Source: Pseudomonadota bacterium
GTDB lineage: Bacteria; Pseudomonadota; Gammaproteobacteria; Burkholderiales; Burkholderiaceae_C
Assembly: GCA_021805805.1 (NCBI GenBank)
Contig: JAJZEB010000014.1
Span: forward strand, 1-47,807
Direction: 5' to 3'
DNA length: 47,807 nucleotides
The stretch's first letter is position 1, and every line of letters starts with the position of its first letter. A program made the translations under genes and the position numbers. The notes under the pieces are model-generated. The model made no database searches. It saw nothing but the letters and a program-made list of their open reading frames with translations, and was not told the origin of the DNA. This document shows positions 1 to 47,807 of the stretch, piece after piece.

Positions 1-1003
1 CGCGGATCGAAGGTCGCCGCAGCGCATTCTCTTCGCCACCGACACCGCGCGCGGCGCCGCTCAGATCACCAGCGCCGCCCTGATCGCCGGGAGCGCGCCG
101 TGGTGGAGCCTTGTGCTCGTTTATCTCGCGTTTGGCATCGGCATAGGCGTAGCGCGGCCTTGCACGCACGTTCTGCTCGTCAATCTGCTACCCGAAAACG
201 CGCTCATTGCGGGCAACGGCGCGATGAACTTTCTCGACAATCTCGCTGCCATCCTCTTTCCGGCCACACTCGGCATCGCGGTGATACTCTGGGCCCCGGT
301 CTGGGGCATAGTGATTGATGCTCTCAGTTTCTTCGCGGCTGCCCTTTTCACCGCACGCTTGCCGGACAAAGGCAAGCTCAAAAGCGCTGATGGGCTTTCT
401 CTGCGCGAAGCGCTGGCCGGCCTCACGGTAATCATCTACCGTCCCGAACTGTTCATTGGTTTCGCTGCGACGTTGCTGGTCAATGTATTGTGCTTTCCGA
501 TATTCATCGTCGTCGCACCCTATGCCATCAGCGCCAATTTTGGCGATGCCATGTGGGGTGTCTGCCTTGCCGCATCCGGTCTCGGCGCATGCATAGGGAC
601 TTTCGTCGCAGTACTCGCCGCCGGGCAACGTCACCTGACGGCCATGGCATTGGGCTGTGGCTTGTGCCTTGGCGCGGCGATGGCGGCACTCGGCGCGGCA
701 CAGGCCGCCTGGCTGGCGGTGCTGGGCGCAGGCTTGGTCGGCATCGTCGAAGCCTCCTGGCTAACCGGATGGGCCACCGCAATCCAGGTGCACGCGCCCG
801 CGCGCGATCTCGGTAAGGTCGTTGCGGTCGACACGATCTTGACGAACGGTATGCACCCCTATGTCTATCTCGGCGGCGGTCTTGCTGGCGCAACCTTCGG
901 CTATGCGCAGACTATGACGCTCACCGCCGCGCTCAGCATCATTGGCACTGGCGTCATCGCGTTGATCGCGCTCTGGCGCGGTGCCGGAGGAAGCAGGCCA
1001 TGA
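1..1003 (+). CDS. MFS transporter, C-terminal part (5' end outside window)
   Basis: The reading frame is open from the first bases of the window to a TGA at 1001-1003, so the N-terminal part lies upstream. The visible protein of about 333 residues is strongly hydrophobic with repeated membrane spans and small-residue-rich helices, for example [15 protein letters not shown] and the glycine-rich [16 protein letters not shown]. This looks like the latter two thirds of a 12-span major facilitator transporter, resembling the EntS-like exporter group. The substrate cannot be told. A GTG at 113 could be taken as a start, but hydrophobic transporter sequence continues upstream of it, so I treat the gene as truncated by the window. 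It ends just before an IS21-type remnant on the other strand. Confidence 0.75.
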
Positions 1004-1014
1004 TCCGTTGCAAC

Positions 1015-1245
1015 AATCCGGGCCGGGCTGACCTCCCCGGTGGCCGGGTCGGTGATCGGCACCGTCTGCCCGGCGTAGTCGACGAACAGCTTCTCGCCAG
1101 CGACGTGGACCTGGCGCATCGAGCGCTTGAGGGTGCGCGCCCAGTCGCGGTACTTGACGCAAAAACTGGTGTACTTGTACGCCAGCGCGTTGCCGCGGGC
1201 GTACTCCTCCCACAGCAGCATCCGCGTCACGCCGGGACGCTTGCG
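1015..1245 (-). pseudogene. istA: IS21-family transposase IstA fragment
   Basis: Read on the minus strand, this stretch encodes about 77 residues typical of Ist[15 protein letters not shown], then [13 protein letters not shown], then [15 protein letters not shown], which is the start of the integrase catalytic region. Homology begins abruptly next to the stop codon of the antitoxin gene and stops at about 1015, beside the MFS stop codon. Neither the N-terminal HTH nor the rest of the catalytic core is present, and no istB lies nearby. It is therefore a remnant of an IS21 element, not a functional transposase. Confidence 0.8.
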
Positions 1246-1248
1246 GTC

Positions 1249-1539
1249 TCACGCCCCCGCGGGCTTGGCCGTCAGTTCGATGTGCAGCGCCTTCATCACC
1301 GCCAACGTCGTCTTGAGGGTCGGATTGCCGCGCGCACTGAATGATCGATAGAGTTGTTCCCGCGACAGCCCGGTTTCACGCGCGATCTCGCTCATGCCCC
1401 TTGCTCTCGCAACAACGCCCAGCGCTTGGGCGATATAGCCGGCGTCGCCGGACTCGAATGCATCGCCCATGAAGGCCGCGATGGCCTCGTCGGAATCCAG
1501 CAACTCGGCCGGATCGAAATTCGTCAGTCGATCGCTCAT
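1249..1539 (-). CDS. HTH antitoxin of toxin-antitoxin module 1
   Basis: The 96-residue protein has a C-terminal helix-turn-helix of the addiction-module antidote type (COG3636-like): GMSEIARETGLSREQLYRSF, followed by GNPTLKTTLAVMKAL. It should neutralise the adjacent RelE/HigB-like toxin and repress the shared promoter. It starts 6 bp after the toxin stop, giving the toxin-first order of higBA-type modules. A second, related antitoxin is at 2664-2954. Its stop codon lies at the edge of the IS21 remnant, but the C-terminus aligns with the second antitoxin, so the gene appears complete. Confidence 0.85.
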   Translation of the reverse strand: MSDRLTNFDPAELLDSDEAIAAFMGDAFESGDAGYIAQALGVVARARGMSEIARETGLSREQLYRSFSARGNPTLKTTLAVMKALHIELTAKPAGA

Positions 1540-1545
1540 CGGTGT

Positions 1546-1839
1546 TCACTCCCCGTCACGCGCCAAGCGCTTCGCCGCTTCGATGTCCCGCGCCTGTGTG
1601 CCCTTGTCGCCACCGCAGAGCAGGATCACCAGCGTCGTGCCTCGCTGCTGGAAGTACACGCGGTAACCGGGCCCGTAGTGGATGCGGAGTTCGCTTATTC
1701 CCTCGCCGACCGGCGCAACATCGCCGGCGAGACCATAAGCCAATCGGTTCAAACGCGCGGCAACAGTGGCGCGGGCTCGAGCATCACGCAGCTTTGTCCA
1801 CCATGTCCGAAAGACGCTCGTTTGCCTTAGTTCGAGCAT
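1546..1839 (-). CDS. RelE/HigB-like toxin of module 1
   Basis: The 97-residue protein belongs to the RelE/ParE superfamily (COG3657-type). Family hallmarks are RQTSVFRTWWTKLRDARA near the N-terminus, GPGYRVYFQQRG in the centre and LLCGGDKGTQARDIEAAKRLA at the end. These toxins usually act as mRNA interferases at the ribosome. I chose the ATG at 1839 because MLELRQT aligns with the start of module 2; an upstream ATG at 1857 would add six residues that overlap the likely promoter. The antitoxin follows 6 bp downstream. The operator candidate at 1848-1865 lies directly upstream. Confidence 0.85.
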   Translation of the reverse strand: MLELRQTSVFRTWWTKLRDARARATVAARLNRLAYGLAGDVAPVGEGISELRIHYGPGYRVYFQQRGTTLVILLCGGDKGTQARDIEAAKRLARDGE

Positions 1840-1845
1840 GCCCGC

Positions 1846-1865
1846 ATTGTAGTGCAAAAACTACA
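1846..1865 (-). promoter_or_regulatory. Promoter/operator of TA module 1
   Basis: A perfect inverted repeat, TGTAGT-N6-ACTACA (1848-1865), sits directly upstream of the toxin. On the minus strand it overlaps a good -10 hexamer TACAAT (1846-1851). Transcription from that hexamer would begin at about the toxin ATG itself, which suggests a nearly leaderless toxin mRNA. Repression by the TA complex bound to the dyad is inferred. Confidence 0.5.
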
Positions 1866-1969
1866 CGTTGGCGAAGCCCGCGCTCTTGGCAGGTGATGCA
1901 CCGCTCCCCTGGGAGGATGCGCCCGACCTCGAAACCGGCCGCTCGCGCACGCATCAAACCGCGGTCCGC

Positions 1970-2091
1970 GGCCGATTGGCGGACGCGCCACTACATCACA
2001 CGGCACCCGCTCGCCGCTTCTTCCCTACCCCCAGCCGCAATAGAGCCCGAGCGGCGTGAACCAGTCGGGCCTTGCAAACCGGCGTCCCGTG
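1970..2091. repeat. Degraded copy of the tRNA-Glu 3' flank (att-like)
   Basis: Two blocks here match the sequence downstream of tRNA-Glu. Block 1970-2009 matches 3070-3109, starting GGCCGATTGGCGGACG in both. Block 2044-2091 matches the tRNA terminator hairpin and last tRNA bases at 3220-3265, sharing AGCCCGAG, GGCGTGAACCA and TCGGGCCTTG, and ending GGCGTCCC. In this copy the hairpin has two unpaired positions, the CCA triplet is altered, and the spacing between blocks is 34 bp instead of 110 bp. It looks like a decayed direct repeat left by integration or duplication at tRNA-Glu. Confidence 0.7.
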
Positions 2092-2097
2092 GATCTG

Positions 2098-2330
2098 CAC
2101 TCTCTCGCCACGAGTTGGCGCGTCACGTTTCGCGCTGGACGGGGGAAGTCTCCGCGACCGACATCGCGGATGTTGTGCGTGACGATCGCCTGCGCTCCGG
2201 CCGCGACCGCAAGCTCGATCAGATGCTTGTCCGCCTCGTCGGGCCGGCCGACGTCGCGTTGGAAGTCGAGCACGGTCCGCTGACGGCCGACCGACGTCAT
2301 TCGCAAAGCCCGCTTCAAGATGTCAACCAC
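2098..2330 (-). pseudogene. PIN-domain toxin remnant
   Basis: The minus strand carries the C-terminal core of a PIN-family toxin (COG1569-like): VDILKRALRM, then RPDEADKHLIELAVAAGAQ, then AIVTHNIRDVGRGDF with the conserved aspartate after THN. The N-terminal half with the first acidic residues is missing, the frame loses family similarity after the GDF motif, and the sequence runs into the degraded tRNA-Glu repeat. No partner antitoxin is visible. I regard it as a non-functional remnant. Confidence 0.65.
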
Positions 2331-2349
2331 GGCTGACGACGCGGCAGCT

Positions 2350-2367
2350 GTACACTATAGTTGACAC
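2350..2367 (+). promoter_or_regulatory. Operator-like dyad of TA module 2
   Basis: The 18-bp imperfect palindrome TGTACACTATAGTTGACA (7 of 9 pairs match, centre CTATAG) lies just upstream of the toxin reading frame, at the position equivalent to the dyad of module 1. It probably holds the promoter and the binding site for the HTH antitoxin. Confidence 0.45.
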
Positions 2368-2661
2368 ACGCTGTCGATCCGCCAGACGACCGAATACTCG
2401 AATTGGTTCGAGAACCTGCGTGATCGACAGGCACGGGCCCGCATCGATGTGCGCGTGCGGCGCCTCGGCATGGGCAACCCTGGCCAGCACAGGGCTCTGA
2501 CTGGTGGCGTGGCGGAAATGAAGATCGATCATGGTCCCGGGTATCGCGTTTACTACACGCAACGTGGCCTCGATCTGATACTGCTTTTGATCGGTGGCGA
2601 CAAGTCCTCGCAGCATGAGGATATCCGAACCGCCCTGCGAATAGCGAAGGACCTGGAGTGA
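2368..2661 (+). CDS. RelE/HigB-like toxin of module 2, no canonical start codon
   Basis: The frame encodes a 97-residue protein collinear with toxin 1: RQTTEYSNWFENLRDRQARA, then GPGYRVYYTQRGLDL, then LLIGGDKSSQHEDIRTAL. Where toxin 1 has ATG-Leu, this frame has ACG-Leu (2368-2373) and an in-frame TGA stands just upstream at 2362. No ATG, GTG or TTG occurs before a GTG at 2449, which would delete the first 27 residues of the fold. A single T-to-C change in the original ATG is the simplest explanation. The toxin is therefore probably silent or very weakly made, while its antitoxin is intact. It could still start at the CTG at 2371. Confidence 0.7.
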   Translation, partial: TLSIRQTTEYSNWFENLRDRQARARIDVRVRRLGMGNPGQHRALTGGVAEMKIDHGPGYRVYYTQRGLDLILLLIGGDKSSQHEDIRTALRIAKDLE

Positions 2662-2663
2662 CT

Positions 2664-2954
2664 ATGTCCGTCAAGACGATACCGTGGGATTCAGCCGATC
2701 ACCTCCGGTCTGACGAGGATCGGGTCGCCTACCTGAACGCGGCGCTTGACGAGGCTGGGGACGACCCCGCCTTCATTACCCAAGTCCTAGGCGATATCGC
2801 GCGATCGCATGGCATGGAACGCTTGGCGCGTGAGATAGGCATGTCCCGGCAAGGCTTGTACAAGGCGCTTTCCGCGGAGGGTAATCCCGAGCTTTCGACG
2901 CTCTTGAAAGTGTTGCGCGCATTGGGAATGAAGCTGCACGCGGAATCTGCGTAG
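2664..2954 (+). CDS. HTH antitoxin of module 2
   Basis: The 96-residue protein has the same architecture as antitoxin 1: an N-terminal toxin-binding segment followed by the HTH GMERLAREIGMSRQGLYKAL and then GNPELSTLLKVLRALGMKL. The ATG at 2664 is two bases after the toxin stop and is preceded by a GGAG at about 2655-2658, which is why I prefer it over the GTG at 2658 that overlaps that Shine-Dalgarno sequence. The gene is intact even though the toxin start codon is lost. Confidence 0.85.
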   Translation: MSVKTIPWDSADHLRSDEDRVAYLNAALDEAGDDPAFITQVLGDIARSHGMERLAREIGMSRQGLYKALSAEGNPELSTLLKVLRALGMKLHAESA

Positions 2955-3069
2955 GCGGTCATCGTGCAGAGGCCGAGAGCGCGGTTCCGGCTCGTCACCT
3001 GCACAGAGCTGCAATGACTGCGCAGGGCCGGCAGCAGCCTCTCGTACTGAGGACGTGGTCGGCGGCGAT

Positions 3070-3109
3070 GGCCGATTGGCGGACGGCCCATACAGCACAC
3101 GGCGGCCGC
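3070..3109. repeat. Repeat block matching 1970-2009
   Basis: About 40 bp are nearly identical to 1970-2009 (GGCCGATTGGCGGACG, then CACACGGC, then CCGC). Together with the terminator and tRNA-end block at 3220-3265 this is the second copy of a two-block direct repeat. The stretch from 2955 to 3215 shows no gene. Confidence 0.65.
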
Positions 3110-3215
3110 GTGTGGTCGGCACGAAGCGTTGGAGGGATGGCTGCGTGGAACCCGTGGCCGGCTGCACGAACGTGGTCATGACCGCGGATGATGCGCCAGC
3201 TCTCCCCCAGACGCC

Positions 3216-3246
3216 AAAAAGCCCGAGTGGCGTGAACCACTCGGGC
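3216..3246 (-). terminator. Intrinsic terminator after tRNA-Glu
   Basis: A perfect 10-bp stem, GCCCGAGTGG / CCACTCGGGC, with a 6-nt loop (3221-3246) is followed on the minus strand by five T residues (3216-3220). It lies just downstream of tRNA-Glu and ends the tRNA-Ala/tRNA-Glu transcript. Confidence 0.9.
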
Positions 3247-3254
3247 CTTGAAAC

Positions 3255-3330
3255 TGGCGTCCCCTAGGGGATTCGAACCCCTGTTATCGCCGTGAAAGGG
3301 CGGTGTCCTAGGCCTCTAGACGAAGGGGAC
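3255..3330 (-). tRNA. tRNA-Glu (anticodon TTC)
   Basis: The 76-nt minus-strand gene has acceptor GTCCCCT pairing with AGGGGAC, encoded CCA, a T-arm with GGTTCGAATCC, and an anticodon loop CTTTCAC giving TTC. It is cotranscribed with tRNA-Ala 15 bp upstream. Its 3' end is partially duplicated at 2081-2091. Confidence 0.97.
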
Positions 3331-3345
3331 AGGACTGTTTCGCTT

Positions 3346-3421
<76 letters not shown>

Positions 3422-3437
3422 GAAAGCAAAGACGTAA

Positions 3438-3467
3438 ATACTAAACCAGGAACCTCTGGTCGCGCAA
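3438..3467 (-). promoter_or_regulatory. Candidate promoter of the tRNA pair
   Basis: On the minus strand TTGCGC (3462-3467) and TAGTAT (3438-3443) are separated by 18 bp, placing the transcription start a few bases before tRNA-Ala. The -35 is only a partial match, so the call is tentative. Confidence 0.4.
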
Positions 3468-3494
3468 GATCCGACAATAGAAAATTGTCGGATC
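3468..3494 (-). terminator. Hairpin between lon and the tRNA genes
   Basis: A perfect 11-bp stem, GATCCGACAAT / ATTGTCGGATC, with a 5-nt loop lies 14 bp beyond the lon stop codon. No T-run follows, so it may act as an RNA 3'-end stabiliser or as a weak terminator separating lon from the tRNA promoter. Confidence 0.5.
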
Positions 3495-3508
3495 CGCACA
3501 TCGAAGGA

Positions 3509-5926
<2,418 letters not shown>

Positions 5927-5955
5927 GGGGAGCCCCCTGGAAAGTCATGGGCAGC

Positions 5956-5983
5956 AAATGGGGGGCTTTGCACCGATTGCAAG
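5956..5983 (-). promoter_or_regulatory. Candidate sigma-32 promoter of lon
   Basis: On the minus strand CTTGCAA (5977-5983), a 13-bp spacer and CCCCATTT (5956-5963) match the heat-shock consensus CTTGAAA-N11-16-CCCCATNT closely. The predicted start is about 25 bp before the lon ATG. Heat-shock control of lon is well established in proteobacteria; its use here is inferred. Confidence 0.65.
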
Positions 5984-6012
5984 GCTCCCCGAATCTGCTG
6001 CCGTTGGTTCGT

Positions 6013-7281
6013 TCAGGCGCCGGCAGCCTTCGGCGATTCTTCGTAGGACAACAGCGGCTTGGCGCCGCCCGCGATCGTGTTCTCGTCGACCAGGACCCGC
6101 GTCACCCCCTTGAGCGTCGGGATCTCGAACATCGTCTCCAGAAGCGCCTGCTCGAGGATCGAGCGCAGACCGCGTGCACCGGTGCGCCGCTGCAACGCCT
6201 TGCGCGCGATCGCCGTCAGTGCCGCAGGCCTGAACTCGATCTCGACGCCGTCCATCTCGAACAGCTTCTGGTACTGCTTGACCAGCGCGTTGCGCGGTTC
6301 GGTCAGGATGCGCACCAGAGCATCCTCGTCGAGCTCGCCCAGCGTCGCGGCCACCGGCAGCCGGCCGACCAGCTCGGGGATCAGGCCGAACTTGATCAGA
6401 TCCTCGGGCTCGACCTGACGGAAGGTCTCCGAAATGCTCTTCTCGGACTTGCCGCGCACCGTGGCGGAAAAGCCGATGCCCGACTTCTCGGAACGATTCT
6501 GGATGATTTTTTCCAGACCGTCGAACGCGCCACCGCAAATAAACAAGATATTGGTCGTGTCGACCTGGATGAAATCCTGGTTCGGATGCTTGCGCCCGCC
6601 TTGCGGCGGCACCGACGCCATCGTGCCTTCGATCAGCTTGAGCAGCGCCTGCTGCACGCCCTCGCCCGACACGTCACGGGTGATCGAAGGGTTCTCCGAC
6701 TTGCGCGAGATCTTGTCGATCTCGTCGATGTAGACGATACCGCGCTGCGCCTTGTCGATTTCGTAGTTGCAGCTCTGCAGCAGCTTCTGGATGATGTTCT
6801 CGACGTCCTCGCCGACGTACCCGGCCTCGGTCAGCGTGGTCGCGTCGGCGATCACGAACGGCACGTTGAGCACCCGTGCCAGCGTCTGCGCCAGCAAGGT
6901 CTTGCCCGAACCGGTCGGGCCGATCAGCAGGATGTTGCTCTTGGCCAGTTCGACGTCGCCGGGCTTGCCTTGATGCTGCAGCCGCTTGTAGTGGTTGTAC
7001 ACCGCGACTGCCAGGATGCGCTTGGCCGCGTCCTGACCGATCACGTACTGATCCAGCGTGTCCTTGATTTCAGCCGGGATCGGCAGCTCGCCGCGCGACT
7101 GGCGATCGGTCTTGTCCGACGCGGCGGCCTCGTCGCGAATGATCTCGTTGCACAGGTCGATGCATTCATCGCAGATGAACACCGACGGGCCGGCGATCAG
7201 CTTCTTCACCTCGTGCTGGCTCTTGCCGCAGAACGAGCAATACAGGATCTTCTCGCCAGCGGGGGTCTTCTTCTCGCTCAT
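6013..7281 (-). CDS. clpX: ATP-dependent Clp protease ATP-binding subunit ClpX
   Basis: The 422-residue protein is a typical ClpX. The N-terminal zinc-binding domain uses Cys15, Cys18, Cys37 and Cys40 (CSFC and CDEC). The AAA+ core has Walker [13 protein letters not shown] and Walker [10 protein letters not shown], the substrate pore loop RKHPNQDF, and the IGF tripeptide (SGIGFSA) that docks onto ClpP. ClpX unfolds tagged substrates and feeds them to ClpP. It lies 27 bp downstream of clpP, in the same transcription unit. Confidence 0.98.
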
Positions 7282-7308
7282 GACCTCGTGTCTCGTGTTG
7301 CGGGTGCC

Positions 7309-7917
7309 TCAGGCGCGACGGGCGATGACTTCATCGATCAGCCCGTAATCCTTCGCCTGGTCGGCCGACATGAAAAAGTCGCGTTCGGTGTCGGCGGCGA
7401 TCTTCTCCAGCTTCTGCCCGGTGCGCTCGGCAAGGATGGTGTTCAGCCGCTCGCGCAGGTACAGGATCTCGCGCGCCTGGATTTCGATGTCGGTGGCCTG
7501 GCCTTGTGCGCCGCCGAGCGGCTGGTGGATCATCACCCGCGAGTTGGGCAGCGAATAGCGCTTGCCCTTCGCACCGGCGGCGAGCAGGAACGCGCCCATG
7601 CTTGCCGCCAGCCCGGTGCACAGCGTCGACACGTCGGGCTTGATGAACTGCATGGTGTCGAAAATCGCCATGCCGGCCGACACCGAACCGCCCGGGGAAT
7701 TGATGTACAGCGAAATGTCCTTGTCGGGGTTCTCCGACTCGAGGAACAGCATCTGCGCCACGACCAGGTTGGCGGTCTGGTCGTTGACCGGGCCGACCAG
7801 AAAAATGACCCGCTCACGCAGCAGTCGCGAGTAGATGTCGTACGCACGCTCGCCGCGACCGCTTTGTTCGATGACGATCGGGACCATGCCGAGATTCTGG
7901 GTGTCGATGGATCTCAT
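7309..7917 (-). CDS. clpP: ATP-dependent Clp protease proteolytic subunit ClpP
   Basis: The 202-residue serine peptidase has the full catalytic triad at conserved spacing: Ser106 in GLAASMGAF, His131 in [10 protein letters not shown] and Asp180 in TERDFFM. A short N-terminal propeptide precedes the mature chain, as in E. coli. It forms the tetradecameric chamber served by ClpX, whose gene follows directly. Normally tig sits immediately upstream; here about 1.05 kb with a chemotaxis-receptor fragment separates them. Confidence 0.98.
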
Positions 7918-8110
7918 GACTGGGACTCAATGGAATGAAGCAAGGTTAGCATGGCCCCGCCGCGTTGCACGGTGCGCGCATCAATTGAACCCGCATGCGC
8001 ACGGACAACGCAATCGCGACAGGGGCCGCCAGACGATCTGACGGGCCCCTCCCACACCGCCCGCCGCAGGCGGCCAACGTAGCACGCCCACGACTCCAGC
8101 GCCTTGCGCA

Positions 8111-8143
8111 CGAGGGGTTGGCGAGGGGTTGGCGAGGGGTTGC
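8111..8143. repeat. Three 11-bp tandem repeats
   Basis: The unit CGAGGGGTTGG occurs three times in a row (the last with one change), just left of the chemotaxis-receptor remnant. It may mark the junction of that insertion or simply reflect slippage. Confidence 0.8.
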
Positions 8144-8183
8144 CCAGCGCAGCACGGCGCCGATGGGGTCGAGCGCGGCGGCC

Positions 8184-8834
8184 ATGACACAGCAGCAGCA
8201 GCGTCTCGCATCGGTCGGCGCCCAGTTCAAATCGGACATCGAGCAGCTTCGCGCCAAGGGCCTCGCCCCGCAGGCGCGCGCATTGGTGGACCAGATCGAG
8301 CAGCTCGAAGCTGCGGGCACGCCTGCGATCAATCAAGCCATGCAATATGGTTTGAGCAACGATTCGGCGAATGCGGTCAAGACCATCATGACCGAGGTCA
8401 GACCGGCGCAGGCCCATGAAAGCGAGGTCGTGCAATCCTTTGTCGCGTATCAGCAGCAGCAAAACCAGCAAGCTGCCAGCACGGCGTCCACGGCGTATCA
8501 ACGGGCCTGGAAGACGATGCTGGTGACGGGTTTGCTGGCGTTTGCGGCATCGATCGCGTTCGGGGCGTGGATCACGCGCTCGATCACGCACCCACTGCGC
8601 GATGCGGTGGCGGCGGCGGACCGGGTTGCTGCGGGCGACCTCACGGTGGAGATCAAGCGCCATGGACGCGATGAAACGGGGCAGCTGCTGGCGGCATTGC
8701 GCAATATGGTCGACAAGCTCACGACGACGCTGACGGCGATCCGCAGCGCCGCCGACAATATTGCGAGCGCCTCGGAAGAGGTATCGGCGACGTCGCAGAC
8801 CTTGTCGCAAGGCGCCTCGGAGCAGGCGGCCTCG
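8184..8834 (+). pseudogene. Methyl-accepting chemotaxis protein fragment
   Basis: This frame encodes the middle of a chemoreceptor. About 105 residues of the four-helix periplasmic sensor come first, ending in a Gln-rich helix. A transmembrane segment (MLVTGLLAFAASIAFGAWI) follows, then a HAMP domain (RSITHPLRDAVAAADRVAAG, then GDLTVEI), and the first helix of the signalling domain (SASEEVSATSQTLSQGASEQ). After GASEQAAS the similarity stops and the frame becomes random-looking basic sequence to 8915. The first transmembrane segment and nearly all of the signalling hairpin are absent, so it cannot signal. It lies on the opposite strand to clpP and tig, splitting an otherwise conserved gene pair. 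Confidence 0.85.
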
Positions 8835-8972
8835 TGGCTGCGCCGCGCATGCCTGTGGCGCCGGCCCGGCGGCTGCGGCGCGCACCGATCAGCCGTGGCC
8901 CCAGCCCGGTCGTGATGCCCCGCTCGCGCTGCGCTGTGGCCAGCGGCGAGCGTGCGCGGCAGCCTCGCAGCC

Positions 8973-10286
8973 TCAGCTGTTGCGCATGACTTCGTCGAAC
9001 GGCAGGTCCTTGTCGGTGGTCCTGGCCTGTCCGAAGACGAAATCGGCGACGTTGTTCTCGATCACCAGCGACTCGACCTCGGACAACCGCTCGGCATCGC
9101 CGTAGTACCAGCGCACCACGTCGGCCGGAGTTTCGTAGCTCGACGCCATGCTCTCGATGTACCCGCGCACCTGCTCGGGCTTGGCATGCAGCTCGTGCTC
9201 CTTGACCAGCTCGGCGACGATCAGGCCGAGCCGCACGCGGCGCTCGGCTTGCTCGCGGAACAGGTCGGGCGACAGCGGCAGCTTGTCGACGTCCTTCATG
9301 CCGCGCGCCGCCAGATCGCGCCGCGCGCCCTGCATCAACTGCTCGATCTCGGCCTGCACCACCCCACCCGGCAGATCCACGGCGTTGACCGCCAGCAGCG
9401 CGTCCATCGCGGTGGCCTTGTTGCGCGCATTGACGCGGGTCGCGACCTCGCGTTCGAGGTTGCTGCGCACGTCGTCGCGCAAGGTCTGCACGCTGCCGTC
9501 GGGAACGCCCAGCGCCTTGGCGAATTCGACGTCGACCTGCGGCAGTTGCGCGGCCTCGATGCGCTTGACCGTCAGCGTGAAGCGCGCGGTCTTGCCGGCG
9601 ACTTCGCGGCCTTGATAGTCCTCGGGAAAGCTCAGGTCGAAGGCGACGCTGGCGCCTGCCTTCTGGCCACGCGCGGCGGCTTCGAACTCGGGCAGCATGC
9701 GGCCTTCGCCGAGGATGAACTGGAAGTCCTCGGCGCTGCCGCCGGCAAAGACCTCGTCGTCGATCGTGCCGGCGAAGTCGACCGTCAGTCGATCCCCGTC
9801 CTGTGCCGCCGAATCGTCGCCGACGCGTTCGACGAACGTACGGCGCTGCTTTTGCAGCACCTGCAGGGTCTGGTCGACCGCGGCGTCGTCGACCGCGCAG
9901 CGCACGCGCTCGAGCTCCTGCCCCGAAAGGTCGCCCAGCGCGATGTCCGGGTAGACCTCGAACACGGCGTCGAACGCGAACGCATCGGCGTCGGGCACCG
10001 CGTCGTGCGGCGTGAACGCGGGCATTCCGGCCACGCGCACCCGCGCCGCGGAAACGGCCTCGTAGAACACATGCCCGACCTTGTCCTGGAGCACTTCGGC
10101 CTCGACCGAAGCGCCATAGCGCTTTTGCATCACGGCCAGCGGGACCTTGCCGGGACGAAAACCGGCGACTCGCGCCGTGCGCGACAGATTTTTCAGCCTG
10201 GCATCGACTTCGCTGCGCAGTTCGGCCTTCGGCACCGACACGGTGATACGGCGCTGCAGTTTGTCCAGGGTTTCAACGGAAGTCAT
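8973..10286 (-). CDS. tig: Trigger factor (ribosome-associated chaperone)
   Basis: The 437-residue protein has the three trigger-factor parts. The N-terminal ribosome-binding domain carries the signature GFRPGK at residues 42-47. A central FKBP-type peptidyl-prolyl isomerase domain follows (QDGDRLTVDFAGTIDDEVF, then FILGEGRMLPEFE). The C-terminal helical chaperone arms end in VADFVFGQARTTDK. It binds near the ribosome exit tunnel and helps nascent chains fold. In most betaproteobacteria tig is directly followed by clpP; here a receptor remnant intervenes. Confidence 0.97.
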   Translation of the reverse strand: MTSVETLDKLQRRITVSVPKAELRSEVDARLKNLSRTARVAGFRPGKVPLAVMQKRYGASVEAEVLQDKVGHVFYEAVSAARVRVAGMPAFTPHDAVPDADAFAFDAVFEVYPDIALGDLSGQELERVRCAVDDAAVDQTLQVLQKQRRTFVERVGDDSAAQDGDRLTVDFAGTIDDEVFAGGSAEDFQFILGEGRMLPEFEAAARGQKAGASVAFDLSFPEDYQGREVAGKTARFTLTVKRIEAAQLPQVDVEFAKALGVPDGSVQTLRDDVRSNLEREVATRVNARNKATAMDALLAVNAVDLPGGVVQAEIEQLMQGARRDLAARGMKDVDKLPLSPDLFREQAERRVRLGLIVAELVKEHELHAKPEQVRGYIESMASSYETPADVVRWYYGDAERLSEVESLVIENNVADFVFGQARTTDKDLPFDEVMRNS

Positions 10287-10449
10287 GGGCAGTTCCGGTC
10301 GTTTTATGAGCTAGAGGAGTCCTCGGCATCGATCACCCCGCGCGCATGCGAGAACAGGCGAGGAAAATCGGAACCGGACATTGTAGCCGCTGCGTTGGCC
10401 GATCCGGGCTCGGCGCGCGCAACGGCCCGTTGCGGGGATGCCGCCGTTC

Positions 10450-10536
10450 TGGTGCGAGGGGGGGGACTCGAACCCCCACGCCCGTGGGGGCGTCAGGACC
10501 TAAACCTGGTGCGTCTACCAATTTCGCCACCCTCGC
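10450..10536 (-). tRNA. tRNA-Leu (anticodon TAG)
   Basis: The 87-nt class II tRNA on the minus strand has acceptor GCGAGGG/CCCTCGC, encoded CCA, D-arm TGGCGAAATTGGTAGACGC, anticodon loop TTTAGGT giving TAG, a long variable arm and T-loop GGTTCGAGTCC. It lies upstream of tig in the same direction. Confidence 0.96.
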
Positions 10537-10564
10537 GCGGTGTGCGGCAAACGTACTATCTTAC

Positions 10565-10607
10565 GTTGGTCAGCCGTTGGCCAGCCCATTGGCCAGCCCG
10601 TTGGCCA
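10565..10607. repeat. Imperfect 12-bp tandem repeats
   Basis: About 3.5 copies of GTTGGCCAGCCC with single-base differences lie between tRNA-Leu and the synthase-like gene. No function is evident. Confidence 0.75.
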
Positions 10608-10623
10608 TTCGCTTCTCCCCCCG

Positions 10624-11448
10624 ATGCCCGATCACCGCCCCTCCTCTGCCGTGCCCGGCCTCGCGCCGCGCGGCACCGCCTGGTACTACGCCACGCTGCC
10701 ACTGCCCGCCACGCAACGCGACGCGTTGCTGGTGCTGCAGGCGTGGTGGCGCGCGGTGCGCGCGATCCCGTACACGGTTTCGGACCCGGGGGTGGCCGGC
10801 GCCAAGCTGGCATGGTGGCAGACGCAGCTCGCCGACATCGAGCATGCCGAGCATCCGTTGCTGCGCGCGCTGCGCCCGGCGCTGGACGCGGCCCCGCAAG
10901 CCGGCGCGCATCTGCGCCGCGCGCTGGGCATGGTCGATGCCGAGTTGCGCAGCAGCCGCTGGATCGATTGGGGCGCCGTGCACGCCCATCTGGACGCCGG
11001 CCCCGGAGAGATCGCGCGCGCCGCCGCGCGCATGACCGGCTGCGACGCACGGGACGTTCTCGATTACGCCGGGGCGCTCGGCGTGGCGTTGGCCCGCGTG
11101 GGCCAGCTGCGCGATCTCGGCCGCGACCTGCGCCATGGCGTGATCCGCCTTCCGGTGGACATGCTGGCAACGCACCGGGTCAGCGCCCGCGCGCTGCTCG
11201 CGCGCGAGGACAGCGCCGAACTGCGCGCGCTGCTCGACGCCGCTGTAGCTCAGGCCGGCACCGCGCTCGACGCCGCCGCGGCATTGCGTCCGCCGGGTCT
11301 GGGGCGCAGTGCGCGTCCCGCCGCGGCGATGACCCGAATCGGCCACGCGCTGCTGCGCGAGCTGCGCGCGCAGCCGCAAAGCCTGCTCGAGCAGCGCATC
11401 GCACTGCCTCCGCTTCGATTGCTGTGGCAGTCCTGGCGCGCGCGCTGA
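10624..11448 (+). CDS. Squalene/phytoene-synthase-like protein lacking the first Asp motif
   Basis: The 274-residue protein has the all-helical fold pattern of the squalene/phytoene synthase family: an N-terminal SxYY-like entry (TAWYYATLPLP), SDPGVAGAKLAWWQTQL, the second aspartate motif as RDLGRD, and GVIRLPVDML. The first aspartate-rich motif, usually REVDDVVDE before SDPG, is replaced by RAVRAIPYT, with all the acidic residues gone. That motif normally binds the diphosphate through magnesium, so ordinary synthase activity is doubtful. I chose the ATG at 10624 because the upstream extension overlaps tandem repeats. It converges on scoB with 19 bp between them. No other terpenoid gene is near. 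Confidence 0.75.
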   Translation: MPDHRPSSAVPGLAPRGTAWYYATLPLPATQRDALLVLQAWWRAVRAIPYTVSDPGVAGAKLAWWQTQLADIEHAEHPLLRALRPALDAAPQAGAHLRRALGMVDAELRSSRWIDWGAVHAHLDAGPGEIARAAARMTGCDARDVLDYAGALGVALARVGQLRDLGRDLRHGVIRLPVDMLATHRVSARALLAREDSAELRALLDAAVAQAGTALDAAAALRPPGLGRSARPAAAMTRIGHALLRELRAQPQSLLEQRIALPPLRLLWQSWRAR

Positions 11449-11467
11449 TGCGCGCCAGGCAGCGCGT

Positions 11468-12106
11468 TCAGCGGATCGGCACCGCGCTGTTGGCCTGAAC
11501 GTCCTCGCGCGTCACGCCCGGGGCCAGTTCGATCAGGCTCAGTCCGTGCGGAGTGACGTCGAGCACGCACAGATCGGTGATGATGCGGTCGACCACGCCG
11601 ACCCCGGTCAGCGGCAGTGTGCAGCGCGGCAGCAGCTTCGGCTCGGTGCTTCCGTCCTTCTTCGTCGCCACGTGCTCCATCAGCACCACCACGTGCTTGA
11701 CGCCGGCGACCAGATCCATCGCGCCGCCCATGCCCTTGACCATCTTGCCCGGGATCATCCAGTTCGCCAGGTCGCCCGTTTCGCTGACCTGCATCGCGCC
11801 GAGGATCGCCAGGTTGATCTTGCCTCCGCGAATCATGCCGAAACTGTCGGCGCTGCTGAAAATGCTCGAGCCGGGAAGCGTGGTGATGGTCTGCTTGCCG
11901 GCGTTGATCAGGTCCGGATCCACCTCGCCTTCACGCGGGAACGGGCCGATTCCGAGCAAGCCGTTCTCGCTTTGCAGCCAGACTTCGATTCCCGGCGGAA
12001 CGTGGTTGGCCACCAGCGTCGGCAGCCCGATGCCCAGGTTGACGTAGTAGCCGTCGCGCAATTCCTGTGCGGCGCGCGCTGCCATTTGATCGCGATTCCA
12101 TGCCAT
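11468..12106 (-). CDS. scoB: 3-oxoacid CoA-transferase subunit B
   Basis: The 212-residue protein is the beta subunit of a succinyl-CoA:3-ketoacid CoA-transferase. It has the N-terminal [29 protein letters not shown], and the catalytic glutamate in [12 protein letters not shown] (family motif S-E-N-G). With the alpha subunit it moves CoA from succinyl-CoA to acetoacetate, allowing ketone bodies or polyhydroxybutyrate breakdown products to be used. It is translated 23 bp after scoA. An acetate or other short-chain acceptor cannot be excluded. Confidence 0.93.
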
Positions 12107-12129
12107 GTCGTGGACTCCTTGGGGCTTGT

Positions 12130-12834
12130 TCAGGCGTCGGCCTTGCGCACGGTGCGCATTTCGATGCGCTTCTCGGGGCTGGCATTGAGCACGATGCGAT
12201 GAACGAATATTCCGGGCAGGTGCACTTGATCCGGGTCGAGTGCGCCGTTGTCGACGATTTCCTCGACCTCGACCACGGTGATGCGCCCGGCCGCGGCCAC
12301 ATTGGGATTGAAGTTGCGCGCCGTGCGGCGGAAGACCAGGTTGCCGCTGCGATCGGCCTTGTACGCCTTGACCAGCGAGACGTCGGGCAGCAACGCGCGC
12401 TCCATGACGTAGACATGGCCGTCGAATTCCCGCGTTTCCTTGCCTTCGGCGATCACCGTGCCGACTCCGGTGCGGGTGAAGAACGCCGGAATGCCTGCGG
12501 CCCCGGCGCGCAGCTTCTCGGCCAGCGTTCCCTGCGGAGTGAACTCGAGCTCCAGCTCGCCGCTGAGGTACTGCCGCTCGAACTCCTTGTTCTCACCGAC
12601 GTAGCTCGACACCATCTTGCGCACCTGCCGCGTGGCGAGCAATTTGCCGAGGCCGAAGCCGTCGACCCCGGCGTTGTTCGAAATCACCGTCAGGTTGCGC
12701 TTGCCGCTGGCCTGCACCGCATCGATCAGGGCTTCCGGAATTCCGCACAGGCCGAAACCGCCGACCGCCAGGGTTTGTCCGTCCTCGATGATGCCGTCGA
12801 GCGCCGCCTCTGCACTGGGATAGATCTTGTTCAT
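12130..12834 (-). CDS. scoA: 3-oxoacid CoA-transferase subunit A
   Basis: The 234-residue alpha subunit has the family hallmarks [43 protein letters not shown] and FFTRTGVGT. It forms the enzyme with the scoB product encoded immediately downstream on the same strand. The upstream 79 bp separates it from the thioesterase gene, which reads in the same direction, so all four genes from the SDR enzyme down to scoB may be cotranscribed. Confidence 0.93.
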
Positions 12835-12913
12835 GAACGCGTCTCGAAGAAGATTTTCGGAAATGGATTGTGCACTGCAATGTAGTGCGCCGCGACGATC
12901 GCGGCAACCGCTG

Positions 12914-13342
12914 CTAGTCCGCTGCTTCGAGCAGGGCGCGCAATCCGGGCGGCAACGGCGCGCTGCGCCGCAGCGCCTGGTCGGTCCATACCGTCTTGGC
13001 GCCGCCGCTGGCGTACACCGTGTCCGGTTCGTCGCAGCGCGCGATTTCGTAATAGGTCTCGAAGCTGCTGCGCCCGGGATTGGCGACGAACATGCGCACC
13101 CGCAATTCGCCCGGATATTCGAGCTGCAGCAGGAAATTGCAGAACGCGTTGACCACCACCGGGCCCTGGCCCGGAACCCCGGCCTGCTGCGCGATGCTGT
13201 CGAGCCAGCCGATGCGCGCGATTTCCATGTAGCGGAAATACACCGTGTTGTTGACGTGGCCGAATGCGTCCATGTCGCCCCAGCGAATCGGCACGACGAC
13301 TTCGTACACCAGTTTGCGTTGCTCGGGCAGTTCCAGCCGCAT
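12914..13342 (-). CDS. Acyl-CoA thioesterase, 4HBT hotdog family
   Basis: The 142-residue protein is a single hotdog domain of the 4-hydroxybenzoyl-CoA thioesterase/YbgC type. The active-site loop is [13 protein letters not shown] with the probable catalytic Asp25, followed by the long helix [16 protein letters not shown]. It should hydrolyse acyl-CoA thioesters in the cytoplasm. It lies 30 bp downstream of the SDR gene in the same direction, next to CoA-transferase genes, so a role in acyl-CoA turnover is likely. The substrate is unknown. Confidence 0.88.
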
Positions 13343-13372
13343 GCACGGGTCTCCTTGCTGCTTGCGTGCGGG

Positions 13373-14155
13373 TCAGAGCGCGAAACCGTCGTCGGCGGCG
13401 ACGACCGCGCCGTTGACGAACTGACTCTGCCCTGCGGCGAGCATCAGCAGCACCAGATCGAGGTCCTCGGCGCGCCCGACCCGCTTGCGCGGCAGCGCCT
13501 CGAGCATGCGCCGCCCGCTGTCCGTGGACCAGAACTCGTGGTTGATCTCGGTGTCGATGTAGCCGGGGCAGATGACGTTGACGTTGATTCCGAAGCGCCC
13601 CCATTCGAGCGCCATGGCACGGGTCATGTGCACCACGGCGGCTTTGCTCATCGCGTACGCGCCGAGCTGCGGCACGGCGCGCAGACCGGCCACCGACGCG
13701 ATGTTGACGATGCGCCCGCCGGCCCAGGTTCCCGGCGCCGCTCCCTGCGCACGCGCAATCATGCGCCTGGCCACTTCCTGGGCGACGAAGAACGCGCCGC
13801 GGGTGTTGGTGGCGAACACGCTGTCGAAATCGTCGGCACTGAGTTCGGTCAGGCGACCCGACACCGAAATTCCCGCGTTGTTGACCAGGATGTCGATATT
13901 GCCGACCTCGGTCTCGGTATGCGCCACGGCGGCTCCGATGCTGTCGGTGTCGGTCACGTCCAGCCGCACGACATGGGCATCGCCGCCGTCGGCCTCGATG
14001 GCCGCGCGCAACTCCTTGAGGCGCTCGAGCCGGCGCCCGCCCAGCGCGACCGCGGCTCCGGCGCGCGCCAGGACGCGCGCGAACTGCCAGCCCAGGCCGC
14101 TGGACGCGCCGGTGACCAGCGCGACGCGCCCGGAAAGATCGATCGTGTACGACAT
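13373..14155 (-). CDS. SDR-family oxidoreductase
   Basis: The 260-residue protein is a classical short-chain dehydrogenase/reductase. It has the nucleotide-binding [25 protein letters not shown], a catalytic Ser in NIASVAG and the YAMSK catalytic tetrad, and the PGYIDTEIN loop. The Arg-Arg after the second strand (LGGRRLERL) suggests preference for NADPH. I chose the ATG at 14155 ([11 protein letters not shown]), since the upstream 17 residues are not family-like. The neighbours (thioesterase and CoA-transferase) suggest a 3-hydroxyacyl or ketone substrate, but this is inference. Confidence 0.9.
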
Positions 14156-14300
14156 CGCTGTTCCCGCATTGCAATGGCCGCAGCGCCATGCCGCGTCCGG
14201 ATGCATCGAATGCTAACCGTGCCGCTGCAACGATGCAGCCACGCCGGGCCCCTATTTGCGCGCGCACACGCGCGTGCGGCGAATTGCCGATAATGCGCGC

Positions 14301-15431
14301 ATGTCCGAGCGTTCCATTCCGATCATCGACCATCGCTATGCATCGAGCGTTCCGGCCGTTCCGGAGCAGGTGCCCGTGGTGGGCAGCAGGCTCACTGACC
14401 GGTTCGGGCGCGCGTTGCACGACCTGCGGATCTCGATCACCGATCGCTGCAATTTCCGGTGTCGGTATTGCATGCCGCGAGAGATCTTCGACACCAACTA
14501 CGAATTCCTGCGCCATGCCGAATTGCTGCGCTTCGAGGAGATCGATCGCCTGGCGCGTGTCTTCGTCGGCCTGGGCGTGCGCAAGCTGCGGCTGACCGGA
14601 GGCGAGCCGCTGCTGCGCCGCGGCGTCGAGGACCTGGTCGCGATGCTGGCGCGGATCCGCACCGAAGACGGCTCGGGAGTCGAGCTGACGATGACGACCA
14701 ACGCGTCGCTGCTGGCGCGCAAGGCCGAGGCGCTGAAGAACTCCGGACTGCACCGGGTCACGGTCAGTCTGGATGCGCTGGACGACGCGCTGTTCCGGCG
14801 CATGAGCGACGCCGACTTCACGGTGGCCGACGTGCTCGATGGAATCCAGGCGGCTCAGGCGGCCGGGCTCACGCCGGTGAAGGTCAATATGGTCGTTCAG
14901 CGCGGAGTCAACGACGCGCAGATCGAACCGATGATCGAGCATTTCCGCGGCTCCGGCGTCGTGCTGCGCTTCATCGAGTTCATGGACGTGGGCAATACCA
15001 ACGGTTGGCGCATGGATCAGGTTCTGCCATCGGCCGAAGTCATCGCGCGCATCGGCGCGCGCCACCGCCTGCGGCCGCTTCAGGCTGCGGCGCCGGGAGA
15101 AACCGCAGCGCGCTGGGTGCTGGACGATGGCAGCCTGGAAATCGGCGTCATTTCCAGCGTGACCGAGCCCTTCTGCGGCGACTGCAACCGGGCGCGGCTG
15201 TCGATGGAAGGCAAGCTGTACCTCTGCCTGTTCGCCAGCCACGGCCACGATTTGCGCGCGTTGCTGCGCGGCGACGCGGCCGGTGCAGTGGCCGCGGTCG
15301 ACGACGCAGCGCTGCGCGCAGCGCTGGCACAGGTCTGGAGCGGGCGCGACGACCGCTATTCGGCGTTGCGTGGCAGCGCGCAGGCCGCGCGCGGCGAGCG
15401 CCGCGTCGAAATGTCGTATATCGGCGGCTGA
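14301..15431 (+). CDS. moaA: GTP 3',8-cyclase MoaA (molybdenum cofactor, step 1)
   Basis: The 376-residue radical-SAM enzyme converts GTP to 3',8-cyclo-GTP, the first step of molybdopterin synthesis. The N-terminal iron-sulfur cluster ligands are Cys50, Cys54 and Cys57 (CNFRCRYC), followed by GGEPLLRRG. The C-terminal cluster uses [11 protein letters not shown] plus a further Cys in KLYLCLF. The protein ends in the conserved Gly-Gly (YIGG). The ATG at 14301 is preferred over 14256 because similarity begins after it. Downstream come a small membrane protein, mobA and moeA, with translational overlaps. Confidence 0.96.
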
Positions 15432-15446
15432 CGCGGCGGGCCGGAA

Positions 15447-15758
15447 ATGCGCAGCCCCGACCCGTTCCGACCGGTGCAGCCGGGGCTCGAGGCCCGTTTG
15501 ACCCCGTGGCTGATTCCGGCCTATCTGGCCGGTGTTCTGCTGCCCTGGGTCGGCCCGCTGTGGCTGGCGCTGACCAGCCCCCCCGGGCCGCCCGCGGTGC
15601 GCGTGCTGCAGACGCGGCAGGTGATCGACATGATGGCGGTCGGGCTGACGATGTTCGACGCGTCGGCAGTGTTCACCGTCGCGCTGGGCTGCATGATCGT
15701 CACGCTGATGAAGGCGCGGCCTCGCTACGCCGATTCGATGGAGCCGCCCGCCGAGTGA
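15447..15758 (+). CDS. Small two-span membrane protein in the mo-cofactor operon
   Basis: I do not recognise this 103-residue protein. It has two clear hydrophobic segments, WLIPAYLAGVLLPWVGPLWLAL and the stretch around VGLTMFDASAVFTVALGCMIVTLM, joined by a polar Arg-containing loop, with a charged C-terminal tail. It starts 15 bp after moaA and its TGA overlaps the GTG of mobA (GTGA at 15755-15758), so it is translationally coupled to mobA. A link to molybdenum enzymes is suggested only by position. Confidence 0.75.
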   Translation: MRSPDPFRPVQPGLEARLTPWLIPAYLAGVLLPWVGPLWLALTSPPGPPAVRVLQTRQVIDMMAVGLTMFDASAVFTVALGCMIVTLMKARPRYADSMEPPAE

Positions 15759-16360
15759 GCACGCAACCGACCGCCGCCTCGATCACCGGCCTGGTGCTGG
15801 CCGGAGGGCGCGCGCGCCGCATGGGCGGGCGCGACAAGGGACTGTTGCGCGTGGCCGGCGAGACCCTGGCGGCGCGCGCGCTGCGCCGTCTGCGCCCGCA
15901 GGTGCACGCGCTGCTGCTCAACGCCAACCGCAATCTCGAAGCCTACGCCGAACTCGGCGCCACGCTGTGTCCCGACGCGGACCCGCAGGCGTTCGGCGGG
16001 CCGCTGGCCGGAATCTCCTCCGGCCTCGATGCCTGCGCCACGCCATGGCTGCTGGTGGTGCCGTGCGATTGTCCGCGCTTGCCGGCCGACCTGGGCGCGC
16101 GGCTGGCCGCAGGACTCGGCGACGCGCCTGCGGCGATCGCACGCGCCGGCGGCAGACGCCAGCCGGTGTTCTGCCTGCTGCACGTTCGGCTGCGCGATGC
16201 GCTGCGCGCGTTCATTGCCGCCGGCGGGGCCAAGGTCGACGCGTTCACCGACTCGGTCGGCGCGGTCGAGATCGATTTCTCCGACGCCGACGCATTCGTC
16301 AACGTCAATACGCCGCACGAGCTGGAACGGCTCGCGCTGGAACTGGAGACTCCCTCGTGA
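15755..16360 (+). CDS. mobA: Molybdenum cofactor guanylyltransferase MobA
   Basis: The 201-residue nucleotidyltransferase has the GT-A-like start LVLAGGRARRMGGRDKGLL, with the glycine-rich and lysine residues that bind GTP, then GGPLAGISSGLDA and VVPCDCPRLP (metal-binding Asp). It attaches GMP to molybdopterin to make the bis-MGD cofactor used by DMSO-reductase-family enzymes such as nitrate reductase and formate dehydrogenase. It starts at a GTG overlapping the upstream stop codon, and its own TGA overlaps the GTG of moeA, so three genes are coupled. Confidence 0.93.
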   Translation: MSTQPTAASITGLVLAGGRARRMGGRDKGLLRVAGETLAARALRRLRPQVHALLLNANRNLEAYAELGATLCPDADPQAFGGPLAGISSGLDACATPWLLVVPCDCPRLPADLGARLAAGLGDAPAAIARAGGRRQPVFCLLHVRLRDALRAFIAAGGAKVDAFTDSVGAVEIDFSDADAFVNVNTPHELERLALELETPS

Positions 16361-17598
16361 GTGCAGCCTTTTGCGACGACCTGCAGGTGGGGCAAGCGCA
16401 GCAAGCCATTGCCGCCGCCGTGCGCCCGCTGGATCTGGCCGAGCGCGTCGACCTGCGCGCCGCGCTCGACCGGATCCTGGCGCAGGACGTCGTCGCGCCG
16501 CTGGACGTTCCGGCGCACGACAACGCCGGCATGGACGGCTACGCGCTCGACGGCGCCGGCCTCGACTGCGGCGAGACCGTGCTGCGCGTGGTCGGCCGCG
16601 GCCTGGCCGGCCATGCCTACGCCGGCGAAGTTCCGCGCGGAGCTGCGGTGCGCATCATGACCGGGGCCGTGTTGCCGCAGGGCTGCGACACGGTGGCGCC
16701 GCTGGAGCAGTGTCGGCTTGACGGCGCGCATGTGTGCATTGCGCCGGGCTTGCGGCGCGGCGACAACGCACGCGCGCGCGGCGAGGACCTGCGCGCCGGC
16801 AGCGTCGCGCTGGCCGCCGGCAAACGCCTGCGTCCGGCCGACATCGGATTGCTCGCCTCGCTGGGATGTGCCGAAGTGATGGTCGCGCGCCGTGTGCGCG
16901 TGGCGTTGTTGTCCAGCGGCGACGAATTGCGCGGCATCGGCCAGGCGCTCGACTCCGGAACGGTCTACGACAGCAACCGCTACACCTTGTGGGCGATGCT
17001 GCAGCGGCTCGGCTGCGACGTGCTCGACCTCGGCCTGGTCGCCGACGACGCGCACGCGCTGCAGCAGGCGCTGCGCCGCGGCTGCGCGCACGCCGACGTC
17101 GTCATCACCTCGGGCGGCGTGTCGGCCGGTGACGCCGATCACGTGCGGCGCGCGATGGCCGAGCTCGGCGACGTGGCATTCTGGCGCGTGGCCATGCGTC
17201 CGGGGCGGCCGCTTGCGTTCGGCCGCATCGCCGCAGGCGGGCACGACGCACTGCTGTTCGGCCTGCCGGGCAACCCGGTCGCCGTGATGGTCGCGTTCTA
17301 CCAGTTCGTGCGCGGCGCCTTGCTGCAACTGATGGGCGCAACCGTCCCGGAACAGCCGCTGTGGCCGGTCGTCGCGCTCGACGCGCTGCGCAAGAAGCCC
17401 GGGCGCACCGAGTACCAGCGCGCGTGGTTGCAGCGGCTCGACGACGGCCGCTGGGGCGCACGCGTCACCGGCAGCCAGGGCTCGGCGATGCTGCACTCGA
17501 TGAGCCAGGCCCACGGCCTGCTTGTGCTGGCACACGACCGAGGCCCCGTGCAGGCCGGCGACCTGGTTGATTTCCTGCCGTTCGAGGGGCTGGTCTGA
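16357..17598 (+). CDS. moeA: Molybdopterin molybdenumtransferase MoeA
   Basis: The 413-residue protein inserts molybdenum into adenylylated molybdopterin. Family signatures are DVPAHDNAGMDGYAL, RGAAVRIMTGAVLPQGCDTV, the active-site region RVALLSSGDEL, YDSNRYTLWAML, and the MoCF-type ITSGGVSAGDADHV and GLPGNPVAVMVAFYQFV. The GTG start at 16357 overlaps the mobA stop. Its end lies 18 bp from the end of the convergent gene at 17617. Confidence 0.95.
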   Translation: MSAAFCDDLQVGQAQQAIAAAVRPLDLAERVDLRAALDRILAQDVVAPLDVPAHDNAGMDGYALDGAGLDCGETVLRVVGRGLAGHAYAGEVPRGAAVRIMTGAVLPQGCDTVAPLEQCRLDGAHVCIAPGLRRGDNARARGEDLRAGSVALAAGKRLRPADIGLLASLGCAEVMVARRVRVALLSSGDELRGIGQALDSGTVYDSNRYTLWAMLQRLGCDVLDLGLVADDAHALQQALRRGCAHADVVITSGGVSAGDADHVRRAMAELGDVAFWRVAMRPGRPLAFGRIAAGGHDALLFGLPGNPVAVMVAFYQFVRGALLQLMGATVPEQPLWPVVALDALRKKPGRTEYQRAWLQRLDDGRWGARVTGSQGSAMLHSMSQAHGLLVLAHDRGPVQAGDLVDFLPFEGLV

Positions 17599-17616
17599 GC
17601 CCCGCGCTGGGGACGG

Positions 17617-18075
17617 TCAGAAAATCTTGTTGATCAGGTCCTCGCCGATGCCGAAGCCTGCACCCATTTCGAGCGCGCGGCCGAAACCCGAGTTCAGCAG
17701 ACCGCCCAGCGCGCCCATCACGCCGCCTCCCGACTGCTGCGGATAGCCTTGCTGCGGGTAGCCCTGCTGCGGATAGCCTTGCTGCGGATAGCCCTGCTGC
17801 TGCGGGTAAACGGCCGCGGCTGGAGCCGCCTGCAGTTGGCTGTGCTCGTTTTGCAGCATGGCGTGGATCGCCTGCAGCAGCAGCGTGGCCTGCTGTTGCT
17901 GGCCCTGGAAGCTCAGCGCGATCTCGCGCAGGTCGAGCAGCCATTCGCGGGCATCGGCGTTGCCCGACCCGGCCGCGGCCTGCAACTTCGCGGCCAGCGC
18001 CTGCAGCGCCTGGTTGACGGCCTGATCCTGCGCCTGCACCTGTTGCCAACATTGATCGACGGTCTGGATGTCCAT
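17617..18075 (-). CDS. Unrecognised protein with GYPQQ repeats
   Basis: I do not recognise this 152-residue protein. The N-terminal two thirds is Gln- and Ala-rich helix (WQQVQAQDQAVNQALQALAA), likely coiled coil. It is followed by four GYPQQ repeats encoded by near-perfect 15-bp tandem repeats at about 17734-17808, then a Gly-rich tail GGGVMGALGGLLNSGFGRAL. No signal peptide is visible. It is the gene after fdx on the same strand with a 105-bp gap; iscX, which often ends the isc operon, is not seen. The Met at 18075 is chosen because the upstream extension is low in family-like features. Confidence 0.65.
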   Translation of the reverse strand: MDIQTVDQCWQQVQAQDQAVNQALQALAAKLQAAAGSGNADAREWLLDLREIALSFQGQQQQATLLLQAIHAMLQNEHSQLQAAPAAAVYPQQQGYPQQGYPQQGYPQQGYPQQSGGGVMGALGGLLNSGFGRALEMGAGFGIGEDLINKIF

Positions 18076-18180
18076 GATTTTTCCGTTCCTCCCTCGATCA
18101 TCGATTGTGCCAGCGACCGCATCGCAGCGCAGCAAGCGGCGCCCGCGTTTCAGCGTGGCTTCAGTTTCCCGCCGCGCGTT

Positions 18181-18516
18181 TCAGCCTTCCTTGGCGTGGT
18201 TGATCGAATACTTGGGGATTTCGATCGTCACGTCGGCGTCGCTGACGATGGCCTGGCACGACAGCCTCGATGTCGGCTCCAGTCCCCAGGCGCGGTCGAG
18301 CAGGTCCTCTTCGCTTTCGTCGGGCTCGCCCAGCGAATCGAAGCCGGATCGAACGACGACATGGCAGGTCGTGCAGGCACAAGACATTTCGCAGGCATGC
18401 TCGATCGCCACGCCGTGCTCGAGCAAAGCCTCGCACAGCGAAGTGCCTCGCGACGCCTCGAACGTCGCGCCCTGCGGGCAGTATTCCTCGTGCGGAAGCA
18501 CGGTGATGGTCGGCAT
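18181..18516 (-). CDS. fdx: ISC-type [2Fe-2S] ferredoxin
   Basis: The 111-residue ferredoxin has the adrenodoxin-like cysteine pattern ACEMSCACTTCHVVV, with the fourth ligand in LSCQAIV. It supplies electrons for iron-sulfur cluster assembly on IscU. It begins 4 bp after hscA and closes the isc operon (iscR-iscS-iscU-iscA-hscB-hscA-fdx). Confidence 0.96.
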   Translation of the reverse strand: MPTITVLPHEEYCPQGATFEASRGTSLCEALLEHGVAIEHACEMSCACTTCHVVVRSGFDSLGEPDESEEDLLDRAWGLEPTSRLSCQAIVSDADVTIEIPKYSINHAKEG

Positions 18517-18520
18517 CGGG

Positions 18521-20413
18521 TCAGTTCCTCGGTTCGCGTGCGTCGGGGCCGACTTGAGCGGCGATGCTGTCGACGCTGCGCCCGGCCAGCGCTTGCCGGA
18601 TGCTCCGATTCATGCGCTGCGCAGCGAACCCCTCGGTCGCTTTCGCCAGAGCAGCCGACGCGTCGCGGATCAGCAGGTGGTCGTCACCGCGCATCGCCGC
18701 GGCCAGCGCGGCCATCGCGGCGTGGATGCGGTCGCGCTCGGCGGAATCGAGCAGGTCGGCATCGGCGTGCATCGCGCCACGCGTGGCCTCGAGCAGGCGC
18801 TCGCCCTCGACCTGCTCCTCGCGCAAAGCGCGCTGGCGCGCGTCGGCGTCGGCCGCGGTCTGGCCCGCGCGCAACATGTCGGCGATGGCGTCGTCGCTCA
18901 ACCCGTAACTGGGCTTGACCGCGACCTGCGCCTGCACGCCGCTGCCGAGTTCGCGCGCGCTGACTTCGAGCAGCCCGTCGGCGTCGACCTGGAACGTGAC
19001 CCGCACCCGTGCCGCGCCCGCCGGCATCGGCGGAATGCCGCGCAATTCGAACCGCGCCAGCGAACGGCACGCCGACACCAGCTCGCGTTCGCCCTGCACG
19101 ACGTGGATCGCGATCGCGGTCTGCCCGTCCTTGAAGGTCGTGAAGTCCTGCGCGCGCGCGGTCGGAATCGTCGTATTGCGTTCGATCACCCGCTCGACCA
19201 ATCCGCCCATCGTCTCGAGCCCGAGCGAAAGCGGAATGACATCGAGCAGCAGAGGATCGTCTCCGGCGTTTCCAGCCAGAGCGTGTGCCTGGCGCGCCGC
19301 GCCGATGGCCACGACCTGGTCCGGGTCGAGGTCGGTCAGCGGCGCACGGCCGAAGAACGCGCGCACAGCGTCGCGCACCACCGGCATGCGCGTGGAGCCG
19401 CCCACCAGCACGATGCCTGCGAGGGAGTCGGCCGGCAGCGAAGCGTCGCGAAGCACCGATTCGAGCAGTGCGATGGTGCGCTCGGTCAAGGCCCGGGTGC
19501 AATACGCGAAGGCATCGCGGTCGACGCGCGTGTCGACACGCCGGCCGTCGCCCAGATCGAGCACGACGTCGGCGTATGGCGCGTCGCTCAACGCTTCCTT
19601 GGCGCTGCGCGCCGCGCCGAGCAGCGCGGCACGCGCACGCGCGTCGAGGCCGACGAGTCCGGCGCGACGCGCCAGCAGCTCGGCCAGACGCGCATCGAAA
19701 TCGTCGCCGCCCAGCGCCGTATCGCCGCCGGTGGCAATGACTTCGAACACGCCACGGCTCAGGCGAAGCACCGACACGTCGAACGTGCCGCCACCCAGGT
19801 CGAACACGGCGTAGACGCCCTCGGCGCCCTGATCCAGGCCGTACGCGACGGCGGCTGCGGTCGGCTCGTTGATCAGGCGCAGCACATTGAGCCCGGCCAG
19901 GCGCGCCGCGTCCTTGGTCGCCTGACGCTGGGCATCGTCGAAATACGCCGGCACCGTGATCACTGCGCCGACGATATCGTCGCCCAGCGCAGCTTCGGCG
20001 CGCTCGCGAAGAGCACGCAGAATGTCCGCCGCGACGTCGATCGGAGTCTTCACGCCGTGCGCGGTGCGCATCGCGACGATGCCCTGCCTGGCCTCGAGCC
20101 GGTAGGACAGCGTCGCCGGGTCGACATCGGCCACCGCTCGGCCCATCAGGCGCTTGGCCGAAACCACGGTGTTGATCGGATCGTCGATGCGCGCTGCCAT
20201 CGCGTCCCAGCCGACGCGGATCGCATCGCCATCGGGATAGCGCACGGCCGAAGGCAACAGCACCCTGCCCTGTGCATCGGGCAGGCACTCGGCCACGCCG
20301 CTGCGCACCACCGCGACCAGCGAATGGGTGGTGCCGAGGTCGATTCCCAGCGCGACGCGATGCCGGTGCGGATCGGGTGACTGCCCGGGTTCGGAAATCT
20401 GGAGCAAAGCCAT
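18521..20413 (-). CDS. hscA: Fe-S cluster assembly chaperone HscA
   Basis: The 630-residue Hsp70-family protein starts with the ATPase signature [14 protein letters not shown]. It continues with [27 protein letters not shown] and VGGSTRMP, then the substrate-binding domain. It works with HscB to release clusters from IscU, recognising the LPPVK motif present in the IscU encoded here. It lies 58 bp after hscB and 4 bp before fdx. Confidence 0.96.
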
Positions 20414-20471
20414 GCGGCAAGCGCGCTTCAGGCGCGTCGAAGGGGTTGGGGGCGAACGACGGTTCGGGCGC

Positions 20472-21035
20472 TCAAGCAGCCGACTGGAAGGATCGCGGCG
20501 GCGCGAGCAGCGGCGCCAGATCCTGATGAAACCGTTCGATGAACATCAGCACCCGGACCTGCGCAGCCGCGGCATGCGCATCGGGAGCGGGGCCGTCGAG
20601 TTGCTCGGCCAGCAGTGCGAACACCGCATCGCGCGCCTGGCGCACCGCACGGGCCAGCGCATCGACCGCCGCCGCGTCGCCGCGCGCATCGTCGAGGCGC
20701 TCGCGCCATTCCATCTGCTGGGCGAGGAACTCGGCCGGCATCGCGGTGTTGCGTTCGGCGTCGATCGGCGCGCCGCGCAGCTCGCACAGGTAGGCAGCAC
20801 GCTGCAGTGGGTCGCGCAACGTGCGGTACGCGCCGTTGATGCGGCTCGACCACTGCATCGCGATGCGTTGCTGCGCGGCACCGGCTGCGGCGAAACGGTC
20901 CGGATGGACCGCCGCCTGCACCCGGCGCCAGGCCTCGGTCAGCGCGTCGACGTCGAGCGCGAAGCGCCGCGGCAGGCCGAACAGCGCGAAATGATCCTGC
21001 GCGAAGGCCTCGTGCGTCTGGTTCGCTGCGCTCAT
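20472..21035 (-). CDS. hscB: Co-chaperone HscB (J-domain)
   Basis: The 187-residue protein has an N-terminal J-domain with the HPD tripeptide (AAVHPDRFA) that stimulates HscA ATPase, and a C-terminal three-helix bundle ([13 protein letters not shown]) that binds IscU. Starting at [20 protein letters not shown] gives the normal family length and leaves a 16-bp gap after iscA. Confidence 0.94.
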
Positions 21036-21051
21036 CGTCGATCGCCGGCCA

Positions 21052-21375
21052 TCAAACGCGGAACGATTCCCCGCAGCCACAGCGGTCGCGTTCGTTCGGG
21101 TTGTTGAACTTGAAACCCTGCTGCAGCCCTTCGCGGACGAAGTCGAGCTCGGTGCCGTCGAGATAGCTCAGGCTCTTGGCGTCGACCAGGACCTTGACGC
21201 CGTGACTCTCGAACACATGGTCGTCGCTGTCGGCCTCGTCGGCGTATTCGAGCTTGTAGGCCAGCCCGGAACAACCGCTGGTCTTCACGCCCAGGCGCAC
21301 GCCGATGCCGCGCCCGCGCTGCTCGAGATACTTGCCGACGTGGCGAGCCGCGCTTTCAGTCAGGGTCACGCCCAT
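21052..21375 (-). CDS. iscA: Iron-sulfur carrier IscA
   Basis: The 107-residue A-type carrier has the three conserved cysteines: one in [13 protein letters not shown] and two in the C-terminal RCGCGESF. It accepts clusters from IscU and passes them to apo-enzymes. It is placed between iscU and hscB with short spacers of 18 and 16 bp. Confidence 0.95.
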
Positions 21376-21393
21376 TGCCGTGTCCTCCTCGGG

Positions 21394-21858
21394 TCAACCC
21401 GCAACCGACGCGGCAGCGGCCGTCGCGGCAGCGGCGGAATCGACACCGTCGGCACCGTCGGCACCGCCGGCACCGCCGGCACCATTGCGCGCACGATAGT
21501 CGCGCACCGCCGCCTTGATCGCGTCCTCGGCCAGGATCGAACAGTGGATCTTGACCGGAGGCAATGCCAGTTCCTCGGCGATTTCGGTGTTGCGGATACG
21601 CATCGCGTCGTCGAGCGTCTTGCCCTTGACCCACTCGGTGACCAGCGACGACGACGCGATCGCCGAGCCGCAGCCGTAGGTCTTGAAGCGCGCATCCTCG
21701 ATCACGCCGTCGGCGCCGACCTTGATCTGCAGCTTCATCACGTCGCCGCACGCCGGTGCGCCGACCATGCCGGTTCCGACGCTGGGATCGTCCTTGGCGA
21801 ACGACCCGACATTGCGCGGATTCTCGTAATGATCGATCACTTTGTCACTGTAGGCCAT
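21394..21858 (-). CDS. iscU: Fe-S scaffold IscU with a repeat-encoded C-terminal tail
   Basis: The core is a normal IscU: Cys37 and Asp39 in PACGDVM, Cys63 in YGCGSAIASSS, Cys106 in KIHCSILAEDA, and the HscA-binding LPPVK just before it. The family usually ends near residue 128; here about 27 extra residues follow, rich in Gly, Ala and Asp and encoded by a short 9-bp tandem repeat (about 21444-21483). I chose the ATG at 21858 (MAYSDKVIDHYENPRN). The tail is likely flexible. It lies 60 bp after iscS. Confidence 0.95.
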   Translation of the reverse strand: MAYSDKVIDHYENPRNVGSFAKDDPSVGTGMVGAPACGDVMKLQIKVGADGVIEDARFKTYGCGSAIASSSLVTEWVKGKTLDDAMRIRNTEIAEELALPPVKIHCSILAEDAIKAAVRDYRARNGAGGAGGADGADGVDSAAAATAAAASVAG

Positions 21859-21918
21859 TTTGCCCTCCTGTTTGCGCTCGGCCGCGCAACACACCGCCGC
21901 GGCCCACGGGGCGCATGG

Positions 21919-23139
21919 TCAATGCGCCGCCCATTCGATCGTATTGATGTCGATCCCGTCCTGATGCATTTCCCACAATGGAGACAACTCGCGCAATTTG
22001 GCGACCTTTTCCTTCAACAGGCTGACGGCGTCGTCGATGTCCTTCTCGGTCGTGAAGCGACCGATCGTGATGCGCAGCGACGAATGCGCCAGTTCGTCGC
22101 TGCGACCCAGGGCGCGCAGGACATAGGATGGCTCCAGGCTGGCCGACGTGCAAGCCGAGCCGCTCGATACCGCGATGCCCTTGATCGCCATGATCAACGA
22201 CTCGCCTTCGACGAAATTGAAGCTGGCGTTGACATTGTGCGGAACCCGATTGTCCAGATTGCCGTTGATGTAGACCTCGTCGATCGCTTTCAACCCTTGC
22301 AGCAACCGGGTCTGCAACATGCGCACACGCTCGATCTCGGTGCCCATTTCGGCGCGCGCGATTCGGTACGCTTCGCCCATGCCGACGATCTGGTGCGTCG
22401 GCAGCGTGCCCGAGCGCATGCCGCGTTCGTGGCCTCCGCCGTGCATCTGCGCTTCGATGCGCACGCGCGGCTTGCGACGCACGAACAGCGCGCCGATGCC
22501 CTTCGGGCCGTAGGTCTTGTGCGACGCCAGGCTCATCAGATCGATCGGGCTGTTCTTCAGGTCGATCACGACCTTGCCGGTGGCCTGCGCGGCGTCGACG
22601 TGGAAGATCGCGCCGCGCTCGCGGCAGATCGCTCCGATCGCATGCACGTCCTGGATCACGCCGATCTCGTTGTTGACCAGCAGGACCGAGACCAGGATCG
22701 TGTCCGGGCGCAGCGCGGCCTTGAAGCGGTCGAGATCGAGCAGACCATCGGGCTGCACGTCGAGGTAGGTGACGTCGAATCCCTGGCGCTCGAGCTCGCG
22801 ACAGCTGTCGAGCACCGCCTTGTGCTCGGTCTTCAACGTGATGATGTGCTTTCCGCGGCCCTTGTAGAAATGCGCGGCACCTTTCAGCGCCAGGTTGATC
22901 GACTCGGTTGCGCCCGAAGTCCAGACCAGTTCCTTCGGGTCGCAGTTGACCAGCGCGGCGACCTGCGCGCGCGCGCGCTCGATCGCCTCTTCGGCCTCCC
23001 AACCCCAGGCATGGCTACGCGACGCCGGATTGCCGAAATGATCGTGCAACCATGGAATCATCGCCTGCACGACACGCGGATCGACCGGTGTCGTTGCGCC
23101 GTAGTCCATGTAGATCGGGAAATGTGGAGTTTCAGGCAT
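21919..23139 (-). CDS. iscS: Cysteine desulfurase IscS
   Basis: The 406-residue PLP enzyme starts [16 protein letters not shown] and carries the PLP-binding lysine in [15 protein letters not shown] and the mobile catalytic-cysteine loop [17 protein letters not shown]. It takes sulfur from cysteine for iron-sulfur clusters and for tRNA thiolation. It is the first structural gene after iscR, with a 72-bp gap. Confidence 0.97.
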
Positions 23140-23211
23140 GATCGCTTCTCGGCTGTTGCAGGCGCGGGCCTGGTTGCGGCCCGCGCCCTCGCAGGTTCAA
23201 TTCAATACCGT

Positions 23212-23748
23212 TCAGTTCAGATTCTGCGCCAGGTTGAACACCGAATTCGGCGCCCGCACTTTCGGCGGCTTGGCCGCCGGCAGCGGTGCGACAGGCTTGC
23301 GCACCACGGCGACCTCCTCGACCGCGACGCCTTGCGCCAGGTTCTGGTCGACCATGTGCCTGAGCGTCACCGAGTCGAGGAACTCGACCATCCTGGTGTT
23401 CAGCGCGGCCCACAGGTCGTGGGTCATGCATCGGCCGTCGCCTTCGTCACCCTGGCAATTGCCCTTGCCGCCGCACTGGGTCGCGTCGAGCGGCTCGTCG
23501 ACCGCGATGATCACGTCGGCGATGCTGATCTCCTCGGGCCTGCGCGCCAGGCTGTAGCCGCCGCCGGGGCCGCGCACCGATTCGACCAGTTCGTGACGGC
23601 GCAGCTTGCCGAACAACTGCTCCAGATACGACAGCGAGATGTGTTGCCGCTGGCTGATGCTGGCCAGGGTCACGGGACCCAGGTGCTGGCGCATCGCAAC
23701 GTCGATCATCGCCGTCACCGCAAATCGTCCCTTGGTCGTCAGTCGCAT
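23212..23748 (-). CDS. iscR: Fe-S-sensing regulator IscR
   Basis: The 178-residue Rrf2-family protein has an N-terminal winged helix (MRLTTKGRFAVTAMID, then LSYLEQLFGKLRR and VRGPGGGYSLAR). Cluster ligands are Cys92, Cys98, Cys107 and His110, with three residues more between the last two cysteines than in E. coli. A C-terminal extension rich in Pro, Ala and Lys follows. With its [2Fe-2S] cluster IscR represses the isc operon. A matching operator lies in its own promoter at 23811-23835. Confidence 0.95.
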   Translation of the reverse strand: MRLTTKGRFAVTAMIDVAMRQHLGPVTLASISQRQHISLSYLEQLFGKLRRHELVESVRGPGGGYSLARRPEEISIADVIIAVDEPLDATQCGGKGNCQGDEGDGRCMTHDLWAALNTRMVEFLDSVTLRHMVDQNLAQGVAVEEVAVVRKPVAPLPAAKPPKVRAPNSVFNLAQNLN

Positions 23749-23810
23749 GATGGTCTCCAAAAAGGATGGCGAGCGCAGCACCCGTTTCGTCGGAGAGGCG
23801 CATGCGCTCA

Positions 23811-23835
23811 ATACCTGACGAATTCAGTTGGACTT
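23811..23835 (-). promoter_or_regulatory. IscR type-1 operator
   Basis: The segment beginning ATACCTGAC, then GAATTCAGTTGGACTT, fits the type-1 IscR consensus (ATASYYGACTRWWWYAGTCRRSTAT) at most positions. It overlaps the -10 and start region of the isc promoter, as expected for autorepression. Confidence 0.7.
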
Positions 23836-23861
23836 TAGCTGAAACCCACTGAATTTGTCAA
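23832..23861 (-). promoter_or_regulatory. isc operon promoter
   Basis: On the minus strand a perfect -35 TTGACA (23856-23861) is followed after 18 bp by TAAAGT (23832-23837). The IscR site overlaps the -10. Confidence 0.65.
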
Positions 23862-24107
23862 CTAATAGGGACATTCCGCGAGGCGCGTCTGCACGCCCCG
23901 CGGAAGGTCTCCTGAAAGAGTCCGATTCAGCCCAAGACCCCAAGTTCCACCGAGCTTGCGCCGATGCCCGGCGTCGTGCGAGCCGGAGCCTGCCAATGTC
24001 CGCCGCCAGCGCGGCATTTGCCCGTCGATGGTTATGGAAAGCCCCATACCCCTACCAAGATCCAGCTGTTTCACTGCAACCATGAATGCGATCTATTTGA
24101 GTTTTCC

Positions 24108-24995
24108 ATGCGACTGACCTTGCGCCAGCTCGACGTGATGGCCGCGATCGCGCGCGCCGGAAGCACCATCGAGGCCGGGCGCCAGCTCGCGCTGTCGCAA
24201 TCGGCGGTCAGCGCGGCGCTGGCCGAGCTCGAGTCGCAGCTCGGCAGCAGGCTGTTCGACCGCGTCGGCAAGCGCGTCGTGCTGAACGACAGCGGCAGGC
24301 TGCTGCTTCCGCGCGCGCTGGCGCTGCTCGACCAGGTGCGCGACATCGAGCAGCTGTTCACCGAAGGCGCGGCGTCGCTGCGCGTGGCCGCCAGCACCAC
24401 CGTGGGCAACTATCTGATGCCCGCGGTGCTGGCCGCCTTCGAGCGCGACTGGCCCCGGGCGCAGGTGCAGCTCGAGGTCGGCAACACGCAGGACGTGGTC
24501 GACGCGGTGGCGCAATACCGTGCCGACATCGGCTTCATCGAAGGCGGCTGCCACGACGAGGGACTGGAAGTGCACCCGTGGCTCGACGACCGGCTCGCGG
24601 TCGTGGCCTCGCCGCAGCACCCGCTGGCGCAGCACGTCGCGGGAATCGACGAACTGGCCGCGGCGCGCTGGATCCTGCGCGAGCCCGGATCGGGAACCCG
24701 CGAGACGGTCGAAGCTCTGCTGCTGCCGCACCTGCGTCGGTTCGGCGCGACGATGCACCTGGGCAACTCGGAGGCCATCAAGCACGCGGTGGCCGAACGC
24801 CTGGGCGTGAGCTGCCTGCCGCTGCGCGTGGTGCGCGACATGCTCGACAGCGGCCGGCTGGTGCGCATCGATGCCGCGTTGCCGCACCTCGAGCGCAGGC
24901 TGTACCGGGTACACGCGCACGGCAAGGTGTTCTCGAGCGCGCTGCAGCGCTTCGCCGACCACTGCAACGCGTGGCAGGACGGCGCGGGCAGCTGA
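24108..24995 (+). CDS. LysR-family transcriptional regulator
   Basis: The 295-residue protein has an N-terminal winged HTH ([21 protein letters not shown], then [18 protein letters not shown] and [15 protein letters not shown]) and a two-lobed effector domain ([15 protein letters not shown], then [15 protein letters not shown]). It resembles the CysL/YeiE branch. I chose the ATG at 24108 because the HTH begins four residues later. It lies 41 bp before selD in the same direction and is divergent from the isc operon; its target and effector are unknown. Confidence 0.9.
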
Positions 24996-25036
24996 ACCGG
25001 CGGCCGCGCCGCGCACAGCACTCCTATCATGTCGGC

Positions 25037-26089
25037 ATGGACACCCGAACCCCCGCCGCGCCGCGGCTGACCTCGCTGTCGCACGGCGGCGGCTGCGGCT
25101 GCAAGATCGCCCCCGGCGTGCTCGACGCCATCTTGCGCAGCCAGCCGCTGTTCACGCCGCCTGCCGAACTGCTGGTCGGCACCGAGACCGCCGACGACGC
25201 CGCGGTCTACCGCCTCAACGATGCGCAGGCGCTGATCGCGACCACCGATTTCTTCATGCCCATCGTCGACGACCCGGAGCACTTCGGAGCGATCGCTGCG
25301 ACGAACGCGATCTCCGACGTCTACGCCATGGGCGGGCGCCCGATCATGGCACTGGCCATCGTCGGCATGCCGCTGGCCAAGCTGCCGCTGGAGACGATCG
25401 GCGCCGTCCTGCGCGGCGGCCAGCAGGCCTGCGCGCGTGCAGGAATTCCGGTGGCCGGCGGCCATTCGATCGACTCGGTCGAACCGATCTACGGCCTTGC
25501 CGTGCTCGGCCTGGCGCACCCGGCGCGCATCCGGCGCAACCGCGATGCGCGCGCCGGCGACGTGCTGATCCTGGGCAAACCGCTGGGTGTGGGCGTGCTG
25601 TCGGCGGCGCTGAAGAAGGACGCGCTGGACGCCGACGGCTACCTGCGGATGGTCGCCACGACGACGCAGCTGAACACGCCGGGGCCGCTGCTGGCGGAGC
25701 TCGACGGCGTGCACGCGATGACCGATGTCACCGGTTTCGGATTGCTCGGCCACGCGTTGGAGATGTGCCGCGGAGCCGGACTCGGCGCGCGCATCGACGT
25801 GGCGGCGGTGCCGCTGCTGCCCGGGGTGCGCGAGCTGGCCGCCGGCGGCATGGTGACCGGCGCCTCGGGACGCAACTGGGCCAGCTACGGCGACCAGGTC
25901 GACGCCGACGGCATCGACGCCTTGACGCGCACGCTGCTGACCGACCCGCAGACCTCGGGCGGTCTGCTGGTGAGCTGTGCGCCGCAGGTCTGCGGGGCCG
26001 TGCTCGACATCCTGCGCGCCGAGGGTTTCGCGCAAGCTGCGGTGATCGGCGCGTTCGCCGACGGGTCGCCGCGCGTGCAGCTGCGCTGA
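25037..26089 (+). CDS. selD: Selenide, water dikinase (selenophosphate synthetase), Cys type
   Basis: The 350-residue enzyme makes selenophosphate from selenide and ATP. The catalytic loop is GGGCGCKI with Cys20 in the position of E. coli Cys17 and Lys23 as partner; no in-frame TGA is present, so it is the cysteine form. Other signatures are [55 protein letters not shown] and [12 protein letters not shown]. No selA, selB, tRNA-Sec or mnmH is seen in this window, so the end use of selenium cannot be told here. Confidence 0.95.
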
Positions 26090-26095
26090 CGCGCC

Positions 26096-26947
26096 TCAGG
26101 CCGGATCGGCTTGCGTCGCACGTTCGGCGGCGATCAGCATCGCCTTGCGCGCCAGTCCCCAGCGATAGCCGGCCAGCTCGGCGCGCTCGCGGATCACGCG
26201 GTGGCACGGAATCAGCATGGCCAGCGGGTTGGCGGCCACCGCTCCGGCCACCGCGCGCGTCGCCTCGGGGCGGCCGAGCGCGCGCGCCAGCGCGGCGTAG
26301 CTGACCACGGTGCCGCTGGGCAATTGCAGCAGCGCCTGCCAGACGCGCAGCCGGAAATGGCCTGCCGCCACGTGCAAGGTGCCGCGGCCGTGCAGCGCGG
26401 CGTCGACCAGCGGCGCCAGCAGCGCGTCGTCGCGCCGCCAGTCGGCCTGCGGCCACTGTGCGCGCAGCGCGCGCAAGCGTGCGTCGAACGCTGCCGCGTC
26501 GCCGTCGGGCATGCATTCGGGCATGAATTCCAGTGCGCACAACCCGTGCCCGGTCCAGGCCGCGAACAGCGCGCCCAGCGCCGACGGCACCACGCCGCAG
26601 ACGAGGCACAGCCCTGCCCCGCGCCGACGCGCCTGCGCCGGAGTCATGCCTTCGGCCAGCAGCAGCAGCTCGTGCGCGCGCCCCGGACCCGACAACCCGG
26701 CGCTGAACGCCGCGTGCAGCACCGCCTCGCCGTCGCGCAGCGCAGCGAGCAGCCGCTCCTTGGCCAGCACCTGGGCGAACCGCTTGGGGCTCAGCCCGGT
26801 GCAGGCGACGAACTCGCGCTGGAAATGGCCAGCGCTCAGCCCGGCGGCGGCGGCCAGCGCGTCGAGCGACGGCGGCGGCGCGTCCTGCAGCAGCCGTTCG
26901 ATGGCAAGGGCGCTGCGCCGCAGCGCAGCGGAAGTCGGGGTATGCAT
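26096..26947 (-). CDS. AraC-HTH / O6-methylguanine methyltransferase fusion (Ada-like)
   Basis: The 283-residue protein joins an AraC-type HTH (LDALAAAAGLSAGHFQREF, then TGLSPKRFAQ) to a methylated-DNA-cysteine methyltransferase domain. The acceptor cysteine is in NPLAMLIPCHRVI, preceded by VVSYAALARALGRPEATRAV. It lacks the N-terminal zinc-cysteine domain that senses phosphotriester damage in full Ada. It should repair O6-alkylguanine and may regulate genes. It converges on selD with a 6-bp gap and follows gcvP on the same strand. Confidence 0.9.
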   Translation of the reverse strand: MHTPTSAALRRSALAIERLLQDAPPPSLDALAAAAGLSAGHFQREFVACTGLSPKRFAQVLAKERLLAALRDGEAVLHAAFSAGLSGPGRAHELLLLAEGMTPAQARRRGAGLCLVCGVVPSALGALFAAWTGHGLCALEFMPECMPDGDAAAFDARLRALRAQWPQADWRRDDALLAPLVDAALHGRGTLHVAAGHFRLRVWQALLQLPSGTVVSYAALARALGRPEATRAVAGAVAANPLAMLIPCHRVIRERAELAGYRWGLARKAMLIAAERATQADPA

Positions 26948-27024
26948 GCCGGCAATGTAGTCCGCCGGCGCACGGTGCGCATTCCGATTCCTGCGCCGCG
27001 GCGGCGGCGCCGCGGCGGCCTCGG

Positions 27025-29904
<2,880 letters not shown>

Positions 29905-29944
29905 GGCGGGGCGCGGCAAAAACGCTGGATCGGGACGGAAGCTG

Positions 29945-30319
29945 TCAGGCGCCTTGCAGCAGCTGGGCGTAGCCGGCCTCGTCGAGCAGGGCGTCGAGTT
30001 GCGCCGGATCGCTCGGGCGCATGCGGAAGAACCAGCCGGCGCCCTGCGGATCGCTGTTGGCCAGCGACGGGTCGGCGACCAGCGCGTCGTTGCCGGCGAC
30101 GATCTCGCCGCTCAGCGGCATGTAGACGTCGGCTGCGGCCTTGACCGACTCGACCACGCCGGCCGCGTCCTTTTGCGCAAGGCTGCGCCCGACCTCGGGC
30201 AGCTCGACGAACACGACGTCGCCCAGCGCGTCCTGTGCGTGCTTGGTGATGCCGACGGTGGCGGTGCCGTCGGCTTCGAGACGAACCCATTCGTGGTCAG
30301 CGGTGTACTTGACGCTCAT
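29945..30319 (-). CDS. gcvH: Glycine cleavage system H protein
   Basis: The 124-residue lipoyl carrier starts [15 protein letters not shown] and has [19 protein letters not shown] and the lipoylation site Lys60 in [13 protein letters not shown]. It shuttles the aminomethyl group between GcvP and GcvT. It lies 52 bp after gcvT and 40 bp before gcvP. Confidence 0.96.
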
Positions 30320-30371
30320 GATGAACTCCGGTTGGTCCTGCAAAAAGGGGGCGCGGGGCGCGAATCGCGCA

Positions 30372-31523
30372 TCAGCCGCGCTTGTAGCGGTGGGCGACGA
30401 ACGGCATGTCGACGACCTCGATCGCCACCCGGCGTCCGCGCACCAGCGCCCACAGCCGGCTGCCGCTCGCGGCCAGCGCGGCACTGACGTAGCCCATCGC
30501 GACCGGGGCGTCGGCGGTGGGCGTGAGGCTGCCGCTGGTCACGCGACCGAGCACGGTGCCGTCGTCGCCGACCAGCTCGGCGCCTTCACGCACCGGAACG
30601 CGTTCGAGCGCGCGCAGCCCGACGCGTCGACGCGTCACGCTTTCGGGCGCGTCGAGTTGCGCCAGCACGCGTGCGGCGCCGGGAAAACCACCGGCGCGGG
30701 CGCCACCGCTGCGGCGCACCTTCTGCATCGCCCACTGCAGGGCGGCCTCGACAGGGGTGGTGTCGCGATCCATGTCGTGGCCGTACAGACACAGCCCTGC
30801 TTCGAGCCGCAGGCTGTCGCGCGCGCCCAGACCGACCGGCACCACGCCGTCGCACGCCAGCAGCGCGCGCGCCAGCGCCGGCGCAGCGTCGCCGTCGACT
30901 GAAATCTCGAATCCGTCCTCGCCGGTGTAGCCACTGCGGCTGACGAACACGCGGCCGCCGCCGAGCGCGTCGGGCAAACGGTGCCAGGCCACGTCCATGA
31001 AGCGCATCGCGCGCACCTCGGGCAGCAGCGACGCCAGCGCATCCTCGGCCTGCGGCCCCTGCAGCGCCAGCAAGGCCTGCGCCGGCAGTTCGACCAGCGT
31101 GCAGCGCGCGCCGATGCGCTCGCGCATCCAGGCCAGGTCCTGCACCTTGCACGCGGAGTTGACGACCATGAAATACTCGGCGCCATCGTCGCCCGGGCGT
31201 GCACGATGCGCCAGCATCAGATCGTCGAGCAGGCCGCCTGCCTCGTCGGTGAAATAGCCGTAGCGCTGGCGGCCCGGCGGCAAGCCGGCGACGTCGATCG
31301 GGATCAGGCTTTCCAGTGCCGCGGCCGCGTCGGCACCGCCGATGCGCACCTGGCCCATGTGCGAGACGTCGAACAGCCCCGCCGTCGCGCGCGTCGCGCG
31401 ATGCTCGGCCATCACGCCGCTGGGGTACTGGACCGGCATCGAATACCCGGCGAAGGCGACCATCTTGGCGCCGAGTTCCAGGTGCAATTCGTACAGCGGC
31501 GTGCGCAGCAACGCGTCGGACAT
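30372..31523 (-). CDS. gcvT: Aminomethyltransferase (T-protein)
   Basis: The 383-residue folate enzyme starts [20 protein letters not shown] and has [23 protein letters not shown], the [11 protein letters not shown] motif and [20 protein letters not shown] with the conserved Asp that activates tetrahydrofolate. It releases ammonia and forms 5,10-methylene-tetrahydrofolate. It is the first gene behind the glycine riboswitch. The ATG at 31523 leaves a short leader after the second aptamer. Confidence 0.96.
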
Positions 31524-31577
31524 GCGAGTCTCCTCAAAAGGCGAAACACCGCCGCGGCTGCGGCCGCGGCGACCACG

Positions 31578-31768
31578 CCTCGCTGTCCTTGGTACCTGAG
31601 AGATTGACCGGTTGTTGCTCCGGCTTGCCCCTTCGGTGGGCGCATCGCGCGCCACTCTCCAGTGAGGTTGACCCTCGCGGGTCGACTCAGTCCTTTTGCC
31701 TGAGCGGTACGTCGCGTTGCGACTTACGCCTTCGGCGGCCGCCGCGATGCGGCGACGCTCTCCTGATT
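31578..31768 (-). promoter_or_regulatory. Tandem glycine riboswitch upstream of gcvT
   Basis: Two glycine aptamers can be read on the minus strand. The first has CAGGAGAGCG, GCCGAAGGCGTAAG and CTCAGGCAAAAGGACTGAG; the second has CTGGAGAGTGG, CACCGAAGGGGCAAG and CTCAGGTACCAAGGACAG. These are the core GAGAG, CCGAAGG and AGG-ACAG elements of the gcvT motif in its two-aptamer form. It is expected to turn on gcvTHP when glycine is plentiful. Confidence 0.92.
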
Positions 31769-31811
31769 GCAGCGCAGTGTATCCGAATCTCGCGCCGGAT
31801 TAACCGCGGCG

Positions 31812-32057
31812 TCAGCGACGGTTGCGGCGGCGCAAGCCGAGCTTGGTGCGCTGACGCTCGACACGCGCGTCGCGCCGCTCGCCCATCTGCCGCATCGCGC
31901 GCCGCTGCGAGATCGCGAACATCGGATCGACGATCTCCCACCAGACGAACGCGCCCCCCAGCAGCGATCCGATCCACCACCACGACAGCGTCGCGAACGG
32001 CCCGACGCCGCCGAGCTTGAGCCCGAGTAGTACGACCGCAACAATCATCAGCCACAT
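31812..32057 (-). CDS. Small Trp-rich protein
   Basis: The 81-residue protein matches the pattern of the betaproteobacterial small Trp-rich family (TIGR04438 as I recall): MWLMIVAVVLLGLKLGGVGP, a WSWWW-like cluster (SWWWIGSL), AFVWWEIVDP, then a strongly basic tail (RRDARVERQRTKLGLRRRNRR). Two membrane segments are likely with the basic tail in the cytoplasm. Function is unknown. It is upstream of the glycine riboswitch on the same strand. Confidence 0.8.
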   Translation of the reverse strand: MWLMIVAVVLLGLKLGGVGPFATLSWWWIGSLLGGAFVWWEIVDPMFAISQRRAMRQMGERRDARVERQRTKLGLRRRNRR

Positions 32058-32235
32058 CGTCGTGCCCCATCGATTGGTATCAATATTTACCACTTCGGCC
32101 GAACGCCCGACAATGAAGCGTCGGGCGCTCGGGTTAGCATATAGGACGCTGGCTGCTGGCGTCACCGGTGCGTCAACCGCTCGCACCTTGACGCGTTAGA
32201 ACGCTCAGCATCGCTCAACCTTGGAGAACCGCCGA

Positions 32236-32556
32236 ATGAAAAAGATCGTGATCGCCGCCGGCCTGGCCGTCGCCGCCGCAGCGCTGTCGCAAGCCAGCGC
32301 CGCCGACATGATGGCCCTGGCCAAGTCGAAGAACTGCCTGGCCTGCCACGCCATCAACACCAAACTGGTCGGCCCGTCGTACCAGGACGTGGCGAACAAG
32401 TACGCTGGCAAGCCCGGCGCCGAAGCCACGCTGGTCAACGCAGTGCTGCACGGTGTCTCGGGCGTGTGGGGCCCGGTGCCGATGCCGGCCAACCCGCAAG
32501 TCACTCCGGCCCAGGCCAAGCAGCTGGTCGACTGGATCCTGGGCATGAAGAAGTAA
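32236..32556 (+). CDS. Periplasmic class I cytochrome c (c551/c552-like)
   Basis: The 106-residue protein has a clear signal peptide (MKKIVIAAGLAVAAAALSQASA), a single haem site Cys34-Leu-Ala-Cys37-His38 and the axial methionine Met83 in GPVPMPANP. The mature protein is about 84 residues, the size of small electron carriers that feed cytochrome oxidases or nitrite reductase. The ATG at 32236 follows a GGAG ribosome site. A strong terminator follows at 32595. Confidence 0.94.
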   Translation: MKKIVIAAGLAVAAAALSQASAADMMALAKSKNCLACHAINTKLVGPSYQDVANKYAGKPGAEATLVNAVLHGVSGVWGPVPMPANPQVTPAQAKQLVDWILGMKK

Positions 32557-32594
32557 TCGCCTGTCGGACCGCAACGCCGGTTCGACAAGCCATG

Positions 32595-32622
32595 AAAGGG
32601 AGCGCGCCGCGCTCCCTTTTTT
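32595..32622 (+). terminator. Intrinsic terminator after cytochrome c
   Basis: An 11-bp stem AAAGGGAGCGC / GCGCTCCCTTT with a short loop is followed by a T-run on the plus strand and preceded by A residues, so it can end both cytochrome c and, from the other side, the convergent binding-protein gene. Confidence 0.85.
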
Positions 32623-32638
32623 TGTGCTGCGCCGCGGC

Positions 32639-33835
32639 TCAGCGGTTCAGCGCCTGCTTGGCACCGTGGCTGAAATCGTCGATCGTGACGTGCGGCCGCA
32701 ACAGTTCGCCGTCGACATTGAAGCGGATGTCGCGGCGCGTCACACCCGCGAAAGCGCGCTGCCGCAGCAGCGGCGCGTAATCCCGGCCGACGCTGCTTCC
32801 GGCGGCGACCATCGCATGCGCCAGAACCATCGTTGCGTCATACGCGTACGGCGCATACAGCTGGAAGACTCCGGCACCGTAAAGCGCGTCGAAGCGCTGT
32901 CTCCATGCGGTTCCCGCGGGGGTCCGATCCAAGACGTCGCCGCCTTGCACGCACACCACGTCCGCATCGGCATCGCGTCCGGCCAGGCGCGCGAAATCCC
33001 GGCTGCACAACCGCCGCGCGCCGAGAAAGCGGGCATGCACGCCACCGACGCGCAACGCGCGCAGCAGCGCCGCGCCAAACACGGCACGGCCGCGATACAG
33101 AACGACGTCGGGCGCTGCGGCGCGCACCGCAGCGACCAGAGGCGCCACGGCAGAGGCCCGCGCCGCCGGCAGCATCTGCAGGCCGGCGCCCGGCGCCGCG
33201 CGCTCGAATGCGCGTGCCACGCCGCGTCCGGTGCTGCTGTCGTCGCCGACGATCATGGCACGCCTTGCGTGCAGCCGGCGCCCGGCGTACAGGGCCAGCG
33301 CAGCGCCGAGCGCGTCGTCGTTGGCCACGATGCGATGAAAGGTCTGCCAGCCGCGCTGCGCCAGTTTCGGATCTCCGGCCGACGGCGTGATCTGCGGCAC
33401 GCCGGCAGCAAAATACACCGGGGCCGATCGCGCCACGGCGCGTGAACCCAGGTCGCCGACCACGGCGGCGACTCCGTCGGCGACCAGCGCGCGCGCCGTT
33501 GCAGCGGCGCCGGAAGTGTCGTCGCGCGCATCGAGCACCCAGCGCACCGGCCGACCGCCGATGCGCAAATCCTGCGCGTCGAGATCGGCGACCGCCATGC
33601 GCATGGCGTCGAGCACTTCGCGCCCGTACGGCTGCTGCGCGCCGCTGAGCGGCAACGCCGCGCCGATGCGCACCGTCATCGGCGCCGGTCGATGCGTTGC
33701 CTCGCTCGCCGACGCCGCCGCAGCAGGCGCCGACGCCAACGCGGGCGCCGAGGCGGCCACGCGCGCGGTGACCGCGCCTGCGGGAACGCAGGCGACGCTG
33801 AGCATCAGGCAGGTCAGGCGCGCGGGAAGGGTCAT
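32639..33835 (-). CDS. Branched-chain amino acid-type ABC substrate-binding protein
   Basis: The 398-residue protein belongs to the periplasmic Leu/Ile/Val-binding (receptor ligand-binding) family. A signal peptide (LPARLTCLMLSVACVPAGAV) is followed by an Ala-rich linker and the lobe-1 start RIGAALPLSGAQQPYGREVLD. Then come VVGDLGSRAVARSAPVYFAA, QITPSAGDPKLAQRG and PYAYDATMVLAHAM. It would capture a small ligand for an ABC importer, but no transporter genes are adjacent, so the partner is elsewhere or the protein acts as a sensor. Convergent with cytochrome c across a shared terminator. Confidence 0.88.
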   Translation of the reverse strand: MTLPARLTCLMLSVACVPAGAVTARVAASAPALASAPAAAASASEATHRPAPMTVRIGAALPLSGAQQPYGREVLDAMRMAVADLDAQDLRIGGRPVRWVLDARDDTSGAAATARALVADGVAAVVGDLGSRAVARSAPVYFAAGVPQITPSAGDPKLAQRGWQTFHRIVANDDALGAALALYAGRRLHARRAMIVGDDSSTGRGVARAFERAAPGAGLQMLPAARASAVAPLVAAVRAAAPDVVLYRGRAVFGAALLRALRVGGVHARFLGARRLCSRDFARLAGRDADADVVCVQGGDVLDRTPAGTAWRQRFDALYGAGVFQLYAPYAYDATMVLAHAMVAAGSSVGRDYAPLLRQRAFAGVTRRDIRFNVDGELLRPHVTIDDFSHGAKQALNR

Positions 33836-33960
33836 CGGCAATGGCAATGCACCGGCAGCGTCGCTGCTGCCGGTCTGCGCAAGGAACGCCGATGATAAAC
33901 GCGACCGAATCCGCAGGCGGATAAACGCGCCCGCGGCGAAGCCCCCGGCGGGCGCGGCGA

Positions 33961-34827
33961 TCAGCCTCCCGCGGCGCCGAGCGCGCTCCAGCTGGCTGCG
34001 CGCGGCGGGGGGTCGCGGCGCACCGGAAGTTCGGTGCGCGCCGACGGCTTCCAATCCATCGCGAACTTGGGATCGAGCAACGCCGACAGCGCCGGACGGT
34101 CGACGATGCGCACCAGTCTCCGGTTCAGCGCGATCAGGCCGTCGTGCTGCAGCTCCGAGAACACCCGACTGACGGTCTCCAGGCGAAAGCCCAGGTAGTC
34201 GCCGATGTCCTCGCGCGTCATGCGCAGCGTGAACTCGTCGTCGGCGAGGCCACGCGCGCGGTACTTGGCCGACAGGTTCAGCAGGAAGCGTGCCAGGCGC
34301 TCCTTCACCAGCATGCTGCCGAGCGCGAACTGGTCCTGCTGCGCCTGCACCAGGCTGGCGCCCATCAATCGGCGCAGATGACGCTGCAGCGCGGGAACCC
34401 GGGCAGCCGTGTCCTCGAGCGAACGCAGGTCGATTTCGCAGGATTCGCTGGGTTCGAGCGCGACCACGTCGGCGCGGCTCAACCCCGAGAATCCTTCCAG
34501 CCCCATGATGTCGCCCGGCTCATGGAACGCGACAATGCGCTGGCGTCCGTCGGCCATCGACATGACGGACTTGAACGACCCCGTGTGCACGACGTAGACC
34601 TTGTGCGGAACGGTTCCCGACTCGAACAGGGTCGCGCCCTTGCGCACACGCACGATGCCGCTGTACATGCGCTGCAGCGCGCCCTCCTCGCCTTCGGGCA
34701 ACGCCGCAGGCAAACAGTTGCGCCGGTGGAAACAGGAACTGCATGGATTGCCGCGCGCGGCCGTGTCGACAATCGTCGGCGGCACGCGAGCGCCGGCTTG
34801 GCTGTAATGCATCGGATAAGCGTTCAT
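33961..34827 (-). CDS. fnr: FNR-type oxygen-sensing transcription regulator
   Basis: The 288-residue Crp/Fnr protein carries the four cysteines of oxygen-labile FNR: Cys29, Cys32 and Cys38 (CSSCFHRRNC) and Cys129 (SESCEID), the same spacing as E. coli Cys20, 23, 29 and 122. The recognition helix is TREDIGDYLGFRLETVSRVF, with the E-x-x-S-R residues that read TTGAT half-sites. A Pro/Arg-rich C-terminal tail of about 35 residues is longer than usual. It probably controls genes for low-oxygen respiration. Just upstream on the same strand is the Sel1-repeat gene. Confidence 0.93.
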   Translation of the reverse strand: MNAYPMHYSQAGARVPPTIVDTAARGNPCSSCFHRRNCLPAALPEGEEGALQRMYSGIVRVRKGATLFESGTVPHKVYVVHTGSFKSVMSMADGRQRIVAFHEPGDIMGLEGFSGLSRADVVALEPSESCEIDLRSLEDTAARVPALQRHLRRLMGASLVQAQQDQFALGSMLVKERLARFLLNLSAKYRARGLADDEFTLRMTREDIGDYLGFRLETVSRVFSELQHDGLIALNRRLVRIVDRPALSALLDPKFAMDWKPSARTELPVRRDPPPRAASWSALGAAGG

Positions 34828-34897
34828 CTGGTCACTCCGTTGGATCGTTTGCAAAAACTCGTCTGGAAACCGGTTGCCGGCTCGCGCCGGCGCTTGC

Positions 34898-35593
34898 TCA
34901 TGCGTGATCGCGTGCCGGGCCGGCGCCCTCCAGGGCGCGTTGCATCCACCGCCCCAGGGCGCCGGCACGCCCCCTGGGAACTCCGCGCCCTTCGCGGCAC
35001 AGTCGTGCCAGCGCGTCCTGGGCCGGGCGCACGCCCTGTGCGGCAGCCTGGCCATACCAATGCAGCGCGTCGTCGTCGACGTCCCCGGACGCCTCGAAAA
35101 GCCGCCCCAGCGCGTACTGCGCCGCAGGCACGCCGCGCGCGGCGGCGCGGCCCAGCCACAGCGCGGCGCGCGCCATGTTCGCCTCCACGCCACGCCCGTC
35201 GCGGTACAGGCATCCGAGTCGATACGCCGCCACGGCCACTCCGGCCTCGGCGGCCTTGCGGTAGCACTTCGCCGCCGCCGCGCAGTCGCGCTCGGCGCCG
35301 TGCCCGCGCTCGAGCATCGCGCCCAGGCCGCACAGCGCACGCGGGTGCCCCTGCGCCGCAGCCGCACGCAGCCATCCCAGCGCCTGGCCCGCGTCGGCCA
35401 TCACGCCGCGACCGTAGCGATAGCACTGCCCGAGGTGGAATTGCGCCGCGGCAAGCCCCAGGCATGCCGCGCGCTGCAGCAACAGGTAACTGGCCTCGGC
35501 ATCGCCCGCCGCGCGCACGGCAAGTGCCTGTCCGAGCAATGCGGTGGCGCCGCAATCATCGCGTGAGGCCTCGACGGTGATGAACTGCTTCAT
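34898..35593 (-). CDS. Sel1-repeat protein
   Basis: The 231-residue protein is built of Sel1-like (TPR-related) repeats of 36 residues, for example AAAQFHLGQCYRYGRGV, HPRALCGLGAMLERGHG, AAYRLGCLYRDGRGVEAN and PAAQYALGRLFEASG. No signal peptide is visible from the chosen ATG at 35593 (MKQFITVEA). Such repeats mediate protein contacts. It lies 70 bp before fnr and could be cotranscribed with it. A perfect dyad lies about 104 bp upstream of its start. Confidence 0.85.
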   Translation of the reverse strand: MKQFITVEASRDDCGATALLGQALAVRAAGDAEASYLLLQRAACLGLAAAQFHLGQCYRYGRGVMADAGQALGWLRAAAAQGHPRALCGLGAMLERGHGAERDCAAAAKCYRKAAEAGVAVAAYRLGCLYRDGRGVEANMARAALWLGRAAARGVPAAQYALGRLFEASGDVDDDALHWYGQAAAQGVRPAQDALARLCREGRGVPRGRAGALGRWMQRALEGAGPARDHA

Positions 35594-35696
35594 GGTGTGC
35601 GATTTCCTCGACAGCTGCCGAAGCAAAGGCTTGCGGCACGATCCGGGTTGCGGCAACCCATGTCGAAAATGCTAAAAATCGCAACAAATTGGCAGC

Positions 35697-35713
35697 ATCA
35701 GTGAGTCACTGAT
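35697..35713. promoter_or_regulatory. Perfect 17-bp palindrome upstream of the Sel1-fnr genes
   Basis: ATCAGTGA-G-TCACTGAT is a perfect dyad with 8-bp arms and one central base. It lies in the 214-bp gap between the Sel1-repeat gene and the end of the hemerythrin gene. The half-site spacing does not fit FNR (TTGAT-N4-ATCAA) or CRP (TGTGA-N6-TCACA). It may be the operator of another regulator. Confidence 0.45.
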
Positions 35714-35807
35714 CTGCACCTAGGGGTATCCAAGCGGTGTGCCGCGGTCGCGGCATCGCGCCCCGGGGCGGGGCGTCGGGCGGATCGGTCTTGCCCGAGG
35801 TCAGGGA

Positions 35808-36218
35808 CTACCTGATGCCCTTGGCGTTGAGGAACGGGCCGTATTTCCTGTCGCTGCCCTGGATATGATCGACCAGCCACCGCTTCAGGAAGTTCATCAC
35901 GTCGAGCGACAAAGTCGGCGTCGCCCCGGCCAGGTACATGCGCCGGATTTCGAGGACCTGAGCGCGCAGCGCCTCATGCCTCGCCGTGTGCTCGGCAGCT
36001 TCCGGATAGCCGGCCTGCGCGAACAGATCCTCTTCGCGCTTGAAATGCCCGGTCGTGTACTCGAGCAGATCGTCGAGGATCTTGCCCAGCGCGTCCTTTC
36101 CCTGCCCGGACTGGATGCCGTCGAACAGGGTATTGACCATCCCGACCAATGCCATGTGATCGTGATCGAGAACCTCGACACCGACGCTCATTCTCTCGGT
36201 CCAGCGAATCCATGGCAC
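35808..36218 (-). CDS. Bacteriohemerythrin
   Basis: The 136-residue single-domain protein has all the diiron ligands of hemerythrins: His21, His58, Glu62, His77, His81, His118 and Asp123. It binds oxygen reversibly and may store or sense it, which suits the neighbouring FNR regulator. I chose the GTG at 36218 (GTG-CCA-TGG, giving a PWIRW start), because a good AGGAGAAG ribosome site lies just upstream and family members begin MPWIRW-like. Divergent from the exporter gene at 36331. Confidence 0.92.
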   Translation of the reverse strand: MPWIRWTERMSVGVEVLDHDHMALVGMVNTLFDGIQSGQGKDALGKILDDLLEYTTGHFKREEDLFAQAGYPEAAEHTARHEALRAQVLEIRRMYLAGATPTLSLDVMNFLKRWLVDHIQGSDRKYGPFLNAKGIR

Positions 36219-36330
36219 GATTCTTCTCCCTGGAGCCAGCGTTCCGCCATGGGTCGCGGCTCGATTGTTTCGCGCCAGCTTACCCCAGGACGCCATCGGT
36301 CGAATCCGCTGCGGCGATAATCCTCGCGCC

Positions 36331-37746
36331 ATGCCCCGCGAGTTGCCGCCCCCCGCCGATGCCACCCTCGCACGCGAGCCCGGGCTGCGGCTGCTGATCC
36401 CGATGATGGTCGCGGTGGCGTTCCTGATGGAACAGCTCGACACGACCATCATCACCACTGCGGTCCCCGACATGGCGCACAGCCTGGGCACCAGTGCGGT
36501 GCAGCTCAACCTGGCGGTCAGCGCGTACGTGCTGACGCTTGCCGTGTTCATTCCGCTGAGCAGCTGGTGCGCCGACCGGTTCGGCGTGCGGCGGGTGTTC
36601 ATCACGGCGCTGGCACTGTTCACGCTGGGCTCGGCGCTGTGCGGCCTGGCGAGCAATTTCACCCAATTGGTCGCGATGCGCGTGCTGCAGGGGCTCGGCG
36701 GCTCGATGATGACTCCGGTGGGACGCTTGATCCTGCTGCGCAGTTTTCCGCGCCAGGACCTGGTGCGTGCGATGACCTACACCACGCTGCCTGCGCTGAT
36801 CGGCCCGGTGCTCGGCCCGCTGCTCGGCGGAGCGCTGACCACGTACCTGTCCTGGCGCTGGATCTTTACCGTCAACCTGCCTTTCGGGCTGATCGGCATC
36901 GCGCTGGCATTGCGCTATCTGCGCGATTCGCAGCCCGACCGAGGCGCGCGCTTCGACATCGTCGGCTTCGCGCTGTTCGGCTGCGCCATTGCGCTGCTGC
37001 AGGCAAGCCTCGAGCTGCGCGGGCGCAGCGCGGCGCTGCTGGCGCTGGGCGCCGCCGCGGTTCTGTTGCTGGCGTTCACCCTCTACGCGCGCGGCAAGCG
37101 TCATGCGGTGGTCGATCTGACGTTGTTCGGCGAACGCGCGTTCGCTGTCGGCACGCTCGCCGGCGGCCTGTGCCGCGTGGCCTTCAACGGCATGGCGTTC
37201 CTGCTGCCGCTGATGCTGCAGCTCGGGCTCGGCATGACCCCACTGCAATCGGGCTCGCTGACCTTCCTGTCGGCGGTCGGCTCGCCGCTGGTGCGGCTGG
37301 CGCTGGGGCCGCTGTTGCGGCGCTTCGGCTTCGTGCGCCTGCTGGGTGCGAGCGCATTGCTCGGAGCCGCCGTGCTGGCCGGCTTTGCGCTGCTCGGAAG
37401 CGGCACCCCGCGCTGGGTCATCGGCGGCTACATCGTGCTGTTCGGAATCGTGCGCTCGACGCAATTCATGAGCTCGAACACCCTGTCGTACGCCGACCTG
37501 CACGCGCAGCGATTGAGCCGGGCCACAAGCCTCGGCGGCCTGCTGCAACAGCTCACGGTCAGCTTCGGCGTGTCCTTCGGCGCGGCATTGCTGACGCTGC
37601 TCGGCAACGCGCACGGCGCTCCGCGGCTTGAGCAATTCCACGCGTCGTGCCTGCTGCTGGCGCTGCTTGCGCTGCTGGCGATCCCGGCGTTCGCGCGCCT
37701 GCGCCCAGGCGACGGCGCGCAAGTCAGCGGCTACCGGGCGCGCTGA
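36331..37746 (+). CDS. DHA2-family multidrug MFS exporter
   Basis: The 471-residue protein has about 14 membrane spans and the DHA2/EmrB pattern. It has LDTTIITTAVPDM in the first helix, the loop motif DRFGVRRVF, the antiporter motif GPVLGPLLGGAL and WRWIFTVNLPFG. It probably exports drugs or metabolites by proton antiport. No membrane fusion partner (EmrA) is adjacent. The ATG at 36331 is chosen since the upstream 22 residues are not family-like. It converges on crcB with 37 bp between. Confidence 0.92.
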   Translation: MPRELPPPADATLAREPGLRLLIPMMVAVAFLMEQLDTTIITTAVPDMAHSLGTSAVQLNLAVSAYVLTLAVFIPLSSWCADRFGVRRVFITALALFTLGSALCGLASNFTQLVAMRVLQGLGGSMMTPVGRLILLRSFPRQDLVRAMTYTTLPALIGPVLGPLLGGALTTYLSWRWIFTVNLPFGLIGIALALRYLRDSQPDRGARFDIVGFALFGCAIALLQASLELRGRSAALLALGAAAVLLLAFTLYARGKRHAVVDLTLFGERAFAVGTLAGGLCRVAFNGMAFLLPLMLQLGLGMTPLQSGSLTFLSAVGSPLVRLALGPLLRRFGFVRLLGASALLGAAVLAGFALLGSGTPRWVIGGYIVLFGIVRSTQFMSSNTLSYADLHAQRLSRATSLGGLLQQLTVSFGVSFGAALLTLLGNAHGAPRLEQFHASCLLLALLALLAIPAFARLRPGDGAQVSGYRAR

Positions 37747-37783
37747 TCGCGCTGCCGGACATGCGCCGGCGGCCGACGGCGGA

Positions 37784-38167
37784 TCAGCTGGCGACGCCCA
37801 GATTGCGCGCCAGCCATGCGCCCAGCATCGCCGCGGCGATCGACAACACCACCGAGGCGGCGACGTACAGCGCAGCCTGGCCGAACTCGCCGGACTCGAA
37901 ACGCGTGACCACTTCGAGCGAGAACGTCGAGAACGTGGTGTAGGCGCCGAGCCCACCGGTCAGGATGCCCACGCGCAGTTCGGGGCTCATGGCGCTGCGC
38001 TCCAGCGTGGCAACGAACAGGAACCCCATCAGGAACGAGCCGAGCACATTGATCGACAGCGTGGCATACGGGAATCCGCGGCCGAACAGGCTCTGCACCA
38101 GCAAGGTCTGGCCGTAGCGCGCGAAGGCGCCGACGATCGCGAACACGGCAATGAACAGATAGGTCAT
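37784..38167 (-). CDS. crcB: Fluoride channel Fluc/CrcB
   Basis: The 127-residue protein with four membrane segments has the Fluc signatures GAFARYGQTL, SINVLGSFLMGF and GGLGAYTTFSTFSLE, with the Phe and Thr-Ser residues of the fluoride track. It works as a dual-topology dimer that exports fluoride. No fluoride riboswitch is visible upstream. Confidence 0.94.
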   Translation of the reverse strand: MTYLFIAVFAIVGAFARYGQTLLVQSLFGRGFPYATLSINVLGSFLMGFLFVATLERSAMSPELRVGILTGGLGAYTTFSTFSLEVVTRFESGEFGQAALYVAASVVLSIAAAMLGAWLARNLGVAS

Positions 38168-38672
38168 GACGATGGTGCGGACACGCGAACGCGCGCAAAC
38201 GAAACATCTACCGCGGCGCCGTCGCGCCGTCGGTCCTCGGGACCGGGATCGAGGAACCCGGATGCTGTGCATGTTACGGCTGCCGACGACGCCAGGCAGC
38301 GCAACGCTGCCCGCGCACGCGCGTTGCCCGCGTCCGGTGGGCAGCGCTCAAGGTCGATCGAGTCCGCTCAGGCGCACGCCGCGGGGAGCGCTGCGAACCG
38401 ATTGCCTGAGGTGCATCTCGTGCGGCCATGGTGCCCAATTATTAGGCCCGGTTTCAATTGCGCGCTGGAATATTCCGATGCCATTTTGATCAGCGCGCCA
38501 TTTACTGCGCGCACTGCATGGAGGGCAAATACCCTTTTTTTCGAGGGCTTCCAACACGTCGTTAACCGATCCGAATGCGTTCGGTGGCTAAATTCATCAA
38601 AGCGCGCAGCCGCGCGCAATCGTCCGTCCGGGGGTCGCCCGGCGGCCCCCCATGCAGCAGGAGAAAACCGAG
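38168..38672. other. Intergenic region between crcB and the esterase, no gene seen
   Basis: About 505 bp with no convincing gene on either strand. The right half (from about 38430) is richer in A+T than its surroundings and includes a 10-bp palindrome GGAATATTCC at 38467-38476 and a T-run near 38531, which fits a promoter or leader for the esterase gene. The left half is G+C rich leader of crcB. Confidence 0.5.
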
Positions 38673-40358
38673 ATGCAGCACGATTTCAGATGCAGCGCCG
38701 CAGCACGCACTTGGCGCGCCGGCGTGGCCGCCTGCTTGCGCGCGGTCAGCGCACTGCTGCTGGCCGTGACGGCGTGCGGCGCCGCGGCGGCGCCGACCCC
38801 GCACCGGGTGCGCATCGCGGACGGCGTCCTGCAGGGTGCCGAGTTCCACGGCGTGCTTGAATTCCGCGGCATCCCGTACGCACGCGCTCCAATCGGCGCG
38901 CTGCGCTGGCACGCGCCGCTTCCGGCGCGACCCTGGCGCGGCGTGCGCGACGCGACCCGCTATGGACACGCGTGCCCGCAACTCGAACGCTTCGGCCTGA
39001 CCGACAGCAGCCTCGACGAGAACTGCCTGACGCTGAACGTCGCCGTGCCGCCCGCTGCAGCCGACGCCGGCCGCGGCGCCAGGCCGGTGCTGGTCTGGAT
39101 CCACGGCGGCGCGTTCGTCGGCGGCTCGAGCGACCTGTACCGCCTCGACGCGCTGGCGCGGCAGGGCATCGTCGTGGTCTCGATCAACTATCGGCTCGGC
39201 GTTTTCGGCTTCATGCCGACGACCGCGTTCGCAGCCGCCGACAACGGCGCTTATGCGCTCGAGGACCAGCGGCTGGCGTTGCACTGGGTGCAGCGCAACA
39301 TCGCGGCGTTCGGCGGCGACCCGCGCAACGCCACGCTGGCCGGTGAATCGGCCGGAGCCGCGTCGATCTGCATGCAGCTCGGCGCGCCGCAGCAGGTCAA
39401 GGGCCTGTTCGACCGCGCGCTGCTGATCAGCGCCGGGTGCATGCAGCCGATGCCCACGGTGGCCGAGGCCGAGCAGGCGATCGGCGCAAAGGTGATGCGC
39501 GCGGTCGGCTGCACCCAGCGCTCAACCGCGCTGCAGTGTCTGCGCCGGACTCCGGTCGACGCGCTGCTGCGCGCCGGAGATGTGTTGAGCCGCAAACAGG
39601 TGATGAGCTTCAGTCCCAGCGTCGGCAGCAGCCTCGTGCCGCGCCAGATCGGCGCAGCGCTGCGCAGCGGCGACTTCCTGCACGTGCCGCTGCTGATCGG
39701 CGGCGAGCACGATGAGATCCGGCTGTACATCGCGTACGCCGAACAGGCCGGCGACCACGTCACGCGGTCCAATTACCTGCAGCATCTGCGGGCCATCTAC
39801 TCCGACAATGCGGCGCGCGTCGCTGCCGAATATCCGATCGCCGACGGAGCTTCGCCTCCCGCGGTCTTCGGCTCGCTGCGCTCAGACTACGATCCCACGC
39901 TGGGCATCAATCACTGCCTGTACCTGCAAGGTGCCTCGGTGATCGAGCGGCACGGCGTGCCGGTGCACCTGTTCGAGTTCGCCGACCCGGACGCGCCGGT
40001 GCTGGGAATCGGCATCACCCGCCACCCCGACCCGGGAATGCCGCTCGGCGCGGTGCACTCGGCGATGCTCGGCTACCTGTTCCCGCACTTCTCGAACACC
40101 GCGCGCGTCGATGCGCCGGCGCTGTCGCCCGCAGCGCACGCGCTGTCGCGGCAAATGCTCGCGATGATCGGCAATTTCGTCCGCAACGGACAACCGGGAG
40201 GCAGCCACGGAGTGCCCGAGTGGCCGGGCGACAACGGCGGCACCGTGTCGATGCAGTTCGCGCCGGGCCGGGTCCGGCTCGTCGATCCGGGCGCCGAACA
40301 CCGCTGCGGGTTCTGGAAACAGCTGTACCCGACCGCGCTCGATGCGATCGGACGTTGA
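38673..40358 (+). CDS. Secreted type-B carboxylesterase
   Basis: The 561-residue protein is a carboxylesterase/lipase of the type-B family. It has an N-terminal signal segment (RAVSALLLAVTACGAAAA), RGIPYARAPIGALRWHAP, the oxyanion region VWIHGGAFVGGSSDLY, the nucleophile Ser226 in GESAGAAS, a probable acid in GGEHDEIRL and the catalytic His462 in GAVHSAM. The ATG at 38673 has an AGGAG site upstream; the ATG at 38652 has none. It converges on the glycosyltransferase gene with 58 bp between, and its substrate is unknown. Confidence 0.9.
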   Translation: MQHDFRCSAAARTWRAGVAACLRAVSALLLAVTACGAAAAPTPHRVRIADGVLQGAEFHGVLEFRGIPYARAPIGALRWHAPLPARPWRGVRDATRYGHACPQLERFGLTDSSLDENCLTLNVAVPPAAADAGRGARPVLVWIHGGAFVGGSSDLYRLDALARQGIVVVSINYRLGVFGFMPTTAFAAADNGAYALEDQRLALHWVQRNIAAFGGDPRNATLAGESAGAASICMQLGAPQQVKGLFDRALLISAGCMQPMPTVAEAEQAIGAKVMRAVGCTQRSTALQCLRRTPVDALLRAGDVLSRKQVMSFSPSVGSSLVPRQIGAALRSGDFLHVPLLIGGEHDEIRLYIAYAEQAGDHVTRSNYLQHLRAIYSDNAARVAAEYPIADGASPPAVFGSLRSDYDPTLGINHCLYLQGASVIERHGVPVHLFEFADPDAPVLGIGITRHPDPGMPLGAVHSAMLGYLFPHFSNTARVDAPALSPAAHALSRQMLAMIGNFVRNGQPGGSHGVPEWPGDNGGTVSMQFAPGRVRLVDPGAEHRCGFWKQLYPTALDAIGR

Positions 40359-40416
40359 AAGCCGACCGCTGCGCGCGTGCGGCGCGCGCGCCGGCGCCGC
40401 GCACCACGGCCCCGGA

Positions 40417-42294
40417 TCAGGCCGTGCAGGCGACCCCGGAGGCGGCGCCGGACAGCCGCGGCTGCAGCCTGGCCAGCAGTTCGCGACCCAGGATATCCGC
40501 GCGCCCCTGATACAGCACGCGGACTTTGTCGGGCCCGGCGTGGGCGCGCCTGAGGTCGGCGCGCAATGCGTCGTCGTTGATCAGGCGTACTGCGGCCGCC
40601 ACGTAGGAGTCGACGTCGTGCGCGACCAGCCAGTCGGGAAACCCGAGGCGCCGGAACAGCGCACCGTCGATGCACGCGTGCACCTCCCGGCCACCGCGGC
40701 ACACGCCGACCAGCCCTGCGGCAACGGTGTCGACGATGCCGTTGGTGTTGCCGAACGGGAACGGATTGACGAACAGGTCGCACGCTGCGATGCACTGCAT
40801 GTACTGCGCATACGGCTGCTGGCCGTGCACCACCGCGCGCGTGCCCAGTTGGCTCGACACCGCGTGGACCACCTGCTCGCGCACCAGCCCGACCGCCTGC
40901 CCGACCAGGAAATGAAAGCGGACCTGGCGTGCGCAGCCATCGGCGATGCGTACCAGCGCGGCGAGGAAGCCCGGATTGAGCTTCATCGTCGTCGCGGCGA
41001 CCGCGATCTCGACCACCTCCGGATGCGGGCGGATCGCTGCGGGCAGTTGCAATCCGTCCATTCCTGCCGGCGGCCGGTACGGCATGCCGTCGCTCGGAAG
41101 CAACAGCAATTGTTCGCTGAAACACTCGGGGTCGCCGACGTAGTCTTCCTCGACGACTGCGTAGTCCATATCCGGCGACAAGGTCGTCGCCGGATGGCCG
41201 AGCGCGAACACCTGCAGTGGCGCGAGCCGCAGGTTGGAGAGGAACATGGTCAACGGAAACATCCCGACACTGGGCATGTACAGCGCATGCGCGCCTTCGC
41301 GCCGCGCATAGTCGGCGATGAAGTGCAGTTGAGCGGCCAGGCCGCCTTCGGTCGGCAGTTCGACAAAGCTGTCGAACACCGCACGGCCGGCGGCGTCGAC
41401 GCCCTGCTGCCCGATGCCGACGACGCGAAAGCACGCGCGCGCCGCCTCCAGGGTGCGCGAATGGGTGCGGTAGATCGAGTGCGTGGCGTTGAACCATTCG
41501 AGCACCACCAGCAGCAGCGGCTTGCCGCCGGGCGCGGGCGGCGGCGGTGACGGCGGCGCAGGCGCCAGTCCCATCTGCGCCAGCTTGCGCCGGATCAGCG
41601 CGTTGATCGGCCGCTTGATCGCGTGCTTGTCGGCGCGGTCGGCGTAGCTGCAATGCATGTACGCGTCGTGCAGGATCGCCGACGGTAGCGCGTCCAGATC
41701 GTCGATCTGGTCCAGCCTCGACGCCAGCCACGGCAACAGCACCTCGCGCTTGGCATGCGCATCGATCGAGCCGTGAAAACGCGGCGCGAGCAGGCTCAGC
41801 GCCATGCCGGCGGCCAGCGTGCGGTCGGCTTTCCACAGCGCGTCCAGATCGAGCGGAACCCGCGAGTCGCCGTTGAACAGCAGGCACAGCTTGGGCAAAT
41901 CGTCCTTGCGCACTTCGAGCGCCGCGCCGGTCGGGCCGCGCACGTTCATGGCACGCAGCACCGCGTCGGCGTTGCGCAACGGACTGGCCGCGAACAGCGC
42001 GCCGAGCCAGCGGTGCAGATTCAGCAGCTGCGCGACACCTGAAGGCCCCAGCGTGAAACCGGGATCGGCGAACAGACTCAGGGTCGCCGCAGCGATTCGC
42101 GACAGCACGTGGGCATCGATCTCGTCGGCGCGCAAACCGGCTGCCGAGGGCGGCGCCGAAAACACCTTGCCGAAACACCCGAAATGCGCGTCCAGCGCCT
42201 GCAACAGGCGCAACAGCTCCTGCGCCGCCGGCTCATGCGCGCGCCGGTAGACGTGGTATTCGTAGCGTTCGAGATCGAAGCCTTCAGACTGCAT
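40417..42294 (-). CDS. HMW1C-like cytoplasmic N-glycosyltransferase (GT41)
   Basis: The 625-residue protein matches HMW1C-type transferases, which add hexose from UDP-sugars to Asn in N-X-S/T sites of adhesins before export. An N-terminal all-helical domain is followed by a Pro-rich linker and a GT-B fold: YMPSVGMFPLTMFLSNLRLA, LQVFALGHPATTLS, VVEEDYVGDPECFSE and LPSDGMPYRPPA. The UDP-site residues of the Actinobacillus homologue (Thr438, Lys441, Asn521, Asp525, as I recall) appear here as Thr435, Lys438, Asn518 and Asp522 in TTMKLNP and NTNGIVD, a constant offset of three. No signal peptide. AGGAGG lies 8 nt before the ATG. Divergent from the autotransporter gene at 42731. Confidence 0.92.
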   Translation of the reverse strand: MQSEGFDLERYEYHVYRRAHEPAAQELLRLLQALDAHFGCFGKVFSAPPSAAGLRADEIDAHVLSRIAAATLSLFADPGFTLGPSGVAQLLNLHRWLGALFAASPLRNADAVLRAMNVRGPTGAALEVRKDDLPKLCLLFNGDSRVPLDLDALWKADRTLAAGMALSLLAPRFHGSIDAHAKREVLLPWLASRLDQIDDLDALPSAILHDAYMHCSYADRADKHAIKRPINALIRRKLAQMGLAPAPPSPPPPAPGGKPLLLVVLEWFNATHSIYRTHSRTLEAARACFRVVGIGQQGVDAAGRAVFDSFVELPTEGGLAAQLHFIADYARREGAHALYMPSVGMFPLTMFLSNLRLAPLQVFALGHPATTLSPDMDYAVVEEDYVGDPECFSEQLLLLPSDGMPYRPPAGMDGLQLPAAIRPHPEVVEIAVAATTMKLNPGFLAALVRIADGCARQVRFHFLVGQAVGLVREQVVHAVSSQLGTRAVVHGQQPYAQYMQCIAACDLFVNPFPFGNTNGIVDTVAAGLVGVCRGGREVHACIDGALFRRLGFPDWLVAHDVDSYVAAAVRLINDDALRADLRRAHAGPDKVRVLYQGRADILGRELLARLQPRLSGAASGVACTA

Positions 42295-42509
42295 TGCGAT
42301 GTCCTCCTGACAGGCACCAGGCACGCGCCCGACGCGCAGCCTGCGCTGCGTTCGCCTGGCGCGCGCAGCTTGTTTTCCAGGATTTGAAAATTAACACGCG
42401 CCCATTCTGCGGCCCGTTTCATGCGAAATTCCCGGGCGTGATTCCTGCGTCAACGCCGCCGCCCCGCTCAGGCAAACCCCATTCACGCATCGCGCGATCC
42501 GCAGCCGCA

Positions 42510-42540
42510 TTTGATGTAACCATTTGTAGAAACCATCAAA
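42510..42540. promoter_or_regulatory. Inverted repeat in the divergent region
   Basis: TTTGATG and CATCAAA form perfect 7-bp arms 17 bp apart. Spacing is far too large for an FNR box. It could be a regulator site with two half-sites about two helical turns apart, or chance. Confidence 0.35.
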
Positions 42541-42636
42541 CCGCCTCCGAGACGACGACGCCGATCCTTCTCTTATTATCGCGACGCGATCCCTGGAACG
42601 CGACCGTGGATCAGCTAATCCATTTTTAATCGGCAA

Positions 42637-42664
42637 TAGACCGGGTCCTCCATTTGTTTATACA
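42637..42664 (+). promoter_or_regulatory. Candidate promoter of the autotransporter
   Basis: TAGACC, a 16-bp spacer and TATACA give a moderate sigma-70 match, predicting an untranslated leader of about 60 nt before the AAGGAG ribosome site. Confidence 0.4.
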
Positions 42665-42730
42665 GACCGCGCCGCAGAATACCTGCATATCTTGGACCGC
42701 GCGTTTGAATCAACCTGAAGGAGTTTGACC

Positions 42731-45682
42731 ATGACCCAGCTGCGTGCTCGCAACCCGCGTCGCAACGCTTTGTCCGTCGGTACGCCGTGCGCCTCGGCCG
42801 CCCGTACGCGGCGCCCTTTCGGCCCGCCATCGCAAACACTGCGCCTGACGCGCGTCGCGGTCTTGGTCGCGATCGCGGTCGCGCCGGCGCCGAGCGCGTT
42901 CGCGGCGACCTATTACGCCGACGCCTTGGACCACGGAGACGGCACGGTCCCCAATTCGTTCAGCGCCGCCATTGTGGATGCCAACGCCAATCCGCAGGCC
43001 AACGACACCGTGCTGTTCAACATCACGGTCCCCACATACACCGTTTTCGGCACCACGCTGCCGACGCTGACCACGCCGTTGATCGTGGGCAGTTCGCTGT
43101 CGGCGAACAACCTCATCATGCAGGTGAACGGGACCCCGCCGTCGCCGGCAATCCTCAGCCCGGCGCCTTTGACGACCAGCGGACAAGGCCTCTGGATCAT
43201 CGAGCCGGGTTTCGATTTCGTCGGCTCAGCCGGTCTAAACGCAACGGGGAACGGCCCCGGTGGCGCCGGCTTCACGTCCTTCGTGCTGAGTGGGAATCTG
43301 ACCAACAACGGGTCCATCACGGGCGGCAATGGAGCCGCCGGCGGGCAGCAGGCTGTGCCCGGATCGGCCGGCGCGAGCGGCGGCGCAGGCGGGGCCGGAC
43401 TGACGGTGCAAAGCGGAAGCATCGTGACGAACCAGAACGGTGCGTTGATCGTCGGCGGCGACGGCGGCAACGGAGCCCAGGGCGGCGGCGTCGGCATTGC
43501 GGTCGGCGGCAACGGGGGCGACAGTGGCGCCGGCGGTGTGGGCCTGACAGGGTCCGGCTTCACCCTGATCAATAACGGTGACGTCTACGGGGGGAATTCC
43601 GGAACGCCGGGCCAGGGAGGAACCGGAGATGTGAGCAACGGGTCGGCCGGAAATGATCCCCCCGGGGGCGCCGCCATCGTCGGCTCGGGGCTGACGATCA
43701 CCAACGCCGGCCTCATCGAAGGCGGGGTCGGTGGCAACTCAACTCCCGGGGCGGCGCTCGATCTGACCGGCGGCGCCAACACGCTGGACCTGACGGGCAA
43801 ATGGACCATGACCGGCGACATCCAGCTCGGGTCCGGCGCGTCGCTGGCGTTCACGCAGAACACTGCCCAGACGGTGAACAACACCGTCAGCGGCGCCGGA
43901 ACGCTGATCCAGAACGGCAGCGGCAACCTGACTCTGGACGGCAGCAACACCTACACCGGAGGCACCACGGTGCAGCAGGGCACGCTGATCGTCGGTGCGC
44001 CCGGCGCGCTGCCGGGCAGCGGAACCGTCACCGTGGCAGCTCCGGCCAGCCTCGATCTGGCCGCAGGCAATGAAACCGTGGGCGCGCTGGCCGGCGGCGG
44101 AACCGTGCTGCTGGGCAACGCGACGCTGACCATCGCCGCCGGAATCAGCCCGGTGACGCTGGCCGCCGCGGCGATGCCGCGCGCGTTCACCAGCGGAACC
44201 GGCGGAACCGGCGGAACCGCCTCCGTGCCGGTCGGCGCGACGACCGGATTCTCCGGCGTGCTGCAAGGCACAGGCGGCGTCGTCGTCGCCGGCGGCGCGC
44301 AGACCCTCTCGGGTGTCAACACCTACACCGGGCCGACCACCGTGCAGGCCGGCGCAACGCTGGCGCTGGCCGGCGCCGGATCGATCGCCACCTCAAGCTC
44401 GGTGACCAACGACGGCACCCTGGACGTGTCCACCGCCAACGGCAACGTGACCCTGAGCAGCTTCACCCAGGGCTCCGGCGGTACGCTGGTCATGCGCGTG
44501 CTGCCGAGCGCAGACCAGCAGCTGCACGTGAACGGCACCGCGACGCTGGGCGGCGCGCTGGCGCTGACCGGAACCAAGGCCCAGTACGCCGACGGCCTGA
44601 TGCCGCTGCTGACCGCGGGCGGAGGCATCAGCGGAAACTTCGCTTCGGTCTACGGCACCGGCTCGCTGACCAACGCGTATGCCTTGAGCCTGCACAACGT
44701 CAACGGTGTGCTCGAGTTGCTGCTGACACGGCTGGCACCGCGAAGCGGCGACACCAACGCCGCCATCGCGGCCCTGGGCGGAGCGCTGCACGCGCCGTTC
44801 GCGCTCGGCTCGGCAGCGCTCGACATCGACCTGAACACCGATTGCAGCGCCTTCGACGAGCACGGCGTGTGCCTGGGTGCCGGGGGCCGCTACACGGTGA
44901 TCGACAGCAGCGGGCCGCACGAGGCTGCGGCCAAGGTGTTCGGCGGCTACAGCATCGACGACCACCTGCGCGTCGGCGGCTGGGCCGACCAGGGAGTCAA
45001 CACCAGCCTGAACCCGGGGCTGGTGAAAACCGACTCGACCAATCCGATCATCGGCGCCTACGGAGTGTGGACGCAGCACCCGGGCAGCAACGGCTACGCC
45101 GTGCGCGTGGCCGGTGGCTACGGCAACCGCCACCTGACGCTGACGCGCCCGGTCATCAACGGCTCGGAGGCCGGCACGGGCTCGTCCGCGTTCACCGTAC
45201 AGGGAGCCAGTGCCGTCGTCAGCTACGACAATGCCATCGAAGACGGTTGGACCGTCGCACCGTACGCCGGGCTGCGCTATACGAAGGAATCGCTGGGTGC
45301 CTATACCGAGAACCAAATCCTGGGCCAGGTCGATTACCCGCTGAGCTACGGAAGCCTCAGCGAAACCTTCACCACAGCGCTTGTCGGGACGTCGTTCCGC
45401 GGCCCGATCAGCGAGCACGTCACCGCGTCGCTCTCGGCCGGAATCGAACAGGATCTGTCCAGTTCGGGAGGCAGCGCGACGGTTTCGAACCCGGACATCG
45501 CGAACCTCGCCCCATTGGTCATTTCCAGCGAACTGCAGCACCTTCGCCCAGACCTGTCGGCACACGCCAGCTACGCGATCGACAACCGGGAGCAGATCGT
45601 GTTCGGCATCGGCTACAGCCAGCAGCCTTTCGACACCCACGGCGTGACCTACACCGCAATCAACTACATCGCGAGCTTCTAA
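42731..45682 (+). CDS. Classical autotransporter with sequon-rich passenger
   Basis: The 983-residue protein has a long signal region (about 59 residues, hydrophobic core VAVLVAIAVAPAPSAFA), a passenger to about residue 700 and a C-terminal beta-barrel ending in Phe (NYIASF). The passenger starts with a CSLREA-like segment, continues with Gly/Asn-rich repeats (GGDGGNGAQGGGVG) and has at least two passenger-associated strand repeats (near 389-420, NLTLDGSNTYTGGTTVQQG, and near 517-550, SGVNTYTGPTTVQAG), predicting a beta-helix. I count 15 N-X-S/T sites in the passenger and 2 in the barrel. Two cysteines, 705 and 714, lie at the passenger-barrel junction. The ATG follows AAGGAG. Its neighbour is an HMW1C-like glycosyltransferase, so the passenger is a likely glycosylation substrate; adhesin function is inferred. 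Confidence 0.9.
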   Translation: MTQLRARNPRRNALSVGTPCASAARTRRPFGPPSQTLRLTRVAVLVAIAVAPAPSAFAATYYADALDHGDGTVPNSFSAAIVDANANPQANDTVLFNITVPTYTVFGTTLPTLTTPLIVGSSLSANNLIMQVNGTPPSPAILSPAPLTTSGQGLWIIEPGFDFVGSAGLNATGNGPGGAGFTSFVLSGNLTNNGSITGGNGAAGGQQAVPGSAGASGGAGGAGLTVQSGSIVTNQNGALIVGGDGGNGAQGGGVGIAVGGNGGDSGAGGVGLTGSGFTLINNGDVYGGNSGTPGQGGTGDVSNGSAGNDPPGGAAIVGSGLTITNAGLIEGGVGGNSTPGAALDLTGGANTLDLTGKWTMTGDIQLGSGASLAFTQNTAQTVNNTVSGAGTLIQNGSGNLTLDGSNTYTGGTTVQQGTLIVGAPGALPGSGTVTVAAPASLDLAAGNETVGALAGGGTVLLGNATLTIAAGISPVTLAAAAMPRAFTSGTGGTGGTASVPVGATTGFSGVLQGTGGVVVAGGAQTLSGVNTYTGPTTVQAGATLALAGAGSIATSSSVTNDGTLDVSTANGNVTLSSFTQGSGGTLVMRVLPSADQQLHVNGTATLGGALALTGTKAQYADGLMPLLTAGGGISGNFASVYGTGSLTNAYALSLHNVNGVLELLLTRLAPRSGDTNAAIAALGGALHAPFALGSAALDIDLNTDCSAFDEHGVCLGAGGRYTVIDSSGPHEAAAKVFGGYSIDDHLRVGGWADQGVNTSLNPGLVKTDSTNPIIGAYGVWTQHPGSNGYAVRVAGGYGNRHLTLTRPVINGSEAGTGSSAFTVQGASAVVSYDNAIEDGWTVAPYAGLRYTKESLGAYTENQILGQVDYPLSYGSLSETFTTALVGTSFRGPISEHVTASLSAGIEQDLSSSGGSATVSNPDIANLAPLVISSELQHLRPDLSAHASYAIDNREQIVFGIGYSQQPFDTHGVTYTAINYIASF

Positions 45683-45691
45683 GCGCCCCCA

Positions 45692-45747
45692 GGGCCGGGC
45701 TGCGCCCGGCCCGCCCCGGCCCGCCCCGGCCCGCCCCGGCCCGCGGG
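45692..45747. repeat. GC hairpin and 10-bp tandem repeats after the autotransporter
   Basis: A 9-bp stem GGGCCGGGC/GCCCGGCCC with a 3-nt loop (45692-45712) runs into three exact and one partial copies of GGCCCGCCCC (45708-45747). The hairpin has no T-run. It may stall RNA polymerase, but is not a standard terminator. Confidence 0.7.
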
Positions 45748-45808
45748 CTCACCCTCTGCACGGCCGCCGCCCGGCGGTCTACACTGGGCCCGTACCAGGA
45801 GGCCCGGA

Positions 45809-46123
45809 ATGCACAACGTCACCATCGCGCGCGTCTACGTCAAGGAAGGCGACAAGGTCCACGGCCACAACCTGCTGCGCGAGGTCTTCCACCTGCTGCA
45901 CGACGAGCAGAAGGTGCGCGGCGTCACGGTGTTCCGCGGCATCGCCGGTTTCGGCAGCCACGGCGAAGTGCACGCCGAGGATCTGCTGCGGCTCAGCGTG
46001 CACCTGCCGCTGGTCATCGAATTCTTCGACGCACCCGAGGTCATCGCCGAACTGCTGCCGCGGCTGCAGCAGCTGGTGCCATCGGGCCATATCGTGTCGT
46101 GGCCGGCACAGTGCACCGGCTGA
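45809..46123 (+). CDS. DUF190 (PII-like) protein
   Basis: The 104-residue protein matches the DUF190/COG1993 family, whose members adopt a PII-like ferredoxin fold: ARVYVKEGDKVHGHNLLREVF, then GVTVFRGIAGFGSHGEVHAEDLL, then LPLVIEFFDAPEVI. Function is unproven; the family is often encoded next to CrcB, and here crcB lies about 8 kb away at 37784 on the other strand. The start follows an AGGAGG-like site. Confidence 0.88.
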   Translation: MHNVTIARVYVKEGDKVHGHNLLREVFHLLHDEQKVRGVTVFRGIAGFGSHGEVHAEDLLRLSVHLPLVIEFFDAPEVIAELLPRLQQLVPSGHIVSWPAQCTG

Positions 46124-46156
46124 GCGCGGCCACGCAGACCCCTCGAGGACTCCGCC

Positions 46157-47807
46157 ATGCACGCTTCCAGCAGCCCTGTTCTGCGTGATCCGGGCGATAT
46201 CGGCGATTTCGAGCGCGCAGCCCCGTGGCCGCAACGCGCTCCGGCGCACAGCATCCTGGACGTGTTCGAACGCGCCGCCACGCGCTTCGCCGAACGACCG
46301 GCACTGACGATGCTGATGACGGGCGAGCCGGACGAACGCCCCCGCGTCGTGTCGTACGCGCAACTGCTCGACCTGATCCGGCGCGCGGCGAATGCGTTCA
46401 GCGCACTGGCCGGGCCACGGCCGGTGGTCGCGTACATGCTCCCCAACCTGATCGAGACCCATGCCGTGCTGTGGGGCGCCGAGTGCGTGGGCAGCTCGCT
46501 GCCGGTCAATTTCCTGCTCCAGCCCGGCGCCATCGCCGAGCTGCTGCGTGCGGCCGAAGCCGACATCCTGGTTGCGCTGGGGCCGCATCCGCGACTCGAC
46601 ATCTGGGAGAAGGCGCTCGAAGTGCAGCGGCTGCTTCCCGGGCTGCGCCTGGTGCGCGCCGGCGCCGCGGTCGCCGGCGACGACGGTGCGCACGATCTGG
46701 GCGCGCTGCTGGCGGCTGCGCGCGGCGACGCGCTGACCTGCGCACCGTCGGCCGGTGGCGACGCGGTCGCCGCGTACTTCCACACCGGCGGCACCACCGG
46801 GGAACCCAAGCTGGTGCAGCATACGCACACCAACCAGATCTGCGCCGCGTTCGGCGCCGCGACGCTGCTGAACCTGGACGAACACACCGTGCTGACGCAG
46901 GGTTTCCCGATGTTCCATGTCGCGGCCGCGATGCCGTGCGGGCTCGGGCCGTTCCTGCACGGCGCCCACGTCCTGATGATGTCGCCCGGCGGCTACCGCG
47001 AGCCGGCGATGGTGCGCAACTACTGGCGCATCGTCGAACGCTACCGCGTCACGGTGGCCGGCGGCGTGCCGACCGCGGTCGGCGCGATCCTCGACGTGGC
47101 GCTCGATGGCGCGGACATCTCCAGCGTGCAGCTGGGGCTGACCGGCGGCGCTCCGGCACCGCGCGCGATGAGCCAGCGCTGGGAGCAGGTCACCGGTACC
47201 AGACTGCACGAAGTGCTGGGCATGACCGAGACGGCCGGGGTGGTCAGCGTCGCTCCCAGGCATGGCGCGCACCGCATCGGATCGGTCGGCTTTCCGATCC
47301 CGTATACCCGCGCTGAAGTGCGCCGACTGCTTCCCGACGGCGGCGTCGGCGAGGTTCTGCCGGCCGGCCAGACCGGCGCGCTGGTCATCAGCGGCCCGCA
47401 CGTCAGCCCCGGCTACAGGAATCCGGCACACGACAAGGGGGTCTTCACCGCCGACGGACTGATCGGCGGCGATCTGGCGTACACCGACGCCGAAGGGCGG
47501 CTGTTCGTCTGCGGCCGCAGCAAGGATCTGATCATTCGCAGCGGGCACAACATCGACCCGGAAATGATCGAGCAGGCACTGACCGACCACCCGTCGGTGG
47601 CGCTCGCCGCCGCGGTCGGCCAGCCCGACGTCTACGCCGGTGAGCTGCCGGTGGTCTACGTCCGCCTGCGCCCGGGCGCCGCGGCCAGCGAGCCCGAGCT
47701 GCGCGCGCACGCGCAGGCGCGAATCGACGAACGCCCGGCGTGGCCGCGGCAGATCTACATCGTCGACGACATTCCGCTGACCAGCGTGGGCAAGATCTTC
47801 AAGCCGG
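46157..47807 (+). CDS. Acyl-CoA synthetase (AMP-forming), 3' end outside window
   Basis: The first 550 residues of an ANL-superfamily ligase are visible; the frame is open at the right edge. It has the phosphate-binding loop HTGGTTGEPKLVQHTH at about 209-224, GMTETAG near 356, GDLAYTDAEGRLFVCGRSKD near 438-457, and the C-terminal lysine motif LTSVGKIFKP at the very edge. It activates a fatty or aromatic acid to its CoA thioester by an acyl-AMP intermediate; the substrate is not evident. It starts 33 bp after the DUF190 gene on the same strand and may be cotranscribed with it. Confidence 0.93.
   Translation, partial: MHASSSPVLRDPGDIGDFERAAPWPQRAPAHSILDVFERAATRFAERPALTMLMTGEPDERPRVVSYAQLLDLIRRAANAFSALAGPRPVVAYMLPNLIETHAVLWGAECVGSSLPVNFLLQPGAIAELLRAAEADILVALGPHPRLDIWEKALEVQRLLPGLRLVRAGAAVAGDDGAHDLGALLAAARGDALTCAPSAGGDAVAAYFHTGGTTGEPKLVQHTHTNQICAAFGAATLLNLDEHTVLTQGFPMFHVAAAMPCGLGPFLHGAHVLMMSPGGYREPAMVRNYWRIVERYRVTVAGGVPTAVGAILDVALDGADISSVQLGLTGGAPAPRAMSQRWEQVTGTRLHEVLGMTETAGVVSVAPRHGAHRIGSVGFPIPYTRAEVRRLLPDGGVGEVLPAGQTGALVISGPHVSPGYRNPAHDKGVFTADGLIGGDLAYTDAEGRLFVCGRSKDLIIRSGHNIDPEMIEQALTDHPSVALAAAVGQPDVYAGELPVVYVRLRPGAAASEPELRAHAQARIDERPAWPRQIYIVDDIPLTSVGKIFKP

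Follow-up and report, generated by a model that had tools for sequence, protein, structure and literature searches.

A divergent gene pair encoding an HMW1C-type N-glycosyltransferase and a classical autotransporter in two related Burkholderiales species

The locus and its two genes

The window, i.e. the whole stretch of 47,807 nucleotides that was analysed, carries a gene for an HMW1C-type N-glycosyltransferase (NGT) and, on the opposite strand, a gene for an autotransporter (AT). Both genes are complete, and the two are transcribed away from each other (Table 1). About 110 bp just before the AT start, including an AAGGAG motif, align well with the corresponding sequence of a congener, here called G025. 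Scanning positions 40250-45900 gave no match to a sigma-70-like promoter (shuffle mean 0.5) and one terminator-like site, which is fewer than in the shuffled sequences (mean 3.7). The flanking genes that were scanned encode a carboxylesterase, a DUF190 protein and an AMP-binding enzyme. The adjacent tpsA (PF05860) and tpsB (PF03865) genes that define an HMW1-type two-partner secretion (TPS) locus were not found here.

Table 1. Features of the NGT-AT locus, in window coordinates
Feature	Position	Strand	Remarks
HMW1C-type N-glycosyltransferase (GT41)	40417..42294	-	PF18071 and PF18254; NF049992 618 bits; 3q3e 505 bits
Divergent intergenic region, 436 bp	42295..42730	.	Gap in G025 is 364 bp
Classical (type Va) autotransporter	42731..45682	+	ATG start kept in G025; orthologue L034:4485-7376
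Long basic N-region and putative signal peptide, candidate cleavage after SAFA (residue 58)	42731..42904	+	Read by eye; conserved in G025
Passenger, Gly/Asn-rich beta-helix-type repeats	42905..44800	+	15 NX(S/T) up to residue 698; 12 are NXT
Best PATR (PF12951) repeat	43904..43993	+	Residues 394-423 numbered from 42725
Linker and C-terminal beta-domain, final residue Phe	44738..45679	+	PF03797 at 44948-45583; 2 sequons

The NGT comprises 625 aa when counted from the ATG at 42294; a GTG at 42324 is an alternative upstream start. The Pfam domain scan detected both the HMW1C N-terminal domain and HMW1 domain 2, PF18071 with 67.8 bits and PF18254 with 86.4 bits, each above its cut-off. The match to the ApNGT structure 3q3e spans query residues 9-611, and a second solved NGT, 8p0q, matches across residues 10-611. 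NF049992 aligns with residues 18-621. Since its score stays below the equivalog cut-off of 1000 bits, we class the protein by sequence similarity as an NF049992 family homologue and do not assert equivalog status (UDP-glucose:protein N-beta-glucosyltransferase).

The AT is 983 aa long. Its N-terminus shows a hydrophobic stretch ending in SAFA, read by eye only and present in G025 too; ESPR was not matched in a whole-protein hmmscan. The passenger contains PATR repeats (PF12951, 46.9 bits against a cut-off of 27). When the genomes were searched with the PF03797 model, the beta-domain scored 58.1 bits in the window and 46.6 bits in G025 (cut-off 26), while the same domain was absent from the whole-protein hmmscan of the window AT even at E<=1. 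For a profile of eight related C-termini, matches among the PDB sequences at E<=0.01 were confined to EstA (E 4.8e-4) and NalP (E 2.9e-3), both of which we take to be type Va barrels. In addition, AT relatives in two further genomes (G002 and G007) possess PF03797, and a profile built from the C-termini of these and of G009 joins them to the window C-terminus with an E-value of 2.6e-20. Based on the PF03797 score, the EstA and NalP matches and these relatives, we assign the protein to the classical type Va autotransporters. Two other classes were considered and dropped: a TpsA, as PF05860 is not in the AT, and a trimeric autotransporter, as hmmscan found no YadA-type domain in it. An AlphaFold2 model from a two-row alignment was of low confidence (pLDDT 40.7, pTM 0.38). 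The preliminary description of this DNA had proposed a GT41 enzyme of the HMW1C type and a PATR-type single-chain type Va autotransporter, divergent across 436 bp. The layout was correct, and both family assignments hold, given the domain scores above cut-off, the full-length match to solved NGTs and the C-terminal position of PF03797.

Conservation of the pair and partners of related transferases

The divergent NGT-AT pair is also present in G025 (contig JAJZHS010000111.1, loci L021/L034). The NGTs of the two species are 81% identical and the ATs about 54-56%. G025 is a draft genome of 82% completeness, and its pair sits on a 7.6-kb contig. The same MFS gene flanks one side of the pair in both species; in the window, crcB and the carboxylesterase gene separate it from the NGT. 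Adjacency of crcB and DUF190 was found in all 29 DUF190 loci fetched, from 25 congeners including G025 among others (four further DUF190 hits were left out). In the window the esterase-NGT-AT block separates crcB (37784-38272), here on the opposite strand, from DUF190 (45809-46123). As crcB and DUF190 are joined in G025 but split by this block in the window, the NGT and AT genes are found together despite different flanks.

NGT homologues at E<=1e-60 were detected in 5 of the 28 genomes searched from the genus, in 11 of 399 from the order and in 6 of 369 from the class. At E<=1e-90 the phylum sample gave 6 of 398 genomes, and a sample from one other family 14 of 195. The genome of the window is itself counted in the genus, order, class and phylum figures, and the samples overlap. 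Only one of the four other NGT-bearing genomes of the genus, G025, has the divergent pair. The remaining three (G008, G010 and G015) have an NGT and no match to the window AT, and their NGT neighbours are of the TPS type, except for one G008 gene (C138) with no recognised partner. Conversely, G018 and G027, two genomes without an NGT, encode AT homologues, and the NGT is therefore not a requirement for the AT. That the pair would recur in a relative, as the preliminary description expected of a genuine association, was confirmed for one species. Both pair-bearing species are close relatives, and the sequon enrichment described below therefore does not represent two independent events.

To compare partners more widely, we looked for an AT in 52 NGT-bearing loci, the window among them, using barrel models of our own making together with a regular expression for PATR. 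The neighbourhoods differed in length, and contig ends truncated some of them. Only the window and L034 gave a match, and the divergent pair was in none of the other 50 neighbourhoods. PF03797 was found in 23 of 31 NGT-bearing genomes outside the genus, and by comparison of coordinates in none of the 31 within 25 kb of the NGT. These are the genomes with G handles, which supplied 34 of the scanned loci; L023-L033 come from named genomes outside this set. The nearest PF03797 beta-domain in this set (G260:C4:33753-34523) ends an open frame of 5541 codons about 26.5 kb from the NGT. Among the NGT loci examined in these two ways, the arrangement is thus distinct, as had been suggested.

We then labelled the partners of 53 NGT rows. 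Two are ATs, 25 are of the TPS type, two are type I secretion systems and 23 rows have no recognised partner, a label mostly given without a Pfam scan of the neighbours; one further row has a trimeric autotransporter on the same contig. The TPS labels were assigned by us, 13 of the 25 on Pfam hits (TPS, ShlB, POTRA_2, MBG/YDG/DUF5649 repeats) and 12 on arrangement and likeness. In a tree of the same 53 rows the window NGT and L034 are joined with an SH-aLRT of 100, followed by L035 from G008, without recognised partner, again with 100, and this group is nested among TPS-linked and partnerless NGTs. The tree was a quick one with SH-aLRT support only, which is 84-92 at deeper nodes, and it contains several long branches. 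Owing to the nested position the AT partner looks derived, a single gain being the simplest reading.

Sequons in the passenger and other candidate substrates

The AT contains 17 NX(S/T) sequons, 15 of them in the passenger, taken for counting as the 983 aa minus the last 285. Composition shuffles gave 8.6 expected sequons for the window passenger (p=0.013), and 9.2 expected against 25 observed for that of G025 (p<0.001). The excess in the window is thus real but modest. With 2.15 and 3.69 sequons per 100 aa, the two passengers are the densest of 22 rows; the 20 control passengers have a mean of 1.01 and a maximum of 1.69. These controls are related AT reading frames from 12 genomes without an NGT hit (among 14 loci fetched, L142 gave none and L131 two); several are cut by contig ends, and some resemble the window AT mainly through their PATR-type repeats. 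The pooled observed to expected counts are 40/17.8 for the pair and 157/145.9 for the controls, with a binomial p-value of 8e-5. Compared individually with the controls, G025 gave p=8e-5 and the window AT a borderline p=0.058, so the sequon case rests mostly on G025. In 574 passenger columns aligned four ways, the window has 14 sequons and G025 has 22, against 7 and 8 in the NGT-free relatives G018 and G027, whose ATs are 95% identical and hence nearly one control. The beta-domains are not enriched, with two sequons each in the window and G025, and the excess is confined to the passenger. Most of the TPS partners rich in sequons have higher densities than these (about 2.5-14 per 100 aa); one TPS partner, at L039, has 0.6.

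We also tested site conservation as possible support for glycosylation, and it was not supportive. The window and G025 have 5 of 15 passenger sequons in common, and sequon Asn residues of the window are kept in G025 in 6 of 15 cases compared with 14 of 31 for other Asn residues. As the excess coincides with poorly conserved sites, it is the sequon content, judged from this comparison, and not the sequon position that is maintained. The earlier proposal that the NGT and AT form a substrate pair therefore stands in part: the passengers are enriched when pooled, and the window AT taken alone is marginal, with sites that are not preferentially conserved.

The NGT could be a working enzyme that lies beside the AT incidentally or by hitchhiking; in that case its real substrates would be found among other proteins that the cell exports, with the AT no more than a bystander. 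This explanation, which we consider unlikely, agrees with the site comparison above, with the large share of NGTs that by our labels have no recognised adjacent partner, and with lone NGTs that modify autotransporters encoded elsewhere (PMC5303269, in excerpt). G025 also encodes another Asn-rich protein, of 910 aa, which contains 24 sequons and matches the TPS domain weakly. However, the divergent pair is present in two species, and its ATs exceed their NGT-free relatives in sequons. Moreover, the other candidates in the window genome, as found by TPS-domain and PF03797 searches and not across the whole proteome, are not sequon-rich: for two TPS-domain proteins the densities are 0.79 and 0.39 sequons per 100 aa, and two other, partial PF03797 frames contain 7 sequons over 612 residues and 1 over 256. 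No type V protein in these searches was denser than the neighbouring AT itself.

In a different genome, G008, a TPS-domain protein (L207:2631-6185, contig C132) has 30 sequons in 1184 aa, about 12 above the composition expectation (p 0.003). It adjoins neither of the two NGTs of that genome, one of which is the partnerless L035, and is a candidate distant NGT substrate.

A second alternative holds that the excess arises only from the Gly/Asn-rich beta-helix repeats and that glycosylation has no part in it. Asn content is indeed raised in the two passengers (6.6 and 7.1%), many sequons are NGS or NGT triplets in Gly-rich repeats, and two control ATs have observed to expected ratios of 1.81 and 1.76, above the 1.74 of the window. 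The reversed motif [ST]XN, counted by hand sums, occurs 20 times in the pair and 118 times in the controls, giving sequon to reversed motif ratios of 40:20 (2.0) and 157:118 (1.3), a weaker contrast than that in density. On the other hand, the shuffles described above hold composition constant and still leave an excess, strong in G025 and weaker in the window, and the pooled comparison with the controls also argues against the repeats as the whole cause. We therefore regard this explanation as quite improbable.

Active-site residues, proposed mechanism and relation to known systems

Eight active-site positions were mapped onto the NGT, and seven are identical to AaNGT or ApNGT. R172, H209 and D210 correspond to AaNGT R177, H214 and D215, and H214, H272, K438 and N518 to ApNGT H219, H277, K441 and N521; the position of ApNGT H272 is occupied by Trp. 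R172 was mapped by script, the other residues were counted by hand on the 3q3e alignment, and the columns were tallied over the 53 NGT rows. We take ApNGT H219, H272, H277 and N521 to matter for the enzyme, N521 presumably being the counterpart of AaNGT N520. In AaNGT, R177 and D215 are the residues that read the Thr at sequon position +2 (PMC10507012, in excerpt, also the source for the role of Asn520), and K441A abolishes the activity of ApNGT (PMC5303269, in excerpt). That the NGT is degenerate or of a different acceptor chemistry would fit its NF049992 score below the equivalog cut-off and the Trp, but is very improbable, given a full-length frame without stops, the seven matching residues and the presence of Trp at this position in 43 of the 53 rows.

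We favour the reading, with a probability of roughly 0.7, that the two form a dedicated enzyme-substrate pair, in which the NGT would attach glucose to the AT passenger while this is still in the cytoplasm and secretion would follow. HMW1C enzymes are cytoplasmic and act on sequons with UDP-hexoses before Sec export (PMC3983070, in excerpt), and the proposed mechanism applies this mode of action to the present pair. The soluble NGT would transfer glucose from UDP-glucose to NX(S/T) Asn residues of the passenger, and a second hexose may be added too. The modified chain would then cross the inner membrane via Sec, its C-terminal beta-domain would insert in the outer membrane, and the passenger would be displayed as a glucosylated beta-helix, probably an adhesin. 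Against a dedicated pair, divergent genes need not be co-expressed.

Several known systems resemble this locus. In HMW1A/B/C of H. influenzae, EtpA/B/C and the Burkholderia TPS loci, an HMW1C-type NGT likewise adjoins its shown or presumed secreted substrate (PMC3983070, in excerpt). There a separate TpsB exports the partner, a TpsA, whereas the partner in the window is a single-chain type Va autotransporter, divergently encoded and with no TpsB beside it. The orphan NGTs of A. pleuropneumoniae, K. kingae and A. aphrophilus also act on autotransporters (PMC5303269 and PMC8151025, both in excerpt), trimeric ones in K. kingae and A. aphrophilus and autotransporter adhesins in A. pleuropneumoniae. 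Unlike the window gene, these ngt genes have no adhesin gene next to them, their substrates being encoded elsewhere. Aah/AIDA-I and TibC/TibA likewise combine a cytoplasmic glycosyltransferase with a classical autotransporter, some of them co-transcribed (PMC8151025, in excerpt), but Aah and TibC are unrelated BAHT enzymes that place heptose on Ser/Thr and are thought to recognise structure and not a sequon. HMW1C-like enzymes have been sorted into two groups, one encoded next to tpsA/tpsB and the other with no substrate gene nearby, and ApHMW1C prefers autotransporters (PMC3983070, in excerpt). NGT action on autotransporters has thus been reported before, and what appears new is the type of locus, a dedicated NGT-type Va pair. 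Searches of open-licence PMC papers showed no account of an NGT gene that adjoins the gene of a classical autotransporter. Such a pair would be a further HMW1C arrangement, consisting of two self-contained genes without a TpsB. Related ATs with and without a linked NGT within one genus would make it possible to ask by what route substrates are recruited and when glucosylation takes place relative to passenger folding and export, both of which are listed as open questions in PMC8151025 (in excerpt).

As to the origin of the pair, we tentatively suggest, at somewhat less than even odds, that an NGT whose group is mostly TPS-linked took over a classical AT that already existed and whose passenger then gained sequons, giving rise to a further class of HMW1C locus. 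If so, the ATs of NGT-free sister species would represent the unglycosylated state, and the genus would hold a natural before-and-after series of how a protein becomes an N-glycosylation substrate.

Some other NGT neighbourhoods deserve separate mention. At L085 and L086 (G077 C1 and G122 C2) the NGT lies inside a type I secretion cluster with an outer-membrane efflux protein, a fused double ABC transporter and HlyD, genes that were Pfam-scanned in L086 only. Next to it is encoded a protein of 997 aa with Big_9 domains and 61 sequons. This possible pairing of an NGT with type I secretion is arguably more unusual than the NGT-AT pair. In G010, a frame directly before the NGT (L036:9184-11775, contig C7) has a TpsB-type POTRA_2 domain followed by a DUF5649 match below cut-off, and contains 30 sequons; it is possibly an in-frame TpsB-TpsA fusion, created by deletion or misassembly. 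On contig C47 of the same genome (L039:4932-14660), the NGT is near a CHASE2 protein and a TPS-domain protein with a caspase-like Peptidase_C14 domain at its end and few sequons, 11 in 1850 aa. Finally, frames upstream of the NGT in Paraburkholderia (L023, L026, L028 and L033) reach 12.8-14.4 sequons per 100 aa, and the ATs measured are far lower.
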